Assembly (NCBI GenBank): GCA_016218575.1
Contig: JACRDN010000019.1
Location: 124,001 to 188,000 of the forward strand
Reading direction: 5' to 3'
Origin: Elusimicrobiota bacterium
Lineage (GTDB): Bacteria > Elusimicrobiota > Elusimicrobia > UBA1565 > UBA9628
DNA length: 64,000 nt
Shown here: positions 1 to 64,000 of the stretch, one piece after another
Position numbering within the stretch: position 1 is the first letter of the stretch
How the letters are laid out: each line of letters begins with the position of its first letter
Notes under the pieces: model-generated
Told to the model about the DNA's origin: nothing
The model's database searches: none
Seen by the model: only the letters and a program-made list of their open reading frames with translations
Position numbers and translations under genes: made by a program

Positions 1-114
1 TCGGGGGTTTCCCTGATTCAGGCCGAGGACTTGTGGGAAGCGGCGCAGAAGGCCGTGGCGGCGGTGCCAGGCACGCTGCGCGAGCCAGGCACCGAGAGGA
101 GGATCCGCCCATGA
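1..114 (+). CDS. sucC: Succinate-CoA ligase beta subunit, C-terminal end (partial)
   Basis: The frame is open from base 1 to the TGA at 112-114, giving the last 37 residues. The visible [14 protein letters not shown] resembles the closing helix of SucC, the ATP-grasp subunit that pairs with SucD in the TCA cycle. The immediately following sucD supports the assignment. The stop overlaps the sucD start (ATGA), so the two are probably translationally coupled. The final 15 or so residues ([15 protein letters not shown]) lie beyond the usual end of the family and are mostly encoded by a 31-bp repeat element at 63-93. The 5' part of the gene is outside the window. Confidence 0.75.
63..93 (-). repeat. 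31-bp REP-like element, copy 1 (translated in the sucC tail)
   Basis: Read on the minus strand, GGTGCCTGGCTC is followed by a 7-base spacer and then GTGCCTGGCACC. The same 12-7-12 layout with identical arms and a different spacer occurs at 42244-42274. The element lies inside the sucC reading frame and encodes part of its tail. Confidence 0.8.
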
Positions 115-1019
115 GCATCCTTTTAAATAAAGATTCCAAAATCCTGGTGCAGGGCTTTACCGGCGCGGCAGGCACTTTTCATGCCCAACAGTGCCTTTCC
201 TATGGCACTCAGATCGTGGGGGGAGTGACGCCGGGGCGAGGGGGCTCCACGCACCTGGACCTTCCGGTCTTCAACACCGTGGCCGAGGGCATGCGGCGCA
301 CCGGGGCCCAGGCATCCCTCATCTTCGTTCCCGCCCCCTTCGCGGCCGATGCGGTCTTGGAGGCCATGGAAGCGGGGGTCGAGCTTATCGTCTGCATCAC
401 CGAAGGCATTCCGGTCTTGGACATGGCCAAAGTCAAGAAGGCCTTGGAGCTCAGCAATTTGGTCGGCAACCGGGTGCGCTTGATCGGGCCCAACTGCCCC
501 GGTGTCATTACTCCCGGGGAGTGCAAGGCCGGAATCATGCCGGCTTACATCCACAAGTCCGGGACGGTCGGCGTGGTGTCGCGCTCCGGGACCTTGACTT
601 ACGAGGCCGTCCACCAGCTCACGCGCGAAGGCCTCGGCCAGTCCACCGTGGTCGGGATCGGCGGAGATCCCATCGCGGGCAGCAATTTCGTCGACATCCT
701 GGAGCTCTTCGAGGCCGATACGGCCACCGAGGCCGTGATTATGATCGGGGAGATCGGGGGCTCTAGCGAGGAGCAGGCCGCCCGCTATATAAAGGAAAAG
801 ATGTCAAAACCCGTCTTCTCCTTCATCGCCGGAAAAACCGCGCCTCCCGGACGCCGCATGGGCCATGCCGGGGCCATCATCGAGGGCGGGGCCGGCACCC
901 ACGCCTCCAAGGTCGCGGCCTTGCGCCAAGCCGGCGTCACGGTGGTGGAGAATCTGAGCGAGATCGGCGCGGCGGCGGCGCGCGCGCTTCGCGGCAATTC
1001 GGCGGCGGCAATTCGGTAA
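111..1019 (+). CDS. sucD: Succinate-CoA ligase (ADP/GDP-forming) alpha subunit
   Basis: SucD catalyses succinyl-CoA + NDP + Pi to succinate + CoA + NTP with SucC. The protein is 302 residues. It has an N-terminal CoA-binding Rossmann domain and a ligase domain with the phosphohistidine motif MGHAGAII (His252). NCPG and SRSGTLTYE are family hallmarks. The ATG at 111 follows a strong GAGAGGAGG ribosome site and overlaps the sucC stop; an upstream in-frame ATG at 33 would only add residues from the sucC region. The stop TAA (1017-1019) and last residues fall inside a palindromic repeat (1010-1032), so the natural 3' end seems to have been replaced by the element. Confidence 0.97.
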
Positions 1020-1032
1020 CTGTCACCGAATT
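1010..1032. repeat. GGTGACAGTTACC-type palindromic element containing the sucD stop
   Basis: This 23-bp near-perfect palindrome has arms AATTCGGT and ACCGAATT around AACTGTC. The 20 bases at 1014-1033 are identical to 44943-44962, the right end of a larger element near 44.9 kb. The sucD TAA lies inside it. Confidence 0.8.
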
Positions 1033-1041
1033 CGAATTGCG

Positions 1042-1680
1042 CTATTTTGGGATATTTTTTAGCAGTTGATTGACGTCCGGCGTTCCGGAGCCCTGCGGCA
1101 GGTTTCCTGCCTTCTTGAGAAGTTCTTCCATGTCCGGCGTCTGGCCTTTCTGTTGGGCCTCTTCTGATGCGTGGTCCTGATTCTTTTTAGTCCCGAAGGA
1201 CTTGCTTCGGAAATTGATGGGTCCCTTGAGGGATTTGAGCTTCGGCATGGGCACGGGTTTGTGAGCTGCTTTGGCCGGCTTACGGGGCTTGGCCTCTGGA
1301 GCCGGAGGCTCTGGCGCCGCGGTCGCCGGGACGGGCGGGGCTGCGGCCGGCTTTCTTTCCTGATAGTAGTCCGAGCCTCCTCGAATATAGTCCAAGGAAG
1401 AGTCGGTGCTTCCCTGGGGCTTCAAAGCCGGCTTCGAGGAAACCGGGGGCGCGCTCAGGGGTGCTGCGGGTGTGGCCGCCGGAGCGATGCGTCTTACCGT
1501 GGAAGCATCGTAAGCCCGGCGCGGGAACACGGCTCCTCCCAGGAGGCCCGGCCCGGCCTGGCTGCCGCTGTCCTTGATTTTAAGGTATACGGCTGCGCCA
1601 AGGGGAAGAAGCAAGGAAAGCGCTGCCCCTATGATGAGGAAGAGCGTTCGCCGTTTCCGAGGGTCTTTCTCGGCCGCCAT
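1042..1680 (-). CDS. Single-pass membrane protein, Pro/Ala-rich, unknown function
   Basis: I do not recognise this 212-residue protein. It starts with a short charged segment (MAAEKDPRKRR) and one hydrophobic helix at about residues 12-33, followed by a low-complexity Pro/Ala/Lys-rich stretch and a short basic tail ending LLKNIPK. This suggests a membrane anchor with an extended extracytoplasmic linker. A promoter (TTGACC, 17-base spacer, TAAACT) ends 6 bases before the ATG with no ribosome site, so the mRNA is probably leaderless. It is divergent from the coiled-coil gene at 1776 and convergent with sucD. Confidence 0.7.
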   Translation of the reverse strand: MAAEKDPRKRRTLFLIIGAALSLLLPLGAAVYLKIKDSGSQAGPGLLGGAVFPRRAYDASTVRRIAPAATPAAPLSAPPVSSKPALKPQGSTDSSLDYIRGGSDYYQERKPAAAPPVPATAAPEPPAPEAKPRKPAKAAHKPVPMPKLKSLKGPINFRSKSFGTKKNQDHASEEAQQKGQTPDMEELLKKAGNLPQGSGTPDVNQLLKNIPK

Positions 1681-1686
1681 GGCGCT

Positions 1687-1715
1687 AGTTTAACAGGGAT
1701 CGCTCCGAGGGTCAA
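1687..1715 (-). promoter_or_regulatory. Promoter of the 1042-1680 gene
   Basis: On the minus strand, TTGACC (1715-1710), a 17-base spacer and TAAACT (1692-1687). The -10 box ends 6 bases before the ATG at 1680, which predicts a transcript starting at or next to the start codon. Confidence 0.65.
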
Positions 1716-1738
1716 GCCGCCGTTGCCATGCCGCCGAC

Positions 1739-1767
1739 TTGAAAATGTAACAATTCCCCCTTAAACT
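1739..1767 (+). promoter_or_regulatory. Promoter of the 1776-3299 gene
   Basis: TTGAAA (1739-1744), 17-base spacer, TAAACT (1762-1767), then 8 bases to the ATG at 1776. No Shine-Dalgarno sequence is present. Confidence 0.6.
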
Positions 1768-1775
1768 TACGTTGT

Positions 1776-3299
1776 ATGGCCGAAGAGAACCAGCCCCTGC
1801 AGCCGCCCGCGCCTCCCGTTCCCGCGCCACTCCCGCCTCCGGTTTCTGAGAAGGAGGAGTACCAGAAGAAGCTCTCCGATCTCGAGAAGCGTCTCCAGGA
1901 GGAGCGGGAAAAGCTTCTGGTGGCCAATCTCAAAAGCCAGGAAGAGGCCGTCAACGCGGCTCGGGTCGAGGTATCCCTGCGGGAACTGCAGGAGAAGCTC
2001 AGGCGCGATAGGCGCGAGCAGGAACTCGAGGAGGAGCGGCGCAAGCTTGAGGCTCGGCTCGAGGAGCTCGAGGAGCGCCTGGCCCAGGAGCGCGAGACCT
2101 GGGTCACGACTCTCAAGAACCAGGTCCAGGCCAAGGACAACCAGGATCGAGACATCGAAATCCATTTTTCCCAGCGCCTTCAGGAGATGGAGCGGCGCTG
2201 GCTCGAAGAAAAGGCCCAGTGGCAGAAGTTGGGCCTGGCCAAGGACGAGGAGATCAGGACCCTCAAGGCCTTGAGCGAGAAGCTCAAGGGAGCCGACCTG
2301 GAGCTTAGCCGAGCCGTTTCCGATAAGAAGTGGCTCGATTCCCGCGTGGCGGAGCTCAGCCAAGAGAGGGCCGAGGCCTTGGTGCGAGTCCAGTCCGCGG
2401 CAGAGAAGGAAAAGCAGGCCATCCAGCTCCAGGCCGACCTTGTCCTGGCGCGCCGGGAGCTTTCCTCGGTCCAGGAAAAGCTGGAAAGGGAACTGCAGGC
2501 CGCGCGCACGGCGGCCAAGGAGCGCGAGGAGCGGCTTTTGGCCGAGCAGGACCGGCTGCAAAGAGATTTGGAAACGATCGCCCAGCGGTTGCGCGCCGAG
2601 GCGGACGTCGACATCCGCCGCGCCAAGGCGGAGGCGGAGGCGGAGATCCGGAAGCATAGGGAGAGCTTGGACCGCGGCGGCGCGGAGCTGCTTCGGCTCA
2701 AGGGCGTCTGCGGCGCCCTTGAGCGGCAGGTGGCGGCCAGCCGGGCCGTGATCTCCGAGCTCCAGCGGGCCAAGGCGGAATGGGAGAAAGCCCAGGAGCG
2801 AACCAAGTCGGAATTCGCATTGCTCCAGAGAAAATGGGCCGAGCGGGAGGCCGAGATCCGCGGGCAGGCCCACGCCCAGGCCGCGCAAAGCCTTGAATCC
2901 GAAAAGCTCAAGCTCAAGATGCAGGCTGACGGCGAGCTAAGGGCCTTGCGCGAGAATTTGGCCCAGCAGATCGGCCTCGAGAAGGAGGCGGAGACGCGGT
3001 TGAGAGAGCTCCGCCTCAAGGCGGAGCTCGAGACCCAATTCCAGGCCGAGAGGGAGCGCTTGCATCAAGAGCTCCTAAAAAAAGACTCCGAACGCCAAAT
3101 TGAGGCGACCCGCCTTTCCCTCGAGTTGGAGAAGGCCCAGGACCAGAACCGCGCCCTGCAGGCGCGCCTGGAGGAGCTTGAGCGTCTGAGCTCGGCGCAA
3201 TCGGCCCAGGTTTCCCAGACCCGGCATGATCTCGAGCGCTTGCGCCTGCAGGCCGAGCGAGAGAGGATCCTTCCTCCGTTCCCGCCGCCTTCGCCCTGA
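1776..3299 (+). CDS. Long coiled-coil protein, unknown function
   Basis: This 507-residue protein opens with a Pro-rich head (residues 5-23). It is then almost wholly Glu/Arg/Lys/Gln/Leu-rich heptad sequence to about residue 490, with a Pro-rich end. There is no signal peptide, membrane helix or enzymatic motif, so it is probably a cytoplasmic filament-like or scaffold protein. Family assignment from sequence alone would be unsafe because coiled coils resemble each other. The start is set by a promoter whose -10 box ends 8 bases before the ATG, without a ribosome site. It stands alone between a divergent membrane-protein gene and the cysteine desulfurase gene, which has its own -10-like box. 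Confidence 0.75.
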   Translation: MAEENQPLQPPAPPVPAPLPPPVSEKEEYQKKLSDLEKRLQEEREKLLVANLKSQEEAVNAARVEVSLRELQEKLRRDRREQELEEERRKLEARLEELEERLAQERETWVTTLKNQVQAKDNQDRDIEIHFSQRLQEMERRWLEEKAQWQKLGLAKDEEIRTLKALSEKLKGADLELSRAVSDKKWLDSRVAELSQERAEALVRVQSAAEKEKQAIQLQADLVLARRELSSVQEKLERELQAARTAAKEREERLLAEQDRLQRDLETIAQRLRAEADVDIRRAKAEAEAEIRKHRESLDRGGAELLRLKGVCGALERQVAASRAVISELQRAKAEWEKAQERTKSEFALLQRKWAEREAEIRGQAHAQAAQSLESEKLKLKMQADGELRALRENLAQQIGLEKEAETRLRELRLKAELETQFQAERERLHQELLKKDSERQIEATRLSLELEKAQDQNRALQARLEELERLSSAQSAQVSQTRHDLERLRLQAERERILPPFPPPSP

Positions 3300-3341
3300 C
3301 CTCAATATTTCCTTTGCGGGAAATGATAAAATGAACGCTTC

Positions 3342-4508
3342 ATGATTTATTTCGATCATAACGCCACGACTCCGGTGCGCCCCGAGGTCCTGGAGGCGAT
3401 GATCCCTTTCCTCAGGGAGGATTTCGGAAACCCCAACAGCCCCTATTGGCTGGGCCAGCGGGCCAGGAAGGCGGTGGAGCTGGCCCGCGAGCGGGTAGCG
3501 GTCCTTCTTGGGGCCGCGGATTCCCAGGAAATCGTCTTCACCTCCTGCGGCTCGGAATCGGACGTCATGGCTATCTCGGGGGCGGCTTGGGCGGCCTTCG
3601 ACGAAAGCTCTGGCAAGCGCGCTCATTTGGTTTCAAGCGCGATCGAGCATGACGCGGTGAGGGGCATCCTCAAGCTTTTATCCCGGAGGGGATTCCGCGT
3701 GGATCTGGCGGGCGTGGACTCTCAAGGCCGCGTGGATGCGGCCGAGGCCGCGAGCCTGGTCGGCCCGGCCACCGCTTTGGTGTCGGTCATGCACGCCAAT
3801 AACGAGGTGGGCACGGTCCAGCCCATAGAGGCCTTGGCGGCCCTGTGCCGCGAGAAGGGCGCTCTCTTGCATGCCGACGCCGTGCAGTCGGCCGGCAAGA
3901 TTCCAATCGAGGCGGCCAAATGGGGGGTGGATCTTCTCTCGATTTCCGGGCATAAGCTCAACGCCCCCAAGGGAGTCGGGGCGCTCTACGCGCGCAAGGG
4001 GCTGCGTTTGGCGCAGACCATCACGGGCCACCAGGAGAAAAACCGGCGGGGGGGCACGGAAAACGTTGCTTCCATCGTTGGGCTGGGGGCGGCCTGCGAG
4101 CTCGCCCGCAAGGAGATGGAGGAACATGCCAAGGTTTACCAAGCCTGGCACCGCAAGCTCGTCGAGGGGGTTCTGCGCATTCCCAGGGTCGGCTTGAACG
4201 GGCACCCCAGCTTGAGACTGTGGCACTGCGCGCATTTCAGCTTCGAGGGCCTCGATGGTCACCATTTGGTGGTGGCCCTGGACATGGAGAAGATTTGCGT
4301 CTCGAGCGGGCCGGCCTGCTCAACGGGTTCCTCGCTTGCCTCCCACGTCCTGACGGCCATGGGGGTCCCGGCGGGGCTTGCGACAGGGTCCCTGCGGGTC
4401 TCCTTTGGCTACGGCAACTCCGAGGCCCAGATCGACCGATTCCTCGAGGTCCTGCCGCGCGCGGTTTCAAGCCTGCGCCAGGCCTGTTCGGCGGGCGCCA
4501 AGCCGTGA
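3342..4508 (+). CDS. iscS: Cysteine desulfurase (NifS/IscS family)
   Basis: This 388-residue PLP enzyme takes sulfur from cysteine as a persulfide and passes it on. Visible features are the N-terminal YFDHNATTP, the HANNEVGTVQP region, the PLP-binding lysine in SGHKLNAPKG (Lys205) and the catalytic cysteine in SSGPACSTGS (Cys326). The next gene, mnmA, overlaps the stop (GTGA), so the likely job is sulfur supply for tRNA 2-thiouridine; a role in Fe-S assembly is also possible and no iscU is nearby. A TAAAAT-like -10 sequence (3327-3332) lies 9 bases before the ATG and there is no ribosome site. The nifS/iscS subtype is not certain. Confidence 0.95.
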   Translation: MIYFDHNATTPVRPEVLEAMIPFLREDFGNPNSPYWLGQRARKAVELARERVAVLLGAADSQEIVFTSCGSESDVMAISGAAWAAFDESSGKRAHLVSSAIEHDAVRGILKLLSRRGFRVDLAGVDSQGRVDAAEAASLVGPATALVSVMHANNEVGTVQPIEALAALCREKGALLHADAVQSAGKIPIEAAKWGVDLLSISGHKLNAPKGVGALYARKGLRLAQTITGHQEKNRRGGTENVASIVGLGAACELARKEMEEHAKVYQAWHRKLVEGVLRIPRVGLNGHPSLRLWHCAHFSFEGLDGHHLVVALDMEKICVSSGPACSTGSSLASHVLTAMGVPAGLATGSLRVSFGYGNSEAQIDRFLEVLPRAVSSLRQACSAGAKP

Positions 4509-5575
4509 AGGGCAAGGCGGTCGTCGCCATGAGCGGGGGGGTGGACAGCTCGCTTGCCGCGGCCCTGATGGCGCGGGAGGGCTGGCAGGTCTCGGGAGTC
4601 ACCTTGAAGCTCCTGCCCGGCGTCTCGACGGGCTTTGGCTGCTGCGGCTCTCCCTCCGATATCGATGACGCCAAGAGGGTCTGCGAAACATTGGCAATCC
4701 CCCACTACACCTTGAACATGTCCGAGCTTTTCGAGGACAAGGTCGTGAAGCCCTTCGTCGAGGCTTACCTCGGCTCTCTCACGCCCAACCCTTGCGTCGA
4801 GTGCAACCGCAGCCTCAAGTTCGGGCACCTCCTGGCCTTGGCCAAGGCCTGGGGGGCCGAAGCCCTGGCGACCGGACACTACGCCCGCGTCAAGGACGGG
4901 CGGCTTTACAAGGCAAAGAACGAGGACAAGGACCAAAGCTATTTCCTCTATAGTCTCTCCCGTTCGGAGCTGTCCCTGGCGCGCTTTCCGGTGGGAGAAC
5001 TCTCCAAGAGCGAGGTGCGCGCCCAGGCCAGAGCCTTGGGGCTCAAGACAGCGGACAAGCCAGAGAGCCAAGAGATATGCTTCGTGCCGCGTCGCGATTA
5101 CCGAGGTTTTCTCAAGGCCAGGCCGGAGTTCTCCCGTGAGGACTCGGCCCCCGGGCCCATCGTCGACACTTCGGGCCGTTTGGTGGGCCGCCATCAGGGG
5201 CTTTCCTCCTACACTGTCGGCCAGCGCAAGGGCTTGGGTTTGCCGGGCTCGCGGCCGCGCTACGTGGTGGGGCTCAAGGCGCGAGAGAACGCATTGGTGG
5301 TGGGAGAGGCGGAGGAGACCTTCTGCTCTGAGTTCACGGCCGGAGAAGTGTCCTGGACCCAAGGCCGGCCTCCCGAGGGCTTGCGGGCGCGAGCGCGCAT
5401 TCGCCATCGCCATCCTCCGGCCTGGGCGAGCCTTGCGCCGCGTCCGGGCCGCGAGGTCTCGGTCCGGTTCGACGAGCCTCAAAGGGCGGTGACCGCTGGC
5501 CAGGCCGTTGTCTTTTACGACGGGGAAGAGGTCCTAGGGGGCGGCACCATCTCGCCCCAGGGAGGCATCCAATGA
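4505..5575 (+). CDS. mnmA: tRNA-specific 2-thiouridylase MnmA
   Basis: MnmA adenylates and thiolates U34 of Lys/Glu/Gln tRNAs. The 356-residue product has the PP-loop SGGVDSS (residues 10-16), the nucleophile cysteine in NPCVECN (Cys97) and the second catalytic cysteine in SQEICFVP (Cys192). GHYAR and VGQRKGLG are also family motifs. The start is taken as GTG 4505, overlapping the desulfurase stop; this leaves the usual short lead (KGKAVVAM) before the PP-loop. Longer upstream extensions read through the desulfurase gene and are rejected. Desulfurase and thiolase side by side are a common functional pair. Confidence 0.96.
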   Translation: MKGKAVVAMSGGVDSSLAAALMAREGWQVSGVTLKLLPGVSTGFGCCGSPSDIDDAKRVCETLAIPHYTLNMSELFEDKVVKPFVEAYLGSLTPNPCVECNRSLKFGHLLALAKAWGAEALATGHYARVKDGRLYKAKNEDKDQSYFLYSLSRSELSLARFPVGELSKSEVRAQARALGLKTADKPESQEICFVPRRDYRGFLKARPEFSREDSAPGPIVDTSGRLVGRHQGLSSYTVGQRKGLGLPGSRPRYVVGLKARENALVVGEAEETFCSEFTAGEVSWTQGRPPEGLRARARIRHRHPPAWASLAPRPGREVSVRFDEPQRAVTAGQAVVFYDGEEVLGGGTISPQGGIQ

Positions 5576-6039
5576 GGATTTGGCTCGGCTTCATGATTTT
5601 AGGAGGGCTTCTATCGGCCCTCGGCTGCCAATCCTCCCGCGATGAGGTGATCTCGCGCGAGACCGAGCTCAATTTGCAGGAGGCCGACGCCCGCACCAGG
5701 GAGCTGCGGACCATTTCTGGCTTGGCCAAGCTTGAGGCGAGCCTTTCGGATTACTACAAGGCGGAAAAGCATATCCCAAAAGCCCTAGAGGACCTCATCC
5801 CCAAATATTTAGCCGAGATGCCCATGGCAGAGACCGGGGTGCGCGGCCATAAGGACACGACCGAGGTCCGGATTTACGGCTTCGACGTCCTCCGGGGCGG
5901 GCAGATAGACGGGTCCCGGCTCAAGGATACCGGGGGCTGGGGCTACGTCTACAACGACAGGCAAATCGTGGTTTTCGTCGACTGCACCCACAAGTCGAGC
6001 AGCGGCCGGCCTTGGTACCAAGAACGCGGCGTTTACTGA
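5572..6039 (+). CDS. Small lipoprotein with pseudopilin-like C-terminal domain
   Basis: This 155-residue protein has a lipoprotein signal (MRIWLGFMILGGLLSALGC, lipobox LSALGC, Cys19). A helical part then runs through LRTISGLAKLEASLSDYYKA, like the N-terminal helix after the methylation site of type II secretion pseudopilins. The end (GGWGYVYN, then VDCTHKSSSG and W-Y) follows the pattern of minor pseudopilins and type IV pilin-like proteins that I recall from Elusimicrobiota. The prepilin peptidase motif is absent; a lipid anchor has taken its place. The start overlaps the mnmA stop (ATGA). The 3' end overlaps the convergent glpD gene by 7 bases. Confidence 0.75.
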   Translation: MRIWLGFMILGGLLSALGCQSSRDEVISRETELNLQEADARTRELRTISGLAKLEASLSDYYKAEKHIPKALEDLIPKYLAEMPMAETGVRGHKDTTEVRIYGFDVLRGGQIDGSRLKDTGGWGYVYNDRQIVVFVDCTHKSSSGRPWYQERGVY

Positions 6040-7391
6040 GAATAGTAGGCGAGCAAATCCGAGGCGGTGGTTATTTCCTCGCCGGGCTTCATTCTCCGCC
6101 GGCTCCAGTGCTTGGCATAGGCCAGCCCCAGGTGGGAGAGGGCGTGGAGATGTCTCAGTCTCGGGTGTTTCTTTAGGAACGCCTTCAGGCCCGCATAGGG
6201 CAGATGGTAATGGGGGATATCGTGGATGGGCGCTCCCTCCAAAGTCTCTTCATGGGTGCGGCAGGGCTCCTGGCGCCCCAGGAGCCGGCAGGCCTCGTCG
6301 GTCGTGGCCTCGGCCATGAGCCGGAAGTCCGACATCTTGCCTCCGCCGATGGTCAGCAGTCCCGCCACCGCGTCGCGCCGGGCGTGGTCGAACACCTCGA
6401 ACTCGCGGGAGAGAAGCTTCTCGTCGCCGGCCTGCCCCAGGATGGGGCGGATGCCCAAGGTCAGGGCGTCGTAGGCTTGGGGGAAATTCGGGAAATACCG
6501 TTTAACCGAGGCCAGGAGGTACTGGACCTCCTCCTTGGAGGAGCGCGCTGCGTCCGGATCATCGGGAGCGGGGATGTCCGTGGGTCCCACCAAGGTTCCC
6601 TCCGGGGAGGGAATCACGAAGATAGAACGCCCTCGGTCCACGGCCTCGAGCAAGAGCCCCATGGGGACGAGCTTCTTCTTATAGAGCAGGTGCGTGCCCT
6701 GGCGCAGACGCAGGGGGATTTGTATGCCGGCCAGGCCGGCGGTGCGCCCGATCCAGGGACCCGAGGCGTTGACGACCAGGCGCGCGCGGATTTCCTCTCC
6801 TCCCGCGATCACTCCCTCCACCCGGCCCACGCGGCGCAGAAGGGCCGTCACTCCGGCGTGGTTTTGGAGAACGGCCCCATGGCGCTTTGCCGACGCGAGA
6901 TTCTTGGCCACAAGCCCTACGGGGTCCACCCACCACTCGTCGAAGCATATTCCCCCGAGCAGGCCCTCAGGCGCTAGGCCCGGCAGCTGGTCCAGCATGG
7001 CTTGCCGCGAGAGGCGCAGGTGGGGTTTGCCGCCCTTCATGGCCTGGAAGGGGTCATACTCCTCGAGCAAGGTCTCCACGGTTTCGAGGCCGTGGGCATG
7101 GCCTCCGTAGACCGGCCAAATGATGGGCAGGCGCCGGAGCATGGGCCCCGCCAAGCGCAGGATATGGCCCGAGTCCCAGCAGGTGGCGTGGGTGGTCAGG
7201 CGGTCATAAAGCAGGTAGCGCAGGCCTCCATGGATGAGATGGGTCGAGGCCGCGGTGGTGGCCCGTCCCGGCTCGGATTTCTCCAGGACCAAGGTCTTAA
7301 GGCCGCGCATGGCGCAGTCGCGCGCCACCCCGGCGCCGGTGATGCCGCCTCCGATCACGACGACATCGTACGGGGCGCTTTTGTCGGCCAT
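6033..7391 (-). CDS. glpD: FAD-dependent glycerol-3-phosphate dehydrogenase
   Basis: This 452-residue flavoprotein of the GlpA/GlpD family oxidises sn-glycerol-3-phosphate to dihydroxyacetone phosphate and feeds electrons to quinones at the membrane. Evidence: the dinucleotide-binding VVIGGGITGAGVARDCAMRG near the N-terminus; the family signature STHLIHGGLRYL; VNASGPWI; VGPTD and IGGGKMSDFRLMAE. The length fits enzymes with a reduced C-terminal cap. The ATG at 7391 lies only 26 bases from the divergent PBP gene, so the -35 region of each promoter must lie in the other gene. No glycerol kinase or facilitator is nearby. Confidence 0.93.
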   Translation of the reverse strand: MADKSAPYDVVVIGGGITGAGVARDCAMRGLKTLVLEKSEPGRATTAASTHLIHGGLRYLLYDRLTTHATCWDSGHILRLAGPMLRRLPIIWPVYGGHAHGLETVETLLEEYDPFQAMKGGKPHLRLSRQAMLDQLPGLAPEGLLGGICFDEWWVDPVGLVAKNLASAKRHGAVLQNHAGVTALLRRVGRVEGVIAGGEEIRARLVVNASGPWIGRTAGLAGIQIPLRLRQGTHLLYKKKLVPMGLLLEAVDRGRSIFVIPSPEGTLVGPTDIPAPDDPDAARSSKEEVQYLLASVKRYFPNFPQAYDALTLGIRPILGQAGDEKLLSREFEVFDHARRDAVAGLLTIGGGKMSDFRLMAEATTDEACRLLGRQEPCRTHEETLEGAPIHDIPHYHLPYAGLKAFLKKHPRLRHLHALSHLGLAYAKHWSRRRMKPGEEITTASDLLAYYSQ

Positions 7392-7405
7392 TCTGGAGCA
7401 AATGA

Positions 7406-7411
7406 TATAAT
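7406..7411 (+). promoter_or_regulatory. -10 box of the PBP1A gene
   Basis: A consensus TATAAT ends 6 bases before the GTG at 7418. There is no Shine-Dalgarno sequence, so translation is probably leaderless. A TTGTCG at 7381-7386, inside the glpD start region, could be the -35 box with a 19-base spacer. Confidence 0.6.
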
Positions 7412-7417
7412 TTTACC

Positions 7418-9679
7418 GTGTCGAGGCCGAAATTTTACCTGATTCTTGCCGCATTCCTCCTCTTCTGCCTCTCCGGGGCCTGGGCCTTGAGGCGCCTCCT
7501 TATGGGTCTTCCAGACATCCGGACCCTCGAGGACTACACGCCTTCGCTCACGAGCCGCCTTTACGATGCCAAGGGCGAGATCGTGGCCGAGTTCTCTATC
7601 GAGAAAAGGGCCCTCCTTGCCTTGGCCAAGATCCCTCAGAACCTCCAGAAGGCGGTGATCGCCGTCGAGGACGACCAGTTCTACGGTCACTGGGGCCTGT
7701 CGCCGCGGGGCATCCTGCGCTCGGCCGCGGTGAACTTGGTCTCCCGCCGCGCCGCACAGGGGGCCTCCACCATTACTCAGCAGTTGGCGCGTAAAATCTT
7801 CCTCTCCCCCCAAAAGAAGCTGGTGCGCAAGCTGCGCGAGATGCTCCTGGCCATCCAGATCGAGCGCAATTTCTCCAAGCCCGAGATACTCCAGCTTTAC
7901 CTCAACCAGGTCTATTTCGGGGAAGGAGCCTACGGGGTCCAATCCGCGGCCCGCAATTACTTCGGCAAGGAGGTCTGGGATCTGGATTTGTCGGAGTGCG
8001 CTCTCTTGGCCGGGCTCATCCAGCTTCCGGTGCGCACCTCCCCCTTCGTCCATCCGGAGCGCGCCCGCAAGAGGCGCAACATCGTCCTCCAGCGCATGTA
8101 TGAGGAGCGCATGATCTCGGCCAAGGAGCGCGACGCGGCCTCTGAACAGCCGGTGCCCATCAACAAGCCCCTGGGTTTCGTGACCCAGGCGCCTTATTTC
8201 GCGGAGCACGTGCGCCACCGTCTCGAGCAGACCTACGGCTACAACGCCCTCTGGCGCGGGGGCCTCAAGATTTACACGAGCCTGGACCTCAAGATGCAGA
8301 AGATGGCCGAGGCCGTCATGGAGAAGCGCCTGGCGGAGTTCGACGAGAAGGCTCTCAAGGAATGGGAGGCTAAGCGGGCCCAGGCGGACTTGGCGGCCGA
8401 GGGCGTGGAGATATCCACCGTGCCTCCCGCCAAGATACAGGGCGCCTTCGTGCTCATGGACGTCAAGACCGGAGCCATCAAGGCCATGATCGGCGGCCGC
8501 GATTCGATATTCAACCGCGCCACCCAGGCCCGCCGCCAGCCCGGCTCCACCTTCAAGGCCTTCGTCTGGGCCGCGGCCTTGGGCTCTGGCATGACGGCCG
8601 CGTCTTTGGTCGACGACAACCCCTTGGCGTACTATTACGACGGCAGGGATTGGCGGCTGCTGGAGGGCGCCACGGATCAATATTCGATCAATCTGGCGAC
8701 GGCCCCCTTCGCCCAGTCCCCCGACTTCAAGATTTGGGTGCCCAACAACTTCGACGGGAAATTCCTCGGGACCGTCACTTTGCGCAAGGCCCTGGCGCTT
8801 TCGCGCAACGTGGCCTCGGTGAGGCTTATCGAGCGCGTGGGGCCGGCACTGGTCGTGGACATGGCGCATCGGGCCGGCATCAAGTCCGACCTAGACCCGG
8901 TGCTCTCTTTGGGCTTGGGATCCTCGGTGGTGAGCCCGCTCGAGATGGCCGGGGCCTTCGCCGCGTTCGCCAACGGCGGCATTGCCGTGACTCCCTATAC
9001 CGTCTTGCGCGTGGAGGACTCCAGCGGCCGCCAGCTCCAGGAGCATGTTCCCTCGGAGAAGGAGGCCATGAGTCCCCAGCTTGCCTACCTCATGACCAAC
9101 CTTCTCAAGGGCGTGATTCAGTCCGGAACCGGGACCTACGCCCAAAGGCTCAAGCGGCCCTTGGCCGGCAAAACCGGGACCACCAACGACAATCGCGATC
9201 TTTGGTTCATAGGCTACACCCCGGACGTGGTGGCCGCGGCCTGGATGGGCTACGATGATTTCTCCTCCTTGGGCCGCAAGGACTGGACCGGAGGCTCCAC
9301 GGTGCTGCCTTGGTGGACGGAGATCATGGAGGAGGTCCTCAAGGACTACCCCAAGCGCGACTTCTCGGTTCCGAACGGGGTCACCTTCCAGAAAATCGAT
9401 TCGACCACCGGGATGCTGGCCTTGCCCACCTGCCCGAGGAAAAAGATATTCCTCGAGGCCTTTATCGAGGGCACCCAGCCCAAGCAATTCTGCAGCGTGG
9501 ACCACTCCCAGCCCCTGGAGTCCCAGCTTTCTCCCGAGGCAATGCCGGCCCCCGGTATCAGCCAACCGGCCCTGGCCGTACCCGCCGCCGGCGCTGTTCC
9601 CGCCGAGGGAGAAATCCCCGAGTCCCTGCCGAGCGATGAAGAGCTCGAGAAATCAGCCGAACCTTTATTGTTGGAGTGA
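7418..9679 (+). CDS. mrcA: Penicillin-binding protein 1A (bifunctional transglycosylase/transpeptidase)
   Basis: This 753-residue class A PBP polymerises and cross-links peptidoglycan in the periplasm. It has an N-terminal membrane helix (about residues 7-27) and a GT51 domain with EDDQFYGHWG (catalytic Glu84), GASTITQQLARK, RKLREMLLAIQIER and LYLNQVYFGEGAYGV. The transpeptidase domain has PGSTFKAF (Ser377, Lys380), SRN and KTGTTNDNRD (Lys585). The C-terminus is an Ala/Pro-rich tail. GTG 7418 is chosen because a TATAAT box ends 6 bases upstream and the hydrophobic anchor follows directly. It is a single-gene unit, with the alanine racemase gene converging on it (2 bases apart). Confidence 0.96.
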   Translation: MSRPKFYLILAAFLLFCLSGAWALRRLLMGLPDIRTLEDYTPSLTSRLYDAKGEIVAEFSIEKRALLALAKIPQNLQKAVIAVEDDQFYGHWGLSPRGILRSAAVNLVSRRAAQGASTITQQLARKIFLSPQKKLVRKLREMLLAIQIERNFSKPEILQLYLNQVYFGEGAYGVQSAARNYFGKEVWDLDLSECALLAGLIQLPVRTSPFVHPERARKRRNIVLQRMYEERMISAKERDAASEQPVPINKPLGFVTQAPYFAEHVRHRLEQTYGYNALWRGGLKIYTSLDLKMQKMAEAVMEKRLAEFDEKALKEWEAKRAQADLAAEGVEISTVPPAKIQGAFVLMDVKTGAIKAMIGGRDSIFNRATQARRQPGSTFKAFVWAAALGSGMTAASLVDDNPLAYYYDGRDWRLLEGATDQYSINLATAPFAQSPDFKIWVPNNFDGKFLGTVTLRKALALSRNVASVRLIERVGPALVVDMAHRAGIKSDLDPVLSLGLGSSVVSPLEMAGAFAAFANGGIAVTPYTVLRVEDSSGRQLQEHVPSEKEAMSPQLAYLMTNLLKGVIQSGTGTYAQRLKRPLAGKTGTTNDNRDLWFIGYTPDVVAAAWMGYDDFSSLGRKDWTGGSTVLPWWTEIMEEVLKDYPKRDFSVPNGVTFQKIDSTTGMLALPTCPRKKIFLEAFIEGTQPKQFCSVDHSQPLESQLSPEAMPAPGISQPALAVPAAGAVPAEGEIPESLPSDEELEKSAEPLLLE

Positions 9680-9680
9680 T

Positions 9681-10739
9681 CTAAACATAGACGCGCGGCA
9701 GGTGGGCGCTGGCCGCGGTGCGGCGGACGGGCAGGGCGACGCAGTCCCCGACCTTGGCGTCGGGGACGTTGCTTACGTCGAGCAGGACATGGGAGATCCC
9801 GCAGCGCCCAACGAAGGGAGTCTTGCTCGCCTTGAGCATGCCCCAGTACTGGAAGCCAGGGCCGAAGCTGATCAGTCGCTCCGCCGGTTCCATGGTGAGC
9901 CCGTCCGAGTAGCCCGCCGCGACGGTCGCTACCGTCATGCCGCGCGGGGCCACGTATTCGCTGGCGTAGCCGATAGAGCTTCCCTTGGCCATCCGGCGCA
10001 GGGCGATGATGCGGGCCTTGAAGCTCCAGGGATTTTTGAGGCGCGACGCGCGCGCCCGGGTCGGGTTGATCCCGTAAAGGAGATTTCCCACGCGGACCTG
10101 GTCCATTTGCCAATGCGGGAAATCCATGAGCACCGAGCTGTTGGCGGCGTGGCAGCAGAGATCCGGCAGGCGCCGCTTCAGGGCTTGAGCCGCGCCGGCG
10201 AAGGCCCGGAGCTTCTCCTCCGCCTCCACCGCGTTCTTGCCCGGCAGGTAGTCGATATGGGTCGAGATTCCGGCGAGCCGAAGCCCCGGGAACCTCTCCA
10301 GGGCCCTCAGGAATTCGGGCAAATCCTTGGGGAGAATGCCCCAGCGGCCCAGCCCGAAGTCAAGGTCCAAGTGGACGGGAATCCGGGCCGAGCCCGCGCG
10401 GGCGTTCAGCGCCCGGGCCTGGGCCAGATCGTCTATGGTGGGGACGAGCCTTAGGGCGAGGACTTCCCCGGCATTGGCGGGGAGCAGCGGAGACAGGACC
10501 TGGATCGGGGCCTTGATTCCGGAGCGGCGCAGGGCCGCGGCCTCGGAGGTCGTCAGCACCCCCAAGAGGTCGGCTCCCGCCTTGAGGACGGCCTTGGCCA
10601 CTGGAGCCGCCCCGTGGCCATAGGCGTCGGCCTTGACCACGGCCATGAACCGGGTCCCGGGCTTGAGCCGCGAGCGGACCCATTTAGCGTTCGAGGCGAC
10701 GGCGTCGAGGTCTATTTCGACCCACTTCAGGGGGAGCAC
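9681..10739 (-). CDS. alr: Alanine racemase
   Basis: Alr is a PLP enzyme converting L-alanine to D-alanine for the peptidoglycan stem peptide. The 352-residue protein has the PLP lysine in VVKADAYGHG (Lys36), HLDLDFGLGRWG, the catalytic-tyrosine region GSSIGYASEY and the C-terminal DVSNVPDAKVGD. The start is taken as GTG 10739 (VLPLKWVEIDLDAV). On the minus strand, TATAAT (10751-10746) ends 6 bases before it, pointing to a leaderless message. An in-frame extension of about 115 residues upstream covers the divergent secreted-protein gene, has no alanine-racemase character and is rejected. It converges on the PBP1A gene. Confidence 0.95.
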   Translation of the reverse strand: MLPLKWVEIDLDAVASNAKWVRSRLKPGTRFMAVVKADAYGHGAAPVAKAVLKAGADLLGVLTTSEAAALRRSGIKAPIQVLSPLLPANAGEVLALRLVPTIDDLAQARALNARAGSARIPVHLDLDFGLGRWGILPKDLPEFLRALERFPGLRLAGISTHIDYLPGKNAVEAEEKLRAFAGAAQALKRRLPDLCCHAANSSVLMDFPHWQMDQVRVGNLLYGINPTRARASRLKNPWSFKARIIALRRMAKGSSIGYASEYVAPRGMTVATVAAGYSDGLTMEPAERLISFGPGFQYWGMLKASKTPFVGRCGISHVLLDVSNVPDAKVGDCVALPVRRTAASAHLPRVYV

Positions 10740-10745
10740 GGCGAA

Positions 10746-10751
10746 ATTATA
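10746..10751 (-). promoter_or_regulatory. -10 box of alr
   Basis: TATAAT on the minus strand, ending 6 bases before the GTG of alr. No clear -35 hexamer is seen at the usual spacing. Confidence 0.55.
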
Positions 10752-10771
10752 GCTTTTTGTCCAACGGGCCC

Positions 10772-10801
10772 TTGACGGAGCGCAGATAGGGGCTCTATAA
10801 T
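10772..10801 (+). promoter_or_regulatory. Promoter of the 10828-11514 gene
   Basis: TTGACG (10772-10777), 18-base spacer, TATAAT (10796-10801). The expected start near 10808 leaves a 20-base leader with a GGGGGG ribosome site before ATG 10828. This contrasts with the leaderless promoters nearby. Confidence 0.7.
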
Positions 10802-10827
10802 ACGCCGTGTTCGTTGGGGGGTAAAAA

Positions 10828-11514
10828 ATGACTGATAATGCCAAGATTCTCTTGATTGCCGCGGCGCTTTTGAATCCCGGCTGTGCCAGGGCGGAGGAAA
10901 AAGCTCCGAGCTTGGACGTCCGCATGCTGAAGGAGTGCCTTGAAAAGCAAGCCGGCAAGATCGCGGCTCCACAACTGGCGAAGGACCAGGCCTCCCTTGC
11001 CGTTCCCGCGGACCAGAAACTCCATCTGAGGCTCTTCGGACAGGGGCAATTCATCGACGTCTGCAAGGAGACTTCTCCGGGCAAATTCGAATGGACCTGG
11101 GAGCGGCAGAGGATGGCCCTTTATTGCGGGAACGATTCGTTGAGCGGCTACGTCGCCTATTATTATCACGCCGACGGCGAAGGGGTGAAGTTTAGGGATG
11201 GGACGCGGTTTGCCATAGAAGACAAGGATGCGGCGGTCGCGCAAAATGCCGGGACCAAGGGTTGGCAATGGTCCAAGAAGAAGCTCGCTAGCTCCTCGCA
11301 GGGAGAGTCCGGTCTGCCAGCGAAAAATTTATCTTTCGTCCAACAGCTTGATTTCGATTGGGATCCCAAGGATGCCCAAAGAAATAAGGTGTACAGAGAC
11401 GCCGCGGGCAAGCCCATGGCCGCCGCTTGCGACGCGGCCAACAAGGACAAGAGAGGTTACGCGGGGTACAAGGGCCTCTTTTATTTTTACGGTCCTTCCG
11501 TAGCCGCAAAATAG
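10828..11514 (+). CDS. Secreted protein, unknown function
   Basis: I do not recognise this 228-residue protein. It has an N-terminal signal sequence (KILLIAAALLNPGCARA); the Cys in this stretch lacks a canonical lipobox but a lipoprotein cannot be excluded. The mature part contains five cysteines spread along the chain and aromatic-rich segments such as WTWERQR, YVAYYYHAD and GLFYFYG, suggesting a disulfide-bonded periplasmic or secreted fold. No active-site motif is seen. It has its own promoter and ribosome site and stands alone between alr (divergent) and hemC. Confidence 0.7.
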   Translation: MTDNAKILLIAAALLNPGCARAEEKAPSLDVRMLKECLEKQAGKIAAPQLAKDQASLAVPADQKLHLRLFGQGQFIDVCKETSPGKFEWTWERQRMALYCGNDSLSGYVAYYYHADGEGVKFRDGTRFAIEDKDAAVAQNAGTKGWQWSKKKLASSSQGESGLPAKNLSFVQQLDFDWDPKDAQRNKVYRDAAGKPMAAACDAANKDKRGYAGYKGLFYFYGPSVAAK

Positions 11515-11543
11515 CTCTCCTTCGTAATTAGTAGAATACCCCC

Positions 11544-12443
11544 GTGAAACTGCGCATGGGCACCCGGGGCTCGGCCTTGGCCTTGGCCCAGTCCGGGTGG
11601 CTTGCCTCGGAGCTGAAGAAATCCTGGCCGGAGCTCGAGGTGGAGACCGTCGTCATAAAGACGAGCGGCGACCTTTTCGCGGTCCAGGCCCCTCGAAAGG
11701 CCTATGAGCTCTCGGAGGGGACCAAGGGCCTCTTCGTCAAGGAGATCGAGGAGGCCTTGCTTGCCGGCCGGATCGATTTCGCGGTGCATAGCGCCAAGGA
11801 TTTGCCCGCGGACCTGGCCCCGGGCCTCTTCATCGCGGCCTACCCCAGGCGCGAGGACCCCCGCGACGCCTTCGTCGGGCGGGGCGGGAAAGCCCTGGCG
11901 GAGCTCGCGCGTGGGGCCGCGGTCGGGACCTCGTCCCTGCGCCGAAAAATACAGCTTCTCCAAGCCCGGCCCGATCTCGAGGTGGTTCCCTTGCGCGGGA
12001 ACGTGGACACGCGGCTCAAGAAGCTCGAGCGGGGCGAGTTCGAGGGCCTGCTTTTGGCCTACGCCGGCCTTTCCCGCCTAGGCCGGGCCTCCGTTCCCCA
12101 TGAGAAAATTCCCGTGGGAGTCATGCTTCCCGCTCCCGCCCAGGGGGCCTTGGCCGCGGAGGCTCGGGAAGATCGGCCTGAGGTCGCCTCGCGGCTGGCC
12201 CGCCTGGACCACTCGCGGACCCGCCTCGAAGTCGAGTTCGAGAGGGCTTTTCTCAAGGCTTGCGGGGGAGGATGTTCCGTGCCTTTGGGGGCGCTCGCGC
12301 GGGCGGAAGGGGCCTCCGTCGAGCTTTCGATTTTTTGGTCCGATCCAGAGGGCCGCGCTCCCAGGCGCTTGAGCGGAGTCTGCCGAGACCTTCCCCGGAG
12401 GGACTCCTTCGCGGCGGAGCTCGCCCGGGAATGCGCGTCGTAG
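11544..12443 (+). CDS. hemC: Hydroxymethylbilane synthase (porphobilinogen deaminase)
   Basis: HemC joins four porphobilinogens into hydroxymethylbilane in tetrapyrrole synthesis. Evidence in the 299-residue protein: MGTRGSALALAQ at the N-terminus, KTSGD, AVHSAKDLP, the arginine-rich GTSSLRRKIQLL, and the dipyrromethane-cofactor cysteine in CGGGCSVPLG (Cys244). The start is GTG 11544: TAGAAT (11532-11537) ends 6 bases before it and there is no ribosome site. It overlaps mfd by 13 bases, so the two are probably cotranscribed. No other haem gene is in the window. Confidence 0.96.
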   Translation: MKLRMGTRGSALALAQSGWLASELKKSWPELEVETVVIKTSGDLFAVQAPRKAYELSEGTKGLFVKEIEEALLAGRIDFAVHSAKDLPADLAPGLFIAAYPRREDPRDAFVGRGGKALAELARGAAVGTSSLRRKIQLLQARPDLEVVPLRGNVDTRLKKLERGEFEGLLLAYAGLSRLGRASVPHEKIPVGVMLPAPAQGALAAEAREDRPEVASRLARLDHSRTRLEVEFERAFLKACGGGCSVPLGALARAEGASVELSIFWSDPEGRAPRRLSGVCRDLPRRDSFAAELARECAS

Positions 12444-15400
12444 GCCTTCCCGGCTCCGGGGCTTGGGGCCATTTGGCGCGATCCTTGCTCTCGGGAAATC
12501 TCCCGCCGGGCTTTGCGCCGCCTTCGTTCAGGGGCCGGCTCCTGCTTCTGGCCGGGGACCCGAGCGAGCTCGAGGACATGGCCGACGCCTTCGCGGCCCT
12601 GGCCCCGCTCTTCGGCGGGGAAAATCCGCCGGTGGCCCTGTTCGGCGAGGAGGCCTCCTTGGGGCCGCTCGAGGCCCTGCGCGCGGGGGCGCGTTTGGTC
12701 CTGGCCCCGCCCGAGGCCCTGGCCAAGACTTGGCCTGCGCGGGCGGATTTCGAGGCGAGGGGATTCGAGCTCAAGGCCGGGATGGCTCTTGGGCGGACTC
12801 GGTTTCTCGAGCGCCTGTCGGAGGCCGGCTACCGGCGGGTGGATTTCGTCGAGAGTCCGGGCGAGTTCGCGGCGCGCGGGGCCGTGGCGGATTTCTTCAA
12901 CCCCCATCCCGCCAAGGCCGTCCGCGTCCTCTTCGACGAGTCCTCTGTCGTTTCCATGCGCAGCTTCGATCCGGTCAGCCAGTCCACCTTGGATTTCGTG
13001 GGGGAGACTCGCGTCTCCCCTGAGAGCCTCGATTCCCGCTCCGCCAGCCTTTGGGACTGGATGGGGGAGGACGCCGTGGCGGTGGCTCCCGAGAGCCTGG
13101 AGGTTGCAGCCCCCGCCTCGGCCCGGCTTTGGCGCGCCGGGCGCATCCTGGAGCTATCTGCCGAGGACCTGGATTTCGGGGCCCGGCCCCACCCCTCCCA
13201 CGGCGCGGGGCCGTCCGCGGCCTGGGCCGAGATGAAAGCCCGGGCCCGGGAGGGCTGGAGGGTCATTCTTTATTCCCTCAACCGGGGCGAGGACTCCCGC
13301 GCGCAGGAGATTCTGGAGGCTGAGCTCTCACCCGGGCAGTGCCAATTCCTGATCGGGCCCTTGAGGCAGGGCTTCCTGCATCCCGGCCTCAAGCTCTGCG
13401 TCATGGCCACCTCGGAGATTTTTTCCCGGCATTACCGGCCGAGCCGGGCTTGGCGCTCCCTCAAGGCGCCGGCGGGCCAAGCCTTGCGCTTTCGGGAGCT
13501 CAAGAAAGGGGATTATGTCGTGCACCAGGACCACGGCATCTCGCGCTACCGGGGCCTCACGCCGATAGAGTCCCCGGGCCACGGGGCGGTGGACTGCCTG
13601 CATCTGGAGTTCCGCGGCTCGGATACCTTATACGTTCCCATGGCGGAGTTTTCGCGCATCCAGAAATACTCCGGCGCCGAGGGCAAGCGCCCGCGCCTGT
13701 CCTCTCTCGATCGCCGCAGTTGGGAGGAGGTCAAGCACCAGGTGCGCGAGGGAGTGCGCGAGCTCGCCCAGGAGCTTCTCAGGATACAGGCCGAGCGCGC
13801 CGGCCGCCCCGGGCACGCCTTCCCCCCGGACTCGGCCATGGAGCGGGAGTTCGCCCAGGCCTTCCCTTACGAGGAGACAGAGGACCAAAACAAGGCCATA
13901 GCGGCGGTGATGGAGGACATGACGGCCGGCCGGCCCATGGACCGCCTGATCGTGGGGGACGTTGGTTTCGGCAAGACCGAGGTCGCCATGAGGGCCGCCT
14001 TTAAGTGCGTGGCGGGCTTTAAGCAGGCCGCGGTCCTGGTCCCGACCACTATACTCGCGGACCAGCATTTCAGGACTTTCTTGGAGCGCCTGGCCGACTA
14101 TCCGGCGCGCCTGGGGCTATTAACCCGCTTCCAGAAGCCGGCCGAGCATAGCAAGGTCCTCGAGGGCCTCAAGGCCGGGACTGTGGACATCGTGATCGGG
14201 ACCACCCGGCTCCTGCAGAAAGGGGTCGCCTTCAAGGACCTGGGGCTGATCATCGTGGACGAGGAGCACCGCTTCGGGGTGCGCGACAAGGAAAGGCTCA
14301 AGAGCCTGCGAAAGACCGTGGACATCCTCTCGCTTTCGGCCACCCCCATCCCCCGCACCTTGCACCAGGCCATGTCCGGGGTGCGGGAAATCTCTCTCAT
14401 CCAAAGCCCGCCCGTCGGCCGCCAGCCGATTACGACCAAAGTTGGCCCGTGGGACGAGGCCATCGTGGCCTCGGCCATTTCCGAGGAGCTTTCGCGCGGC
14501 GGGCAGGCCTATTACGTGCACAACCGGGTCCGCACTCTTGCCGAGTGCCTGGACCATCTCAAGAAAATCGTGCCAGAGGCGCGCTTGGCCATGGTCCACG
14601 GCAAGATGAAGGCCGAGGAGCTGGAGACGGCCATGTGGGACTTCTTCAACAAGAAATTCGACGTCCTGGTCGCCTCCACCATCATCGAATCCGGCCTCGA
14701 CATCCCCTCGGTCAACACTTTGCTCGTGGAGGACGCCCATGAATTCGGGCTGGCCCAGCTCTACCAGCTGCGCGGCCGCATCGGGCGCGAGAGCCGAAAG
14801 GCCTCCTGCTATTTCTTCTACCCCAAGCGCTTCGAGGAGTTCTCGGCGCTGTCCGAGGAGGCTCGCCAGCGGCTCGAGGCCTTGAGGGAGTTCGCGGATC
14901 TTGGCTCCGGAATCAAGCTCGCGATGCGCGACATGGAGATGCGCGGGGCCGGGGAGCTCCTGGGTGCCAGACAGCACGGCTTCATGAACGCGGTCGGGGC
15001 CGACTTCTACGCTCAGATGCTGGGCGAGGAGGTGGAGCGTCTCTCCGGGAGCCTGCGGCGGGAGGACGACTCTCCCGTGGCCTTGGACTTGAACGTCGCG
15101 GCCTATATTCCCGAGAGCTACCTGCCCGATGAGATGGCGCGTCTCGAGTTCTACAAGCGCATACTCCGGGCCGCCCCTGGGGAGTCGGAGAGCCTCCTCC
15201 GGGAGCTTGAGGACTTGTCCGGCCCTGCCCCCCAGCCAGTGCTCGACCTTCTGCGTCTGCTCAACATACGGTCCCGGGCCAAGGACGCCGGGGTCAGGTC
15301 CTTGGCCCAGAAGGGCCGGGAGCTCGAGGTTCATTTTAGGATAGAGGCTCCCTTGGAGCCCTCCGAGTTCCTGAAATGGGCGGAGAGATATCGGGGGCGC

Positions 15401-15505
15401 TTGAAGTTCCTTCGCTCCCTGGAGGGAGACGGGTTCTCCCTCGACTTGGGCTCCGAGACGGCCCTCGACTGGCTCGAGGGATTCTTCGCCGGGCTCCAAA
15501 AATGA
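12431..15505 (+). CDS. mfd: Transcription-repair coupling factor Mfd
   Basis: Mfd displaces stalled RNA polymerase and recruits UvrA(B). This 1024-residue protein is somewhat shorter than the usual 1100-1200. It has a reduced N-terminal UvrB-homology module (PGEFAARGAVADFF), an RNA-polymerase-interaction domain (GDYVVHQDHGISRYRG), and an SF2 translocase with Walker A GDVGFGKTE (Lys515), DEEH (610-613), SATPIPRTL and QLRGRIGR. A C-terminal TRCF domain completes it. ATG 12431 overlaps hemC by 13 bases; reading further upstream only re-reads hemC in another frame. uvrB is present in the window at 40.2-42.2 kb. Confidence 0.96.
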   Translation: MRVVGLPGSGAWGHLARSLLSGNLPPGFAPPSFRGRLLLLAGDPSELEDMADAFAALAPLFGGENPPVALFGEEASLGPLEALRAGARLVLAPPEALAKTWPARADFEARGFELKAGMALGRTRFLERLSEAGYRRVDFVESPGEFAARGAVADFFNPHPAKAVRVLFDESSVVSMRSFDPVSQSTLDFVGETRVSPESLDSRSASLWDWMGEDAVAVAPESLEVAAPASARLWRAGRILELSAEDLDFGARPHPSHGAGPSAAWAEMKARAREGWRVILYSLNRGEDSRAQEILEAELSPGQCQFLIGPLRQGFLHPGLKLCVMATSEIFSRHYRPSRAWRSLKAPAGQALRFRELKKGDYVVHQDHGISRYRGLTPIESPGHGAVDCLHLEFRGSDTLYVPMAEFSRIQKYSGAEGKRPRLSSLDRRSWEEVKHQVREGVRELAQELLRIQAERAGRPGHAFPPDSAMEREFAQAFPYEETEDQNKAIAAVMEDMTAGRPMDRLIVGDVGFGKTEVAMRAAFKCVAGFKQAAVLVPTTILADQHFRTFLERLADYPARLGLLTRFQKPAEHSKVLEGLKAGTVDIVIGTTRLLQKGVAFKDLGLIIVDEEHRFGVRDKERLKSLRKTVDILSLSATPIPRTLHQAMSGVREISLIQSPPVGRQPITTKVGPWDEAIVASAISEELSRGGQAYYVHNRVRTLAECLDHLKKIVPEARLAMVHGKMKAEELETAMWDFFNKKFDVLVASTIIESGLDIPSVNTLLVEDAHEFGLAQLYQLRGRIGRESRKASCYFFYPKRFEEFSALSEEARQRLEALREFADLGSGIKLAMRDMEMRGAGELLGARQHGFMNAVGADFYAQMLGEEVERLSGSLRREDDSPVALDLNVAAYIPESYLPDEMARLEFYKRILRAAPGESESLLRELEDLSGPAPQPVLDLLRLLNIRSRAKDAGVRSLAQKGRELEVHFRIEAPLEPSEFLKWAERYRGRLKFLRSLEGDGFSLDLGSETALDWLEGFFAGLQK

Positions 15506-15509
15506 TACG

Positions 15510-16361
15510 ATGGGGCTCGACACGATGAGCGCGCCTTTTTTCTCCCGCCGCGGCCTTTGGGTCCTGGCCCTGGCCGGCCTCTCGGGCCTGGCCTGCGGCC
15601 GCAAGGAGCCGCTCGTGGCCACGGTCGGGCCCCTTAAAATCACGCGCGCGGAGTTCCGCAGGAAGCTCGCCGAGGTCGCGGAGAACTACCAAAACTACGT
15701 CCTTACGCCCAATGGGCGGCGGCAATTTCTCGACATCCTCATCCGGGAGAAGCTGATCCTGGCCGCGGCCCGGGCCTCCGACGTGCCGAAATCCCAGGAA
15801 TTCCTCGCGCAGATGGAGCGCTTGAGGGCCGACGAGGAGGAGCGCCTGCGCGAGGGCAAGGAGTACCTCCTCACCCGCCTGTGGCTCGAGGAACTGCGCG
15901 CCAAGGGAGTCCTCAAGGCCGGCGAGGAGGACGCGCGCGACTACCACCGCCGGCATCCCGTTGAGGTGCAGGTCCGCCATATTCTCCTGGCCACCCCCGA
16001 GGAGGCCGAGGTCGCGGCCAAGAAGGCCAGGGGGGGCGCCAACTTCGCCATGCTCGCCAAGAGCAAGTCCCTGGACTCGGCCACGGCGTCCGACGGCGGC
16101 AGGATGCGCTCATCCCTTTTCGGGGAGGTCATTCCCGAGCTCGAGGACGTGGTATTCCGCACGAAAGTGGGGGAAATCAGCGGGCCCATCAAGAGCAAGT
16201 TTGGCTATCACGTGCTCAAGAAGGAGGGGGAGAGAAGGCTCTCATTTGCGGAGGCGCGGGAGCGCATCGAGCGCCTCTTGGAGAAGCAGAAGCTCGACCG
16301 GCACCTGCAGTCGGTCCAGGAGAAATTCCCAGTGGAGGTTTTGGATGAAGAATTCAAGTAG
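15510..16361 (+). CDS. Parvulin-type peptidyl-prolyl isomerase lipoprotein
   Basis: This is a SurA/PrsA-like foldase for exported proteins. An ATG at 15510 gives 283 residues; an internal ATG at 15525 gives a cleaner signal peptide ending in lipobox LSGLAC and may be the true start. After the lipidated cysteine comes a helical chaperone part, then a PpiC rotamase domain (VQVRHILLATPEEAE, then FGEVIPELEDVVF and GPIKSKFGYHVLK). A helical tail follows. It lies 4 bases after mfd, and its 3' end overlaps the second foldase gene by 17 bases, making a foldase pair in an operon leading to pdxA. Confidence 0.92.
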   Translation: MGLDTMSAPFFSRRGLWVLALAGLSGLACGRKEPLVATVGPLKITRAEFRRKLAEVAENYQNYVLTPNGRRQFLDILIREKLILAAARASDVPKSQEFLAQMERLRADEEERLREGKEYLLTRLWLEELRAKGVLKAGEEDARDYHRRHPVEVQVRHILLATPEEAEVAAKKARGGANFAMLAKSKSLDSATASDGGRMRSSLFGEVIPELEDVVFRTKVGEISGPIKSKFGYHVLKKEGERRLSFAEARERIERLLEKQKLDRHLQSVQEKFPVEVLDEEFK

Positions 16362-17415
16362 CCGCGCGCTTCTGGCGTTCCTGGCCCTATGCCCGGCCGG
16401 GCTTTCGGCCAAGGTGATGGAGGACACGGTGGCCGTGGTCAATGGCTCGCCCATCCTCTTGTCCGAGTACCAGAAGGCCCTGGCCAGCGCCATGCAGTAC
16501 TGGAACAGCGAGGCCCCCGATGCCATGCGCGACCCCGCCAATCTCAAAAAGCTCCGGGAGACCACCCTTGAGCAGCTCATTGACCAGGAGGTTATGTCCC
16601 AAGAGGCGGACAAAAAAGGGATCAAGGTGCGGGAGCGCGACGTGGAGAACGGAGAGGCCGAAATCAAGCAGCGATTCCCCAGCGAGGAGGAGTTCAAGAA
16701 ACAGTTGGAAAGGGACGGGATCACCTACTCTCAGTTCACGGAAAGGCTCAAGAAGCAGATCAAGGCCCGCAAGCTCATCGAGGAGGCGGTGCGCCCCAAG
16801 GTCAAGGTGCCCGAGGAGAAGGAGTCCAAGGCCTACTTCGAAAGGGTCCTGGCCCATTTGAAGACCGGCTCGGCCTCGGCCCCCAAGGGCCTAAGCGATG
16901 AGGAGGCCCAGGCCTTCCTGCAGGTGGCCCAGGCCGTGAAGCTCAAGAGCTCCGAGAGCGTAGAGATCTCCCAAATCCTCATTAAGGTCTCGCCCAAGCC
17001 ATCCGAGGCGGAGAAGAAGAGGGCCCTCAAGACCGCCATAGACATCCACAAGAGGCTCTCGGCCAAGCCGGAGAGCTTCGAGGAGATCGCCGCGGCCGAG
17101 TCCGAGGACCCGGAGAGCGCGGCCCAGGGCGGCCGGATTCCCAAGGAGGTTTACCGCGGCATGCTTCCCCCTGCCATGGAGAAGGCCGCCTTCGCTTTGC
17201 CCGTAGGCGGGGTCAGCGAGCCAATCCTGAGCGATTTCGGCTACCAGATCCTCAAGCTCAGGGGCAAGAAGGCGGCCCAGCAGCCCAATTTCGCTGATTT
17301 CAAGGATGACCTCTCCAAGTTCCTCTCCGATGTCGGCTTTCAGAAGGAGCTGGAGGCCTACGTCAAATCCTTGAAGGGCAAGGCCGTTGCCGAGCGCCAT
17401 CTTCCCGCACTCTAA
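16345..17415 (+). CDS. surA: SurA-like periplasmic chaperone/peptidyl-prolyl isomerase
   Basis: This 356-residue protein has a signal peptide (MKNSSSRALLAFLALCPAGLSA), the SurA_N opening DTVAVVNGSPILLSEY, a long helical chaperone region, and one PpiC domain near the C-terminus (SVEISQILIKV, then GVSEPILSDFGYQILKL). SurA escorts outer-membrane proteins to the BAM complex. The next gene is pdxA, and surA-pdxA adjacency is also known in Proteobacteria, which supports the name. ATG 16345 overlaps the upstream foldase by 17 bases. Only one rotamase domain is present, unlike E. coli SurA with two. Confidence 0.9.
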   Translation: MKNSSSRALLAFLALCPAGLSAKVMEDTVAVVNGSPILLSEYQKALASAMQYWNSEAPDAMRDPANLKKLRETTLEQLIDQEVMSQEADKKGIKVRERDVENGEAEIKQRFPSEEEFKKQLERDGITYSQFTERLKKQIKARKLIEEAVRPKVKVPEEKESKAYFERVLAHLKTGSASAPKGLSDEEAQAFLQVAQAVKLKSSESVEISQILIKVSPKPSEAEKKRALKTAIDIHKRLSAKPESFEEIAAAESEDPESAAQGGRIPKEVYRGMLPPAMEKAAFALPVGGVSEPILSDFGYQILKLRGKKAAQQPNFADFKDDLSKFLSDVGFQKELEAYVKSLKGKAVAERHLPAL

Positions 17416-18343
17416 GCCGGTCCTGGCTTTCACCTGCGGCGATCCCGCGGGGATAGGGGCCGCGGCCGTTCTCGGGGCCCTGCGCTCCGGAAATTTGCGC
17501 CGGCGCTGCGTTCCCCTTCTGGTCGGTGAGCGTCGAGTCTGGAAGAGGGCGGGCTGGCGGCCGGGTCTAGCCCAAATCCTGAGCCCGGGCCTGCCGGCGG
17601 CGAGCCTTCCTCCTTATGGGCGCGCAAGTGCTGCGGGAGGCGCCAGCTCGTTCTCGGCTTTGCGCTTGGCCTTGCGCCTGGCCGTCCGTGGCCTTGTGTC
17701 GGGCATCGTCACGGCTCCCATTTCCAAGGAAGCCTGGGATTTGGCGGGAATCCCGTACCGGGACCATACCGAGTTTTTTAGGGAGAAGACCAAGGCCGAC
17801 GTCCAGATGGCGCTGGGTATTCCCCGCCTCAAACTTTGGTGCCTCACCGCGACCCGCCACGTCCCGTTGAGAAAAGTTCCGCGGGCGCTCAAGGCTGTCT
17901 CTCTAGCCCAAGCCGCCCGTGCCTTGAAGAGGGCCTTGGGCCTTCTGGGCCTGGCGCGGCCGCGCCTGGGGCTGTGCGCCCTCAATCCCCATGCCGGCGA
18001 GGAGGGACTCTTGGGCGCCGAGGAAGGCCGGATTCTGGCCCCCGCGGTCCTGAGTGCTCGGCGCTCGGGAGTGGATATCACAGGCCCCATCGCGGCCGAC
18101 ACGGCCTGGCGCTGGCACCGCGAGGGGAAATTGGACGGCTTGGTCTGCCTTTACCACGACCAGGCCCTCATCCCCCTCAAGGTCGCGGCGGGGCTAGAGG
18201 CGGTCAACTGGACGCTGGGGCTTCCCTTCGTCCGGACCTCTCCAGGGCACGGGACGGGCTTCGACATCGCGGGGCGCTCTAGGCCCGACTGCCGCGCCAC
18301 CATGGCCGCGGCCGAGCTCGCGGCCTTCCTCTGCCGAGTCTAG
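17387..18343 (+). CDS. pdxA: 4-hydroxythreonine-4-phosphate dehydrogenase
   Basis: PdxA makes 3-amino-2-oxopropyl phosphate for pyridoxal phosphate synthesis. The 318-residue protein carries the family motifs GDPAGIG, TAPISKEA, DHTEFF, LNPHAGEEGLLG, GPIAADT, YHDQALIPLK and RTSPGHGTGFDIAG. The start appears to be TTG 17387, inside the end of surA (29-base overlap); no ATG or GTG lies between it and the conserved FTCGDPAGIG, so the exact start is uncertain. It ends the foldase operon and overlaps the convergent small gene at its 3' end. Confidence 0.95.
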   Translation: MPSAIFPHSKPVLAFTCGDPAGIGAAAVLGALRSGNLRRRCVPLLVGERRVWKRAGWRPGLAQILSPGLPAASLPPYGRASAAGGASSFSALRLALRLAVRGLVSGIVTAPISKEAWDLAGIPYRDHTEFFREKTKADVQMALGIPRLKLWCLTATRHVPLRKVPRALKAVSLAQAARALKRALGLLGLARPRLGLCALNPHAGEEGLLGAEEGRILAPAVLSARRSGVDITGPIAADTAWRWHREGKLDGLVCLYHDQALIPLKVAAGLEAVNWTLGLPFVRTSPGHGTGFDIAGRSRPDCRATMAAAELAAFLCRV

Positions 18344-18699
18344 GAGGAGCGGCCTCTTCCGGCCAGGCCCTTCTTGTCGAGTTCTTCGACGATGCAGCGC
18401 GTGGTCACCTTGTCGAGGCGGTCGAATTCCTCATCGGTCAGGTAGCGGTAGCTCCAGATGGGGATGGCCCCGCAGTCGATCTTGGCGCCCGAGCTGACTT
18501 TTTTTAGGAAAGCCCGCGTGTTGCAGAGGGTCTTCTTCTGCTTTTCCGAGAGCTTGCCGAAATTCTGCCGAGTGACTTGCGATTTCGACTGGGCTAACGA
18601 GGCGTAGTCCGTGTCGTTCAACTCGCAGGCGCGGGCCGGAGCCGCCGCCGATAGGGCCAGGCAGGCCGCGAAAAGGGCCGCGCGCGGGATTTTATTCAT
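18340..18699 (-). CDS. Small secreted protein, unknown function
   Basis: This 119-residue protein has a clear signal peptide (MNKIPRAALFAACLALSAAAPARA). The mature part is mostly helical and polar with cysteines in ACELND, LCNT, DCGA and RCIV, so two disulfides are possible. I do not recognise the family. The start at 18699 is set by the signal peptide and a promoter (TTGATT, 17 bases, TATCCT) whose -10 box ends 7 bases before the ATG. A longer frame upstream lacks a signal. Its -35 box abuts that of the divergent TPR-kinase gene, suggesting shared regulation. The first 12 bases are identical to the start of the other small secreted gene (25446, minus), on the other side of the kinase block. 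Confidence 0.7.
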   Translation of the reverse strand: MNKIPRAALFAACLALSAAAPARACELNDTDYASLAQSKSQVTRQNFGKLSEKQKKTLCNTRAFLKKVSSGAKIDCGAIPIWSYRYLTDEEFDRLDKVTTRCIVEELDKKGLAGRGRSS

Positions 18700-18706
18700 G
18701 AGCCAG

Positions 18707-18752
18707 AGGATAGCCCCCCTTGCTTGACAAATCAAGTGGTGGGGGATAAACT
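18707..18752. promoter_or_regulatory. Back-to-back promoters sharing a CTTGACAAATCAAG palindrome
   Basis: Plus strand: TTGACA (18724-18729), 17 bases, TAAACT (18747-18752), serving the kinase at 18764. Minus strand: TTGATT (18735-18730), 17 bases, TATCCT (18712-18707), serving the small secreted gene. The two -35 boxes abut and form the near-palindrome CTTGACAAATCAAG. The same 14 bases recur upstream of the second kinase (21133-21146). Confidence 0.7.
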
Positions 18753-18763
18753 GGAGCCACCCA

Positions 18764-21121
18764 ATGAGGAAATGCCTTCTTCTTCTTTTTCTGGGCTTGG
18801 GCCCGCCCTCCGCTTTCGCCGAGAGCCGCGAGAAAATCGTGGATTCCACCATCCAGGAGATAGTGGACAAGAAGGAGAATCCAGGGCTCTACCAGGCCGT
18901 CAAGGCTGTGGTCTTAAAGAACCTCGGGCAATTGCCGCCCGAGCCCAAGCCCGGCGCTTCCGAGCAGGACCGGGAGCGGTATAAAGAGGCCATGCGCTCC
19001 CTCCTCACCAAGAAGCTCGACGTGGAGCCCGTGGACTCGGAGGACCTCCAAGACATCAATCAGGAAGAGCTGTTTCGCGCGGCCCATAACGTGATGACCC
19101 ATCTGGCCCGGACCCTCGTTCCCCCGCAGGAGGTCAAGCCCCAGCCCACCGAGGCCGGCGATCCCGGGGCCAAGGCCCGCGTCATCGTTTCCGAGGTCGA
19201 GGCCCAGAAAAAGCCCAACGACCCCGAAGCCCAGAGGGACCTGGGGCTGGTCTACTATTGGCAGGGGCGTTTCCGGGAGGCCCACCGCAGGCTTGCCCGG
19301 GCCATCCAACTGGGCGGCGGCGACGCCGAGACCTTGGCGGCCTACGGGAGCGCTGCGTATTCCCTCGGCGACTACGAGCAGGCCGAGGAGGCCGCCAAGC
19401 TCGCCCTTCAAAAAGACCCTGAAAACAAGACGGCCCTGGCTCTGGCCAACCTTGCCCGGGGGAAAGTTTCCTCGGCCCGTCTGCCCTCGGCCATGGAGGA
19501 CGAGTCCAGCGGAGTGCTCTGGGAGGGGGGAGGGGATCCCAGGACCGCGGCCGAGATCGCGGCCCAGGCCGGGCGCCCCGCGCCCGCCTCGGGCGCCCAC
19601 CAGTCGGCCGCCGTGACCTTGGAGGCCGCCTCGGCCTTGGCCATCAAGGACTACGCCTCGGCCCATGCCTTGGCCTCCAAGGCCATCGAGCTCAACTCTG
19701 GCAACGCGCAGGCCTGGAATTATCGGGCCATCGCGGACAACAAGCTCGGGCGCTACGGCGAGGCGGTTTATGACGCGAGTTTTTCCTTGAGCCTGGTCCC
19801 GGGAAGCGCTGCCGCCCTTCAGACCAGGTCCTGGGCCTTCAGCAAGCAGAAAAGGTATCAGGAAGCCTTGGCCGATGCCAACGCGACCTTGGAAAGCGAG
19901 CCCGGCAATGGTTTTGCCTACCAGAACCGGGCTTTTGCCTTGGCGGGGCTGGGGGACAGGGCGGGGGTCCTGGAGTCCTTGCGGCTCTCGGCCGAACTCG
20001 ATGCGCGTTTTAAGCCTAGATATGAGGGAGCTTCGCAGGCCCCCGATGGGGCTGATCTGCTGTATCTTTTCGACGAGGCGCCGGCCTCTCGGCAAAAGCC
20101 CGCGCCCGTCCCCGTTCCCGCGAGCTCGCGCAATCGGCGCTTCTTGCGCCTGCTCATCCTCTCCGTGAGCGGAGGGATCCTCACGGCCCTGGCTTTCCTG
20201 AACATCCTTTCCTCCGCCTGGCGCGAAAGGGCGCGAGCCACGCTGCGTCGGGTCCTGGGGGCCTCGCCGGCCGCGGATAAGCTCGGGGTAAAAGCCCGCA
20301 GTGGAGGAAAATTTCACTCCCAGTACGAAATTATTCGGAGCATCGGCTCTGGCGGGATGGGAATGGTTTACGAGGCCCGGGATAAGGCTCTCGACCGCCG
20401 CGTGGCCGTCAAGAAGATGCGCGAGGAGATACGCGCTAGCCCCGTGGAGCGGCGCCATTTCGTGACCGAGGCTCGGACCGTGGCTGCCCTGCATCACCCG
20501 CACATCGTGGATATCTACGCCATTGTCGAGGACCAGGACGAGGTCTATCTCATCTTCGAGTACGTGGCGGGCAAGACCTTGGCCGACTGGATCGACGAGA
20601 AGGGGGGCCTTTCCTACGGGGAGGCCTGCCGCATACTGGAGGGTGCCTGCCAGGCCGTCGAGTACGCGCACCGACAGAAGGTGATCCATCGGGATCTCAA
20701 GCCCTCCAACATCATGGTGACCGAGGACGGCCAGGCCAAGGTCATGGACTTCGGTGTGGCCCGCCAGGCCAAGGAGGCTCTGACCAAGCTTTCCATGACC
20801 GGGACCATAGTGGGCACGCCTCCGTACATGGCACCTGAGCAGGAGCAGGGAGCGGTTTGCAAGGAGTCCGATCTCTTCGCCTTGGGCGTCTGCTTCTACG
20901 AGATGCTTTCCGGAAGCCTTCCCTTCGCCGGCCAGGGCGCGGGGCTTCTCTTGAACAAACTCAACGGCAAGCACATTCCCATCACCCAGGCCGCGAAAAA
21001 CGGCCTGCCCGCCGGGCTCGACGCAGTCCTCTCCAAGGCCCTGCATCCCGATCCCCGGAAGCGTTATGCGAGCCCCTCCGAGCTGTGGGAGGCCGTCTCA
21101 ATCTTAAAAAACGGTAAATAA
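18764..21121 (+). CDS. TPR-transmembrane-Ser/Thr protein kinase
   Basis: This 785-residue protein combines four parts. A signal-like N-terminus (MRKCLLLLFLGLGPPSAFA) is followed by a helical region and TPR repeats (about 140-430; for example ETLAAYGSAAYSLGDYEQAEEAAKLAL). One membrane helix (about 459-481) leads to a complete Hanks-type kinase (about 519-783). Kinase motifs: GSGGMGMVYEA, VAVKK (about 550), HRDLKPSN (about 640), MDFGVAR and GTPPYMAPEQ. The expected topology is TPR outside the cytoplasmic membrane and kinase inside, the reverse order of PknB-type PASTA kinases. The ligand and substrate are unknown. The promoter leaves a leader of only about 5 bases. A paralogue with the same layout follows 47 bases downstream. 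Confidence 0.93.
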   Translation: MRKCLLLLFLGLGPPSAFAESREKIVDSTIQEIVDKKENPGLYQAVKAVVLKNLGQLPPEPKPGASEQDRERYKEAMRSLLTKKLDVEPVDSEDLQDINQEELFRAAHNVMTHLARTLVPPQEVKPQPTEAGDPGAKARVIVSEVEAQKKPNDPEAQRDLGLVYYWQGRFREAHRRLARAIQLGGGDAETLAAYGSAAYSLGDYEQAEEAAKLALQKDPENKTALALANLARGKVSSARLPSAMEDESSGVLWEGGGDPRTAAEIAAQAGRPAPASGAHQSAAVTLEAASALAIKDYASAHALASKAIELNSGNAQAWNYRAIADNKLGRYGEAVYDASFSLSLVPGSAAALQTRSWAFSKQKRYQEALADANATLESEPGNGFAYQNRAFALAGLGDRAGVLESLRLSAELDARFKPRYEGASQAPDGADLLYLFDEAPASRQKPAPVPVPASSRNRRFLRLLILSVSGGILTALAFLNILSSAWRERARATLRRVLGASPAADKLGVKARSGGKFHSQYEIIRSIGSGGMGMVYEARDKALDRRVAVKKMREEIRASPVERRHFVTEARTVAALHHPHIVDIYAIVEDQDEVYLIFEYVAGKTLADWIDEKGGLSYGEACRILEGACQAVEYAHRQKVIHRDLKPSNIMVTEDGQAKVMDFGVARQAKEALTKLSMTGTIVGTPPYMAPEQEQGAVCKESDLFALGVCFYEMLSGSLPFAGQGAGLLLNKLNGKHIPITQAAKNGLPAGLDAVLSKALHPDPRKRYASPSELWEAVSILKNGK

Positions 21122-21133
21122 GCCGGGCTTGCC

Positions 21134-21162
21134 TTGACAAATCAAGGGGGGCCCCCTACACT
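21134..21162 (+). promoter_or_regulatory. Promoter of the second TPR-kinase
   Basis: TTGACA (21134-21139), 17-base spacer, TACACT (21157-21162), then 6 bases to GTG 21169. The -35 region reads CTTGACAAATCAAG, identical to that of the first kinase gene. Confidence 0.7.
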
Positions 21163-21168
21163 CTCGTT

Positions 21169-23694
21169 GTGAGGATGATCCTCGCCGCCTTTCTGATGGT
21201 GGCGCTCCCGGCTTGCGCGGGGGCCGACGAGCCGATGGTCTGCGGAAAGGACGCCCGCTCCTGCGGCCGCCACGATCACCAGGAGCCTCCCGCCGCGCCG
21301 GACTTGCCGGCCGAGCCGCCCGAAGACCACCGCAAAGGCGACGAGGACGAACTCCTGCCCTTGAAACCCGAGCAGAAGGCCCTCCTCGAGGTGAAATGGC
21401 CCGGGACCTTTGAAAAATTCCACAGGGTCATGCATGAGTTGGTCGACAATCTTCCCGGCCAGGACTCGCGGCGCAGGTATAAGCCCACCATCATCACCGA
21501 GGTGAACCATATCCTGATGGTCGCGGCCCAGTACGTTAAGCTGGAGGACGATTTCAAAAATCGCGTCATTTCCGCCCAGTCCCACGACAGTCTGCTGGAG
21601 AAATACCGCGGCCAAATGGAAAAATCCGGGGAGAGATTGGATCATTTGCCGCTGCCGCGCCATGAGCGGGGCCTAGCCGGCGCGGGGCCCGGCTGGGGAG
21701 ACCCTCGCGGGCACGAGGCCAATCCGGCCAGCGTCCATAACATAGTGATGAAGGCGGGGTTGGATTCCATCATGAACAGCGTCATCGGCGCCAAGAACCA
21801 CGCCGACCATACCATCCACAACAACCCGCCCAACCCTTACAATTGGTCCCAAGGCGGGGACGCCTACTTGAAGGAGGGCGATGCCAAGAAGGCCGTGGAG
21901 TATTACACCAAGGCGATCCAATTGGACCCCGGCCATTTCGAGGCCTTAAAGGGCCGGGCGGCCGCGCAGTACGAGCTCAAGAATTACCGCGAGGCCTCCC
22001 AGGACGCCAAGGCCGCCTTGAAAATCGATCCCTCGGATTCCCAGGCCCTGGCCTTGGCCCAGCTTTCCCACGAGGTGGGGGGCAAGGCCCCCTCCGGCGC
22101 CGCGGTCCCGGCTTGGAATTCTTCAGAGTCCCAAGACGGCGCGCCGGGAGAAGGCTTCGGCGGTCTCGCGGCTTCCCCCAAGGCGGCCGCGGCGGCGGAG
22201 ACGCCTGTGGTCCTGGCCCAATCAGCGCGCTATGCTCAGCAGGCCAGGCACTCTTTGGGTCTCGGCGACTACCAGGACGCGATCGCCCAGGCCACTCGGG
22301 CGATCGAGCTTAACGCCATGAACGCCCAGGCCCTGTACATGCGCTCGGCGGCCTACGCCAAAACCCGTCTCTATGACAAGGCCTCGGAGGACGCGGAGGC
22401 GGGACTCAAGCTCGATCCCAAGAACGGACCCCTTCTCGACGCCAAGGCGGCGGCCTTGAACCGCCTCAAGCGCTACCGGGAGGCCCTGCAGGCGGCCAAC
22501 GCGGCCCTGGAGGTCAACCCCAAGGACGCCGCGGCCCATTACCTGCGGGCCATGGCCTTGGCGGGTTTGGCAGAGAGGGACCCCATGCAGGAGTCCCTAA
22601 AGGCGGCCGCGGCCCTCGACCCCCGCTATGGGCCGATTCTCGAAGCCGCCCTCCAGCTTCCCGAGGACGCGGACCTGCTCTTCTTATTCCCGGAGGAGGG
22701 CCGAGCCGCCCCTCGCTCGGCTCCCGCCCGTCGCTCTCGGCTGGTCCTCGTCGCCTTGGCCGTCGCGGCCGGCGCTCTCCTGCTCGCCTTCGGCGCGGCG
22801 CCGTTTTTCATGCCGTCGCTCAGGACCCGTATCCAGACCGGACGCTGGCCGAACGCCCGCCCTCCTGAGCCCGGCGTGATCGGCGGCCAGTACCGGCTCT
22901 CGCGCCAGATCGGGATCGGGGGCATGGGCCAGGTTTACGAGGGGACCGATGTCTCCCTGAACCGCCGGGTGGCGGTCAAGCGCATGAGGGAGGAACTGCG
23001 CCAGGATCCGCGCGAGCGCGAGCGCTTTTTGAGCGAGGCCCGCCTTGTCGCGGCCCTCCATCACCCTCATATCGTGGACATTTACGCCATCGTGGAGGAC
23101 CAAGAGGAGGTGTATCTCATCTTCGAGTTCGTGCCCGGCAAGACCGTCTACGACTTGGCGGGGGCCCATGGGCGCCTGGACTGGTCTCAGACTTTGGAGA
23201 TACTGCGCGGCGTGGCCGAGGCCTTGGATTACGCGCACTCCCGCAGGGTCATCCACCGCGATCTCAAGCCGTCCAACATCATGGTGACGCAAGACGGCCA
23301 GGCCAAGGTCATGGATTTCGGCATCGCCCGCATGGCCAAGGACGCGGCCAGCCGCCGCTCGCTCACCAACACCGTCGTGGGCACGCCTCCCTACATGGCT
23401 CCGGAGCAGGAGCAAGGCGAGGTGGGCCGGGCCGCCGACATCTATTCCCTCGGCGTCTGCCTCTACGAGATGCTTTCGGGTCAGATGCCCTTCCAGGGGA
23501 GCGGCGCGGGCATGTTCCTCAACAAGGTGCAGAAGAACTACACGCCCTTGACCAAGGCCGCTTCGGGCCTGCCCGAGGGCCTCGACGAGGTCCTGGCCAA
23601 GGCCTTGGACCCCGACCCCGGCCGGCGCTTTGCGAGCGCCGGGGAGCTCATGGCCGCCTTGGAGGATCTTTCCCCCGGCCGCGTTTTGGGCTGA
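21169..23694 (+). CDS. TPR-transmembrane-Ser/Thr protein kinase, paralogue 2
   Basis: This 841-residue paralogue has the same layout as the kinase upstream. A signal peptide (MRMILAAFLMVALPACAGA) precedes a His/Asp/Glu-rich helical region, TPR repeats (about 220-505; GDAYLKEGDAKKAVEYYTKA, LGDYQDAIAQATRAIEL), one membrane helix (about 524-547) and a C-terminal kinase (about 574-835). Kinase motifs are GIGGMGQVYEG, VAVKRM, HRDLKPSN (about 694), DFGIAR and GTPPYMAPEQ. Both kinases share the juxtamembrane D-R-Y segment followed by DADLLFLF, and the string LHHPHIVDIYAIVEDQ, so they arose by duplication. GTG 21169 is chosen because a -10 box ends 6 bases before it. Each gene having its own promoter suggests separate control. 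Confidence 0.92.
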   Translation: MRMILAAFLMVALPACAGADEPMVCGKDARSCGRHDHQEPPAAPDLPAEPPEDHRKGDEDELLPLKPEQKALLEVKWPGTFEKFHRVMHELVDNLPGQDSRRRYKPTIITEVNHILMVAAQYVKLEDDFKNRVISAQSHDSLLEKYRGQMEKSGERLDHLPLPRHERGLAGAGPGWGDPRGHEANPASVHNIVMKAGLDSIMNSVIGAKNHADHTIHNNPPNPYNWSQGGDAYLKEGDAKKAVEYYTKAIQLDPGHFEALKGRAAAQYELKNYREASQDAKAALKIDPSDSQALALAQLSHEVGGKAPSGAAVPAWNSSESQDGAPGEGFGGLAASPKAAAAAETPVVLAQSARYAQQARHSLGLGDYQDAIAQATRAIELNAMNAQALYMRSAAYAKTRLYDKASEDAEAGLKLDPKNGPLLDAKAAALNRLKRYREALQAANAALEVNPKDAAAHYLRAMALAGLAERDPMQESLKAAAALDPRYGPILEAALQLPEDADLLFLFPEEGRAAPRSAPARRSRLVLVALAVAAGALLLAFGAAPFFMPSLRTRIQTGRWPNARPPEPGVIGGQYRLSRQIGIGGMGQVYEGTDVSLNRRVAVKRMREELRQDPRERERFLSEARLVAALHHPHIVDIYAIVEDQEEVYLIFEFVPGKTVYDLAGAHGRLDWSQTLEILRGVAEALDYAHSRRVIHRDLKPSNIMVTQDGQAKVMDFGIARMAKDAASRRSLTNTVVGTPPYMAPEQEQGEVGRAADIYSLGVCLYEMLSGQMPFQGSGAGMFLNKVQKNYTPLTKAASGLPEGLDEVLAKALDPDPGRRFASAGELMAALEDLSPGRVLG

Positions 23695-23720
23695 CAGCGG
23701 CCCCCTCCATTACCTATAAT
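23691..23720 (+). promoter_or_regulatory. Promoter of the NahK-like kinase gene
   Basis: CTGACA (23691-23696, overlapping the stop codon of the kinase upstream), 18-base spacer, TATAAT (23715-23720), then 8 bases to ATG 23729. No ribosome site. Confidence 0.6.
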
Positions 23721-23728
23721 AGCCGTCC

Positions 23729-24850
23729 ATGCTCGAGACAGCGGTAGATTTAACCTCGGTCGCCCGGCAGTTCCGCTTTCCGGGCCGTTTGGTCACCATC
23801 CAGCCCTTGGGTTCCGGGAACGTCAACGATACCTTTCTGGCGGTGTTTCGCACCCCCTTCTCGGAGGAGCGCGGCATCGTGCAGAGGATCAACCTCAGGG
23901 TTTTTAAGAACCCAGCCTGGATCATGGAGAATATGCGGGTGGTCACCGAGCACGTCCACCGCAAAGTGGAGCGGGAGGCCGATGAGGCGGACCGGATCTG
24001 GCAACTCCCGCGCCTGGTCTCGACGCGGGACGGCAGGGATTTCCACCTGGACGAGGAGGGGGGGCATTGGCGCGCCATGACCGTGATCGCCTCGGCCGTT
24101 TCCCATGACTGCGCCCAGGGCCCCGAGCACGCCTTGGAGGCCGGCTGCGTCTTGGGGCAGTTCCATCGCCTCCTCTCGGACCTCGACCCTTCGCGTCTGC
24201 GCGATACCTTGCCCAATTTCCATGTGACCCCGGCCTATCTCAAGGCTTACGATGAAGTTCTCAACGACCGGGCCGGGGGAGAGAGGCTCAAGTCCTCGGA
24301 CGAGGCCAAGCGCCTGGCACGCTTCATTGAAGGCCGCCGAAAGCTCTCGGGGGTTCTGGAGTCGGCCCTGGAGCGCGGCGAGCTTCGACTGAGGCTCATC
24401 CACGGGGACCCCAAGCTCAACAATATCATGATAGACGAGCTCACGGGCAAGGGCACGAGCATAGTGGATTTGGACACGGTCAAGCCCGGCCTCATCCACT
24501 ATGATTTCGGCGACGCTTTGCGCTCGGCCTGCAACCCGGTGGGGGAAGAGGCTCGCGATCTTTCGACTGTGGCCTTCGACGTGGACCTTTGCGAGGCCTT
24601 CATCCAGGGCTACATGTCCCAGGCCAAGGAGTTCCTGAGCGAGGCCGACCGCGACTACCTCTACGACTCGATCCGCCTCATCGCCTTCGAGCTCGGCCTG
24701 CGCTTCTTCCAGGATTACCTCGCCGGCGACGTCTACTTCAAGGTGCGCTACCCCGAGCACAACTTGAACCGCGCCCGGGTCCAGTTCCGCCTCTGCGAGT
24801 CCATCGAGGCCCGCGAGGGCCTCATCCGCAAGACCCTTGCGCGGTTCTAG
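23729..24850 (+). CDS. APH-fold phosphotransferase, N-acetylhexosamine 1-kinase-like
   Basis: This 373-residue protein has the aminoglycoside phosphotransferase fold. GSGNVNDTFL forms the nucleotide loop, HGDPKLNNIM (His225-Asp227) is the catalytic loop and IVDLDTVKPGLIHYDFGD is the metal-binding segment. The combination GN-NDT, HGD-K-NN and DLDTV-PG matches NahK-type anomeric sugar kinases rather than antibiotic-modifying enzymes. The substrate is therefore probably a hexosamine or another small molecule, but this is an inference. The start is placed by a TATAAT box 8 bases before the ATG. It follows the second TPR-kinase but has its own promoter, and overlaps the convergent small gene by 4 bases. 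Confidence 0.8.
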   Translation: MLETAVDLTSVARQFRFPGRLVTIQPLGSGNVNDTFLAVFRTPFSEERGIVQRINLRVFKNPAWIMENMRVVTEHVHRKVEREADEADRIWQLPRLVSTRDGRDFHLDEEGGHWRAMTVIASAVSHDCAQGPEHALEAGCVLGQFHRLLSDLDPSRLRDTLPNFHVTPAYLKAYDEVLNDRAGGERLKSSDEAKRLARFIEGRRKLSGVLESALERGELRLRLIHGDPKLNNIMIDELTGKGTSIVDLDTVKPGLIHYDFGDALRSACNPVGEEARDLSTVAFDVDLCEAFIQGYMSQAKEFLSEADRDYLYDSIRLIAFELGLRFFQDYLAGDVYFKVRYPEHNLNRARVQFRLCESIEAREGLIRKTLARF

Positions 24851-25446
24851 AAGACGCCGCTGGGGGCCTTGCAGGGGAGTTCGATTTTGTGAATGGCCGC
24901 GCGGGTGTTCATCTCCTGTCGGATGCGCTGGCCGAGCTCATCAAGATAAACCTGAAGCTGAGCCCGATCCTCCTGCCAGGCGGCAAGAATGAGGATTCTC
25001 CTTGCGGCCGCGGTTTTATCCGCATCCGAGGAATTGTACTTTTCTTCAAAATACCAAGAATTTCTGATCAGCTTATCTCTGATCCTTCTTCTTTCATGGG
25101 CAAGCGCTTTGCTGGAGTTATTGAGCTTGGCCAGCAGAGTTTCCGCCTTGGCCCGAAAGGCGTCATAGTCGGAGATTGGAATCTTCTGCGTCTGGCCGAA
25201 TGATTTTTGAATCTTGAAAAACTCGGCTTCCTGCTCGGAGCGCGCCTTCGCGGCTGTCTCCTTTATCTGGCAGCGCTCATCCCCAGTGAATCTCTTGTCG
25301 GCCTCGGTCCAGCCGGATTCGCATTTGTGCGCCTCGATTTTGGCCGCGATGTCCGCTTCGGTTGGCCGAATCGCGAAGACGGGCCGGACCGAGGTCGCGG
25401 AGACGGTCGCGGCGAGCAGGGCAAGGAACGGCTTGATTTTATTCAT
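24847..25446 (-). CDS. Secreted helical protein, unknown function
   Basis: This 199-residue protein has a signal peptide (MNKIKPFLALLAATVSATSVRPVFA). The mature part is polar, Lys/Glu/Ala/Arg-rich and predicted helical, with three cysteines (KCESG, RCQIK and PCKAP). No known motif is seen. The first 12 bases of the gene (ATGAATAAAATC) match those of the small secreted gene at 18699, although the proteins are not clearly homologous. It closes the kinase block on the right and converges on the sugar-kinase gene with a 4-base overlap. No convincing -35/-10 pair is found; TAACCT lies 6 bases before the ATG. Confidence 0.65.
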   Translation of the reverse strand: MNKIKPFLALLAATVSATSVRPVFAIRPTEADIAAKIEAHKCESGWTEADKRFTGDERCQIKETAAKARSEQEAEFFKIQKSFGQTQKIPISDYDAFRAKAETLLAKLNNSSKALAHERRRIRDKLIRNSWYFEEKYNSSDADKTAAARRILILAAWQEDRAQLQVYLDELGQRIRQEMNTRAAIHKIELPCKAPSGVF

Positions 25447-25528
25447 GTGTTGAGGTTAACCGCGGCAATGGGCCAGCGCAGGGGCCTGGTGGGGAAGTCT
25501 TTTTAGTCTTTGGTCCCACCAAATAATT

Positions 25529-25542
25529 AGGACTTTTGACCT
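25529..25542. repeat. 14-bp RGGNC-N4-GNCCY palindrome (imperfect copy)
   Basis: AGGAC-TTTT-GACCT. It belongs to the family also seen at 44491, 44537, 54853 and 54877, with one broken symmetric pair. Confidence 0.5.
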
Positions 25543-25618
25543 ACGTTAGATCGCCGCTCCCGCCGTCTTTCTGCGGGAAGTAAGTCCTTAAGGAGAGCTT
25601 GTGGGGGTCGTCTTGTTT

Positions 25619-25664
25619 CTCCCTGTGTTTTTGAATCGAAAAATCGAATCAAAAATACAGGGAG
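25619..25664. repeat. Long inverted repeat, 21-bp arms with a 4-base loop
   Basis: The left arm (25619-25639) and right arm (25644-25664) pair over 21 positions with one G-T and one mismatch around AAAA. The outer segment is CTCCCTGT / ACAGGGAG. It is 34 bases downstream of the STAS-like gene on the minus strand. It lacks the T-run of a classical terminator, so a terminator, a small mobile element or an RNA hairpin are all possible. Confidence 0.6.
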
Positions 25665-25677
25665 TCATGAGCGTGCT

Positions 25678-25696
25678 CCGGCTCGGCGAGAGCCGG
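25678..25696 (-). terminator. GC-rich hairpin after the STAS-like gene
   Basis: CCGGCTC, 5-base loop, GAGCCGG; a perfect 7-bp stem starting one base after the stop codon on the minus strand. No T-tract follows, so termination is only suggested. Confidence 0.35.
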
Positions 25697-25697
25697 G

Positions 25698-25961
25698 CTA
25701 GGCGTCGATCACTTTCAGGGACTCGATGACGGAGGGGTTCTTGCTGGGAAGGCAAATGACGCGGTCCCTGCCGTATTCCCGGCGCAGCGCGCTCAACACT
25801 TCGTCGAGCCAGGACGGGCCCACCGAGAGCACCCCCTCGAAATCGAGCTCTATTTTTTCGTTCCCGGCCGGTCTCTGGTAGGCCTTCATCGCGAGAGCCG
25901 CCTCCTTCCCGGCGGGCCGCGACGTCAGAATCTCCCCGTATTTCTTCACCTTTATCTTCAT
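25698..25961 (-). CDS. STAS-like domain protein (DUF4325 type)
   Basis: This 87-residue protein (MKIKVKKYGEILTSRPAGKEA) matches the STAS-like DUF4325 pattern: a short strand-helix start, then IELDFEGVLSVGPSWLDEVLSAL, then the closing strand and helix with NPSVIESLKVI. Such domains resemble anti-sigma-factor antagonists. The ATG at 25961 shares its A with the last base of the upstream ATPase stop (TAATG), so translation is coupled. The partner is therefore very probably the GHKL ATPase, forming a switch like SpoIIAB/SpoIIAA. Whether a serine is phosphorylated is unknown. An upstream in-frame extension lies wholly within the ATPase gene and is rejected. Confidence 0.75.
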   Translation of the reverse strand: MKIKVKKYGEILTSRPAGKEAALAMKAYQRPAGNEKIELDFEGVLSVGPSWLDEVLSALRREYGRDRVICLPSKNPSVIESLKVIDA

Positions 25962-26710
25962 TATAGGCTCCAAGCGATCAAAGTGATCGTGCCTTCCGAG
26001 TCGGGCAGACTTTCCAGTTCCCTTTCGCAATCCGGGCCAAGCGGCCCGTAATTCACAATGCCCTTTCCCGATCGGCAGGCCAGTCCCCGGCGGCCGCCTC
26101 CCGTCATTATATTTTTAACAAACTTCAAGCCGTTTCCCCTATTTTCAGGAGCCCGCCCGGAAATGGTTCTCTCGAACGCGGCGACGAGGGCGCTTTGCTC
26201 GTCCTTGAGCTCGGGGGCGACCCGCGCCAGGGAACGCCATATCCCCTGCCCGCGATCCGCGATGCAGACCCACTGTTTGCCGACGGCGGCTTGGGCTTGG
26301 TGCCAGCATCCCGGCACGTCCCGCCATTGGCCGAGGTTGTGATCGTAGCAGTTGTTCCCGACTTCGCCGACGGCCGAGATGAGGAGGGGTAAATCGGCGC
26401 CTTTGAGCTGGCTCAAGCGGGCCGAAAAAACGTCACGGGTCTCGCAGATGAACTCGGCGGGGCTTTCGTCCGGGCGGCCCGCCGCGGCGTACCAACGCAT
26501 GGCTCTTTCCAGGTCGGGGCGCCCGGCCAAGAAATAGCGGGTTAGGGGTCCGCGGCCGCGGGACTCAAGCGCGCCTTCGGCCAAAAGGCGCTTGAGATGG
26601 CGGTGGATGGCTTGGGGGGTGATTTTCAACCGATGGACCAAAGTGATCGGTCTCGTGGCCCCTTCCTCTTCTATGATTTTTATAATTTTGGACCGCGTTT
26701 CTCCCTTCAT
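25961..26710 (-). CDS. Winged-helix/GHKL-ATPase regulator
   Basis: This 249-residue protein has an N-terminal winged helix-turn-helix (about 1-65; TRPITLVHRLKITPQAIHRHLKRLLAEG), a linker, and a HATPase_c domain (about 105-249). The N box is AVGEVGNNCYDHN, G1 is DRGQGIW and G2 is NRGNGLKFVKNI. There is no histidine-kinase dimerisation domain, so it resembles an anti-sigma kinase fused to a DNA-binding domain. It forms a two-gene operon with the STAS-like protein. The ATG at 26710 lies at the edge of a 33-bp AT-rich palindrome (26709-26741), the likely autoregulatory operator. It is divergent from ssrA. Confidence 0.85.
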   Translation of the reverse strand: MKGETRSKIIKIIEEEGATRPITLVHRLKITPQAIHRHLKRLLAEGALESRGRGPLTRYFLAGRPDLERAMRWYAAAGRPDESPAEFICETRDVFSARLSQLKGADLPLLISAVGEVGNNCYDHNLGQWRDVPGCWHQAQAAVGKQWVCIADRGQGIWRSLARVAPELKDEQSALVAAFERTISGRAPENRGNGLKFVKNIMTGGGRRGLACRSGKGIVNYGPLGPDCERELESLPDSEGTITLIAWSL

Positions 26711-26741
26711 AGTTTATAGTTTAGTATAAACTATAAACTAT
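26709..26741. promoter_or_regulatory. 33-bp palindromic operator, four TATAGTTTA-type units
   Basis: ATAGTTTATAGTTTA, centre GTA, TAAACTATAAACTAT: perfect 15-bp arms, each made of two tandem units. It covers the start codon of the winged-helix ATPase and ends 16 bases before the ssrA -35 box. The AT-rich sequence stands out in a GC-rich region. Autoregulation by the HTH domain is inferred. Confidence 0.75.
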
Positions 26742-26756
26742 AAATATTCAATAGTA

Positions 26757-26785
26757 TTGAAGAACAGCCCGGCATCTGCTATAGT
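26757..26785 (+). promoter_or_regulatory. ssrA promoter
   Basis: TTGAAG (26757-26762), 17-base spacer, TATAGT (26780-26785). The predicted start falls at 26792-26793, the first base of the tmRNA acceptor stem. Confidence 0.75.
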
Positions 26786-26792
26786 TCTTCCA

Positions 26793-27156
26793 GGGGGCGA
26801 ATTAGGTTCGACAGGCATCGTCGGGTCAAGAGTCGCAGGCACTGGTTGGTCAGAGCCAGTTCAAAATCCGACCAAAAAACAAAAGCCATGAATCGCCTAA
26901 CGGCGCGTGACTGGGCCTTCGCTGCCTAAACCGCAGTAGGTCCCGTCGGTCCTCGACTCCTGCTGGAGGGTGCCGACGTCATGAGCAGGATGCGGATTCT
27001 CCCGCTGTTCCCGTCGGAGGGGATCCTAAGCCCGAACGGGGGTAGTCCGGAGATACTCGTCCGGCAGTTTTCTCCGGATGAAACCCAAGACGGACTAAGC
27101 CTGTAGGGACCTTGGCGGACGGTACTTGGACGAGAGTGCAATTCTCTCCGCCTCCA
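26793..27156 (+). ncRNA. ssrA: Transfer-messenger RNA (tmRNA)
   Basis: tmRNA rescues stalled ribosomes and tags the nascent chain. The 5' GGGGGCG pairs with CGCCTCC at 27149-27155 as the acceptor stem. GGTTCGACAGG is the typical 5' segment and GACTAAGCCTGTAG the typical 3' one, and the T arm is GAGAG-TGCAATT-CTCTC. The tag frame ends at TAA 26926-26928; reading back gives an end of MNRLTARDWAFAA, preceded by GCC (Ala), a likely resume codon. The tag end AFAA differs from the common ALAA. The base after the stem is A27156 and the next three are CCG, so CCA is probably added after transcription. A nucleotidyltransferase gene is in the window (47300-48424). Confidence 0.93.
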
Positions 27157-27163
27157 CCGTTTT

Positions 27164-28168
27164 ATGGATGAGATGGCTCCGGCCCAGTCGGCGTCGGCGC
27201 CCGAGGCGCCGCACTCTGGAAACCGGCGCGTCAAGCGCCGGCTCATGTATTTTCTGGTCGCGCTCTACGGCCTGTCCTTGGCCGCGGCCGCCTTCCTGAT
27301 CCTGCGCTCCCAGGCACCCAAGGCCGCGCCCGAGTCCGACTCGGGCGGGCTTCTGTCGTTGTCGCAGAGGGATTCAGTCGGCTGGGTGAGCATCCGCGGC
27401 CCCATCTACACCGCCGAGGGCGGCAAGATATGGGAGAAGGGCGTGGACCAGTGGGCCCGGCGCATCCGGGCCTTGGCCGAGACCAAGGGCGTCAAGGCCA
27501 TAGTCCTCGACATCAACTCCCCCGGCGGGAGCGTGGGGGCGGTGCAGGAGCTCTACAGCCAGATCCAGCGCGTGCGCCAGGAAAAGCGCATCCCCTTCGT
27601 GGCCCTCTTCGGCGACGTCTCGGCCTCGGGCGGCTACTACATCGCCATGGCCTGCGACAAGATCGTGGCCCACCCCGGGACCTTGACTGGCTCCATCGGC
27701 GTGATCTTCTCGGTGGGCAACCTGGAGGGGCTTTTCCAGAAAATCGGCTACAAGGTGGACCCCATCAAATCCGGCAAGCACAAGGACATCGGCTCGCCCG
27801 CCCGCCCCATGACCAAGGAGGAGCGCGGCATCCTGCAAGCCGTGATCGACGACGCCTACAAGCAGTTCCTGGCCGCGGTGAGCCAGGGCCGGCATATCCC
27901 CGAAGATCAGCTGCGTCCCCTGGCCGACGGTCGTATCTTCTCGGGGCGGCAGGCCCTTGCGGCCCATCTCGTGGACATGGTGGGCGATTCCGTGGACGCT
28001 TTGGAGCTGGCGGGAAAGCTTGCCGGCATCAAGGGCCGACCCAAGATCAAGCGCGACACCGACAGGCTGAGCGGCATCGTGGAAATGCTCGACTCGCGCT
28101 GGCATGGCCTCCTTTCCGGCCTCCCCTTCGCCTACCAGGGCCTCGAGTACCGCTGGCCGGGACTCTAG
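27164..28168 (+). CDS. sppA: Signal peptide peptidase SppA (short, S49 family)
   Basis: This 334-residue membrane serine protease degrades cleaved signal peptides. It has a membrane helix at about residues 26-48 and an S49 domain with LDINSPGGSVG, DVSASGGYYIA (catalytic Ser155), TGSIGVI and the catalytic lysine in SGKHKDIGS (Lys205). The length and single catalytic domain match the Bacillus-type short form. The ATG at 27164 is only 7 bases beyond the last base of the tmRNA stem and no promoter or terminator lies between. Transcription from the ssrA promoter, with tmRNA 3' processing, is therefore likely. A second ATG at 27170 cannot be excluded. Confidence 0.92.
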   Translation: MDEMAPAQSASAPEAPHSGNRRVKRRLMYFLVALYGLSLAAAAFLILRSQAPKAAPESDSGGLLSLSQRDSVGWVSIRGPIYTAEGGKIWEKGVDQWARRIRALAETKGVKAIVLDINSPGGSVGAVQELYSQIQRVRQEKRIPFVALFGDVSASGGYYIAMACDKIVAHPGTLTGSIGVIFSVGNLEGLFQKIGYKVDPIKSGKHKDIGSPARPMTKEERGILQAVIDDAYKQFLAAVSQGRHIPEDQLRPLADGRIFSGRQALAAHLVDMVGDSVDALELAGKLAGIKGRPKIKRDTDRLSGIVEMLDSRWHGLLSGLPFAYQGLEYRWPGL

Positions 28169-28175
28169 GGCTCCC

Positions 28176-28754
28176 ATGGACAGGCTCTCCTTGGTCTACG
28201 ATTATTTCGAGGACCATGTCCGGGCCGCGGCCCTCATCAACGAGCGCCGACCCCTGGCTTTCGGCATTCTGTGCTTTCTCATCGGGGGCCTGAGCCTCTT
28301 CATGGCGCGGGCCTTGGGCCAGCGCCTGGTGTTTCTCTCCTTCTCTCCCGGTTCCTGCGCGCTGGCACTTCTCTGGGAAGTGGCCTGCGGGTTCCTTCTC
28401 ACCGCCACCTTGCACCTCATCCTCGAGATGGGCCGGATCAAGGGCAACGCGGCAGGGCTTTTCGTGATGCTGGGCTTGGCGGACCTCTCTTGGGCCCTGT
28501 GCGTGCCGCTCCTTCTGGTCGGCCAGTGGCTTATTCCCCACGCGGGCTGGACCGCGAGCGCGGTTTTTTCCTTGGCGGGCCTCTTGAACCTGAGCCTCAA
28601 GGCCCGCAGCCTCCAGGACAATTACCATATCGGCGCGGGCCGGGCCTGGCTCACCTTGGGGCTGCCTTATTTGGCGGTATTGGGCGCCATCCTCCTTAGC
28701 TTTGCCCTCGCGCTCCTGGCCTTGATGCTGCAGCTCGTCAAGCTTCTCGGCTGA
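28176..28754 (+). CDS. Multi-pass membrane protein, Yip1-like
   Basis: This 192-residue protein has about five hydrophobic helices (for example LAFGILCFLIGGLSLFMA and LALLWEVACGFLLTATLHLIL) after a short soluble start (MDRLSLVYDYFEDHV). The arrangement recalls Yip1-family bacterial membrane proteins, but no diagnostic motif is present and function is unknown. The start at 28176 is the first ATG after sppA (7-base gap); a longer frame overlapping sppA has no membrane character at its start. It overlaps the cyclophilin gene by one base (TGATG), so sppA, this gene and the isomerase form an operon. Confidence 0.75.
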   Translation: MDRLSLVYDYFEDHVRAAALINERRPLAFGILCFLIGGLSLFMARALGQRLVFLSFSPGSCALALLWEVACGFLLTATLHLILEMGRIKGNAAGLFVMLGLADLSWALCVPLLLVGQWLIPHAGWTASAVFSLAGLLNLSLKARSLQDNYHIGAGRAWLTLGLPYLAVLGAILLSFALALLALMLQLVKLLG

Positions 28755-29353
28755 TGCTGGCCGCGGCTCTGGCGGCGGTCTTTGCCTTTGGGGCTTGCGC
28801 AAGGCAAGCGCCGAAGCAGGCCGCCTCCCAGCGCTACGCGCTGCTCAAGACCAGCAAGGGAGCGATCATGGTCCGGCTCTTCATGGACAAGGCCCCAAGG
28901 ACGACGGCGCACTTCATCGGCCTGGCCTCCGGCAAGAAGGCCTGGAGGGATCCTCGAGACGGTAAAACCAAGCAGGAGCCTCTCTACCATGGCGTGCTTT
29001 TCCATCGCGTGATCCCAGGCTTCATGATCCAAACCGGAGATCCCCGCGGCGACGGCCGGGGCGGGATCGGTTACGAGATAGACGACGAGTTCGACCCCTC
29101 CTTGAGCTACGACAGGCCGGGGCTCCTGGGCATGGCCAACGCCGGCCCCAACACCAACGGCGGTCAATTCTTCATCACCTTGGCGCCGACCCCGCATCTA
29201 AACGGGCATCACACCATTTTTGGGGAGGTGGTGCGGGGCCTCGAGGTCGCCCACGCCATCGCGGCCGTGCCGCGAGATCAGTCGGACGGCTCGGATCGGC
29301 CCTTGGATCCAGTGTTCCTCGAGTCCGTGACCTTGGCCGACAAGCTGCCCTGA
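28754..29353 (+). CDS. Cyclophilin-type peptidyl-prolyl isomerase lipoprotein
   Basis: This 199-residue protein has a lipoprotein signal (MLAAALAAVFAFGAC, lipobox FGAC). It is followed by a cyclophilin domain: LFMDKAPRTTAHFIGLASG, FHRVIPGFMIQTGDP, MANAGPNTNGGQFFIT and HTIFGEVVRG. The active-site pattern FHR and QTGDP is intact. It should catalyse prolyl isomerisation of exported proteins at the outer surface of the cytoplasmic membrane or on the outer membrane. It is the last gene of the sppA operon. Its 3' end overlaps the convergent tilS gene by 76 bases, unusually long for this compact chromosome. Confidence 0.94.
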   Translation: MLAAALAAVFAFGACARQAPKQAASQRYALLKTSKGAIMVRLFMDKAPRTTAHFIGLASGKKAWRDPRDGKTKQEPLYHGVLFHRVIPGFMIQTGDPRGDGRGGIGYEIDDEFDPSLSYDRPGLLGMANAGPNTNGGQFFITLAPTPHLNGHHTIFGEVVRGLEVAHAIAAVPRDQSDGSDRPLDPVFLESVTLADKLP

Positions 29354-30066
29354 ACCTGGGCGGCTATGCCCGCCAAATGTTCTCTGGCGCGCGGCTGGCG
29401 CTTCTCGAGGGCCGGGATGATCCGGCGTCTGAGCCAATTGCGGGTGAAGTGTTCCGAGAGATTGGAGCTGTCGCGCCTGGCCTTGAGGTTGTGGACCCTC
29501 AGGTATTCGAGTATCTCCTGGCGCTTGAGGCAGAGAAGGGGCCGCACCACGCAAAGGCCGGGCCCCAGGGGCCGCTCGGCTGGGATCCCGGCCAAGGCGG
29601 ATAGCCGGGTCCCTCGCAGCAGGTTCAAGAGCACGGTTTCGGCCTGGTCATCGAGCTGGTGGGCGGTGGCTACCTTGGCGCAGCCGTATCTCCTGGCCGC
29701 GCTCCGCAAAGCCCGGTAGCGCAGGTCCCGCCCCGCGTCTTCGAGGCCCTTGCCGCGCTCCCGCGCCCGGAGGGCGGCGTCAGCGTGGACGACCGTGACG
29801 GGGATATTCAGGGTTTTGCCGAGCTTGAGGACCAAGTCCTGGTCGCGGTCCGCCTCGCGGCCTCTCAACCCATGATGGACATGGAGAATCCTCAGTTTGA
29901 GTCCCAAGCGTGGCGCCATTTGGGCGAGGAAGTGCGCCAGACAAACGGAGTCGGGCCCTCCCGACACCGCGGCGAGGACGCCGTCTGCGGGACTCAGGAG
30001 CCGCCTCTCCTTTTGGAAGGTCATGAGCTTGGACCAAATCTTGGCCGCGAATTCCTTCTTGCGCAT
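29278..30066 (-). CDS. tilS: tRNA(Ile)-lysidine synthase, short form
   Basis: TilS modifies C34 of the AUA-reading tRNA-Ile with lysine. The 262-residue protein has the PP-loop SGGPDSVCL, HVHHGLRG, ATAHQLDDQAETVLLNLLRG and NWLRRRIIPAL. It ends soon after the catalytic domain, lacking the C-terminal domains of E. coli TilS and somewhat shorter than other single-domain forms. Its last 25 or so residues are read from the region overlapping the cyclophilin gene. ATG 30066 is preferred; a TTG four codons upstream (30078) is possible. It is divergent from the third TPR gene. Confidence 0.9.
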   Translation of the reverse strand: MRKKEFAAKIWSKLMTFQKERRLLSPADGVLAAVSGGPDSVCLAHFLAQMAPRLGLKLRILHVHHGLRGREADRDQDLVLKLGKTLNIPVTVVHADAALRARERGKGLEDAGRDLRYRALRSAARRYGCAKVATAHQLDDQAETVLLNLLRGTRLSALAGIPAERPLGPGLCVVRPLLCLKRQEILEYLRVHNLKARRDSSNLSEHFTRNWLRRRIIPALEKRQPRAREHLAGIAAQVQGSLSAKVTDSRNTGSKGRSEPSD

Positions 30067-30071
30067 GAGTG

Positions 30072-30110
30072 TTGACAACTCCGAGAGGGGTTGTTATCCT
30101 TTGACAGGAT
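30072..30110 (+). promoter_or_regulatory. Promoter with TATCCT/AGGATA dyad for the third TPR gene
   Basis: TTGACA (30072-30077), 17-base spacer, TATCCT (30095-30100). The -10 box is half of a dyad, TATCCT-TTGAC-AGGATA (centre near 30103), which could be an operator over the transcription start. Confidence 0.6.
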
Positions 30111-30116
30111 ACCTTT

Positions 30117-30989
30117 TTGAGACCCGTTGTGCTTCTCATCTTCTTCTTCGCCCTTCAATCGCTGGCCGGCGCGCAGGAGCCCCAGGACCCGCGAGTTTTT
30201 CTGCGCCGGGCCAAGGCTCTCCTAGAAAGCGGGTCTTACGGCCTCGCCGCCGAGGCCGCCACCAAAGCCCTGGAGCTTGGCTACGACCGGGTCTCGCCCT
30301 ACAACCTACGCTCCCAGGCCTACGCGGGGGAGGGTCGTTACGAGGAAGCTCTGGCCGACGCGGAGAAGGCCGTGCGGCTGCACCCCTCAGGCTCGGCGGG
30401 GTATATCAATCGCGCCACGGCCAAGGAAGGGCTCAAATATCCGCCCCAGGACATCTTGGCGGACTATAAGAAGGCATCGGCCTTGGACGCTAGGCTCATG
30501 CTCCGCTATGCCGCCGCCATGGGAAAATACGCGCCCGGCCGGGAGGTCGCGGTTGGTAAGACCGAGTCCGTTCCGGCCAAGCGCCGCAAGGCCCGCGACA
30601 TTTTCCTCGGAGCCTCGACCCTCGCCGCGCTTGGGGGCTTGGCTTGCATGAGCGTATTCCAATGGCGTCGGCGTAAGGATAAAGTGCTCCGCTTGGGCTA
30701 TGCCCGGAGACCTGCTTCCGAGCTCGCCGGGCCTCGGCTTGGGGCCGTGGTAGGAGGTCTGTTCATCCTGGAGAAAGAGTTGGAGAGGCGGGAGCCTTCC
30801 ATGGTTTACGAGGCTCGCGACCTTGAGGATCGCCCTGTTTTCCTGCTGCGCCGCCCGCGCCAAGAGGCTCCTGAGGCCCGCGTGGCCGATATTCCCGGCC
30901 TCAAGAAGGCCGTCGAGGAAGGGCCATATCTCTATCTTGTCTTCGAGGGGGAGGAAAATGCCAGAGCCTGCCTGCGCCAAATGCAATAA
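30117..30989 (+). CDS. TPR-transmembrane protein with truncated pseudokinase N-lobe
   Basis: This 290-residue protein is a third paralogue of the TPR-kinases at 18.8 and 21.2 kb. It has a signal peptide (VVLLIFFFALQSLAGA), TPR repeats (about 20-115; SGSYGLAAEAATKALEL, GEGRYEEALADAEKAVRL), the shared juxtamembrane ALDARL, and one membrane helix (about 162-183). A kinase-like segment (about 205-290) keeps MVYEARDLEDRPV and LYLVFEG, but the glycine loop is ERREPS, the VAVKK lysine is replaced (FLLRR), and the chain stops at the hinge. The C-lobe with HRD and DFG is absent, so it cannot be catalytic. The start is TTG 30117 or GTG 30129. A zinc-ribbon gene overlaps its 3' end. Confidence 0.85.
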   Translation: MRPVVLLIFFFALQSLAGAQEPQDPRVFLRRAKALLESGSYGLAAEAATKALELGYDRVSPYNLRSQAYAGEGRYEEALADAEKAVRLHPSGSAGYINRATAKEGLKYPPQDILADYKKASALDARLMLRYAAAMGKYAPGREVAVGKTESVPAKRRKARDIFLGASTLAALGGLACMSVFQWRRRKDKVLRLGYARRPASELAGPRLGAVVGGLFILEKELERREPSMVYEARDLEDRPVFLLRRPRQEAPEARVADIPGLKKAVEEGPYLYLVFEGEENARACLRQMQ

Positions 30990-31104
30990 AGTCCTAGCCC
31001 GAGTTTCCAAGAGCTACCAATGCTCGAAATGCGGGGCCTTCTTTTGCCCCAGTTGCATGGACCGCTTCTGCCTGTTCTGCAAGGGCAGCGTCCAGGCGCG
31101 GTAG
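30958..31104 (+). CDS. Zinc-ribbon microprotein
   Basis: This 48-residue protein is built of four CxxC-type knuckles: CAKC, CSKC, CPSC and CLFC. They could bind two zinc ions in a small double-ribbon or treble-clef fold. There is no signal peptide. ATG 30958 has a GGGGGAGG ribosome site and lies inside the end of the pseudokinase gene (32-base overlap, different frame), so the two are cotranscribed and probably coupled. An adaptor role for the TPR-pseudokinase is a guess from context only. A longer frame upstream re-reads the pseudokinase gene and lacks sense. Confidence 0.8.
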   Translation: MPEPACAKCNKVLARVSKSYQCSKCGAFFCPSCMDRFCLFCKGSVQAR

Positions 31105-31163
31105 CGCCTGGCCTTTCGTTGACCTTCGAGAAGGGAATTGATATCGTTGGTTAGGAGAAAATT

Positions 31164-31535
31164 GTGGCCAAGAAAGCTTTAGCGATAGATGACGATCCGG
31201 AGATGCTCAACCTGGTCAAATACACATTGGAGGGCGCCGGTTTCGAGGTAAGCACCTGCGACAGCGGCAGGCGGGCCTGGGACGAGATAATGAGGGTCAA
31301 GCCCGACCTCCTGATCTTGGACGTCATGCTGCCCGGGATAGACGGCTACTCCCTCCAGATCAAGATCTCCGAGGACGCGCAGACCAAGAGCATGCCCATC
31401 ATCGTGCTGACGGCCCTCGAGCCTTCCAAGACCCTCTTCCAGGAGTTCCCCCAGGTCATCGCCTTCATGACCAAGCCCTTCAAGGCCGACGCCCTCGTTC
31501 AGGCGGCGCAAAGCGCTGTGAATCGCCCGGCGTGA
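31164..31535 (+). CDS. Single-domain response regulator (CheY-like)
   Basis: This 123-residue protein is a stand-alone receiver domain. It has the acidic pair in AIDDDPEM, the phosphoacceptor aspartate in LLILDVMLPG (Asp52), a threonine in VLTALE and the conserved lysine in MTKPFKAD. There is no output domain, so it must act by protein contact. The GTG at 31164 has a TAGGAGA ribosome site. It overlaps the fixC start (GTGA), which suggests cotranscription with the electron-transfer pair; no cognate histidine kinase is in the window. Confidence 0.92.
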   Translation: MAKKALAIDDDPEMLNLVKYTLEGAGFEVSTCDSGRRAWDEIMRVKPDLLILDVMLPGIDGYSLQIKISEDAQTKSMPIIVLTALEPSKTLFQEFPQVIAFMTKPFKADALVQAAQSAVNRPA

Positions 31536-32830
31536 GCGAGGACATCTACGACGCGATAATCGTCGGGGCCGGCCCGGCCGGAATCTCGGCCGCCATAACC
31601 ATGGCGCGCGCTGGCCTCAAGGTCGTGGTCCTCGAGCGCGGTGAGTATCCCGGGGCCAAGAACGTGCAGGGGGCCGTGCTCTACTCGCGGATGCTCCACG
31701 AGATCGTGCCCGATTTCTGGAAGGATCCCCAGGCCCCCATGGAACGCCCGGTCGTGGAGCAGAAGGTCTGTATCACCACGGACGATTCCTGGATCACGGT
31801 CGGCTACAAGTCCTTGAAGTTCCTCGAGGGCGTGCCCAACTGCTACACCATCATCCGGGTCAAGTTCGACCAATGGTACGCGGCCAAGGCCGAGGAGGCC
31901 GGGGCGGAGGTTTTCAGCGGGGTCGCGGTGCGCGACGTCGTGAAGAAGGATGGCAAGGTTTGCGGCGTCAAGACCGGGGATGGCGACGAGCTTCCAGCTC
32001 GCGTTGTGCTCGCATGCGACGGGGTCAACTCCATCCTCGCCCAGAAGGCGGGATTCATCGATGAGCTCAAGCCCTCCGAGGTGGCCCTTGGGGCCAAAGA
32101 AGTGATCGCGCTCGACCCCAAGGTGATCGAGGACCGCTTTCAGTTGAACCCCGGCGAGGGAGCCACCATGGAGATGTTCGGCTCCGCGACCTTGGGGATG
32201 CTGGGCTACGTCTTTATCTATACAAATAAGGAGAGCCTGTCCTTGGGCGTGGGCTGCAAGCTGTCCCACTACCAGAAAAAGGGCTTGCGGCCCTCCGACC
32301 ATTTGGAGCTGGTCAAACGCCACCCCCTGATAAAGAAATTGATTTCCGGCGGCAAAACCTTGGAATACTCCTCCCATCTCATCCCGGAGGGGGGTTTCAA
32401 TTCCATGCCGCCCTTGGCCGCGGACGGCTTCCTGGTGGCGGGGGACGCGGCCCAAATGACGAACCCGGCCTACCGCGAGGGCTCCAACCTCGCCATGACC
32501 TCGGGGCGCCTGGCCGGCGAGACCGTGATCGAGGCCAAGGTGCGAGGGGACTTCTCCAAGGCCTCCCTCTCGGCTTATGTCTCCAAGCTCAAGGCGAGCT
32601 ATGTCCTCTCCGACATGGAGGAGATCAGGGACTTGGAGGATGCGATCGAGAAAAGCCCCGACTTCCTCAATTTCTACCCCCAACTGGCCTGCGAGCTCGC
32701 CCACATGCGCTTCTCCGCCGATGGCGTGCCCAAGAGGGAGCATTTGAGGAAAGCCTTGGGGCTGGTGAGGCGCAGGGGATTCTTCCAAGTGGCGAAGGAT
32801 TTGTTTCCTTTGCGCAAGGTGGCGCTCTAA
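31532..32830 (+). CDS. fixC: Electron-transfer flavoprotein-quinone oxidoreductase, FixC type
   Basis: FixC takes electrons from the electron-transfer flavoprotein FixAB and, with FixX, passes them to quinone or ferredoxin. The 432-residue protein has the FAD-binding IIVGAGPAGISAAITMARAG, GAKNVQGAVLYSRML, ARVVLACDGVNSILAQ and FLVAGDAAQMTNPAYREGSN. It lacks the iron-sulfur domain of mitochondrial ETF-QO, which FixX supplies from the next gene. GTG 31532 overlaps the response-regulator stop. fixA and fixB are not in the window, so the electron donor must be encoded elsewhere. Confidence 0.94.
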   Translation: MSEDIYDAIIVGAGPAGISAAITMARAGLKVVVLERGEYPGAKNVQGAVLYSRMLHEIVPDFWKDPQAPMERPVVEQKVCITTDDSWITVGYKSLKFLEGVPNCYTIIRVKFDQWYAAKAEEAGAEVFSGVAVRDVVKKDGKVCGVKTGDGDELPARVVLACDGVNSILAQKAGFIDELKPSEVALGAKEVIALDPKVIEDRFQLNPGEGATMEMFGSATLGMLGYVFIYTNKESLSLGVGCKLSHYQKKGLRPSDHLELVKRHPLIKKLISGGKTLEYSSHLIPEGGFNSMPPLAADGFLVAGDAAQMTNPAYREGSNLAMTSGRLAGETVIEAKVRGDFSKASLSAYVSKLKASYVLSDMEEIRDLEDAIEKSPDFLNFYPQLACELAHMRFSADGVPKREHLRKALGLVRRRGFFQVAKDLFPLRKVAL

Positions 32831-33139
32831 ATGGATATCAAGGTAGAGACGACCGTCGAGGCCAAGTTGGGAACCTTGGAGTGGAAGAAATCCCCCGTGG
32901 CCCACATCGTCTTAAGAAATTCCTCGGAGACAGCCCCGTGCGTCACGACCTGTAGGGACAAGCCCTGCACCACCGTCTGCCCGGCCAAGGTCTACGAGTG
33001 GGAGGCCGCGCACGAGAAAGTGATCGTCAACTACGAGAACTGCATCGAGTGCGGCGCCTGCCGCATGCTCTGCCCCTTCGACAATATCCAGTGCGACTGG
33101 CCCGACGGCGGCATGGGCGTGAAGTATAAGTACGGTTGA
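32831..33139 (+). CDS. fixX: Ferredoxin-like protein FixX
   Basis: This 102-residue iron-sulfur partner of FixC follows it directly, with ATG 32831 right after the fixC stop. It carries CVTTCRDKPCTTVCP and the 4Fe-4S signature CIECGACRMLCP, then CDWPDGGMGVKYKYG, the usual ending of FixX. With FixC it forms the equivalent of ETF-quinone oxidoreductase. It shares its last bases with the next frame (TTGA at 33136), though ATG 33160 is preferred for the following gene. Confidence 0.95.
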   Translation: MDIKVETTVEAKLGTLEWKKSPVAHIVLRNSSETAPCVTTCRDKPCTTVCPAKVYEWEAAHEKVIVNYENCIECGACRMLCPFDNIQCDWPDGGMGVKYKYG

Positions 33140-33159
33140 GCCCCGGGGTTTTGCGTTTT

Positions 33160-33945
33160 ATGGGCCTAAGCGAGGACCAGAAGCGGAGTTTTTTTTCACG
33201 CGGGCATATTGCCCTGGAAAATTGTTTTTCCAAGGACGCGGCGCGCAAGTTCATAGACAGGGCTTACCAGAGGTTGGGCTATGACCCCAAGGACCCCAAT
33301 ACCTGGAAAGAGGAGCGTTCTTTTCTGCCGGGAGAAAGCTCGGTCGTGGTGGCGGACTTCGCGCCCAGGGCTTGGGAGGCCATTTGCGCCTTGGTGGGAG
33401 GAGCCGAGCGTGTCGTCCACGGATCCGCGCATACCTGGTCGGACTGCTTCATTGTCAAGTTCCCGAGCCGGGATCCGGCCGGCGAGAATCGGGGGGACAT
33501 GAATTGGCATTTGGACGGAAGCCATGAGCCGCGCTTTCTCGACACAGCGGAGATGGGGCTTCTCACTTTCGTCCTGTGGTCGGACGCGGGGCCCGGAAGC
33601 GGCGGGACCCGCATCGCCTGCGACTCGGTGGGCAGGGTCGCCCGCTGTCTTCTCGAGCATCCCGAGGGCGTGGTCAAGACTGAGATCCCGATAAACGAGA
33701 TTGTGGGCGAGTGTCGTGATTTCGTGGAGCTCACAGGCCGCGCTGGGACGGTGGTGCTGGCGCACCCGTACCTGCTTCACTGTGAAACCGCCAATTTTTC
33801 CATGACTCCCCGCTTCCTGACCGCCAGGCAGGTGGACCTTGTGGCGCCCCTGCGCTTTGACCGTCCTCTTGCCCAGGCTTGCGCCGTGGAGCTTTCGGTC
33901 CTCTCGGCCTTGGGCCTGGAGAGTCTCGATTTCCGCCGCTTCTGA
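33160..33945 (+). CDS. Phytanoyl-CoA dioxygenase-family Fe(II)/2-oxoglutarate oxygenase
   Basis: This 261-residue protein has the PhyH-like layout: a helical start (SEDQKRSFFSRGHIALENCFS), the iron-binding HxD in NWHLDGSH, and the distal histidine in HPYLLHCETAN, with a following R-x-T region for 2-oxoglutarate. The substrate is unknown; PhyH relatives hydroxylate or halogenate many small molecules. ATG 33160 begins at the natural domain edge; TTG 33136, overlapping fixX, is an alternative that adds 8 residues. It is the last rightward gene before the long leftward run, with which it converges (2-base gap). Confidence 0.85.
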   Translation: MGLSEDQKRSFFSRGHIALENCFSKDAARKFIDRAYQRLGYDPKDPNTWKEERSFLPGESSVVVADFAPRAWEAICALVGGAERVVHGSAHTWSDCFIVKFPSRDPAGENRGDMNWHLDGSHEPRFLDTAEMGLLTFVLWSDAGPGSGGTRIACDSVGRVARCLLEHPEGVVKTEIPINEIVGECRDFVELTGRAGTVVLAHPYLLHCETANFSMTPRFLTARQVDLVAPLRFDRPLAQACAVELSVLSALGLESLDFRRF

Positions 33946-33947
33946 CT

Positions 33948-35111
33948 TCAGCCTGAAATTGCTAGGGCTTCCAACAGCATCCCCGAACTCCAGCTGAAGG
34001 GTGCCTCCGAGCGGTAAAGCCAGGTTCGGGCCTGGCCTCCGTCCTCGGGCCGGTAGACCTCCCCGATCTCTCCCTCGGCAAGCACGCGCTCTCCTAGCGC
34101 CTGAAGGAGGGCGTTTCTTTCTTCCTCCAGGCCCAGGCGATGGTAGGCCTGCAGGAGCAGGGCCGACTGCCACAGCCAGACGTAGTCGTCCTGGTAGCCG
34201 TGGACCAAGGCCAGGCGCGCCAGCCAGCCCTTCTGCCGATACGGGTAGCGTTGGGATGACCTGGGGCCCCAAGGGGTGTTGAGCTTGAGCCTTTCCAGGG
34301 ACTCGAGAATGGTCAACCCCTGCTCCCGGAAGGCCAGGCCCCAGACGATCGCGCCCAGGTTCCCATCGCTAGAGAAGACCGGGTAATGGAGGCTGTCCCG
34401 GTAGAAGCCTCCCTTCTCATCCCAGAATTTCTCGTTGAGGAGGGAGGAGAAAGCCAGCGCCTTCTTCTTCCAGACGGCGGACTCTCCAGGCGCGCCTAGA
34501 AGGCTCGCTAGTTCCGACATGGATTCCAGGGCTTTCCAATGCAGTACTTGGGTGAAGAACACGGCGCCGCGCCGGGTGCCCACGGTGTCCTTCCAATCCG
34601 AGAAGGGGGGCTGGTGGATGAGCCCCTCTCTTAAGAGGGGCTCATAGAAGAGCATGCTTTTCTCGAGCTTGGGCCAGGCTTTTCGAGCCCATTTTTGATC
34701 TTGTGTGGCGCGGCACAGACGCGCCGCCGTCCAAGGAACCAGGCTGTTGGAGTCTATTGAAATTACAAAATGATCGGAGATGAAATTGGCATGGAGCTCA
34801 CCCTTGAAGGGCGTCTTCAGGCCGAAGGTGGTTCTCAGCAAACGCAGGAAATGACTATGCGAGTCCAGCAGGCGGGGCAGCAAGCCATCTTCCCTCTGCC
34901 CCGCCAATATCTCATCCAAAGTGTCCGCCACCGTTCTTGCCTGGCCGCAGGCGAGAAGCCCTCCGGCCGCGAAGCAGAAATCCCGGGTCCAGACGGACTG
35001 GAATTGCCGCGATCCGGCTACAAGTAGCGAGCGGGTTCTTCCTGGGGAGTGGATTGTTCTGACGTTGGCTTCCAGGGATTTTTTGGCCAGGCCTTTAAGC
35101 CGGTCGATCAA
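33948..35111 (-). CDS. Six-hairpin glycosidase (GH100/GDE-like)
   Basis: This 387-residue cytoplasmic protein has no signal peptide. FQSVWTRDFCFAAGGLL near the N-terminus, FSDWKDTVGTRRG in the middle and SSDGNLGAIVWGLA are typical of the (alpha/alpha)6 barrel of neutral invertases (GH100) and glycogen debranching-type glucosidases. The two aspartates in WTRDF and SDWKD are the expected catalytic positions. Sucrose or an alpha-glucan oligosaccharide is a plausible substrate; a glycogen synthase lies at 51.4 kb. It is the last gene of the leftward run, 19 bases after the outer-membrane protein gene. Confidence 0.75.
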   Translation of the reverse strand: MIDRLKGLAKKSLEANVRTIHSPGRTRSLLVAGSRQFQSVWTRDFCFAAGGLLACGQARTVADTLDEILAGQREDGLLPRLLDSHSHFLRLLRTTFGLKTPFKGELHANFISDHFVISIDSNSLVPWTAARLCRATQDQKWARKAWPKLEKSMLFYEPLLREGLIHQPPFSDWKDTVGTRRGAVFFTQVLHWKALESMSELASLLGAPGESAVWKKKALAFSSLLNEKFWDEKGGFYRDSLHYPVFSSDGNLGAIVWGLAFREQGLTILESLERLKLNTPWGPRSSQRYPYRQKGWLARLALVHGYQDDYVWLWQSALLLQAYHRLGLEEERNALLQALGERVLAEGEIGEVYRPEDGGQARTWLYRSEAPFSWSSGMLLEALAISG

Positions 35112-35130
35112 GGAGTTCGTTCTTGCTCCT

Positions 35131-36426
35131 TTAAAAGGAATAATTGATGTCCATGAACACGGCCAGGCCTTCCTGGCCCAAGCCGAAGTCGATGGAGCCC
35201 ACCACCTGGGGCTTGGCCACCGCGCGCACCGCCGCGCCGTAGACGGGCCTCATGTGGCGCCGGGTCATCTTGCCGGGATTGTCGAAGACGCTCCCAAGGC
35301 CCGTGAAGGGGGCCAGTTCGAACTCCGTCTTGACCCCGGCCATGCGCGCGGACCAGAACGTGAAGCGCTGCTCCAGGTTCAAGGCCATCATGCCGCGGTC
35401 CACGTAGCGGCCGGCGCCGTAGGCGCGTTGGTTGTATTTGCCGCCGAGGCTGGGTAGGAGCCAAAAGGGGGCGTTTCCAAGGAGCTGCTCGTACTTGAGA
35501 TTGATGCCCAAGACCTTGCCCTCTCTATTGGGCCAGGGTCGGAAATAGCGCGCGTCCACACTCCAGCGGGTGTAGTCATAGGAGCTGGCCAGATCCCGGG
35601 TCGAGGACTCGAAAAAGGTCTCGAGGTAGGCCCCGCGGCTGGTCGTCACCGCGTGGTCTCGCGTGTCGTAATTCACGGCCAGGCGCATGTCGTGGCTCTG
35701 CTGGCGGTGGATGGGGGCCACTCCGGGGAAGGTCGCGGAAAAGGAGGGGAGATTGGCGATGGGACCGTTCGACAGCCGGAAGGCCTGCAGATGGTCGGCC
35801 AGCCGGATTCGCCAATGGCTTTCGGGCGCCAGCGGGAGTCCCGCCCCCACCTTGTATTGGATGATGTCCTCGATATAGTTGGACTCGGCGGATTTGGGGG
35901 AGGCGGGCCCCAGCCCGAAAAAGCGTTTTCCCGCGTCCACGTTGTACTGGAGCATCAACTCCAGGTCCACGGGAGTCCCGGCGAAGCTGCCGTCGTCGTA
36001 ATGCCCCAGGAACTCGCGCTCGGCCTGGCCCGAGGCCGAGCCGCGCAGGATCAGGGCCGCGTTGGAGGCAGGGTAATAGTAGTAGCGGTAGGTGGGGATG
36101 AAGCCGAAGTTCCTGTTATAGGTAAGCGAGGGGGCGTGGATATGCTTGATGAGGTCCTGCTTCTCGTCCTGGATCACCCATATGGGCATTACCCCGGCGG
36201 TCACTCCGCGGTTGGGGTCGGTGTCCACGATGGGCAGGCGCACCAGGATGCCTTTCTTGATGGGCTTGAGCATCCAGCGCAGAGCCTTGGGGGTCTCGGG
36301 GCTGGGGGGCTCCACCTGCTGGATCATCTCTCGCTTGGGAAGCAAATCCTGGGGCCCCCCCTCCTGGGACCAGCCCAAGACAGGAAGGATCAGGGCCGGC
36401 AGAGCCACGGAGAGTTTCTTAAGCAT
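35131..36426 (-). CDS. Outer-membrane beta-barrel protein, BamA/Omp85-like
   Basis: This 431-residue protein has a signal peptide (MLKKLSVALPALILPVLGWS) and a C-terminal half matching the Omp85 surface-antigen barrel: NYDTRDHAVTTSRGAYLE, alternating aromatic strands, the L6-type segment QRAYGAGRYVDR and a terminal aromatic (INYSF) as in BAM substrates. It has no POTRA domains, so it is not BamA itself. It belongs with single-barrel surface-antigen or patatin-type Omp85 relatives of unknown function. It overlaps queG by 8 bases and lies inside the leftward operon. The protein argues for an outer membrane in this organism. Confidence 0.85.
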   Translation of the reverse strand: MLKKLSVALPALILPVLGWSQEGGPQDLLPKREMIQQVEPPSPETPKALRWMLKPIKKGILVRLPIVDTDPNRGVTAGVMPIWVIQDEKQDLIKHIHAPSLTYNRNFGFIPTYRYYYYPASNAALILRGSASGQAEREFLGHYDDGSFAGTPVDLELMLQYNVDAGKRFFGLGPASPKSAESNYIEDIIQYKVGAGLPLAPESHWRIRLADHLQAFRLSNGPIANLPSFSATFPGVAPIHRQQSHDMRLAVNYDTRDHAVTTSRGAYLETFFESSTRDLASSYDYTRWSVDARYFRPWPNREGKVLGINLKYEQLLGNAPFWLLPSLGGKYNQRAYGAGRYVDRGMMALNLEQRFTFWSARMAGVKTEFELAPFTGLGSVFDNPGKMTRRHMRPVYGAAVRAVAKPQVVGSIDFGLGQEGLAVFMDINYSF

Positions 36427-37456
36427 GGCGCGGGAAAAAGTCTACCAAAGTTCTCAAGCTCCAGGCGGCCTGCTCGCTCAAGACGGGGTCGGGGTCGGAC
36501 GCCCATTTCTGGAGGCTGGGGATGAAGCGCTGGTCCCCTGAATTACCCATGGCAAGGAGGGCGTTGCGCAGGAGGCCCTGGTATTTGGCGCGCTCGACCG
36601 GAGTATGCCGGAAGCGCTGCTTGAACTCGGCGGGACTCAGCTCGGCCAGCTCCTCGAGGGCGATGGATGAGTCCAGCACGGGCTTAAAGACCGATCCCGG
36701 GACGGCGAAGCGGTTCCAGGGGCAAACCTCTTGGCATATGTCGCAGCCCATGATCCAATTCCCCATCCCGGGCCGAAACCCATCCGGGATGGGCCCGCGG
36801 TGCTCTATGGTGAAATAGGCGATGCAGCGGTTGGCGTCGAGCACCCTTTCTCGGGGGAAGGCCTCGGTCGGGCAGGCCTTAAGGCAGCGATCGCAGGAGC
36901 CGCAGTGGTCTGGGGTCGGCTCGTCGCAGGCCAGCTCCCGGTCCAGAGAAAGGCCGGCGAGAAAGAAGTAGGAGCCCAGCTTGGGCGCTATGAGCATGGT
37001 GCTTTTTCCGACCCAGCCGATGCCCGCGTAGCGCGCGTAGAGGCGCTCCAGGACCGGGCTCGTGTCTATGAACACCCGGCCGGTGCCTCCGCCCGAGGCC
37101 GCCTGGAACCATTCCAAGAGGCCCAGCATCCTTTTCTTGAGTTCGTCGTGGTAATCGGCGAGGACACTATAACGCGACAAACGGCCCCGGTCAGGACCGG
37201 CCTCCTTCTTGCTGTTGTCGGCGTAGGAGAACCCGCAGATCAGGACCGACTTCGCCTCGGGATGCCAATGGGTGATGTCCTGCCGGGTTTCCTGGTTGCG
37301 GGCCATGTAGCCCATGCCGGCCTGCATCCCGGCCTCCAGCCATGAATTGTAGGCCGAGGCCTCGGGCCATGGGCGAGCGGGTGCCAGGCCCGCGAGGTCG
37401 GCTCCGGCCCGACGCGCCTCGGCCTTTAGGGCTCGTGATAGGAGGAGCTTCTCCAA
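36419..37456 (-). CDS. queG: Epoxyqueuosine reductase
   Basis: QueG, a cobalamin and 4Fe-4S enzyme, makes queuosine from epoxyqueuosine in tRNA. The 345-residue protein has the substrate/cobalamin-domain signature YAGIGWVGKSTMLI, two ferredoxin clusters (CGSCDRCLKACPTEAF and CDICQEVCPWNRF) and a C-terminal HEAT-like part (LLRNALLAMGNSG). The length is close to the E. coli protein minus part of the tail. It lies 12 bases after greA and overlaps the barrel gene. No other queuosine gene is in the window. Confidence 0.95.
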   Translation of the reverse strand: MEKLLLSRALKAEARRAGADLAGLAPARPWPEASAYNSWLEAGMQAGMGYMARNQETRQDITHWHPEAKSVLICGFSYADNSKKEAGPDRGRLSRYSVLADYHDELKKRMLGLLEWFQAASGGGTGRVFIDTSPVLERLYARYAGIGWVGKSTMLIAPKLGSYFFLAGLSLDRELACDEPTPDHCGSCDRCLKACPTEAFPRERVLDANRCIAYFTIEHRGPIPDGFRPGMGNWIMGCDICQEVCPWNRFAVPGSVFKPVLDSSIALEELAELSPAEFKQRFRHTPVERAKYQGLLRNALLAMGNSGDQRFIPSLQKWASDPDPVLSEQAAWSLRTLVDFFPRHA

Positions 37457-37468
37457 GAGGGCGCGGGC

Positions 37469-37939
37469 TTAAACCGCGGGCTCGGCGCCCAGGATCGTGA
37501 AATTCCGCGGGCCGGCGGGAAGCTCGACTTGAACCTTCTCGCCCACTTTTTTGCCGAGCAGGCCCTGGGCCAGGGGGGCGTAGACCGAGATGCGGCCCTC
37601 GGCCGGGTCGGATTCGTCCTCGCCCACCAAGGTGTAAGAGAATTCGTCGCCTTCCTCGTCCTTCAAGGTGACCCGGCAGCCGATGGAGACCACGCCGGAG
37701 GTGAGCTTGAGCTCATCTATGATCCTGGCGTTCTGGAGCTTGTCCTGGATCTTGGCGATGCGGCTCATGATCTCGCCCAGGCGCTCCTTGGCGCTGTGAT
37801 ACTCCGCGTTTTCCTTCAAATCCCCTTTCTCGCGGGCATCCGCGATGTCCTGGGAAAGCTGGGCCTTCTGCCGCTTGAGGGGCTCTAGCTCCTTGATCAG
37901 CTTCTCATAGCCCGCCCGGGTCAAGAATGTATCGCTCAT
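37469..37939 (-). CDS. greA: Transcription elongation factor GreA
   Basis: GreA stimulates RNA polymerase to cleave backtracked transcripts. The 156-residue protein has the N-terminal coiled coil (LTRAGYEKLIKELEPLKRQK, DIADAREKGDLKENAEYHSAKERLGE) with the acidic tip pair, and a C-terminal FKBP-like domain (VSIGCRVTLKDEEGDE, SPLAQGLLGKK-like SVYAPLAQGLLGKKVGE). ATG 37939 has a GGAGT ribosome site; an in-frame ATG six codons upstream lacks one. It is the fifth gene of the leftward run, 47 bases after the SDR gene, a gap that may hold a promoter. Confidence 0.95.
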   Translation of the reverse strand: MSDTFLTRAGYEKLIKELEPLKRQKAQLSQDIADAREKGDLKENAEYHSAKERLGEIMSRIAKIQDKLQNARIIDELKLTSGVVSIGCRVTLKDEEGDEFSYTLVGEDESDPAEGRISVYAPLAQGLLGKKVGEKVQVELPAGPRNFTILGAEPAV

Positions 37940-37986
37940 GGGAATACTCCGTTGCAATGCTGATTCAAACCTTAAACCGGATTATA

Positions 37987-38814
37987 TCAATTTTCAGCTT
38001 TTTTGGTCTTGTTTCCTCGTCGGCCGACCGGGTGAAGGCGCTTGGCTCCTTGGTGGATGATCCAGTCGCTTAGGCGCGGCAGAACCGAGGCAAGCCGATA
38101 GGACCAGGAGGGGGCGTCCGCGTAGATGATTTCGGCGGCGCGCGAGCGGCAGCAGGCAAGGATTTTCGCGGCCACCTGCTCGGCGGTCTTGGGCCTGGCC
38201 CATTTGCCGAAGGCCTCGTCGCGCAGGCTCTGGTCGGCCATGGGGGTATCCACCAGCCCGAGACAGAGGGCTGTGAAGGCCACCCCGCTTCCATAGTACT
38301 CCCTCCGGAGGGCCTCGGTCAGCCCCACCAAGGCGAACTTGGAGGCGCAGTAGGCCGCGATGTAGGGAAATCCAACGATGCCGGCCACGGAGGCCACGTT
38401 GACCACGTGTCCCGAGCTTTGCCTTAGCATGTGAGGCAGGGCCGCGCGGATGAGGCCCGCCGCCCCCAGGTAATTGGTGCGCATGATGGCCTCGATGTCT
38501 TCCGGGCTTTGCTCGTGGAAGGGGACGGAGGAGAGAATGCCGGCGTTGTTGACCAAAATGTCGAGGCGACCCCAGCGTTTGAGCGTGCCCTCCAAGGCCG
38601 CGCGGCTTTCCTCCGGGCGGGATATATCGCAAGGCAGCACCAAGGCCTCCCCCCCGGCCCGGACGATCAGGCCTTCGAGCTCTCTTAGCTTCTCGACGCG
38701 CCGGGCGGCCAGGGCTACCATGGCCCCCTCGGCCGCGAAGGCCTTGGCCGCGGCCCAGCCGATCCCGCTCGAGGCTCCGGTGACGAGGACGACCTTATTC
38801 TTGATAGAGTGCAT
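37987..38814 (-). CDS. Short-chain dehydrogenase/reductase
   Basis: This 275-residue protein is a classical SDR. It has the NAD(P)-binding TGASSGIGWAAAKAF, NNAG, the catalytic serine in NVASVAGIVGF and YCASK (Tyr and Lys). A basic tail (GRRGNKTKKAEN) extends past the usual end. R at positions 38-39 (AARRVEK) after strand 2 suggests NADPH. The substrate is not determined. ATG 38814 has an AGGAGA ribosome site and overlaps the birA 3' end by 20 bases. Confidence 0.92.
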   Translation of the reverse strand: MHSIKNKVVLVTGASSGIGWAAAKAFAAEGAMVALAARRVEKLRELEGLIVRAGGEALVLPCDISRPEESRAALEGTLKRWGRLDILVNNAGILSSVPFHEQSPEDIEAIMRTNYLGAAGLIRAALPHMLRQSSGHVVNVASVAGIVGFPYIAAYCASKFALVGLTEALRREYYGSGVAFTALCLGLVDTPMADQSLRDEAFGKWARPKTAEQVAAKILACCRSRAAEIIYADAPSWSYRLASVLPRLSDWIIHQGAKRLHPVGRRGNKTKKAEN

Positions 38815-39340
38815 TGAATCTCCTCAGGAACATTTCTAGAACCTCGTCCAAATCATAGGACTTCCCCGATAACTGCTTGAGACTGGCCGCTTTCTTGAGC
38901 TTGGGCAGGTTGTTGACGTTGATCCCCACTCCCAGGACCAGCCAGTCCACGCCTCGGGAGGAGCCGGAGGCCTCGGCCAATATCCCGCAGACCTTCCTGG
39001 GCTTTTCCCCGGGGCGGCACGCCAGGACGTCGTTGGGCGGCTTGATGACGTAGTCGAGGGGTGCTAAATCGCGCAGGGCTTGGGCCGCGGCTTGGGCGGT
39101 CAGTAGCGATATTTCGGGCAGGCGCGAAGGGGAGAATGTTGGCCTTAAGATCAGGGAGAAATAGAGCCCTCCCTCCGGTGATTCCCAACGCCGGCTCATC
39201 CGGCCCCGCCCCCGGCTCTGGGAATCAGCCCGGACCACGGTCCAGGCGGCCGCCCCTTCTTCGGCCATGAATTTGGCCACTGTCTGGGTGGACTCGGCCC
39301 GCCTCAAGTGCAGTATTTCCGCTATGCCGGGCAAGCTCAC
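38795..39340 (-). CDS. birA: Biotin-protein ligase (short, class I)
   Basis: This 181-residue enzyme attaches biotin to acyl carrier subunits such as AccB. Evidence: ADSQSRGRGRMSRRWESP (biotinyl-AMP loop), GGLYFSLILRP, KPPNDVL (usually KWPND), VCGILAEAS and VLGVGINVN. There is no N-terminal DNA-binding domain, so it does not act as the Bir repressor, and the C-terminal SH3-like domain is missing, which makes it shorter than most class I ligases. It overlaps nadC by 4 bases and the SDR by 20 bases in the leftward operon. Confidence 0.88.
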   Translation of the reverse strand: MSLPGIAEILHLRRAESTQTVAKFMAEEGAAAWTVVRADSQSRGRGRMSRRWESPEGGLYFSLILRPTFSPSRLPEISLLTAQAAAQALRDLAPLDYVIKPPNDVLACRPGEKPRKVCGILAEASGSSRGVDWLVLGVGINVNNLPKLKKAASLKQLSGKSYDLDEVLEMFLRRFNALYQE

Positions 39341-40182
39341 TCGATTTCCAGGCTGAGGTCGAGGGCGGGGGCGCTGTGCGTGATGCGCCCGACCGAGATG
39401 CGGTCGGGGCCGAGCTCGGCCAAGGAGCGCAGGCCCTCGAGGGAGACCCCGCCGGATATCTCGATTAAGACGGAGGGGGCTTTGGCGCGGACCAGAAGGA
39501 TGACTTTTTTGAGCCCGGCGCGGGACATGTTGTCGAGAAGTATGATGTCGGGCTTGGAGGCGAGGGCCTTTTCAACTTGCGCCAAGCTCGCGGCCTCCAG
39601 TTCCACTGGGATTCGGGGATGGCGCCGCCGCAAGGCGCGCACGGCCGAGGCCATGTCCGGGCAGCGGGTCCAATGGTTGTCCTTGACCAAAACCGCGTCG
39701 TGGAGGCCCATGCGGTGGTTTAAGCCCCCGCCGCAGCGGACCGCGTACTTTTCCAAAATCCTCCAGCCCGGGAGGGTCTTGCGCGTGTCGTAGATCTTGG
39801 CCCGGGTGCCCCGGACCCGCTCGACATAGCCGCGCGTCGCGGTGGCGATTCCCGAGAGGCGCTGGAGGAAATTAAGCGCGGTCCTTTCCGCGGAGAGGAC
39901 CGCGCGGCCACCGGAGATTTTCATTACGGCCTGCCCGGTCCGCACTTCAGCCCCGTCGCGGGCGAGCATCTCAATCCGGCAGCCGGGCGCGGCCCGCCGG
40001 AACACTTCCCGGGCGATTTCGGTCCCGCAGATTACTCCCGGGGCCTTGGCCACGACCGCGCCCGACAGCCTGGCTCCGGTGGGCACCAAGAAGCGGGTGG
40101 TGATATCCCCACGGGAGCCCAAATCCTCCTTGAGGGCCTCGCGGATGAGTCTTTTGGCGGCTGCGAGAAGCTCTTTGTTCAT
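39337..40182 (-). CDS. nadC: Nicotinate-nucleotide pyrophosphorylase (carboxylating)
   Basis: NadC converts quinolinate and PRPP to nicotinate mononucleotide in NAD synthesis. The 281-residue protein has EDLGSRGDITT, ALNFLQRLSGIAT, YDTRKTLPGWR, KYAVRCGGGLNHRMGLHDAVLVKDNH, VELEA, LLDNM and ISGGV, the full set of family motifs. ATG 40182 is preferred because an AGGA ribosome site lies just before it; an in-frame ATG at 40227 overlaps uvrB and has no such site. nadA and nadB are not in the window. Confidence 0.96.
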   Translation of the reverse strand: MNKELLAAAKRLIREALKEDLGSRGDITTRFLVPTGARLSGAVVAKAPGVICGTEIAREVFRRAAPGCRIEMLARDGAEVRTGQAVMKISGGRAVLSAERTALNFLQRLSGIATATRGYVERVRGTRAKIYDTRKTLPGWRILEKYAVRCGGGLNHRMGLHDAVLVKDNHWTRCPDMASAVRALRRRHPRIPVELEAASLAQVEKALASKPDIILLDNMSRAGLKKVILLVRAKAPSVLIEISGGVSLEGLRSLAELGPDRISVGRITHSAPALDLSLEIE

Positions 40183-40223
40183 CCGTTTATTCCTCCGCCG
40201 AATACCGGGTGTCCGGACATAGT

Positions 40224-42221
40224 TCATTTATTCTTGCGCCGAACCGCGGCCATGCCGCGCAGTTCCAACAGCTGGTCGCGCAAAGCGGCGGCGAGCTCGA
40301 AGTCAAGGTTGTCGGCGGCCTGTCTCATCTGGGTCTCCAGCTCCTCGGCCAGGATGGGCACGTCTTTGGGAGTGAGGGCCCGCGAGGTCTCGCGCAGGAG
40401 GGAGAGGCCCTCGCGCTTGGCCGAAGTCTGGAACTCCTCGAGCTCCTGGACGGCCTTGACTATGGTCCGGGGCTGTATCTTGTGCGCGCGGTTGTGCTCG
40501 AGCTGTTTCTTGCGGCGGCGGTTCATCTCGGAGAGGGCCCTGTCCATGGAGCCGGTGCGCTCGTCGGCGTACAGGACCACCTGCCCGCCCACGTTGCGGG
40601 CCGCGCGGCCCGAGATCTGGATCAAGGTGGTCTCTGAGCGCAGGAAGCCCTCGTGGTCGGCCCCGAGGATGGCCACCAAGGAGACCTCGGGCAGGTCCAG
40701 GCCCTCGCGCAGGAGGTTGATGCCGACCAAGACGTCGAATTTGCCCTGCCGGAGCTCCTGGAGGATTTGGATGCGCTCCAGGGACTCGATGTCGGAGTGC
40801 AGGTAGCGCACGCGCAGGCCCTTGCCGGCCAAATAGGAGCTTAAATCCTCGGCCGTGCGCTTGGTCAAGGTGGTGACCAAGGTGCGCTCTTTTCTCTCGG
40901 CCCTCTCCCGGACGCGGACCATCAGGTCGCCCAGCTGGCCTTCGGTGGGCCGGATGACGACCTCGGGGTCCACCAGGCCGGTCGGGCGGATGATTTGCTC
41001 GACCACCTCTCCCTTGGCCTTCTTGAGCTCGTAGGGGCCGGGTGTGGCGGAGATGTACAAGGCCTGGCTCGCCAGGGACTCGAACTCATCGAATTTAAGA
41101 GGTCTGTTATCAAGGGCCGAGGGCAGGCGGAAGCCGAAGTCCACCAAGGTCTGCTTGCGCGCGCGGTCGCCCTCGTGCATCCCGCGAATCTGGGGGACGG
41201 TGACGTGGGACTCGTCCACCAGAAGGAGGTAGTCCTTGGGGAAGTAGTCGATCAAGCAGTAAGGCCGCTCCCCCGGCTCGCGGCCCGAGAGATGCCGGGA
41301 GTAGTTCTCGATGCCGTGGCAGAAGCCCATCTCGCGCAGCATCTCCATGTCGTAGCGCGTTCTCTGCTCCAGGCGCTGGGCCTCCAGGAGCTTGCCGCGG
41401 GACTTAAAATGCTCCACTTGCTCCTTCATCTCCCGCGAGATGAACTCGATGGCTCGAGCCCTTTCTTCGGCCTCCGTGACGAAGTGCTTGGCCGGGTAAA
41501 TCCACTCGCGCTCGAGCCTCTTGAGCTTGGCCCCGGTCAGGGGGTCGAACTCGGTGAGGGAGGCCACCGCCTCGTCGCCCAGCTCCACTCGGACCGCGGT
41601 CTCCATGTAGGCCGGGAAGATGTCCACCACCGAGCCCTTGACCCGGAATTTGCCCCGGGTGAACTCCGTCTCGTTGCGCTCGTAATGGATGTTGACCAGG
41701 CTCTGGATGAGGTCCGATCGTGAGGTCTTATAGCCCGCCTCGAGGGGCACGCTCTGGCCGCGGAAATGCTCGGGGGAGCCGATGTTGTAGATGCAGGAGA
41801 CCGAGGCCACCACGATCACGTCCCGGCGGGCGAGAAGCGAGCTCGTGGCCTTGAGCCGGAGCCTGTCTATGCGGTCGTTGATGGAGGAGTCCTTCTCGAT
41901 GTAGGTGTCGGTCGAGGGGATGTAGGCCTCCGGCTGGTAATAGTCGTAATAGGAGATGAAGTATTCAACGGCGTTCTCCGGGAAAAAGGCCTTGAACTCG
42001 GCGTAGAGCTGGGCGGCCAGGACCTTGTTGGGGGAAATGACCAAGGCCGGCCGGTCCAAGGCCTGGATCAGATTGGCCGCGGTGAAGGTTTTGCCCGAGC
42101 CCGTCACCCCCAGCAGGACCTGGGCCGGAGCGCCTTCCTTGACGCGCCGGATGAGCTGCGCGATGGCTTGGGGCTGGTCTCCGGCGGGGGTGAACTGGGA
42201 TTTGAGCCGGAATGGGGACAT
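40224..42221 (-). CDS. uvrB: Excinuclease ABC subunit B
   Basis: UvrB is the damage-verifying helicase-like subunit of nucleotide excision repair. The 665-residue protein has Walker A GVTGSGKTFTAAN (about 39-50), the beta-hairpin region YYDYYQPEAYIP, the DESH box (LLVDESHVTVPQIRGM), QISGRAARN (motif VI) and the C-terminal UVR domain (LETQMRQAADNLDFELAAALRDQL). ATG 42221 is 7 bases after a TATAAT box on the minus strand, with no ribosome site. It heads the leftward run. A REP-like element (42244-42274) lies at its -35 position. Confidence 0.97.
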   Translation of the reverse strand: MSPFRLKSQFTPAGDQPQAIAQLIRRVKEGAPAQVLLGVTGSGKTFTAANLIQALDRPALVISPNKVLAAQLYAEFKAFFPENAVEYFISYYDYYQPEAYIPSTDTYIEKDSSINDRIDRLRLKATSSLLARRDVIVVASVSCIYNIGSPEHFRGQSVPLEAGYKTSRSDLIQSLVNIHYERNETEFTRGKFRVKGSVVDIFPAYMETAVRVELGDEAVASLTEFDPLTGAKLKRLEREWIYPAKHFVTEAEERARAIEFISREMKEQVEHFKSRGKLLEAQRLEQRTRYDMEMLREMGFCHGIENYSRHLSGREPGERPYCLIDYFPKDYLLLVDESHVTVPQIRGMHEGDRARKQTLVDFGFRLPSALDNRPLKFDEFESLASQALYISATPGPYELKKAKGEVVEQIIRPTGLVDPEVVIRPTEGQLGDLMVRVRERAERKERTLVTTLTKRTAEDLSSYLAGKGLRVRYLHSDIESLERIQILQELRQGKFDVLVGINLLREGLDLPEVSLVAILGADHEGFLRSETTLIQISGRAARNVGGQVVLYADERTGSMDRALSEMNRRRKKQLEHNRAHKIQPRTIVKAVQELEEFQTSAKREGLSLLRETSRALTPKDVPILAEELETQMRQAADNLDFELAAALRDQLLELRGMAAVRRKNK

Positions 42222-42228
42222 ATTAGAT

Positions 42229-42234
42229 ATTATA
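42229..42234 (-). promoter_or_regulatory. -10 box of uvrB
   Basis: TATAAT on the minus strand, ending 7 bases before the ATG of uvrB. The -35 position falls inside the 31-bp repeat element and has no TTGACA-like hexamer. No LexA-type box is recognised. Confidence 0.55.
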
Positions 42235-42243
42235 CTTCCTCTC

Positions 42244-42274
42244 GGTGCCTGGCTCCTAAAGGGTGCCTGGCACC
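42244..42274 (+). repeat. 31-bp REP-like element, copy 2
   Basis: GGTGCCTGGCTC, 7-base spacer, GTGCCTGGCACC, with both arms identical to copy 1 at 63-93. It lies between the divergent uvrB and aldo/keto reductase genes. Confidence 0.8.
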
Positions 42275-42286
42275 GGCCTTTGTTTA

Positions 42287-43246
42287 ATGAAGCTCAATTC
42301 CCTAGGCCGCAGTGCCGTCAAAGTCAGCGCCTTGGCGCTGGGCACCATGAATTTCGGGGCGGACTGGCACGGGGTCGGGGCCCTGGACGAGAGGGAGGCT
42401 CGAAACCTCCTGGATATGGCGCTGGACTTCGGGGTCAACCTCATCGACACCGCCGACATCTACGGCCGGGGAGCTTCCGAGTCCACGCTGGGGCGCATTT
42501 TGGGTCCGCGCCGCTCCCGCGTGCTCCTGGCCACGAAGGTGCTGGGGGAGATGCGGCCGGGGGACCCGTCCTCGGGAGGGCTGTCTCGGCGGCGCATCCT
42601 CGAGGCCCTCGAGGAGAGCCTGGCTCGGCTGAGGACCGACTACGTGGATTTGTACATGCCCCACGCTTGGGACCTGGAGGTCCCTATAGAGGAAAGCCTC
42701 GAGGCTTTCGAGATATTGCGCAGGCAGGGCAAGGTCCGGGTCCTGGGCTGCTCGAATTTTTCGGGCCCTCAACTCGGGCGATGCCTGGCCCCGGCGGCGG
42801 AGCGGGGCTGGGCGCGCTTCGAATTCGACCAGGTCCAGTACAGCCTGGCCAGCCGCTTTATCGAGGAGGACTTGCTCCCCGCGTGCCTTGAAAACGAGGT
42901 TGGAATTCTGGCCTGGAGCCCTTTGGGAGGCGGCCTTTTGAGCGGGAAATACCACGGCGGCCCGCGCCCCGAAGGGCGCCGGCGCGACCCGGACGCGGCC
43001 TTTCCCAGGCTCGCGGAAGGGCGGCTGGAGGGACTGGTCGCGGTCTTGAAGCAAGTGGCCCGGCTCGAGACCCTGACCCCGGCCCAGGCGGCCCTGGGCT
43101 GGCTTATGTCCCGCCCGGGGGTCGCCTCGGCGGTGGTCGGCGCGCGCACCTCCAAGCAGCTGAAGGAAAATCTTCAAGCCCGGCCTTTGAGCGCCCAATC
43201 TCTCGCTTTTTTGGAGAAGGCTTCCCGCCTATGTTCCGCTCATTAA
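42287..43246 (+). CDS. Aldo/keto reductase
   Basis: This 319-residue NADPH-dependent reductase of the AKR superfamily has MNFG near the start, DTADIYGRGASESTLG (catalytic Asp and Tyr), ATKV (Lys), VDLYMPHAWD (His), GCSNFSG and WSPLGGGLLSGKY. The substrate is unknown. ATG 42287 is preferred; an in-frame upstream start (42263) would take its first residues from the REP-like element. It overlaps the MFS gene by 16 bases. Confidence 0.93.
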   Translation: MKLNSLGRSAVKVSALALGTMNFGADWHGVGALDEREARNLLDMALDFGVNLIDTADIYGRGASESTLGRILGPRRSRVLLATKVLGEMRPGDPSSGGLSRRRILEALEESLARLRTDYVDLYMPHAWDLEVPIEESLEAFEILRRQGKVRVLGCSNFSGPQLGRCLAPAAERGWARFEFDQVQYSLASRFIEEDLLPACLENEVGILAWSPLGGGLLSGKYHGGPRPEGRRRDPDAAFPRLAEGRLEGLVAVLKQVARLETLTPAQAALGWLMSRPGVASAVVGARTSKQLKENLQARPLSAQSLAFLEKASRLCSAH

Positions 43247-44472
43247 GCCACCGGAATTTCCGCCTCTTCTTCTTCGGGCAGACCATATCTTTGTGCGGCT
43301 CCTGGATGCAGCAGACGGCCCAGTCCTGGCTCATCTACCGCCTGACCAAGGATCCCATGATGCTGGGGCTGAGCGCCTTCGCGGGGCAATTCCCGGTGTT
43401 TCTCTTCGGCTTCTACGCTGGCTCCGTGGTGGACCAGGCGGACCACGTGAAGCTCCTGCGCTGGACGCAATTCTTGGCCATGGTCCAGGCCTCGGTCCTG
43501 GCCGTTCTGGTGTGGCTGGGGCGCATCCAGGTTTGGCACGTGTTTACCCTGGCTTTTTGCCAGGGCCTCGTCAACGCCTTCGACATGCCCGCCCGGCAGG
43601 TCCTGATCGGGGAGCTCGTGCCGAGCGAGCATCGCCACAACGCCATCGCCTTGAACTCCACCATCACCAACGCCATGCGGATTTTGGGCCCGGCCTTGGC
43701 CGGGCTCATCATCGGCTCCATGGGGGAGGGGCCGTGCTTCGCCCTCAACGCGGCGAGCTTCATCACGGTGATCGCGGCCCTTCATTTCATCACCGACATC
43801 GCCCAGAAAAGGGCGGCGGCGCCCAAATCCGTCATGGAGGAGATCCGAAGCGGCCTGGCGTACGCCGCGGGCCACAGGTCCATCAAGATTCTTTTGCTCC
43901 TGCTCATCCTCTTCAGCCTGGCCGGGCTCCCCATCTACGTCCTGCTCCCGGTTTTCGCCGAGGACGTTTTGCGCTCGGGGGCCAAGGGCTTGGGGATATT
44001 GTCGTCGGCCTCGGGGCTCGGGGCCACCTGCGGCGCCCTCATTCTGGCGCGCCGGCCCAACGCCAAGGGCCTGGGCGAGGTCATCACCAAAAGCCTGGTC
44101 CTCTTCGGCGTGGCCTTGGGCGGGCTCGCTCTCTCGAATAAGATGTGGCTGTCCTGCTTCTTCCTGTGGCTGATAGGCTGGGCCGCCATCAAGATATTGG
44201 CCGGGGTCAACACCTTGCTCCAGGATCTCTCCAGCGATTTTTTCCGCGGCCGCATCATGAGCTTCTACGCCATGATCTTCATCGGGCTTTCGCCCCTGGG
44301 GAGCTTTCTCGTCGGGGGGCTGGCTTCCTCGGCGGGAGTCACCCGGGTGGTTCTGGCCCAGGGCCTGCTCTGCGTCCTGCTCGGGGCCTGGAACCTTCAG
44401 CGCCTCCCGGAGCTCCTGCGCCGGCCCCCCGGCCCCCACGCCCCCGAGCCCCCGCCTTTGCCGATCAGCTAG
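43231..44472 (+). CDS. Major facilitator superfamily exporter (EntS-like, MFS_3)
   Basis: This 413-residue, about 12-helix permease begins MFRSLSHRNFRLFFFGQTISLCGSWMQ, the characteristic start of the EntS/MFS_3 family of exporters. PARQVLIGELVPSEHRHNAIALNS between helices 4 and 5 is another family mark. The substrate cannot be told from sequence; relatives export siderophores, drugs or other small molecules. It overlaps the aldo/keto reductase gene by 16 bases, suggesting cotranscription. The C-terminus is short and Pro-rich. Confidence 0.92.
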   Translation: MFRSLSHRNFRLFFFGQTISLCGSWMQQTAQSWLIYRLTKDPMMLGLSAFAGQFPVFLFGFYAGSVVDQADHVKLLRWTQFLAMVQASVLAVLVWLGRIQVWHVFTLAFCQGLVNAFDMPARQVLIGELVPSEHRHNAIALNSTITNAMRILGPALAGLIIGSMGEGPCFALNAASFITVIAALHFITDIAQKRAAAPKSVMEEIRSGLAYAAGHRSIKILLLLLILFSLAGLPIYVLLPVFAEDVLRSGAKGLGILSSASGLGATCGALILARRPNAKGLGEVITKSLVLFGVALGGLALSNKMWLSCFFLWLIGWAAIKILAGVNTLLQDLSSDFFRGRIMSFYAMIFIGLSPLGSFLVGGLASSAGVTRVVLAQGLLCVLLGAWNLQRLPELLRRPPGPHAPEPPPLPIS

Positions 44473-44490
44473 ATGATCCCCCCAAAAGGT

Positions 44491-44504
44491 AGGACTTTAG
44501 TCCT
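44491..44504. repeat. 14-bp RGGNC-N4-GNCCY palindrome
   Basis: AGGACTTTAGTCCT. A perfect palindrome apart from the central TT. Confidence 0.65.
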
Positions 44505-44536
44505 ATAATCGAGTAGGCCCTTTCTCATCCGGGTGC

Positions 44537-44550
44537 GGGCCTTTAGGCCC
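44537..44550. repeat. 14-bp RGGNC-N4-GNCCY palindrome
   Basis: GGGCCTTTAGGCCC, 46 bases after the previous copy. Symmetric positions 1/14 and 4/11 differ from that copy in a compensating way. Confidence 0.65.
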
Positions 44551-44597
44551 TGCCGGGGCCTGGGCTTGGCCGCTAAAATAATGGCGAGGACAAAGAC

Positions 44598-44894
44598 ATG
44601 GAATACTACCTCAGATTCGTCATCACCTTGAGCATCGGGCTCGTCGGGTTGGGCCTGGTCCTCAAGGTCCTGCTTGATGAGCTCTTCAGCGATTGGGATC
44701 TCTTCGGCGAGTTGGGTGATTGGCTCCGGGGAACCTACCAAGGCCGCGGGCTGGCGCACGTTGAGCGAACCGAGGACGTCATGCTCGAGATCGAGAAAAG
44801 CAAGGTGATCCCGCTCAGCACCCGCATGATCGAGAAGCGCCGCGAACAGCTCGAGGAAATCGCCGCCGTAGAGCGCAACCTTAAAGTTCGGTGA
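44598..44894 (+). CDS. Small membrane protein, unknown function
   Basis: This 98-residue protein has one N-terminal hydrophobic helix (MEYYLRFVITLSIGLVGLGLVLKVLL) followed by an acidic/aromatic stretch and a charged amphipathic C-terminus (MIEKRREQLEEIAAVERNLKVR). It is probably an inner-membrane protein with a cytoplasmic coiled tail. An AGGA ribosome site precedes ATG 44598. The last two codons and the TGA stop lie inside a palindromic repeat (44887-44959), so the original 3' end may have been altered by insertion. Confidence 0.7.
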   Translation: MEYYLRFVITLSIGLVGLGLVLKVLLDELFSDWDLFGELGDWLRGTYQGRGLAHVERTEDVMLEIEKSKVIPLSTRMIEKRREQLEEIAAVERNLKVR

Positions 44895-44959
44895 CAGTTA
44901 CTTAATTGCCAGAAAGGGCAATTAAGTATACTTTCGCGAGATCGGTAACTGTCACCGAA
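44887..44959. repeat. 73-bp composite REP-like element with two nested inverted repeats
   Basis: The outer perfect 15-bp inverted repeat is TTCGGTGACAGTTAC (44887-44901) and GTAACTGTCACCGAA (44945-44959). The inner one is CTTAATTGCC and GGCAATTAAG (44901-44926). Its right end shares 20 bases with the element at the sucD stop. It supplies the stop of the upstream gene and reaches to 3 bases before the start of the next. Confidence 0.85.
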
Positions 44960-44962
44960 TTC

Positions 44963-46570
44963 ATGTCCCGTCAATTTTTCGCGGCGTGGCTGGGATCGGT
45001 TCTGGTCATGGTTTGGCTGGGTCGGGGATTTATCCGAAGCGCGGCCCCCACTTTCGACGAGCCGGTCCACCTGGTCTCGGGCTATTCCTGCCTCCTGCGG
45101 CCCGGCCAGTGCTTGAACGACGAGAACCACCCGCCCTTTGGCGAGCTCTGGGCCGCTTTGCCTCTCCTGGTTCACGGGCCCCGGGCCTTTTTCGATCATG
45201 CGTTTTGGCGGGAAAGGCGGCTCTATAATTACGGAGACCTCTTTCTCTACAAGAATTCCCTTCCGGCCGAGAGGCTTCTGGACACGGCGCGTTTTTGGTG
45301 CCTGCTCACCTGGCCAACGTTTCTCTCCTGGGGCGTCCTGGAGTGGTCCCTGCGCCTCGGGGGCCCCGCCGGGCTCTGGGCCGGGGCGCTCCTTCTCGCT
45401 TTGAGCCCGCCCTTGATCTCGAACGCGGCTCTGGTGACCACGGACATGCCGGCCGCGGTGTTCTTTTTTCTGACCTGTTGGCTCCTTTCAATGGCGCGGC
45501 GCTCCCAAGGCCGGTGGATGCTGGCCGGGCTTTGCCTGGGCTTGGGGCTGGCCTCCAAGTTCAGCCTCATCATCATGCCCGCCGTCCTGCTTTTGGGACT
45601 GGGTCTTGAGTCTTTGCTGGGGCGCGTCGAGGGCAGGCGCGGCTGGAAGCTCCTGGGGCTTTGCGCTTCGGCGCTCATGATTCTTCTTGTCGTTTACCGA
45701 TTCCAGGGTCTTGGCGCGTATTGGCAAGGCTTGAGGGCGACTTTCGCCCGGTTGGGAGAGGGGCGGGCCACTTTCCTGAGCGGTGACTATTCCACGTCCG
45801 GCTTCTGGCTGTACTTTCCGGCGGCGTTTCTTTGGAAGACGCCCTTGCCGCTCCTCATTTTTTCCTCGGCTGGACTTGTGGCGAGCCTCAAGAGGAGGCG
45901 AGGAGGGGAGCTCTGGCTCTTGCTTCCACCAGCGGTTTTTTTCACCGCGGCGACGATTTCTCGAACGCAGATCGGCTACCGCCATATCCTGCCCCTGTAC
46001 CCGTTCATGATAGTGTTGGGCGCCCGCGGGGCTTTCTGGGCCTGGAGCCGCCCGTACTGGCCTCGGGCTTTGGCCGGCCTCGCGGCCTTTTGGCTGGCGG
46101 CCAGCGTCTTCAAGGCCCATCCCGACCATCTCGCGTATTTCAATGAGCTCGTGCCGCCCGGGCAAGGCTACCGCTATTTGGTGGACTCCAACCTGGACTG
46201 GGGTCAGGGCTTGAAGGGGCTTGCCCGCGAGATCGCCCGCCGTGGAAGTCCTCCCATCGTCCTTTCCTATTTCGGCACTGCCGATCCCTCCTACTACGGC
46301 CTGCGCTACGTCCCCCTCGGCTGCGTAAGCCCGGTAGAAAGGCGGGAGGGCTTGGCGCCGAGTTCTCCCCAGCCAGACTTGTTGGCTGTTTCCGCCACCA
46401 ACCTGCAGGGGCTCTACTTCGTTGATCGGGAGGGATTTTCCTGGCTCAAATCCCGCACGCCAGTCTTTGCCGCGGGCAATTCCATTTTTCTCTACGACTT
46501 AAGCCGCGATCCGGAGGGAAAAGCGCGGCTGAAGTATCTTTTGCAGAAGAACGGCTATCCCTCCGACTGA
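44963..46570 (+). CDS. Glycosyltransferase family 39-type membrane protein
   Basis: This 535-residue protein has about ten hydrophobic helices. FDEPVHLVSGYSCLL and NDENHPPFGEL in the first periplasmic loop, and VDSNLDWGQGLKGLAREI near the end, are typical of PMT/ArnT-like (GT39/GT83) enzymes. These move a sugar from a polyprenyl phosphate to a protein or lipid outside the membrane. Acceptor and sugar are unknown. ATG 44963 is taken because everything upstream in frame is repeat-derived; it starts 3 bases after the repeat and has no ribosome site, so the mRNA start or translation mode is unclear. Confidence 0.85.
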   Translation: MSRQFFAAWLGSVLVMVWLGRGFIRSAAPTFDEPVHLVSGYSCLLRPGQCLNDENHPPFGELWAALPLLVHGPRAFFDHAFWRERRLYNYGDLFLYKNSLPAERLLDTARFWCLLTWPTFLSWGVLEWSLRLGGPAGLWAGALLLALSPPLISNAALVTTDMPAAVFFFLTCWLLSMARRSQGRWMLAGLCLGLGLASKFSLIIMPAVLLLGLGLESLLGRVEGRRGWKLLGLCASALMILLVVYRFQGLGAYWQGLRATFARLGEGRATFLSGDYSTSGFWLYFPAAFLWKTPLPLLIFSSAGLVASLKRRRGGELWLLLPPAVFFTAATISRTQIGYRHILPLYPFMIVLGARGAFWAWSRPYWPRALAGLAAFWLAASVFKAHPDHLAYFNELVPPGQGYRYLVDSNLDWGQGLKGLAREIARRGSPPIVLSYFGTADPSYYGLRYVPLGCVSPVERREGLAPSSPQPDLLAVSATNLQGLYFVDREGFSWLKSRTPVFAAGNSIFLYDLSRDPEGKARLKYLLQKNGYPSD

Positions 46571-46574
46571 TCAG

Positions 46575-46590
46575 CTGTGGGCGCCCACAG
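46575..46590. repeat. 16-bp perfect palindrome CTGTGGGCGCCCACAG
   Basis: It lies 5 bases after the GT39 stop and covers the -35 position of the TATAAT box at 46606-46611. It may be an operator of the CpXC gene or a terminator stem; no T-run follows. Confidence 0.55.
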
Positions 46591-46605
46591 TTCCACCGGA
46601 GTTGA

Positions 46606-46611
46606 TATAAT
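46606..46611 (+). promoter_or_regulatory. -10 box of the CpXC-cca operon
   Basis: TATAAT, with the -35 position under the 16-bp palindrome. A GGAG ribosome site lies between it and ATG 46638. Confidence 0.5.
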
Positions 46612-46637
46612 GGCAACAAGGAGCGGGCAAGGCAAAT

Positions 46638-47303
46638 ATGTCATTCCAAGGCGAGATCACGGCGAAATGCCCCAAGGGCTGCGAGCCCTTCGAGGTCCGC
46701 ATTTGGAGCTTCATCCGCGGCGACCGCGACGAGGTCCTGCGCGAGGCCGTGATGGCCAAGGAGTGCAATCTCCTCCTCTGCCCCTCATGCGACGTTCCTT
46801 TCTTTCCGCAGGAGCCCTACGTCTATTTCGAGCCGCGGGCCGAGATTCTAGCCTTCGTCATGCCGGAGAGCTACCGTGACAAGGAAGAGCGCTGGCGCAA
46901 GAAGATGCGGGAGGATTTCCTGGCCATGAAAGAGGCCATGGGATCCGAATTCTCGCTGGACCTCGAGCCCGAGGTGTTCTTCGGGCCCGATGGCTTGGCG
47001 GAAGTCCTCGAGGGCGAGAATTACCGCGGTGAGGAGCGGGAGGTGATGGAGTGCTTCGCCAAGGAGCTTGATCTGGCGCTCTACGAGGTGAGTCCGAGCT
47101 ACGCTCGACGGCGCCGCATCCCATCGGCGCTGCCTTACCGGCGAGCCGACGGGAGCGGTATTACGTGCCAGGTCCTGCTCGAGGGCTTGAAGCGTGTGGT
47201 CGAGGCCAACGACAGCCTGTCCTCCTACAAGGAGCTTCTCGAGCATTTGAAGTCCCATCCGCAGGAACCCCTGCCTCCCGCCTCCACGGTCAAGTCCCTT
47301 TGA
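46638..47303 (+). CDS. CpXC-domain protein
   Basis: This 221-residue cytoplasmic protein starts with the CpXC domain (about 1-130): ITAKCPKGCEPFEVRIWSFI and LLCPSCDVPFFPQEPYVYFEP, with cysteine pairs that probably bind a metal. The rest is helical and charged with no known motif. CpXC proteins are widespread and of unknown function. ATG 46638 has a GGAG ribosome site 17 bases upstream. Its stop overlaps the TTG start of the tRNA nucleotidyltransferase (TTGA), so the two are coupled. Confidence 0.82.
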   Translation: MSFQGEITAKCPKGCEPFEVRIWSFIRGDRDEVLREAVMAKECNLLLCPSCDVPFFPQEPYVYFEPRAEILAFVMPESYRDKEERWRKKMREDFLAMKEAMGSEFSLDLEPEVFFGPDGLAEVLEGENYRGEEREVMECFAKELDLALYEVSPSYARRRRIPSALPYRRADGSGITCQVLLEGLKRVVEANDSLSSYKELLEHLKSHPQEPLPPASTVKSL

Positions 47304-48424
47304 GCTCAGAGCTGCGCATCCCATCCCAAGCCCTGGCAATTTTGCGCCCGTTGGCGGTTCGGGCCTGGGAGGCGCAAATCCCGATCTACGCCGTGGGGGG
47401 GTGCGTGCGCGACTGGATATTGGGCCGCGCCACCAAGGATCTGGACGTGGTCGTGGAGGGGGAGGCCAAGCCATTGGCCGAGTCCTGCGCCAAGCGCCTC
47501 GGCGGCAAGGCCGAGTCTTTCGGCCGATTCGGAACCTGGAAAGTTCTCGCGGGAGACCTCCGCGTGGACTTCGCCATGAGCCGCCGCGAGGACTATCCCG
47601 AGCCCGCGGCCCTGCCGGTCGTGGCCGCGGCGTCCTTGAGGGAGGACTTGTTCCGCCGCGATTTCACGATCAATGCCATGGCCTTGCGGCTATTGCCGAG
47701 GGGGGTGGGCGAGTTGGTGGATCCCTACGGAGGCCTCGAGGACTTGAACGCGAGGATCGCGCGTGTCCTCCATCCCCGGAGTTTCCGGGACGACCCGACC
47801 CGGGTCTTTCGCGCCGCGCGTTTCGTCTCCCGATTTCATTTGCGCTGCGCTCCGGGCTTGAAATCCCAAGCGCGCGAGGCCCTCGCGGCAGGGCACGCCG
47901 CGAGCCTGTCTCCCCATCGCCTGCTGCATGAGCTCCTGCGCATCCTCGAGGAAAAGGACCCTGCCGAGCCTCTGCGCTGGCTTAAGGGCTTGGGCTATCT
48001 CTCCCTTCTTCATCCCGACCTGCGCTGGCCCGAGGCGTTTCCTTCCGGCTCCGGGGAGAGGCTGGCGGTCCTGGCCTTGGCCTTGGGGCCCGAGGAGGGC
48101 CTGCGCTGGCTGCGCTCCCTGCCCGTCGAGCATTCGCTCTCGGCAGAAATAGGCGGAGTCTTGAAGCTGATCCAAGGCCGAGCTTCTCCTCGGGGCCCTC
48201 TTTCTCCCCTGGCCCTTCGGGTTCTGTCCGGCGCCTATCCCAATCTGCCGCGCGCGGCCTTGAAGCCCCTTTTCCTCAATGGGGGGGATTTGGCGGCCCT
48301 GGGGCTTGAGCCCGGGAAGGTCTACCACGAGATTCTCCAGGCCGCGGCCGAGGCCCAGTGGGCGGGCGAAATCGCTTCTCGTCGGCAAGCGCTCTCTTGG
48401 CTGCGCCGGTTTTTGATAAGATAG
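47300..48424 (+). CDS. cca: tRNA nucleotidyltransferase/poly(A) polymerase family protein
   Basis: This 374-residue class II nucleotidyltransferase has the head GGCVRDWILGRATKDLDVVVEG (catalytic DxD), the RRDFTINAMAL motif and DPTRVFRAARF, then a helical neck/body. It probably adds or repairs the CCA end of tRNAs. The tmRNA gene here does not encode CCA, so such an enzyme is needed. A poly(A)-polymerase or C-/A-adding subtype cannot be excluded. The start is TTG 47300, overlapping the CpXC stop; upstream in-frame sequence only re-reads the CpXC gene. Confidence 0.9.
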   Translation: MSSELRIPSQALAILRPLAVRAWEAQIPIYAVGGCVRDWILGRATKDLDVVVEGEAKPLAESCAKRLGGKAESFGRFGTWKVLAGDLRVDFAMSRREDYPEPAALPVVAAASLREDLFRRDFTINAMALRLLPRGVGELVDPYGGLEDLNARIARVLHPRSFRDDPTRVFRAARFVSRFHLRCAPGLKSQAREALAAGHAASLSPHRLLHELLRILEEKDPAEPLRWLKGLGYLSLLHPDLRWPEAFPSGSGERLAVLALALGPEEGLRWLRSLPVEHSLSAEIGGVLKLIQGRASPRGPLSPLALRVLSGAYPNLPRAALKPLFLNGGDLAALGLEPGKVYHEILQAAAEAQWAGEIASRRQALSWLRRFLIR

Positions 48425-48429
48425 TGCCC

Positions 48430-49065
48430 ATGGAGTGGATAGTCCAACTGCCGATCCTGTTTTTTTCGGTGGTCGTCCATGAGGTGGCGCATGGCGCGGC
48501 GGCTTTGCGGAACGGCGACGACACGGCTCAAAAGGCCGGGCGGCTCACCTTCAATCCCCTGCCTCACGTGGATCTTTTGGGAAGCGTATTTCTTCCCGTT
48601 TTCTGCCTGCTCTCTCACCTGCCCCTGGTGGGGTGGGCCAAGCCGGTCCCGGTTAATCCCTCCCGCCTGGCCCGCGGGCGCTGGGCCTTGTGGCGCGTGG
48701 CTTTGGTCGGGCCCCTGGCCAATCTCGGCCTCGGCGTCGCCGCGGCCCTGCTTTACCGCGTGATCGCTGGCCTTCCCGCATTCTTCCCGCAGTACCAAAG
48801 CACGTTGCTTAAGGCCCTGCTTTTCGCGGTGAGCCTCAACGTTTTTCTGGCTTTCTTCAACCTGATCCCCGTCCATCCCTTGGACGGCAGCCAGGTGCTG
48901 GGGCAGGTCCTGCCGCGGGGCGCGCGCCGTCTCTACGAGCGGCACAAGCCTTACGGTCTGGCCGTCCTCATGATCCTGATCTCCGCGGGCGCGGTCAAGG
49001 CCTTGGTGACTTTCCCTTCCCTCCTGGCCCTGCAGCTCTTGGCGAGGCTGGGCCTCATATGGTGA
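48430..49065 (+). CDS. Site-2-type intramembrane metalloprotease (M50)
   Basis: This 211-residue multi-pass protein has the zinc motif HEVAHG in the first helix (about 16-21) and the second metal-ligand motif NLIPVHPLDGSQVLG (about 141-155). The FNPLPHVDLLGS segment is common to the small SpoIVFB/YwhC-like subgroup. It lacks a PDZ domain, unlike RseP. The substrate is unknown; a membrane-anchored regulator is typical. ATG 48430 lies 5 bases after the cca stop and a TAAGAT sequence ends 7 bases before it. It overlaps trpS by 7 bases. Confidence 0.9.
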   Translation: MEWIVQLPILFFSVVVHEVAHGAAALRNGDDTAQKAGRLTFNPLPHVDLLGSVFLPVFCLLSHLPLVGWAKPVPVNPSRLARGRWALWRVALVGPLANLGLGVAAALLYRVIAGLPAFFPQYQSTLLKALLFAVSLNVFLAFFNLIPVHPLDGSQVLGQVLPRGARRLYERHKPYGLAVLMILISAGAVKALVTFPSLLALQLLARLGLIW

Positions 49066-50075
49066 AGGGCGCTTCGGTCCTGATGTCTGGGATGCGCCCT
49101 ACCGGGCGCCTGCACGTGGGCAATTATTGGGGAGCCCTCAGCAATTGGGTGGGCTTGCAGGAAAAGCACGCCTGCTATTTCGCCGTGGCGGACTGGCACA
49201 TGCTGACCACGGGCTACGCCGACACCGGCCGGCTCCAGGAGAACATCCGGGAAATGGCGCTCGACTGGCTGGCGGCCGGGCTCGACCCCGAGAAGTGCGT
49301 CATGTTCAAGCAATCCGCGGTGCCGGAGCATGCGGAGTTGGCGTTGCTCCTTTCCATGATCACGCCCCTCTCGTGGCTGGAGAACAACCCGACTTTTAAG
49401 GAACAGCTCCAGGAGCTATCCAACGCCAAGGATCTCCATACCCACGGCTTCCTGGGCTATCCGGTCCTGCAGGCCGCCGACATACTACTCTATCGGGCCG
49501 GCCTCGTTCCCATCGGGCATGATCAACTCCCCCACGTGGAGCTTGCCCGGGAGATCGCGCGGCGCTTCAACTCGATTTACGGCGATGTCCTCCCCGAACC
49601 GCAGCCTCTGCTGACTGAAACCCCCAAGATTCCAGGGACGGACGGCCGCAAGATGTCGAAGTCCTACGGCAACGCCATAGACATCTACGAGACGGCCGAC
49701 TCCTTGAAGAGAAAAGTCATGAGGCTCTACACTGATCCCTTGAAGGCCCGCGCCGACGACCCCGGCCATCCTGAGCCCTGCGCGGAGAACCCTCCCGGCT
49801 GCGTGGCCTACGCCCTGCACAAGTTGTACGCCTCGGCGGATTTCTCGGCTCGCCGAGGCGAGGAGTGCCGGGCCGGAGAGATCGGCTGCGTGGCGTGCAA
49901 GAAGGATCTGCTTTTAGAAATGGAGGGGCCCTTCGCGGAATTCGCGCGCCGGCGGGAGGAGCTCGCCGGGGCATCCGGGCTCGTTGAGAAGATCCTGGAG
50001 ACCGGGTCCGCCCATGCTCGGGAGGCGGCCCAGAATACCATGCGGGAGGTCCGGCGGGCCATGAAGCTCGCCTGA
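49059..50075 (+). CDS. trpS: Tryptophanyl-tRNA synthetase
   Basis: This 338-residue class I aminoacyl-tRNA synthetase charges tRNA-Trp. The HIGH-equivalent is PTGRLHVGNYWGAL, the KMSKS loop is present (Lys198-Ser202), and GHDQLPHVELARE and TDPLKARADDPGHPE are TrpRS signatures. CRAGEIGCVACKK near the C-terminus supplies cysteines that could bind a metal, as in some TrpRS. ATG 49059 overlaps the protease gene, and scpA follows 7 bases after the stop, so trpS sits in a long operon from the CpXC gene to glgA. Confidence 0.96.
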   Translation: MVKGASVLMSGMRPTGRLHVGNYWGALSNWVGLQEKHACYFAVADWHMLTTGYADTGRLQENIREMALDWLAAGLDPEKCVMFKQSAVPEHAELALLLSMITPLSWLENNPTFKEQLQELSNAKDLHTHGFLGYPVLQAADILLYRAGLVPIGHDQLPHVELAREIARRFNSIYGDVLPEPQPLLTETPKIPGTDGRKMSKSYGNAIDIYETADSLKRKVMRLYTDPLKARADDPGHPEPCAENPPGCVAYALHKLYASADFSARRGEECRAGEIGCVACKKDLLLEMEGPFAEFARRREELAGASGLVEKILETGSAHAREAAQNTMREVRRAMKLA

Positions 50076-50082
50076 GGCATAA

Positions 50083-50799
50083 ATGAACACCAGCTACGAA
50101 GTGCATCTGGAGATGTTCGAGGGCCCCCTCGACCTCTTGCTCTACCTCATCAAGCGCGACGACCTCGACATCTACAACATCCCGCTTTCCCACATCACCC
50201 GGGAGTACCTGGCGACCTTGGAGCTCATGAAGGAGCTCAATCTCGAGGTGGCGGGGGAATTCCTGGTGCTGGCCGCCAACCTTATGGCCATCAAGGCCCG
50301 GACCTTGCTTCCCAGCCAGCCGGCGGAGGCCGAGGAGGGGCCCGATCCCAGGGCAGAGCTCGTGGCCAAGCTCTTGGAGTACCAGAAGTTCAAGGAGGCG
50401 GCCAAATTCCTGGAGGCCCGCGCCGACGAGTTCAAGGACGTCTTCTATCGCGGGGCTCCCCGATTCGACGAGTCAGAGAAGTCCGTCAACATCGGCGTGT
50501 TCGACCTCTTGGAGGCCCTGCGCGAGGTCCTCGACCGCGGCGAGGAGAAAAGCAAGGAGATACTGGGCGAGGAATTCCCGATCGAGGACAAGATCAAGAA
50601 AATCATTTTTCTTCTGGAGGGGCGCGACCATATTTCCTGGGACGAGCTTTTCGCCGACGAGCGCAAGAGGCGCGGAATTTTAAGCTGTTTCCTGGCCTTG
50701 CTTGAGCTGGCCAAGCTCCAGAAGCTTTTCCTTCGCCAGGACGGGAATTTCGGGAAGATCATGATTTACGCCAAGCGTGGAGATTCCAATGGAAACTGA
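50083..50799 (+). CDS. scpA: Segregation and condensation protein A
   Basis: ScpA is the kleisin that links SMC heads in chromosome condensation. The 238-residue protein starts with the diagnostic YEVHLEMFEGPLDLLLYLIKRDDLDIYNIP (first 20 residues after Ser4 are the signature). LEVAGEFLVLAANLMAIKARTLLP follows, and the C-terminal winged helix ends LKLFLRQD-like (LAKLQKLFLRQDGNF). ATG 50083 is 7 bases after trpS. scpB overlaps the 3' end by 11 bases. smc is not in the window. Confidence 0.96.
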   Translation: MNTSYEVHLEMFEGPLDLLLYLIKRDDLDIYNIPLSHITREYLATLELMKELNLEVAGEFLVLAANLMAIKARTLLPSQPAEAEEGPDPRAELVAKLLEYQKFKEAAKFLEARADEFKDVFYRGAPRFDESEKSVNIGVFDLLEALREVLDRGEEKSKEILGEEFPIEDKIKKIIFLLEGRDHISWDELFADERKRRGILSCFLALLELAKLQKLFLRQDGNFGKIMIYAKRGDSNGN

Positions 50800-51430
50800 A
50801 GAGCTGAAGAAAACCCTTGAAACCTTGCTTTTCATCACGGACCGGCCCCTGGGGCTTGCGGAGCTCTGCAAGATCACCGGAATCAAGGAACAGCCCCAGG
50901 TGGAGTCCGCCATCGCCCGAATCCGCGAGGACATGGAGCAGAAGGGCTCCGCCATTCAGCTCATGGAGGTGGCCGAGGGCTTCCAAATGGCGACCCGGCC
51001 CGCCTACTTTGCGCACGTGCGAAAGCTTTTCACCGAGCGCATGACCATGCGCCTCTCCACGGCGGCCCTCGAGACCCTTTCGATCATCGCCTACAAGCAG
51101 CCCTTGACTCGGGCCGAGATCGAGGAGATACGCGGCGTCGAGGTCATCGCGGCTCTGGAGACCTTGCTCGAGAAGCATCTGGTCCGCGTCGTCGGCCGAA
51201 AGGAGACGGTGGGCCGGCCCTTGATGTACGGCACCACCCCTGATTTTCTGCGCCACTTCGGGCTCAGGAGCCTCGAGAATCTTCCTCCCTTGGACAGCTT
51301 CACCCCGAGCGAGGTGGCAGTCGAGGCCGCCGCTGCGCAACCGGCCCAGGCCGATTCCACGTTGCCGCCCCAGCCGTTGTGGCCCGTCGAGCCCGATCAA
51401 CCTTCGGATGAAGATCCTCCTAGCGTCTAG
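50789..51430 (+). CDS. scpB: Segregation and condensation protein B
   Basis: ScpB forms tandem winged helices that bind ScpA in the SMC condensin. Evidence in the 213-residue protein: LKKTLETLLFITDRPL, YFAHVRKLF, the core ALETLSIIAYKQPLTRAEIE then IRGV, VVGRKETVGRPLMYGTT and FLRHFGLRSLENLPPL. A Pro/Ala-rich tail follows. ATG 50789 is preferred over an in-frame GTG 12 bases upstream because a GGAG site lies at the right distance. The 3' end overlaps glgA by 23 bases. Confidence 0.95.
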   Translation: METEELKKTLETLLFITDRPLGLAELCKITGIKEQPQVESAIARIREDMEQKGSAIQLMEVAEGFQMATRPAYFAHVRKLFTERMTMRLSTAALETLSIIAYKQPLTRAEIEEIRGVEVIAALETLLEKHLVRVVGRKETVGRPLMYGTTPDFLRHFGLRSLENLPPLDSFTPSEVAVEAAAAQPAQADSTLPPQPLWPVEPDQPSDEDPPSV

Positions 51431-52841
51431 CGAGGCCGTCCCTTTCTGCAAGACCGGGGGCCTGGCCGACGTGGCCGGCACCTTGGGCCAAAAGCTAGGC
51501 GCGGCCGGGCATGACGTCTGCCTCTTCCTGCCGTACTACCGCGGGATCGAGGCCGCTCCCCTGCGCTCGGGGCTCGGGCATCCCCTCTCCATTCCCCTGG
51601 GCGCGGGCCGCATCGAGGCCAAACTGCGCTATATGCAATGGAAGGCGGTTTCGGTGTATTTCGTGGACTATCCGCCTTTTTACGACCGCGCCGGGCTTTA
51701 CGGCGAGAAGGGCAAGGATTTCCCGGACAACGACGCCAGGTTCATCGCCTACTCCCGGGCCGTGCTGGAGGGGGCCAAGGCCGTGGGCTTTGAGCCCGAT
51801 GTCGTTCACGCCCATGACTGGCAGGCGGCTCTCATCTGCGCCTACCTCAAGCGCCAGTACCGCGGGGACCCTTTCTTTGCCCGGACCGCGGGGATGCTGA
51901 CCCTCCACAACATGGCCTACCAGGGCAATTTTCCGGCGGGGAGCCTGACTTTGGCGGGCTTCGGCAAGGAGGACTTCACTCCCGCGGGCTTCGAGTATTA
52001 CGGGCGCTTGAGCTTCCTCAAGGCGGGAATTTTGTGCGCCGACATCCTGACCACGGTCAGCTCCGCCTACGCCCAAGAAATCCAGGAATCCGGGGAGCGG
52101 GGCTTCGGCATGGAAGGGATCTTGCGCGAGCGCTCCGCCGATCTCCACGGAGTGCGCAACGGTCTCGACTTGGAGGTTTGGAATCCCCGCAAGGACCACT
52201 CTTTGGCCCAGCGCTTTGGCCCGGAGGACGTGCTCGAGGGGAAGGCCCGCAATAAGGCGCAGTTCCAGGCCGAGTGCGGTCTTAAAGCCGCCCCACTCGT
52301 CCCTCTCGTGGGGATCGTTTCGCGGCTCGACCGCCAGAAGGGTTTGGACCTGGCCTTGGCCGCGCTCGAGCCGCTCCTGGAGCGCTGCCAGCTGGCGGTG
52401 TTGGGCTCGGGAGATCCTGCGCTCCAGAAATCCTTCGTGGATTTGGCTCGCCGCAAGCCGGGGGTCGTTCACTTCCGTTCCGGCTTCGACGACCCTTTCG
52501 CCCATCGCCTCTACGCCTCCTCCGACCTTTTCCTCATGCCCTCCCGCTTCGAGCCTTGCGGGCTGGGCCAGATGATCGCCATGCGCTACGGCACCTTGCC
52601 GGTGGCCACCCGCACCGGAGGTCTCGCCGACACGGTCCAAGACGGCGTCAACGGCTTCGTGTCCGAACCGGAGGACGTCAGGTCCCTGGAAAAGGCCTTG
52701 GACCGGGCCTTGCGCGCCTACGGCGCGCCTTCATGGAATAAATTGGTGGCTTCGGCCATGTCTTGCGATTTCTCCTGGGACAAATCCATGGAGAGATACC
52801 TGGAGCTTTACCGCCTGGCCAAGGATAAGCATGGGGCGTAA
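51408..52841 (+). CDS. glgA: Glycogen synthase (ADP-glucose, GT5)
   Basis: GlgA extends alpha-1,4-glucan from ADP-glucose. The 477-residue protein has the donor-binding KTGGLADVAGTLG near residue 15, HAHDWQAALICAYLK, TLHNMAYQG, GIVSRLDRQKG and the C-terminal PSRFEPCGLGQMIAMRYG, then TGGLADTV. The length fits bacterial GlgA. It overlaps scpB by 23 bases and the DUF5693-like gene by 11 bases. Other glycogen genes are absent here; the glycosidase at 34-35 kb could act on the same polymer. Confidence 0.96.
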   Translation: MKILLASSEAVPFCKTGGLADVAGTLGQKLGAAGHDVCLFLPYYRGIEAAPLRSGLGHPLSIPLGAGRIEAKLRYMQWKAVSVYFVDYPPFYDRAGLYGEKGKDFPDNDARFIAYSRAVLEGAKAVGFEPDVVHAHDWQAALICAYLKRQYRGDPFFARTAGMLTLHNMAYQGNFPAGSLTLAGFGKEDFTPAGFEYYGRLSFLKAGILCADILTTVSSAYAQEIQESGERGFGMEGILRERSADLHGVRNGLDLEVWNPRKDHSLAQRFGPEDVLEGKARNKAQFQAECGLKAAPLVPLVGIVSRLDRQKGLDLALAALEPLLERCQLAVLGSGDPALQKSFVDLARRKPGVVHFRSGFDDPFAHRLYASSDLFLMPSRFEPCGLGQMIAMRYGTLPVATRTGGLADTVQDGVNGFVSEPEDVRSLEKALDRALRAYGAPSWNKLVASAMSCDFSWDKSMERYLELYRLAKDKHGA

Positions 52842-54306
52842 CCGGCGTCTTTTGGCCGCGCTCCTGCTGGGCGTCCTGGCTCTGACCGGCGCCGCCCGCC
52901 TTGTCCGGGAAGAGGCCGGCCGAAGGGAGGTCCTCCTGGCGGTGCCGGCCGACGAAGCGGATTCCTTCTGCCGAAAGAGCGGCTTGCCTTTGCCCGACTT
53001 CTGGGAAAGGGCCAGGATACTGGGCATTTCGGCCGGGGTTTTAAGCGAGCGTTCTCTGTCGTACTTCGCCGGCCGCGGCGATCTCTTTTATTTCAGCGGG
53101 GAGGAGCTGGGGAAATGGGAGGCCCTGGGGCTCATAGCGCCGGGAACCGCCATAAAGCCGGAGACCCTGGGGACTCGCGATCCCAAGCTCTTGACTTTGG
53201 TCGAGGCGGCCGCGGCCCGCCAAGGCCTGGCTTTAAGCACTTTCACGGCCTCCGGCTATTCCTGGGCCAGTACCTCGGGACCGCTGGTCTTGGATGCTTC
53301 GGCCGGACCCGACCCCCGGCAGGCGGAAGCGCTCGCCAATGCAGGGCTCAAGGCGCTTTTGCCGGGCCAGGGCGGCTGGCGCCCCAGGGCTTTGCGCGTC
53401 ACGGCCCCTCTGGGGCATTGGCTCGAGGCCGCCTCCACGCATCCGCGCCGCCTGGTCATTTTGAATTTAGATATGGGGAAGGGGGTTGAGGAAAATTTCG
53501 AGGCCCTGCGCCGCGGGGTTCGCGGGCTCGGCGCCGCGGGCATCGCCCTTTCCACGCCCGCCGACCCCCAAGCCCCCGAATCGCCGGGGCCAGGGAGGCT
53601 TCGCCGATTATTGGCCATGGCCCTGGCGCTTCTGGGGCCGCTGGCCGCGTCCCGGGCAGGGCTGGGGGGCCTCAAGTCCGCCAGGGCCTGGGTCTTGGCG
53701 CAGCGGCCGCTGCTCTCGCCCGTGGCCCAGCTTGCTGCGGGATATTGCTGCGCCGTGGCTTCGGCCGCGGCCGCTGGACTGGCTTGCCGGGTCCTGGCCA
53801 TCTCGACCGAACCGCCTGGTTTCTGGTCCTTGGCGGGGCCTGTTCTTTTGGGGGGAGCCATTCTTTATGCCGAGGAGCTGGGCCGAGCCGGCCGGGATTT
53901 CGGCGCCCCAGTGCGCTATTCTCATCTGCTCAAGGCCGCGGCCGCGGCTTGCGCCGCCTATTTCTTGGCCACGCGCTCCGGGCCGATTCTTGGCTCGGCC
54001 GATTGGTGGTGGCTGGCGAGCCGCTGGCGCGAGATTCTGCTGGGTCTTCCCGGCCTTCTCTGCGGCCTGTTTCTGGTCAATTGGGGCTTCGACTGCCCCG
54101 GCTGCGCCGAGCAAAACCGGATCTTCGAAAGCCGCAGGCTTTTCCTCCTGGCTGGGATTCTAGGATTGGCGGGACTCCAGAGCCTCGCGGCATCCGGCGA
54201 GCTCGCGGCGGCGATCGCCTTGCGCCAGATTCCCGCCTGCGCTTTGGTCGGGGGCGGTCTGGGCGGGGCGGCGCTTCTTTTGGCGCGGGGTTACTCCAGG
54301 TCTTGA
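52831..54306 (+). CDS. DUF5693-like membrane protein
   Basis: This 491-residue protein has an N-terminal membrane helix, an extracytoplasmic domain of about 230 residues (VLLAVPADEADSFCRKSGLP, then ARILGISAGVLSERSL) and about six C-terminal hydrophobic helices. The pattern, including REILLGLPGLLCGLFLVNWG, resembles DUF5693 proteins, whose function is unknown; in Firmicutes they lie near cell-surface polysaccharide genes. The match is from memory of the pattern and is moderate. ATG 52831 overlaps glgA by 11 bases. It closes the operon; a new promoter lies right at its stop. Confidence 0.65.
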   Translation: MGRNRRLLAALLLGVLALTGAARLVREEAGRREVLLAVPADEADSFCRKSGLPLPDFWERARILGISAGVLSERSLSYFAGRGDLFYFSGEELGKWEALGLIAPGTAIKPETLGTRDPKLLTLVEAAAARQGLALSTFTASGYSWASTSGPLVLDASAGPDPRQAEALANAGLKALLPGQGGWRPRALRVTAPLGHWLEAASTHPRRLVILNLDMGKGVEENFEALRRGVRGLGAAGIALSTPADPQAPESPGPGRLRRLLAMALALLGPLAASRAGLGGLKSARAWVLAQRPLLSPVAQLAAGYCCAVASAAAAGLACRVLAISTEPPGFWSLAGPVLLGGAILYAEELGRAGRDFGAPVRYSHLLKAAAAACAAYFLATRSGPILGSADWWWLASRWREILLGLPGLLCGLFLVNWGFDCPGCAEQNRIFESRRLFLLAGILGLAGLQSLAASGELAAAIALRQIPACALVGGGLGGAALLLARGYSRS

Positions 54307-54331
54307 CATGTTTTCTTAGGGGTGGTATATT
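54303..54331 (+). promoter_or_regulatory. Promoter of the 54369-54854 gene
   Basis: TTGACA (54303-54308, overlapping the upstream stop), 17-base spacer, TATATT (54326-54331). The leader of about 30 bases carries an AGGGGG ribosome site. Confidence 0.75.
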
Positions 54332-54368
54332 TCGTCAGCATCGCGGTATCTTGCGCTAGGGGGTTCAC

Positions 54369-54854
54369 ATGAGACATGCCGCGGTATTTTTGTGCTTGGC
54401 GGGCTTCCTCGGCCCGGCGTTCGCCGATACCCCGAAAAGGCCCTCGAAGGAAATGCTCAGGGCTATAGAGGATCGCCTTCCAGCCCTGGAGCAGAGCGCC
54501 ATAAAACAACTGGGAGAGCTCTTCGGCCTGAGCTATAAATTTGCGGTCGGCAACGGCAATAAAGTCGAGATTGTCGTAATGTCAGGTAGAATCCTGAACA
54601 CCAACCCGGAGTGGTATTACTATTACAAGTTGATCCCGGCCTCCGTAGAGATTCTCGTTAATGGCTCGGCAAGAACAACCTCCGCCTACTTCGGTTCCCG
54701 CGGGAACTTGATCCTTAATTTCATGGAACAGGACTCCGGACTGCCTCAAGCGATTCTGCTCGCCAAGGATCATGGTTCGGCGATAGTTTTTGAAGGAAAA
54801 AAGACCCAATTCCTGGAGACCATTCCCGGCAAGGGCTTCGCTCCCGTGAAATAG
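54369..54854 (+). CDS. Secreted protein, unknown function
   Basis: This 161-residue protein has a signal peptide (MRHAAVFLCLAGFLGPAFA), then a helical segment and a beta-rich part (KFAVGNGNKVEIVVMSG, YYYYKLIPASVEILVNG). The family is not recognised. It has a strong canonical promoter and a ribosome site. Base use is a little richer in A+T than its neighbours. The TAG stop (54852-54854) overlaps the first bases of a 14-bp palindrome at 54853-54866. Confidence 0.68.
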   Translation: MRHAAVFLCLAGFLGPAFADTPKRPSKEMLRAIEDRLPALEQSAIKQLGELFGLSYKFAVGNGNKVEIVVMSGRILNTNPEWYYYYKLIPASVEILVNGSARTTSAYFGSRGNLILNFMEQDSGLPQAILLAKDHGSAIVFEGKKTQFLETIPGKGFAPVK

Positions 54855-54866
54855 GTCTTTAGACCT
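54853..54866. repeat. 14-bp RGGNC-N4-GNCCY palindrome
   Basis: AGGTCTTTAGACCT. It shares its first two bases with the end of the upstream stop codon. Confidence 0.65.
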
Positions 54867-54876
54867 GGGCACCATT

Positions 54877-54890
54877 AGGACTATTGTCCT
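54877..54890. repeat. 14-bp RGGNC-N4-GNCCY palindrome
   Basis: AGGACTATTGTCCT, 24 bases after the previous copy and followed by ATAAG, as the copy at 44491 is followed by ATAAT. Confidence 0.65.
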
Positions 54891-54906
54891 ATAAGGGAAT
54901 CTATGC

Positions 54907-54912
54907 TATGAT
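54907..54912 (+). promoter_or_regulatory. -10 box of the 54921-56120 gene
   Basis: TATGAT ending 8 bases before ATG 54921, with no ribosome site. The -35 position (54884-54889) lies in the 14-bp palindrome at 54877-54890, which could thus be an operator. Confidence 0.5.
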
Positions 54913-54920
54913 GCGCGCGA

Positions 54921-56120
54921 ATGCTCTTGCCGAGTCTGTTGTGGTTTTCGGCCGCGGTCTGGGCCGGGGCCGGGGAGCCTCCGGGAAAAGAGGTTTCCCA
55001 GTATTACATCGGCGAGGGCGGGGGTTTCCAGCCCCCCTCCGGCGAGGCCAGCGACTACCTGGAAAACGGCGCGAGGGAGCACACGGGCCAGGGAACCTTC
55101 GGCCCCGTGTTGCCGACTCCGCCTCGAACCCAGCCCAAGAACTTTCCGCGAGCGCCCGGCTCCAAAGCATCTCCTGAGGGAGCGGGTCACGGCGGACCTG
55201 CCGGGCACGCCGCCTCGCCTTCCATTCCATTCCTGCCCGCGCAGGGCGCGCCGGACAGACAGAGGTATTCTCTTTGGGAGGGGCTGTCCTCCCCCCTGGA
55301 GCTTCCGCCGGGCAGGGCGAAAGGCGTCTCCTCCGACCAGGCCAGCGCCTTGGTCCGCCAGGATTACGAGACCCACATTCTCCAGTCCCGGGACGGCCCG
55401 ACCGGGGCTGTCTCTCCTGAAGGCGCGCTTGCCGGACCCGCGGGCGGCGAGATTTTCGTGGCCTTGGAGCTGAGCGGCTCCGAGGCCGAGCCCGGCTATC
55501 GCGACGCGGTGGCGGGCCTTTCCCGTTTGGCGCAATTTCGAGAGGACTCGAGGTTCAGGGCAAGGGCCGCGGCGGGCCCCGGCCGCGTCTCCCTTTGGGG
55601 CTGGATGCCGGCCCATAAATTGGGAGAAGCCCTCAAGGTTCCAAGCGTGGCGCGCGTCGAGGTTCAGCGCCCGTCTCCGGACCCGCGCTCCGGAGAGGGC
55701 CTGCGCGCGGAGCTGGTGATAGGCATCCGGATCTCGGATCCCGCTTCCATTGAGGGGACTTTCTCCCGGGTCATGGCGGAATTGGGCTCGTACGCGGGCT
55801 TTCGCTGGAAGAAGACGGTGGGCTACCAGAAGGTTCCCGGATCCTCGGATTTGGCCCTGGTGGTCATCGGCGAGGTTCCGATGCGCCAGATTCGCAGGGT
55901 TCTGGCGCATAGCGACGTCCTCAAGGTCATGCCTTCTCCCGCGCCCCCTGAAACTTCGCCTCCGCGCTTTCCGGCCGCCACCCGGGGCCGGATATCTTCC
56001 TTCATTTCCTACGCCGCGGGCCGCAACCCGCTCCTGGTCTTGCTGACTTTGCTCGTTCTCATTCCCCTATGCGTGCGACTGGTCTTCAGGCTGATTCTAG
56101 CCTTCATCCCCTACCGTTAG
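54921..56120 (+). CDS. Exported Pro/Gly-rich protein with C-terminal membrane anchor
   Basis: This 399-residue protein has a signal peptide (MLLPSLLWFSAAVWAGAG), a low-complexity Pro/Gly/Ser-rich region (about 20-150), a folded part with two similar alpha/beta segments (IFVALELSG and LVIGIRISDPASIEG), and one or two C-terminal hydrophobic helices (LLVLLTLLVLIPLCVRLVFRLILAFIPYR spans the last 30 residues). The family is not recognised. It precedes ftsX by 44 bases but the latter has its own -10 box, so a link to cell division is only suggested by position. Confidence 0.7.
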   Translation: MLLPSLLWFSAAVWAGAGEPPGKEVSQYYIGEGGGFQPPSGEASDYLENGAREHTGQGTFGPVLPTPPRTQPKNFPRAPGSKASPEGAGHGGPAGHAASPSIPFLPAQGAPDRQRYSLWEGLSSPLELPPGRAKGVSSDQASALVRQDYETHILQSRDGPTGAVSPEGALAGPAGGEIFVALELSGSEAEPGYRDAVAGLSRLAQFREDSRFRARAAAGPGRVSLWGWMPAHKLGEALKVPSVARVEVQRPSPDPRSGEGLRAELVIGIRISDPASIEGTFSRVMAELGSYAGFRWKKTVGYQKVPGSSDLALVVIGEVPMRQIRRVLAHSDVLKVMPSPAPPETSPPRFPAATRGRISSFISYAAGRNPLLVLLTLLVLIPLCVRLVFRLILAFIPYR

Positions 56121-56148
56121 CGTTCCGGAGGCCCAAGGGGAATTTTTG

Positions 56149-56154
56149 TATACT
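56149..56154 (+). promoter_or_regulatory. -10 box of ftsX
   Basis: TATACT ending 10 bases before ATG 56165. GGAGCT between box and start could be a weak ribosome site if the mRNA begins early enough. Confidence 0.4.
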
Positions 56155-56164
56155 GGAGCTCTCG

Positions 56165-56902
56165 ATGAGGCATAGGCGCTTGTTTCTGGCCGGGTTCGCG
56201 GGCTTGTCCATCGGCTGCGCGGGAGAAGCCCTGCTTTTCTTGGAGAGGCAGGCGGCCCAGGTGGAGAAGGTTCTTCGCCAGGATTTCAAGATCGTTTTAT
56301 TTCTCAAGCAGGACCTAGAGGAAAGCAAGAGAAGAATCCTGGAGGAGAAGCTCCGGGCCCTTCCGGACTTGGAGGAACTGCGCTACGTGTCGCGCCAGGA
56401 GGCCTTGGCCGCCCTGCGCCGCCAGGATCCTGAGTTGGTGGACGCGGTCGTGCTTCTGGGTGAGAACCCCCTCAATCCGGCTTACGAGGCGCGCTTGTCG
56501 CCTTTGGGCGTGGCCCGCGTCTCGGCCTGGATTGCCGCGGTCCAGGGCCTGGCTGACTGGGCCGATATCCGTTACAAGACGGCCCAGGTACAGGCTATTC
56601 TCCAGGTCCAATTTTACAGGCATTTCATCGATTTGAGCTTGAGCTTCCTGATGTGCCTGGCCACGGGGATGCTCCTTTTCTCCCTATGGTCGGCCGGTAA
56701 CGCAATCACACAGGCCCCCGGGCTTGAGCTGGCCTTGGTGAGCGGGGCGGGAGCCGTTTTCGGGGCGGCGGCCACGGGCCTGGCGGCCTGGCCTCTCCAG
56801 GTTCTTCGCGCTGGCTGGGCCTACCCCGCCGGCGCAAGGCAGGCGGCCTTGGTCCTGGCGGCGGCCGCGGCCGGGTGGGTGCTGTGTCGGCGAGAGGATT
56901 GA
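56165..56902 (+). CDS. ftsX: Cell-division protein FtsX-like
   Basis: This 245-residue protein has four hydrophobic helices and, between the first two, a FtsX-type extracellular domain: FKIVLFLKQDLEESKRRILEEKL, then YVSRQEALAALRRQDPELVD and LGENPLNPAYEARL. FtsX with the ATPase FtsE transmits signals to cell-wall amidase activators such as EnvC, and the next gene is envC-like, which supports the name strongly. It is about 50 residues shorter than usual. ftsE is not next to it, unlike in most genomes. The 3' end overlaps the next gene as TTGA. Confidence 0.85.
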   Translation: MRHRRLFLAGFAGLSIGCAGEALLFLERQAAQVEKVLRQDFKIVLFLKQDLEESKRRILEEKLRALPDLEELRYVSRQEALAALRRQDPELVDAVVLLGENPLNPAYEARLSPLGVARVSAWIAAVQGLADWADIRYKTAQVQAILQVQFYRHFIDLSLSFLMCLATGMLLFSLWSAGNAITQAPGLELALVSGAGAVFGAAATGLAAWPLQVLRAGWAYPAGARQAALVLAAAAAGWVLCRRED

Positions 56903-58017
56903 AATTTTTACTGGCAGGGGCTATCCTCGCGGGCATGAGCCCGGTTTGCTCGGCCCAGGTCCGCTCCAAGCGCAAGGAGCTCAAGGCCGTCCAGAAGGAG
57001 CTTGAGTCCACCCGGCGAGAGATCGAGGAGTACGAGGAACTGGAGAAGAGCCTCACTTCGGAACTTTCCAAAATAGAATCGCGCAGCGGGGAGACCCGCA
57101 AGCAGGTGGCGGCCCTGCAGCGCCGAGTCAAGGACTCCCGAGACAGGAGGTACCGGCTCAAGGGGCGGCTTGCGGCCATGGGCCAGGCCTCTGGGCTCTG
57201 GAAATCCGCCATGGACTCGGATCTTCAGCTTTACGCCCAGGCCTTGGCCGGCCGCGAGAATTTTTTCGGCAGTCCCGAGTTTTGGCGGCTTTCCTTCCAG
57301 CGCGAGGCCATATTGGGGAAAGCCCGGTTCCTCGTGAATCTGAAGGGGGCCAGCCGGAGCACGGCGACCGCGGAGGCCGAGACTCGGCGCAGAGCCGAGG
57401 AACTCATGGCCAAGACCCAGCGGGCCCGCGCCGAGGAGCAGCGCCACCGGGAGCAATACGCGCGCGCCAAGACGGCCCAGGCCCAGGCCCAGGAGAAGGC
57501 CGCCGCGGCCCGGCGCCGGGCCGCGGAGCTGGAGGAGTCGGCCAAGGCCTTGACCAAGCTCATCGCGGCCTTGGGCCGGCCTCGCCCGGGCCGGCCGGCG
57601 GTCGAGCCCAAATGGAGCTATCCCCGGCATTCGTTCCCGTGGCCGGCCTTGGGCTCGGTGGTCCAGCCCTTCGGCCGGCAGCGCAACGAGGAGCTCAAAA
57701 GCTGGGTGATACACCAGGGGATCCGCCTCAAGACCCAGCCCGACGCCGTGATCTCGGCCGTGGAATCCGGGCAGGTGATTTTCACGGGGCTCTTTCGCTC
57801 GTACGGCCAGGTCCTCATCGTGGACCATGGATCCAATTTTTTCAGCATCTACGGGGAGCTTTCGGAAACGTTCAAAAGCAAGGGGGCCAAGGTCGCTGCC
57901 GGCGAGGCGGTGGCCAAGGCCGGCAAGGCCCGGGACGGCAAGAGCGGGGTCCTCTATCTTGAGCTGCGCAACGGGACCGCGGCCTTGGACCCTCTGATAT
58001 GGCTGAGAAAATTATGA
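56899..58017 (+). CDS. envC: EnvC-like murein hydrolase activator (degenerate LytM/M23)
   Basis: This 372-residue exported protein has a signal peptide (LKFLLAGAILAGMSPVCSA), a long coiled coil (about 20-230) and a C-terminal LytM domain (about 250-370). The metal site is broken: the usual HxGxD is HQGIR and the usual HxH pair is replaced by YGEL. It should therefore activate amidases rather than cut peptidoglycan, as EnvC does. The start is uncertain: TTG 56899 overlaps the ftsX stop, while GTG 56875 or 56884 would add 8 or 5 residues. The neighbours ftsX and ctpA fit a divisome/wall-processing operon. Confidence 0.88.
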   Translation: MKFLLAGAILAGMSPVCSAQVRSKRKELKAVQKELESTRREIEEYEELEKSLTSELSKIESRSGETRKQVAALQRRVKDSRDRRYRLKGRLAAMGQASGLWKSAMDSDLQLYAQALAGRENFFGSPEFWRLSFQREAILGKARFLVNLKGASRSTATAEAETRRRAEELMAKTQRARAEEQRHREQYARAKTAQAQAQEKAAAARRRAAELEESAKALTKLIAALGRPRPGRPAVEPKWSYPRHSFPWPALGSVVQPFGRQRNEELKSWVIHQGIRLKTQPDAVISAVESGQVIFTGLFRSYGQVLIVDHGSNFFSIYGELSETFKSKGAKVAAGEAVAKAGKARDGKSGVLYLELRNGTAALDPLIWLRKL

Positions 58018-59300
58018 AAAGAACAACGACTGCCGCGGTCTCTCTCGCGCTATTCTCGGGCCTTTTCGCCTGCCGGGGGGTTTGCGCCGCCGCGAACGAC
58101 AAGACCTACGAACAGCTCAAGCTCTTGGTGGACGTCTTGGGGTACATCCAGGACAACTACGTGGACGAACCCGACACCCAGAAACTGATCTACGGGGCCG
58201 CGTCGGGAATGGCCAAGTATGGCCTGGACCCTTTTTCCCAGTTCATGGAGCCCGAGATCCACGGCGAGATCAAGACGGAGACGGAGGGGCAATTCGGCGG
58301 AATCGGCATCCGCATCGCGGTCAAGGAGGATGACTGGCTTACCGTGGTGACCCCCCTTCCCGGGACCCCTGCCTACAGGATGGGAATCTTGCCCAACGAC
58401 CGCATCGCCGATATAGACGGACAGCCGTCCAAGGAGATGAGCCTTCCAGAGGCCTTGAAGAAGCTGCGCGGCAGCCCGGGGACCACGGTCAAGCTCGTGA
58501 TTTTGCGCGCCCCCGACAAGGGCGACGGCGCATGGATCTCTCATGAGTTCACCATCGCGCGCGAGATCATCAAGATCGAGAGCGTCCAGAGCCGGATGCT
58601 CGAAAGCCAGGTCGGCTACGCGAGGATCATCGAGTTCAGCGCCAGGACGGCGGAGGACTTTCTCTCCGCCATGAAGGATCTCCAGAAAAAGGGAATGACG
58701 AGCCTCGTCTTGGATCTGCGCAACAACCCCGGCGGGCTTCTCTCCGCCGCCGTGGAAGTGGCCTCCGACTTCCTGGGGGAAAACAAGCTCGTCGTCTACA
58801 CGCAGGGCCGCAAGCCGGAGAACCGCCAAGAGTTCCGGGCGACCGGGCGGGCTCCGTACCCGAGCCTGCCCCTGGTGGTTCTGGTCAACGAGGGCTCGGC
58901 CTCCGGCTCGGAAATCGTGGCGGGGGCTTTCCAGGACCATCGGCGGGCCTTGATCATGGGCATGCGCAGCTACGGAAAGGCGAGCGTCCAGTCAGTGATC
59001 CCTCTGCCGGACGGCTCGGGCCTGCGCCTGACCGTGGCCCGCTATTACACGCCCCTGGGCCGCTCGATTCACCGCGATGAGAAGCACAAGGACGGCGGGA
59101 TAGCGCCGGATATCGTGGTGCCGGTCTCGCACGAGATGGAGGCCAAGCTCTATTCCCAATACGACGTCATTTACGCCAAGGACAAGAAGCCGCGGCCCGT
59201 CGTTCAGGGCGAGGAGGCCGTGCGCGACGAGACGCTGGAGCGTGCGGTGGAGCTCTTGAAGGCGCGAGATGTGCTGGGAGCGCTCAAAGTCCAGGACTGA
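58014..59300 (+). CDS. ctpA: Carboxyl-terminal processing protease (S41)
   Basis: This 428-residue exported serine protease has a signal peptide (MKRTTTAAVSLALFSGLFA), an N-terminal helical part, a PDZ domain (about 95-185; GIGIRIAVKEDDWLTVVTPL) and an S41 catalytic core. The serine is in NEGSASGSE (Ser297) and the lysine in YGKASVQ (Lys322). CtpA-type proteases trim or degrade envelope proteins and, in several bacteria, cell-wall hydrolases, which fits the envC neighbour. ATG 58014 overlaps the envC stop (ATGA); a start five codons upstream is possible. Confidence 0.95.
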   Translation: MKRTTTAAVSLALFSGLFACRGVCAAANDKTYEQLKLLVDVLGYIQDNYVDEPDTQKLIYGAASGMAKYGLDPFSQFMEPEIHGEIKTETEGQFGGIGIRIAVKEDDWLTVVTPLPGTPAYRMGILPNDRIADIDGQPSKEMSLPEALKKLRGSPGTTVKLVILRAPDKGDGAWISHEFTIAREIIKIESVQSRMLESQVGYARIIEFSARTAEDFLSAMKDLQKKGMTSLVLDLRNNPGGLLSAAVEVASDFLGENKLVVYTQGRKPENRQEFRATGRAPYPSLPLVVLVNEGSASGSEIVAGAFQDHRRALIMGMRSYGKASVQSVIPLPDGSGLRLTVARYYTPLGRSIHRDEKHKDGGIAPDIVVPVSHEMEAKLYSQYDVIYAKDKKPRPVVQGEEAVRDETLERAVELLKARDVLGALKVQD

Positions 59301-60280
59301 TGCGCATCCTGGGCATCGAGACTTCCTGCGACGAAACCGCGGCCGCGGTGGTCGAGAACGGCCGGGTGCTCTCGAACGTGGTCTCCTCCCAGATCCGTCT
59401 CCACAGGCAATACCGGGGCATCGTTCCGGAGCTGGCCTCTCGGGCCCATCTCCAGAAAATAGCCCCCGTGATCGAGGCGGCCTTGGGCGGAGTTTCCCGG
59501 TTAGACGCCGTCGCCTACACCCAGGGGCCCGGGCTCATGGGCCCGCTTCTTGTGGGCAAGGTCGCGGCCCAGGCCCTGGCCCAGCTCATGGGCCTGCCCT
59601 TGGTCGGGATCAACCATTTGGAGGGGCATGTCTTCGCGGTCGAGCTTTCCGAGGCCCTGGAGTTCCCCCTCATGGCCCTCATCGTCTCGGGAGGGCATAC
59701 CGACCTGGTCTTATGCCGCGCCCCCGGGCGCTACCGGGTCCTGGGGCGCACACGCGACGACGCCGCGGGGGAGGCTTTCGATAAGGTGGCCAGGCTCCTG
59801 GGCCTGGGATATCCCGGCGGGCCCCACATCGACCATAGGGCCCGAAAGGGAGACCCAGAGGCCGTTTCGTTTCCCCGTCCGCACATGCCAGAGACCTGGG
59901 ATTTCTCGTTCGCGGGGCTGAAGACTTCCGTGCTGTATTATTTGCAGAAGAACGGGCAAAAGCGCGTCGCGGACGTTTGTGCGTCCTTCCAGGCCGCGGT
60001 CGTGGATACGCTGGTCGCCAAGGCGCTTCGAGCCGCGCGGAAGTTCAAGGTGAGGCAAATCGTGCTGGGGGGAGGGGTCGCGGCCAACAGCGCCTTGAGA
60101 GCCGAGATGGCCACTCGCGGAGCGGCCGAGGGATTTCAAGTCCTCATCCCTCCGCCGGATTTATGCACGGACAACGGCGCCATGATCGCTCAGGCCGCCT
60201 GGCATCGGCTCAAGGCGGGTCGGATTTCCCGTAGGCTTGCCTGCGACCCATCCCTCGGCTTCCAAAATTGGGCAAGATAG
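59300..60280 (+). CDS. tsaD: tRNA N6-adenosine threonylcarbamoyltransferase
   Basis: TsaD transfers threonylcarbamoyl to A37 of ANN-reading tRNAs. The 326-residue ASKHA-fold protein has LGIETSCDETAAAVV, the metal-binding INHLEGHVFAV, VSGGHTDLV, GEAFDKVARLLGLGYPGGP, FSFAGLKTSV, GGGVAANSALR and CTDNGAMIA. ATG 59300 overlaps the ctpA stop by one base (TGATG). The partners tsaB, tsaE and tsaC are not in the window. The 3' end overlaps the next gene by 13 bases. Confidence 0.97.
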   Translation: MRILGIETSCDETAAAVVENGRVLSNVVSSQIRLHRQYRGIVPELASRAHLQKIAPVIEAALGGVSRLDAVAYTQGPGLMGPLLVGKVAAQALAQLMGLPLVGINHLEGHVFAVELSEALEFPLMALIVSGGHTDLVLCRAPGRYRVLGRTRDDAAGEAFDKVARLLGLGYPGGPHIDHRARKGDPEAVSFPRPHMPETWDFSFAGLKTSVLYYLQKNGQKRVADVCASFQAAVVDTLVAKALRAARKFKVRQIVLGGGVAANSALRAEMATRGAAEGFQVLIPPPDLCTDNGAMIAQAAWHRLKAGRISRRLACDPSLGFQNWAR

Positions 60281-61893
60281 CTGCCGCGTTGTTCCTAGGC
60301 GTATTCGCGCTTTATCTTTATACTGCTTACCCCAGTCTCGCCCCGCGCGACAGCGCGGATTTGGCCCGTTCCGCTCTCCTCATGGATTTGGCCCATCCCC
60401 CCGGTTATCCGCTCTACGCCTTGTTCGGCAGGCTCTGGCTTTTGATCTTTCCACTGGGCAACTTTGCCTATCGGCTCAACGCGCTTTCCTGCGCCATGGG
60501 TGCTGCAGCGGTCGCGACGCTGTTCCTGGCCCTGCGGCCCTTGGCGGGAGCCAGGGCCGCGCTCGGCGCGGCGCTGGGGCTGGCCTTGAGCGCGCCCCTG
60601 TGGAAATTCAGTCTGCTTCAGGAAATGTATTCGTGGCAAGCCTTGTTCGCGGCTCTGCTTTTCGTCTTGAGTCAGGGGGAGAAAGAGACATTTCCTAAAA
60701 GGGCAATATTTTCCGCCTTCTTTTTCGGCCTAGGCTTGGTCAATCACCAGAGCCTTGTCCTGCTGGCGCCGGCTTTGGCTTATCTCTGGCGCGGACAGGC
60801 GCTCGAGCAGGGGCGACCTTTTTGGAGGGAACTTGGCAAGGTGGTGCCATTCCTGGCCTTGGGCCTTCTCCCCGAGGCTCTTCTCTGGCTCCGACTCAAG
60901 GATTGGAGCCTGGCCTGGGCTGTTTTCAGCCGGGCGGAGTACGGCGCTTTGAGTTTGTTTTCGGGATTTGCCCAGGAGTGGTCTCTTCCTTTAATATGGA
61001 GATTGACGTGTTATTTCGTCAAAGGGCTGTGGGAAGCCAGCTCGCCTGTCCTATTTTTATTGTCTCTTTGGGGGGCATGGCGAACCCTTTTCTCCAGAAC
61101 CACCGGCGCGGACGAGCGCTCCCTGGGCCGAGGCGCGGTGCTCGGCCTCTTCTTCAGCGGGCCCTTATTTTTCTGTTTATCGCGCTTCGATGTCTCCGGC
61201 TGGGTGGCGCGAAGCGTTCTGGAGACGGCTTTCGTGGTGCCGAGTGTCCTCATGAGCCTTTTGGCCGGCTTGGGGCTGGCCGCGGTCGAGAAGAAAATGC
61301 GCTGGTTGGGAATGCTCTTGCTCGGTCTTTTGATCCTTTTACCGTTATGGAATCATGGTCCAGCCATGAATCATCGGGAGGACTTTTCAGCCTATGACTA
61401 CGCCCGGGCCTTGAGAAGGCTCATCCCTCCGGGTTCGGACGCCGTGGTCCGGGGAGACACGGCGCTTTTCTCCTTGAAGTATCTGGAGGCCCTCGAACCC
61501 CAAGGGAGAACCATTATGAGCGAGCTCGAGCCAGGGCTCGGGTCTTGGATTCAAGAACGCCTGGCCAGAGGCCCGGTCTATTTCACGGGCATGCCTTGGG
61601 AGAAAATACGCGAATTGGGGGTAACGGCCGAGCCCCTGGGATTGGTCCAGCGTTCCGGGGCGAGCTCTTCGCCGGATGCCGAAAGAGGGTGGGAGCTCTC
61701 CCCTTTGCGCCCGGGCCCCGCGCTCCTGAATGGTGAATCCTATGCCCATGACATCCGCCTCTCCTACGCCTTCGCCCACTATCTGGCCGGCCAATATTAC
61801 GAGGCCCGGCGCAAGCCCGCCCCAGCCCTCGCCCACTACCAAAAAGCCGCCCAATTCGCCCCTGAGGACTTCCAGTTGGTGGCAGACTATTAA
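60268..61893 (+). CDS. DUF2723-type membrane protein with C-terminal TPR
   Basis: This 541-residue protein has about ten hydrophobic helices. Its first periplasmic loop carries DSADLARSALLMDLAHPPGYPLY, the hallmark of DUF2723 proteins, relatives of protein O-mannosyltransferases; a polyprenyl-phosphate sugar transferase role is inferred. A soluble C-terminal part ends in one TPR-like unit (KPAPALAHYQKAAQFAPEDFQL). The chain then stops abruptly at a TAA inside a 28-bp palindromic repeat (61878-61905), so it may be cut short. The start is TTG 60268, overlapping tsaD by 13 bases. Confidence 0.8.
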   Translation: MGKIAAALFLGVFALYLYTAYPSLAPRDSADLARSALLMDLAHPPGYPLYALFGRLWLLIFPLGNFAYRLNALSCAMGAAAVATLFLALRPLAGARAALGAALGLALSAPLWKFSLLQEMYSWQALFAALLFVLSQGEKETFPKRAIFSAFFFGLGLVNHQSLVLLAPALAYLWRGQALEQGRPFWRELGKVVPFLALGLLPEALLWLRLKDWSLAWAVFSRAEYGALSLFSGFAQEWSLPLIWRLTCYFVKGLWEASSPVLFLLSLWGAWRTLFSRTTGADERSLGRGAVLGLFFSGPLFFCLSRFDVSGWVARSVLETAFVVPSVLMSLLAGLGLAAVEKKMRWLGMLLLGLLILLPLWNHGPAMNHREDFSAYDYARALRRLIPPGSDAVVRGDTALFSLKYLEALEPQGRTIMSELEPGLGSWIQERLARGPVYFTGMPWEKIRELGVTAEPLGLVQRSGASSSPDAERGWELSPLRPGPALLNGESYAHDIRLSYAFAHYLAGQYYEARRKPAPALAHYQKAAQFAPEDFQLVADY

Positions 61894-61905
61894 TAGTCTG
61901 ACACC
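61878..61905. repeat. 28-bp palindromic element containing the stop of the DUF2723 gene
   Basis: GGTGGCAGACTATT and AATAGTCTGACACC: a palindrome with one mismatched pair and a perfect 16-bp core (AGACTATTAATAGTCT). The gene's TAA (61891-61893) is at the centre. The GGTGNCAG end resembles those of the other interspersed elements. Confidence 0.75.
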
Positions 61906-61948
61906 AGACGTGTAACATTTTGTCAATTGTTTTCCGTTGACTGCCTGC

Positions 61949-61954
61949 TATCCT
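61949..61954 (+). promoter_or_regulatory. -10 box of the 61961-62287 gene
   Basis: TATCCT ending 6 bases before GTG 61961; TTGTTT at 61927-61932 is a possible -35 box (16-base spacer). No ribosome site, so probably leaderless. Confidence 0.5.
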
Positions 61955-61960
61955 TGAACC

Positions 61961-62287
61961 GTGTCCGAGCTTGCCCCTTTCGCGCAGCAGACTTCTTGGG
62001 AAATGCTGAGGCTCTTGAAGGCGCGGCAACGCCGGCAAATCCAGGACTGGGAGCGGGTGCTCGAGGCCAAGGAGAAGGCCCTTAAATTTTCCCGCCAGAG
62101 GGAAGCGGATATGCGCCTTAAGCTTAAATTCCTGCGAGAGGAGGTGCTGCGCCTGGAGACCGAGATCTTCAAGGAAAGGCAGGAGCGCTTGAACTGGCAG
62201 GAGGCGGCCGAGGGCCTTGGCAAGGAACAGAAGAGCCTCGAGGATGAGTTGGAGAGATTGTTGCGCCAAACAAGCGGCCTTGGTTAA
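61961..62287 (+). CDS. Short coiled-coil protein, unknown function
   Basis: This 108-residue cytoplasmic protein is almost entirely heptad sequence (LLKARQRRQIQDWERVLEAK to LEDELERLLRQ). It has no signal peptide or enzymatic motif. It may form a parallel coiled-coil dimer acting as an adaptor or structural piece; no closer assignment is justified. GTG 61961 is chosen because a -10 box ends 6 bases before it. It stands alone between the DUF2723 gene and the large secreted protein gene. Confidence 0.68.
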   Translation: MSELAPFAQQTSWEMLRLLKARQRRQIQDWERVLEAKEKALKFSRQREADMRLKLKFLREEVLRLETEIFKERQERLNWQEAAEGLGKEQKSLEDELERLLRQTSGLG

Positions 62288-62382
62288 TGCGGGCTTTACA
62301 ATTTTTTAATCGTCTTTTAATAATAACGAAATAGTAATCGGATAAACTTATTTCCGAGTAGCACCCGGGACATGGCTTTTTA
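62288..62382. promoter_or_regulatory. AT-rich promoter region of the large secreted protein
   Basis: A 95-base AT-rich gap. TTTACA (62295-62300) and TAATAA-like sequences about 17 bases further could be the promoter, leaving a leader of about 55 bases with an imperfect CGGATAA/TTTCCG dyad. No riboswitch is recognised and no ribosome site is seen before ATG 62383. Confidence 0.4.
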
Positions 62383-64000
62383 ATGAAACAACAGAGGTGC
62401 TTTTCTAGCGCGCGGCTCTTGAGCGTCGGGATTTTTTTCCTGGCTTCTCTTCTTTGGCCCGCTTCCGCCTCGGCCAACATCCAGCTCTACATCGAAAGCG
62501 CCTTCGTGCATCGCAAGAACTCCAACTGCGTGGTGCAAAACTTAAACGGCGTCCCCCGTTTCCGCTGTCCTCCGCTCACCGATGCCCTGTGCCAGAGCAT
62601 CACCACAACCTGTCCCGTCTCATGCACGGACGACGACGGCAACCGGGCCAACGGCTGCGGCGCCGGATCGGCCGCCAATGGGCCGAGCATCAACCCCCTG
62701 GAGGACGGGAGCATCACCGGGGCCTACGGCAACCTCTCCAACGAGCCCCACATCGAGTTCGACACCCCATCCTCGGCCAGCCGGTGCTTGAGCAGCGTGC
62801 CGCCCAACGGCTTGAGCGGTGCGGCCGCGGGCTCTGCGCCGCTCAACCCCGGGAGCGCCATCCAGAACGTCTGCAATTCAGACCTGTTTCTGTGCGCGAC
62901 CATCGGCTACGGCACGGGCGGCGAGACCGCCGCGATAGCCATAGACGAGGTTAACTTCGAGATTTTCAAGTTCCAAGCGGGCTCCAACTCTTTGGACCCG
63001 GCCTCGACACCCCCTTTGCGCACCTTCTTCATCGACGCCCCCGGCTCCTTGCCCGCCAATACCAACAGCAGCGCCTCGGGCCCCTTGGGTCCCTTCTGCG
63101 TGCTCTGGGACGGTTCGGTCAACCTCAATGGGGAGCTCGGCAAGACCAACGGGCAATACGGCTTCCGGGTGACGGTCAAGACCAACCAAAGTGGCTCCCA
63201 GGCCGGCAATATCCAGATCACGGCGGTGCGCGCCTACCCTTCGGGTGCTACCAGGGACTCGAGCAATCTCGTCGTCAGCCAAAAACCCATTGCCGTGGAC
63301 GTCTCGAACGTGCACGTGGTGCGTTCCTCGCCGACCGTGGTTGGGACCATCACCGCGGTCCCGGCCCAGCCCTATAATTTGACCTACCGCCTCGCCAAGG
63401 ACGCGACCACCTTCATCAAGATCACGGACACCGCGGGCACGACCTTGCGGACCATAGTCCCCGGCCTGCCGCGGGTGGGGGAGGGAACCCCGGGGACCGA
63501 GCCGCCGCTCATCAACGGCGACTCCTGGAACGGGAGGGCCGACAACGGGGCTTTCCTGCCGAGCGGGATTTATTTGGCGAGCTTCCATGCCTTCGCGCGC
63601 GACCAATACGGGGATGACTTGTCCGAGGGGACCACGCGCCAAATCGGCATCGATCCCCTGCAGATCACGGATATCCGAGTGGCTCCGCTTCTTGATGGAG
63701 CTACTTCTCTGGCGGTCCTCGACTATGTCTTGACCGAGCCTGCCACCACCTTCATAGACATCTATCCCCCGGGCATCCAGTTCTGCGCGACGAGCGGTCT
63801 CAACAACGTGCCGGCGACCGCTGATGACGGCAACCCGAGCAACCCGCCCAAGCAATTCCTGCCCAAATTTGATTGCGCCGGGGCCAGCGTCGTGACTCCC
63901 TTGAAGCGCATCGTGGAGCAGAAGAACTCCCGGACTCGCGTGATCAGCTTCTGGGACGGCCGGGACTCTTCAGGGACCTTGCTTCCCGATGGGGACTACG
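62383..64000 (+). CDS. Large secreted protein with FlgD/CHU-like Ig repeats (partial, 3' end outside)
   Basis: The frame is open from ATG 62383 to the window end (539 codons so far). The signal peptide is LLSVGIFFLASLLWPASASA. A cysteine-rich N-terminal region (to about 200) is followed by beta-rich domains of about 110-170 residues. These carry the FlgD-Ig/T9SS-type turn W-[DN]-G-[RS]-x-x-x-G-x-x-L-x-x-G-x-Y, seen at LWDGSVNLNGELG, SWNGRADNGAFLPSGIYLASF and FWDGRDSSGTLLPDGDY. Such repeats are common in surface or secreted adhesins and enzymes. The product is probably much longer than shown, and any C-terminal sorting or catalytic domain lies outside the window. Confidence 0.88.
   Translation, partial: MKQQRCFSSARLLSVGIFFLASLLWPASASANIQLYIESAFVHRKNSNCVVQNLNGVPRFRCPPLTDALCQSITTTCPVSCTDDDGNRANGCGAGSAANGPSINPLEDGSITGAYGNLSNEPHIEFDTPSSASRCLSSVPPNGLSGAAAGSAPLNPGSAIQNVCNSDLFLCATIGYGTGGETAAIAIDEVNFEIFKFQAGSNSLDPASTPPLRTFFIDAPGSLPANTNSSASGPLGPFCVLWDGSVNLNGELGKTNGQYGFRVTVKTNQSGSQAGNIQITAVRAYPSGATRDSSNLVVSQKPIAVDVSNVHVVRSSPTVVGTITAVPAQPYNLTYRLAKDATTFIKITDTAGTTLRTIVPGLPRVGEGTPGTEPPLINGDSWNGRADNGAFLPSGIYLASFHAFARDQYGDDLSEGTTRQIGIDPLQITDIRVAPLLDGATSLAVLDYVLTEPATTFIDIYPPGIQFCATSGLNNVPATADDGNPSNPPKQFLPKFDCAGASVVTPLKRIVEQKNSRTRVISFWDGRDSSGTLLPDGDY

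What the first reader, a model, noticed from the sequence alone, without database searches (positions are those of the whole stretch)
18764..23694. Tandem kinases with an outside TPR sensor and a C-terminal cytoplasmic kinase
Both proteins read signal peptide, TPR array, one membrane helix, complete Hanks-type kinase. This reverses the common bacterial order (kinase N-terminal, sensor C-terminal, as in PknB). TPRs usually bind peptides, so an extracytoplasmic TPR could sense envelope protein fragments or a partner lipoprotein. Motifs show both kinases are intact. They sit between two small secreted proteins, one sharing a divergent promoter with the first kinase. Inference: an envelope-sensing phosphorylation system in which the secreted proteins could be ligands.
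Basis: partly seen in the sequence, partly recalled or inferred. Interest (0 to 1): 0.75.

Follow-up and report, generated by a model that had tools for sequence, protein, structure and literature searches.

The report
Receptor kinases with secreted partner gene
Two neighbouring bacterial genes encode cell-surface receptors built like plant and animal receptor kinases (sensor outside, kinase inside); the layout recurs across the phylum Elusimicrobiota, and the first gene shares a two-way promoter with a gene for a fast-changing secreted protein that, in related genomes, is found only beside such receptors and is therefore a candidate ligand or regulator.

Summary
K1 (18764-21121) and K2 (21169-23694) each read signal peptide, TPR arrays, one membrane helix, complete Hanks-type kinase. 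The layout is not a local oddity: six of the genome's eight kinases have it, and it recurs across Elusimicrobiota, with up to 22 K1-like matches per genome. I found no description of it in the literature held. The nearest studied relative in kind, PknS of Xanthomonas citri, has the mirror order (kinase, TM, periplasmic TPR).

New points. (1) The small secreted gene at 18340-18699(-) looked orphan to sequence search, but a profile places it in a fast-evolving family. All 21 strong genome-wide hits that could be checked lie divergently beside a TPR kinase, including eight not used in training and several paralogous loci. (2) K1 and this gene share a palindromic divergent promoter with overlapping -35 boxes. 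K2 and many homologues look leaderless, which fixes the start codon at the signal peptide. (3) The kinase pair sits behind two SurA/PpiC-type chaperone genes and pdxA in about 30 loci, often with an SppA-type peptidase downstream.

The other flanking secreted gene (24847-25446) is unsupported as a partner. Best reading: envelope-sensing receptor kinases with a dedicated periplasmic regulator. Ligand, substrate and activity are untested.

The parts
15510..16361 (+). PpiC-type periplasmic peptidyl-prolyl isomerase / SurA-like chaperone (conserved neighbour)
   Evidence: Pfam Rotamase E 5e-16 and SurA_N_3; conserved upstream of the kinases
16345..17415 (+). SurA-type chaperone, PPIase (conserved neighbour)
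   Evidence: Pfam Rotamase E 4e-22, SurA_N families; ATG at 16345; conserved
17387..18343 (+). PdxA (conserved neighbour directly upstream)
   Evidence: Pfam PdxA E 4e-78; conserved adjacency
18340..18699 (-). Small secreted helical protein, 119 aa: divergently encoded partner of kinase 1, member of a fast-evolving kinase-linked family
   Evidence: Signal peptide by eye; leave-one-locus-out profile hit E 8.5e-8; 23/23 family hits beside TPR kinases; genome-wide 21/21; AF2 pLDDT 79.7, all helical
18707..18752 (.). Bidirectional promoter: palindrome CTTGACAAATCAAG (18723-18736) holds both -35 boxes; K1 -10 TAAACT 18747-18752; partner-gene -10 (reverse strand TATCCT) 18712-18707
   Evidence: Sequence; exact K1 promoter match
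18764..21121 (+). Kinase 1 (K1), 785 aa: SP-variable domain-TPR-TM-Ser/Thr kinase
18764..18820 (+). K1 signal peptide MRKCLLLLFLGLGPPSAFA
   Evidence: sequence; 76 of 88 homologues score as signal peptides against 8 of 89 controls
18821..19198 (+). K1 N-terminal helical domain (aa 20-145), the least conserved part
   Evidence: conservation profile; mean pairwise distance 0.86
19199..19468 (+). K1 TPR array 1 (aa 146-235)
   Evidence: Pfam TPR; AF2
19601..20038 (+). K1 TPR array 2 (aa 280-425), the best conserved ectodomain part
   Evidence: Pfam TPR_17; AF2; conservation
20042..20071 (+). Conserved ectodomain exit motif PxxxDLLxLF before the Pro-rich stalk
   Evidence: conservation
20138..20206 (+). 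K1 transmembrane helix (aa 459-481) with conserved GG motif
   Evidence: hydropathy, AF2, G470 nearly invariant
20324..21088 (+). K1 cytoplasmic Hanks-type kinase domain
   Evidence: Pfam E 1.5e-55; nearest solved folds PknB/PknA of M. tuberculosis
21133..21162 (+). K2 promoter: same palindrome CTTGACAAATCAAG (21133-21146), -10 TACACT 21157-21162, predicted leaderless start
21169..23694 (+). Kinase 2 (K2), 841 aa: SP-TPR-TM-Ser/Thr kinase
22741..22797 (+). K2 transmembrane helix
   Evidence: hydropathy 2.63
22891..23634 (+). K2 kinase domain
   Evidence: Pfam E 9e-57
27164..28168 (+). SppA-type membrane peptidase S49 (conserved downstream neighbour in several relatives)
   Evidence: Pfam Peptidase_S49 E 4e-48; similar gene downstream in L040, L041, L058, L075, L078, L082

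Best explanation
K1 and K2 are single-pass (type I) receptor Ser/Thr kinases of a large Elusimicrobiota family. The signal peptide sends the N-terminal variable domain and TPR superhelix outside the inner membrane; a stalk and one TM helix link them to a cytoplasmic PknB-like kinase. The divergently encoded small secreted helical protein (18340-18699) is a dedicated periplasmic partner of K1. Made from an overlapping promoter, it most likely binds the K1 ectodomain (variable domain or TPR groove) and sets its on/off state. The likely cue is the state of envelope proteins, because the genes sit with SurA/PpiC chaperones and an SppA peptidase. Signal probably changes dimerisation, leading to trans-autophosphorylation of the T-loop and phosphorylation of cytoplasmic targets, reset by the genome's Stp1-type PP2C. 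Shown: domain order, motifs, promoter, conservation, gene pairing. Inferred: topology (strongly), binding, cue, sign of regulation, targets.
For: Domain order and intact motifs and structure model. Same order in six of eight own kinases, in nearly all kinase ORFs of the Elusimicrobiota loci, and in a genome whose single contig is 1,643,562 bp, which from memory is the size of cultured Elusimicrobium minutum. K1 homologues in 166 of 190 good Elusimicrobiota genomes (the more distant ones match in the kinase domain only). Partner family: window member recovered by a profile trained on other loci at E 8.5e-8 among 7,891 ORFs; 23 of 23 members in fetched loci and 21 of 21 evaluable strong hits in 57 whole genomes lie divergently beside a TPR kinase, eight of the latter outside the training set. 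Divergent secreted small ORFs at 31 of 97 kinases against 34 of 600 random positions. Chaperone synteny in about 30 loci and S49 peptidase downstream. One Stp1/IreP PP2C in the genome.
Against: No binding or activity data. The mirror-tree test of partner against ectodomain is inconclusive (N-terminal domain partial r 0.16, permutation p 0.056; TPR parts none). Many TPR kinases, including K2, have no detectable partner gene. Chaperone synteny is confined to the window's family: kinases sampled in other families, including the E. minutum-like one, are not beside surA/pdxA. Basic residues flank the TM on both sides.
Confidence: 0.5

Rival explanations
1. The kinases are receptors, but the small secreted protein is not their ligand or regulator: it is an output, a secreted effector or envelope protein co-transcribed for the same stress response.
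For: Shared overlapping promoter alone would give this. The coevolution test is inconclusive. Many kinases, K2 among them, lack the gene.
Against: The small gene follows kinase paralogues to other contigs and other loci without the chaperone genes, as expected for a physical partner rather than a shared regulon member.
Confidence: 0.25
2. The TPR ectodomain senses chaperone clients or outer-membrane precursors directly (SurA-linked envelope stress), and the small protein is a decoy or accessory that keeps the groove shut, comparable in logic to sigma-E or Cpx accessory proteins.
For: PpiC-SurA-PdxA-kinase order in about 30 loci; S49 peptidase downstream. TPR superhelices usually bind peptides or helices (general knowledge). 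In PknS the periplasmic TPR region keeps the kinase off without a cue (PMC13147305).
Against: surA-pdxA neighbours are old, widespread housekeeping neighbours (general knowledge), so the kinases may just have inserted there; the order is not kept outside the family sampled.
Confidence: 0.3
3. The ectodomain serves assembly or localisation (scaffold) and not sensing; kinase activity is constitutive or controlled from the cytoplasm.
For: TPRs are often scaffolds; TPR array 2 is better conserved than the N-terminal part.
Against: The fast-evolving N-terminal domain and a dedicated secreted partner fit recognition better.
Confidence: 0.15

Closest known systems
PknS (XAC4127) of Xanthomonas citri (PMC13147305)
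   Same: Transmembrane Hanks-type kinase with a periplasmic TPR domain that controls autophosphorylation
   Different: Order is mirrored (kinase N-terminal, TPR C-terminal, no N-terminal signal peptide); acts on an ECF43 sigma factor; no divergently encoded secreted partner is reported in the passages read
PASTA kinases PknB / StkP / PrkC
   Same: Kinase domain is nearest to these by sequence and fold; single TM, external sensor; PP2C partner
   Different: Kinase N-terminal, PASTA sensor C-terminal; NCBIfam PASTA-kinase score far below its cut-off (284.8 against 450)
Plant and animal receptor kinases (RLK / RTK, with secreted peptide ligands)
   Same: Order signal peptide, ectodomain, TM, cytoplasmic kinase; possible small secreted ligand
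   Different: TPR rather than LRR or Ig ectodomain; kinase is of bacterial PknB type; resemblance is convergent
Chlamydia PknD and other bacterial TPR kinases surveyed in PMC1262709
   Same: Kinase plus TPR-like repeats
   Different: The Chlamydia example is kinase-first with a C-terminal TPR-like region; the survey predates these genomes

Membership tests
Hanks-type (PknB-like) Ser/Thr kinases | Complete kinase domain with catalytic motifs | tested here: met
   Pfam PF00069 full length in both; HRDLKPSN, DFG, APE present
Hanks-type (PknB-like) Ser/Thr kinases | Kinase activity | not testable with these tools
   needs a biochemical assay
PASTA receptor kinases (Stk1/PknB) | C-terminal extracellular PASTA repeats | tested here: not met
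   no PASTA match; NF033483 284.8 bits against cut-off 450, kinase part only
PknS-type TPR receptor kinases | N-terminal kinase, TM, periplasmic C-terminal TPR | tested here: not met
   order is reversed in K1, K2 and homologues
Elusimicrobiota SP-TPR-TM-kinase family (defined here) | Signal peptide, TPR, single TM, C-terminal kinase, alignable along the ectodomain | tested here: met
   53 aligned members: Pkinase in 53, TPR_2 in 51; alignments commonly run from about aa 140 to 780
Small secreted kinase-partner family (defined here) | Profile match and divergent adjacency to a TPR kinase | tested here: met
Receptor-ligand pair | Secreted protein binds the ectodomain and changes kinase state | not testable with these tools
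   the structure tool folds one chain only; no binding data

The most novel reading that the evidence does not exclude
A phylum-wide bacterial counterpart of receptor-kinase / secreted-ligand pairs: each kinase of one clade carries its own fast-evolving secreted ligand gene on an overlapping divergent promoter, and paralogous pairs were duplicated together to give a set of private receptor-ligand channels that read envelope state or neighbouring cells.
Probability: 0.3. Interest if true: 0.8.

Novelty: new variant of a known kind. Interest (0 to 1): 0.57.

Why it matters
In well-studied bacterial receptor Ser/Thr kinases the sensor is C-terminal, and ligands are known for few. Here is a large family in a little-studied phylum with the eukaryote-like order, and a concrete candidate regulator encoded next door that follows the kinase to other loci. 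That makes the question 'what does a TPR ectodomain sense' testable with two small proteins. The E. minutum-like genome shows that a relative probably exists in a cultured strain.

Tried and rejected
Sequence search suggested that the 18340 gene was an orphan and the ligand idea dead; gap-by-gap reading of relatives and profiles overturned that. Orphan 24847-25446 was searched by sequence (no profile was possible) and stayed orphan. Positive-inside charge count as a topology test: uninformative. Palindrome as a kinase-only operator: in the own genome its only two exact copies are at K1 and K2, but in 13 relatives only about 11 of 28 examined sites belong to kinases, the rest to other promoters, so it is probably a strong-promoter form. 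Mirror-tree coevolution: inconclusive. FHA-domain readers in the genome: none found. Fold matches of the small protein: none better than chance. Same architecture outside the phylum: four kinase-rich genomes matched essentially in the kinase part only (all matches begin at K1 aa 418 or later); 141 genomes of the phylum of G303 (reached through a Polyangiaceae/Myxococcota locus) gave nothing at E 1e-60 (an empty answer is weak evidence). One Polyangiaceae kinase is C-terminal after a TM but has no TPR. Literature: searches for this family in Elusimicrobia/Elusimicrobiota gave nothing relevant; one key Elusimicrobia genome paper is not held.

Full report
Observation. The two ORFs at 18764-21121 (K1, 785 aa) and 21169-23694 (K2, 841 aa) are as described. 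Pfam places TPR repeats N-terminal and a full Pkinase domain C-terminal in both; all catalytic motifs are present; hydropathy gives one TM segment directly before the kinase. The AlphaFold2 model of K1 (53-sequence alignment, mean pLDDT 82.9) shows a helical N-terminal region, two TPR superhelices, a disordered stalk, a TM helix and the kinase. The kinase part is closest to M. tuberculosis PknB and PknA by sequence and fold.

Topology. In 88 homologues a crude signal-peptide score passes in 76, against 8 of 89 for start codons inside kinase domains. Charges on the two sides of the TM are equal, so the positive-inside rule does not decide. Independent support comes from promoters: in 29 of 48 homologues with a recognisable TTGACA-N17-TAnAnT promoter the start codon lies 6-8 nt after the -10 box, which predicts leaderless mRNAs and fixes the start at the signal peptide; K2 is one if its GTG (21169) is taken, 6 nt after the -10. 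A cleaved signal peptide plus one TM puts the TPRs outside and the kinase inside. This is strong inference, not proof.

Distribution. The genome is an Elusimicrobiota MAG (2.82 Mb). It has eight Pkinase matches; six have this order, and two are secreted-type kinase-SUMF1 fusions. K1 homologues occur in 56 of 57 relatives, up to 22 matches per genome, and in 166 of 190 good genomes across the phylum at E 1e-20, many of the distant ones as kinase-only matches. A single-contig genome of 1,643,562 bp, which from memory is the size of Elusimicrobium minutum Pei191, carries a shorter version with signal peptide, weak TPRs, TM and kinase. Conservation rises along the chain: N-terminal domain lowest, then TPR1, TPR2, kinase highest. 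Outside the phylum only kinase-domain similarity was seen. So the order that looks reversed is common in this phylum. I found no description of it in the papers held; the nearest published analogue is PknS, with the mirror order.

The divergent secreted gene. A direct search found no relative of the 18340-18699 product in 57 genomes. Reading the gap between pdxA and the first kinase in relatives showed that most hold a small secreted protein on the opposite strand with a shared pattern ([TA]R.[FY]... P ... YL..E). A profile trained without the window's locus recovers the window's protein at E 8.5e-8 among 7,891 small ORFs. With all members, 23 non-redundant hits appear in the fetched loci, and every one is divergent from and next to a TPR kinase. 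Genome-wide in 57 genomes there are 22 hits below 1e-5; 21 have enough flank to judge, and all 21 sit divergently beside a TPR-kinase ectodomain. By my count eight of these are not in the training alignment, and several belong to paralogous kinases on other contigs away from pdxA. As a model-free check, divergent signal-peptide small ORFs occur upstream of 31 of 97 kinases against 34 of 600 random positions. The protein is predicted all-helical (pLDDT 79.7, above 90 for most of aa 51-110), with no Pfam family or known fold and one arginine (R62) invariant in 16 aligned members. The second flanking secreted gene (24847-25446) shows none of this.

Promoter. K1 and the small gene share the palindrome CTTGACAAATCAAG (18723-18736). 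Read one way it holds the K1 -35 (TTGACA, 17 nt, TAAACT); read the other way it holds the -35 of the small gene (TTGATT, 17 nt, TATCCT). The two promoters therefore overlap at their -35 boxes. K2 has the same palindrome at 21133-21146 without a divergent gene. These are the only two exact copies in the genome, but in relatives the element also occurs at other genes, so I do not call it a kinase operator.

Neighbourhood. mfd, a PpiC/SurA-like PPIase, a SurA-type PPIase and pdxA precede the kinase pair; the pdxA-kinase junction recurs in about 30 loci, with SurA and PpiC where the contig reaches, and an S49 (SppA-type) peptidase gene follows the kinases in several. Some of these loci come from the same genome held in two collections, so 30 is a count of loci, not of independent genomes; on the non-redundant tree 23 kinases carry the pdxA label. 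Kinases sampled in other families of the phylum are not beside these genes, so this envelope link is specific to the window's family. On the tree of 110 kinases the pdxA label is clustered, mostly in the K1 clade. The genome has one Stp1/IreP-type PP2C phosphatase beside a CHASE2 protein and no FHA domain.

Interpretation. The best-supported reading is a family of type I receptor kinases whose K1-like clade has a dedicated secreted partner. The co-movement of the small gene with kinase paralogues favours a physical partner over a mere co-regulated output. Whether it activates, inhibits or delivers a cue is open; the published behaviour of the PknS ectodomain (off without cue) makes an inhibitory or threshold-setting role plausible. 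Envelope proteostasis as the cue rests on gene neighbourhood only. The mirror-tree test was inconclusive.

Verdict. Observation confirmed; interpretation partly supported and sharpened. Novelty: a new variant of bacterial receptor Ser/Thr kinases, with an undescribed kinase-linked secreted family as the most interesting part.

Noticed in passing
[quoted passage not shown] a kinase domain behind a possible signal peptide is odd.
   Followed up: no
L099 7256-9322, L100 7404-8948, L101 6271-8319: Three of the six TPR kinases have altered catalytic motifs: HQDLKPSN in two, DFD instead of DFG in one; possible specialised or weak kinases.
   Followed up: no
many kinase loci, e.g. window 21157-21169: 29 of 48 TPR-kinase genes with a clear promoter have the start codon 6-8 nt after the -10 box, predicting leaderless mRNAs.
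   Followed up: partly
L159, L173, L180 and others: The palindromic promoter CTTGACAnnTCAAG also occurs at non-kinase positions in relatives, some without an ORF downstream (RNA genes?).
   Followed up: partly
window 25698-26710 (-): Pair of a winged-HTH protein with a weak HATPase-like match and a STAS-like DUF4325 protein, resembling a partner-switch regulator next to the kinase cluster.
   Followed up: no
L120 7588-11289 and L119 4036-9882: C-terminal kinases in other Elusimicrobiota families: WD40 propeller then TM then kinase in L120 (Pfam-confirmed), and a 1,948-aa protein in L119 whose N-terminal domains were not identified; the same order with other sensor parts.
   Followed up: no
L106 3450-5728: CHASE2-domain protein directly beside the only Stp1-type PP2C phosphatase found in the genome.
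   Followed up: no
window 23729-24850: APH-type phosphotransferase directly downstream of K2; no similar gene found near kinases in relatives by tblastn.
   Followed up: partly

Follow-up and report, generated by a model that had tools for sequence, protein, structure and literature searches.

A winged-helix GHKL kinase-like gene coupled to a STAS-like gene at a conserved operator-like palindrome in Elusimicrobiota

Two overlapping genes and their products

The minus strand of a 64-kb stretch of Elusimicrobiota DNA (the window, meaning the whole stretch that was analysed) carries two overlapping genes preceded by a palindrome. The first gene encodes P0001, a winged helix-turn-helix (wHTH) protein with a GHKL ATPase domain, and the second encodes the small STAS-like protein P0002. 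The features of the locus, with the evidence for each, are as follows.

25698 to 25961, minus strand: STAS-like DUF4325 protein P0002, 87 aa (ORF, Pfam, model)
25812 to 25814, minus strand: Ser50 codon of P0002, candidate phospho-acceptor, invariant in 80 of 80 sequences (alignment, model)
25961 to 26710, minus strand: wHTH-GHKL protein P0001, 249 aa (ORF, Pfam, model)
26522 to 26710, minus strand: winged helix-turn-helix domain, residues 1–63, with recognition helix 32–44 (Pfam, model)
25964 to 26461, minus strand: GHKL ATPase/kinase-like domain, about residues 84–249 (model, motifs)
26709 to 26741, no strand: operator-like palindrome ATAGTTTATAGTTTA-TAC-TAAACTATAAACTAT in minus-strand reading (shuffles and motif conservation)
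26723 to 26728, minus strand: −10-like TATACT, inside the palindrome (promoter search; same layout in relatives)
26746 to 26751, minus strand: −35-like TTGAAT (promoter search; same layout in relatives)

The winged helix of P0001 was recognized by Pfam (HTH_24, 24.8 bits against a cut-off of 21.9) and was well formed in an AlphaFold2 model of the whole protein (mean pLDDT 85.2), with helices at residues 2–16, 21–28 and 32–44 and two wing strands. The initial annotation had named a missing recognition helix as grounds for abandoning its reading; the model places one confidently at residues 32–44 (pLDDT 95 over residues 31–40 and 91 over 41–50), and the nearest solved folds are Zalpha and MarR/ArsR domains (Z about 10 to 12.6). 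HATPase_c_2 stayed below its Pfam cut-off (13.4 against 27.4), so the GHKL assignment rests on the N, G1 and G2 motifs and on the match of the model to SpoIIAB (Z 12.1 over 127 residues, 2.9 Å). Residues E116, N120 and H124, D152-x-G154-x-G156 and R191-G-N-G-L195 (RGNGL), which we take to be the N-box, G1 box and G2 box, were each invariant in 81 of 81 sequences, and Trp73, just before the GHKL domain, was conserved in 80 of the 81. The modelled chain runs from the winged helix (1–63) through a short helix (68–75) into the GHKL domain, leaving no room for a STAS domain. Searches of both proteins against PADLOC and PHROGs returned weak wHTH-type matches and, over the GHKL part, one phage family annotated without a function.

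The ATG of P0002 at 25961 overlaps the kinase stop codon in the sequence TAATG. DUF4325 (PF14213) was above its cut-off (36.4 against 23 bits), canonical STAS (PF01740) was not among the Pfam matches up to E 1, and the model shows a single STAS-like domain (pLDDT 90.7). Similarity of that model to anti-sigma antagonists with a STAS domain was weak (Z 7.2 and 7.1), Foldseek gave no match for it at E 0.001, and a STAS profile of P0002 found no useful match among solved structures. Ser50 lies within a PSW motif invariant in 80 of 80 sequences and opens the second STAS helix in the model. A profile–profile alignment paired it with the second serine in DSSG, a motif of canonical STAS domains, which we treat as a hint because the alignment had negligible probability. 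Taken together, Pfam, motifs and model agree with the original description of a wHTH-GHKL gene joined through TAATG to a STAS-like DUF4325 gene, and the domains and the SpoIIAB match fit its comparison with an anti-sigma-kinase-like ATPase and STAS antagonist in which DNA binding is built into the kinase. Across the genome that holds the window we found no PF01740 protein at E 0.001, and two DUF4325 proteins were the only STAS-like proteins found.

The palindrome and the promoter it overlaps

The arms of the palindrome are perfect over 15 bp (26709–26723 and 26727–26741) around a 3-bp spacer. Four copies of ATAGTTTA occur in the window, all within the palindrome, where 0.10 would be expected; none of 100 shuffles reached four, and shuffling the upstream sequence 300 times yielded no palindrome as good. 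The four-unit perfect inverted repeat reported by the initial annotation is therefore real, though its claim that the repeat covers the start codon holds for the first two of the three bases, the ATG running from 26710 to 26708.

A sigma-70-like promoter, TTGAAT-17-TATACT, which the initial annotation had not mentioned, overlaps this site. Its −10 box and the greater part of its spacer fall within the palindrome, so that any factor bound there would be expected to obstruct RNA polymerase. The same layout recurs in relatives: in 10 of 20 close loci TTGnnn or TGGnnn-17-TAnnnT stops 12 nt short of the ATG, and 13 of 16 Patescibacteria wHTH loci have an exact TTGACA box. From the −10 position, transcription is expected to start some five bases ahead of the ATG. 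A perfect inverted repeat so close to a start codon might also work in RNA, as a hairpin in the 5′ leader, and not as a DNA operator. We reject this most improbable reading because a −10 box that ends 12 nt ahead of the ATG should leave the larger part of the repeat out of the transcript; the expected 5′ end also folds unremarkably (z 0.01). A tmRNA gene (26793–27159, plus strand; Rfam 123.8 bits, not reported by ARAGORN), likewise absent from the initial annotation, diverges from the kinase gene, and five bases separate its promoter-like TTGAAG-17-TATAGT (26757–26785) from the kinase promoter, which faces the other way.

We aligned the upstream regions of 16 Elusimicrobiota loci, that is, the 17 with a near-full-length gene minus one cut at its contig start. 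All 16 carry the palindrome motif, its absence from orthologous loci having been the other finding that would have counted against the initial reading, and the proteins they precede are 53–65% identical. The alignment contains 12 invariant and 9 nearly invariant columns, and 17 of these 21 fall within the palindrome. The sequence is better preserved than the symmetry. Judged against shuffles, the operator clearly stands out as a palindrome in 9 of the 16 loci, is marginal in two (L042 and L045), does not stand out in three (L038, L041 and L051) and is outscored by another palindrome in two (L040 and L046). Paired changes in the arms are few, with 4 double complementary against 38 single or other departures across 20 loci.

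A scan of the 17 carrier genomes for the 19-bp core ATAGTTTA-N3-TAAACTAT with at most two mismatches returned their own operators (those of G016 and G068 need three mismatches, and that of G050 lies beyond its contig end) and two further places, G000:C14 and G045:C13. Within the same family, 3 of 37 genomes that lack the full gene had a core match, one of these being the remnant in G013 described below. The operator is nearly unique in each carrier genome. The feature noted at this locus is real and phylogenetically conserved.

Distribution, neighbourhood and known relatives

A P0001-like protein was detected in 25 of 196 genomes searched and was near full length in 17, the window's own genome included. 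The STAS gene follows directly 3′ in 17 of 17 Elusimicrobiota loci, start codons being predicted and neighbouring ORFs taken from a mechanical ORF caller. Clustering of the ORFs around the 17 copies revealed no constant third gene and no neighbour common to more than 3 loci; the clusters other than the pair itself occurred in two or three loci each, at differing distances. Adjoining genes are ordinary and differ by locus (glycosyltransferase, solute-binding protein, hemerythrin, ABC transporter ATPase, Fic). PADLOC matches among 98 of the 144 listed neighbour ORFs, the remainder being mostly short ones and a few others, were scattered, with each family in one or two members. In 12 of 35 wHTH loci, the next ORF called beyond the STAS gene is read from the other strand. 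Neither a sigma-factor gene nor a recurring immune gene was seen beside the pair; for the latter, the Fic gene of one locus (L048) comes closest to an exception. As to phage origin, tblastn found no match in 50,697 phage records, and IMG/VR contigs held one partial relative (43% identity over residues 81–203).

Elsewhere in the window, two adjoining similar genes on the plus strand (18764–21121 and 21169–23694) have apparent TPR repeats and a C-terminal protein-kinase-like domain, as read from their translations. The same genome holds a second GHKL and DUF4325 pair (G000:C11; L001 412–453) with a kinase of 322 aa. Two copies of the palindrome ACCGGGATTCCCGG flank a TTGACA box just before its start, and this pair may be autoregulated because the palindromes flank its promoter-like box.

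The initial annotation knew of no characterised member, a statement that needs amending: a characterised relative, CapK/CapS, now exists, with its DNA-binding domain on the other partner. CapK/CapS and VapKSC are described in one report (EMBO J 2026; PMC13373217), in which CapK/CapS is a controller of adjacent pathways and is followed by an immune operon in 348 of 443 cases. CapK is there an HTH-STAS-GHKL protein whose HTH has no known role, and CapS is a repressor, a STAS protein with a C-terminal wHTH, that autoregulates its own gene and is phosphorylated on Ser54, with which the second STAS helix begins. Both kinases, CapK and VapK, are responsive to ssDNA or DNA damage, and CapK depends on the tryptophan W68 for activation by ssDNA (PMC13373217). 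Compared with that description, our locus likewise has a GHKL kinase gene followed by a STAS gene, a palindromic site at its own promoter, a conserved serine (Ser50) that the model places at the start of the second STAS helix, as in CapS, and autoregulation, which is reported for CapK/CapS and would be expected here from the sequence. Unlike CapK, P0001 in its model carries the wHTH as its sole extra domain, without an internal STAS domain; unlike CapS, P0002 is a bare STAS domain of 87 aa without a wHTH; and this pair lacks a constant neighbour and an adjacent immune operon. Three features that define CapK/CapS are thus missing: the kinase architecture, the wHTH STAS partner and the adjacent immune operon.

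These likenesses raise the reading that the pair also controls an adjacent pathway, repressing itself and a neighbouring immune operon until DNA damage releases both. The gene order and kinase/STAS logic of CapK/CapS point that way, as does Trp73, a candidate equivalent of the W68 required for ssDNA activation of CapK (PMC13373217). We nevertheless think it quite unlikely: no neighbour recurs in more than 3 of 17 loci and distances differ, flanking genes are ordinary, the PADLOC matches are scattered, and in 12 of 35 wHTH loci the next ORF is on the other strand.

In VapKSC, from the same report, a kinase and a STAS protein of this kind are coupled with a VapC toxin (PMC13373217); the present pair resembles VapKSC in combining a GHKL kinase with a small STAS protein that has no wHTH, and differs in that VapK has an internal STAS domain and the operon a VapC toxin gene, neither of which was found here. 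A toxin-antitoxin-like module, with an autoregulating DNA-binding first gene and a small second gene as effector, would fit that precedent, the two overlapping genes with their own operator, the patchy distribution (near full length in 17 of 196 genomes, own included) and the lack of constant neighbours. We hold it to be very unlikely. No nuclease gene is present in the cassette, and VapB- and VapC-like ORFs were found only beside the decayed copy in G013. That copy has lost most of its kinase gene but retains the promoter, an operator remnant and a STAS gene that is intact, which is unexpected for a toxin without its antitoxin. The second gene, moreover, is STAS-like, and we know of no toxic activity for this fold. 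The G013 remnant itself (L024 1460–1973) retains just the C-terminal GHKL end of the kinase, and its VapB- and VapC-like ORFs, named by eye, lie at 2006–2561 after the STAS gene.

Among older comparisons, the pair shares with SpoIIAB/SpoIIAA and RsbW/RsbV the GHKL fold, an E-x3-N-x3-H motif that presumably corresponds to the SpoIIAB N-box, and a STAS partner with an invariant serine. It departs from them in that no sigma-factor gene was seen adjoining, the DNA-binding domain sits on the kinase, and the partner belongs to DUF4325 and not to Pfam STAS (PF01740). The N-terminal winged helix and the operator over its own promoter recall autoregulating repressors of the MarR/ArsR type, except that the effector part is a GHKL ATPase with a protein partner in place of a ligand or metal site. 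Literature searches, in which subscription papers are thinly covered, gave table entries for DUF4325 in two papers and one listing as "STAS-like domain-containing protein", and no title pointing to a wHTH-GHKL/STAS pair; a search combining GHKL, STAS domain, winged helix and anti-sigma returned the CapK/CapS paper alone (PMC13373217).

The wider family and a proposed switch

A profile scan over one genome per species (84,980 species) gave 420 places; we kept the best 80, so these relatives lean to close kin. They again include the Elusimicrobiota loci of the 196-genome search, and the two sets are not independent. A single-sequence scan of genome contigs gave no matches. In the kind of survey that the initial annotation had proposed, for wHTH-HATPase genes beside DUF4325 and palindromes at their starts, the STAS gene is next in 79 of the 80, across many phyla (the 80th is cut by a contig end), and a strict operator is present at 23 of 36 wHTH starts. 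By their N-termini, the best 80 comprise 36 winged-helix proteins, 19 of MerR type, 23 without a DNA-binding domain and 2 others, labels that derive from the profile start and a word pattern, with two loci (L124 and L144) moved by eye to MerR. A Pfam check found MerR in 3 of 3 proteins tried and HTH_24 above cut-off in 1 of 2 Patescibacteria wHTH proteins.

The TATAGTTTA operator tracks the winged helix. Defined strictly as TATAGT plus ACTATA within a 73-nt stretch that ends at the start, it occurred at 23 of 36 wHTH starts (counting the window and leaving out L086, whose contig starts 10 bases upstream), 0 of 44 others and 0 of 303 control ORF starts (Fisher p 3e-11, with related loci counted as independent). 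The 13 wHTH starts that fail this test include L134, which by eye has no such motif. A looser test, requiring at least two units with at most one mismatch each and a unit drawn from Elusimicrobiota, Bdellovibrionota and Myxococcota loci, was passed by 12 of 16 Patescibacteria wHTH starts, 2 of 44 non-wHTH starts and 10 of 303 control starts, related loci again being counted as independent. Starts in the MerR class instead bear an array in which ATTTGCATAG or AGATTTACCTAG recurs every 10 bp in the direction of the start; this pattern, chosen after seeing these loci, was found in 8 of 19 MerR-type starts, 0 of 61 others and 0 of 303 controls. Relatives without a DNA-binding domain had no obvious common motif at their starts. 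The operator type follows the type of the fused DNA-binding domain. At one MerR-GHKL start (L128, 157–209), ATTTGCATAG is repeated in tandem upstream for 5.3 copies with 100% matches, and there as in other MerR-type loci the 10-bp repeats lie about one helical turn apart.

A quick GHKL tree, built without the N-terminal columns and with 34 of 78 inner branches open, groups three Elusimicrobiota loci (L094, L095 and L097) with Bdellovibrionota and Myxococcota at a support of 91–94, a placement that suggests transfer at moderate support. Explaining the winged-helix label on this tree takes 3 changes, of which starred branches force 2 or more.

The near-uniqueness of the operator, together with the 23 of 80 relatives that have no DNA-binding domain, points to the DNA-binding part as a device for autoregulation and not the main output; most likely, the common output of the kinase/STAS core lies elsewhere. 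The palindrome could alternatively be merely the strongest site of a small regulon with weaker, distant operators. One of the two further core matches gives this some substance, since at G045:C13 (L165 1470–1510) an AbiEi/XRE-type gene has a TTGACA-17-TATACT-like promoter that contains the core with one mismatch. We consider a regulon unlikely, as two extra places at up to two mismatches are all that 17 carriers yield, and the kinase/STAS core persists in relatives that have no DNA-binding domain.

The reading we favour, and think rather probable, is a self-contained, autoregulated kinase/STAS partner switch that represses its own operon, phosphorylates Ser50 and has its output at an unlinked target. 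The wHTH-GHKL protein, probably as a dimer, would bind the palindrome inside its own promoter and repress the two-gene operon, while its GHKL domain, by analogy with SpoIIAB, RsbW and CapK, would bind ATP and phosphorylate the STAS partner on Ser50. The core probably works by Ser50 phosphorylation and partner exchange. Operator occupancy would then be set by two states, the binding of the kinase to its STAS partner and the phosphorylation of that partner, and since the kinase would itself be the repressor, occupancy would report directly on its state. The same states would also set the output held in common with relatives that have no DNA-binding domain, at a target not linked to the locus.

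The wHTH-GHKL/STAS pair adds to the known GHKL-kinase/STAS switches a new and widespread variant whose logic is close to that of CapK/CapS. More tentatively, it may represent a large and hitherto unrecognised class of orphan "DNA-anchored partner switches" that mirrors CapK/CapS. If so, one GHKL/STAS core extends from Elusimicrobiota to Patescibacteria with a winged helix, a MerR-type domain or no DNA-binding domain, and each fitted domain has its own operator at its own start; the kinase would be a DNA-bound repressor switched by partner or ATP, with an output other than transcription of a neighbour. Conservation of Trp73, set beside the response of CapK and VapK to ssDNA or DNA damage (PMC13373217), makes such a response worth considering here.

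Kinase, DNA-binding and STAS functions come together within about 1 kb and involve no other gene, which means that two proteins and one 33-bp site could suffice to reconstitute the complete feedback circuit in vitro. The match between operator type and fused DNA-binding domain offers a natural series for how a signalling core acquires a DNA address. The logic of CapK/CapS would thereby be extended to an inverted architecture in Elusimicrobiota and Patescibacteria, lineages whose regulation has been little studied.
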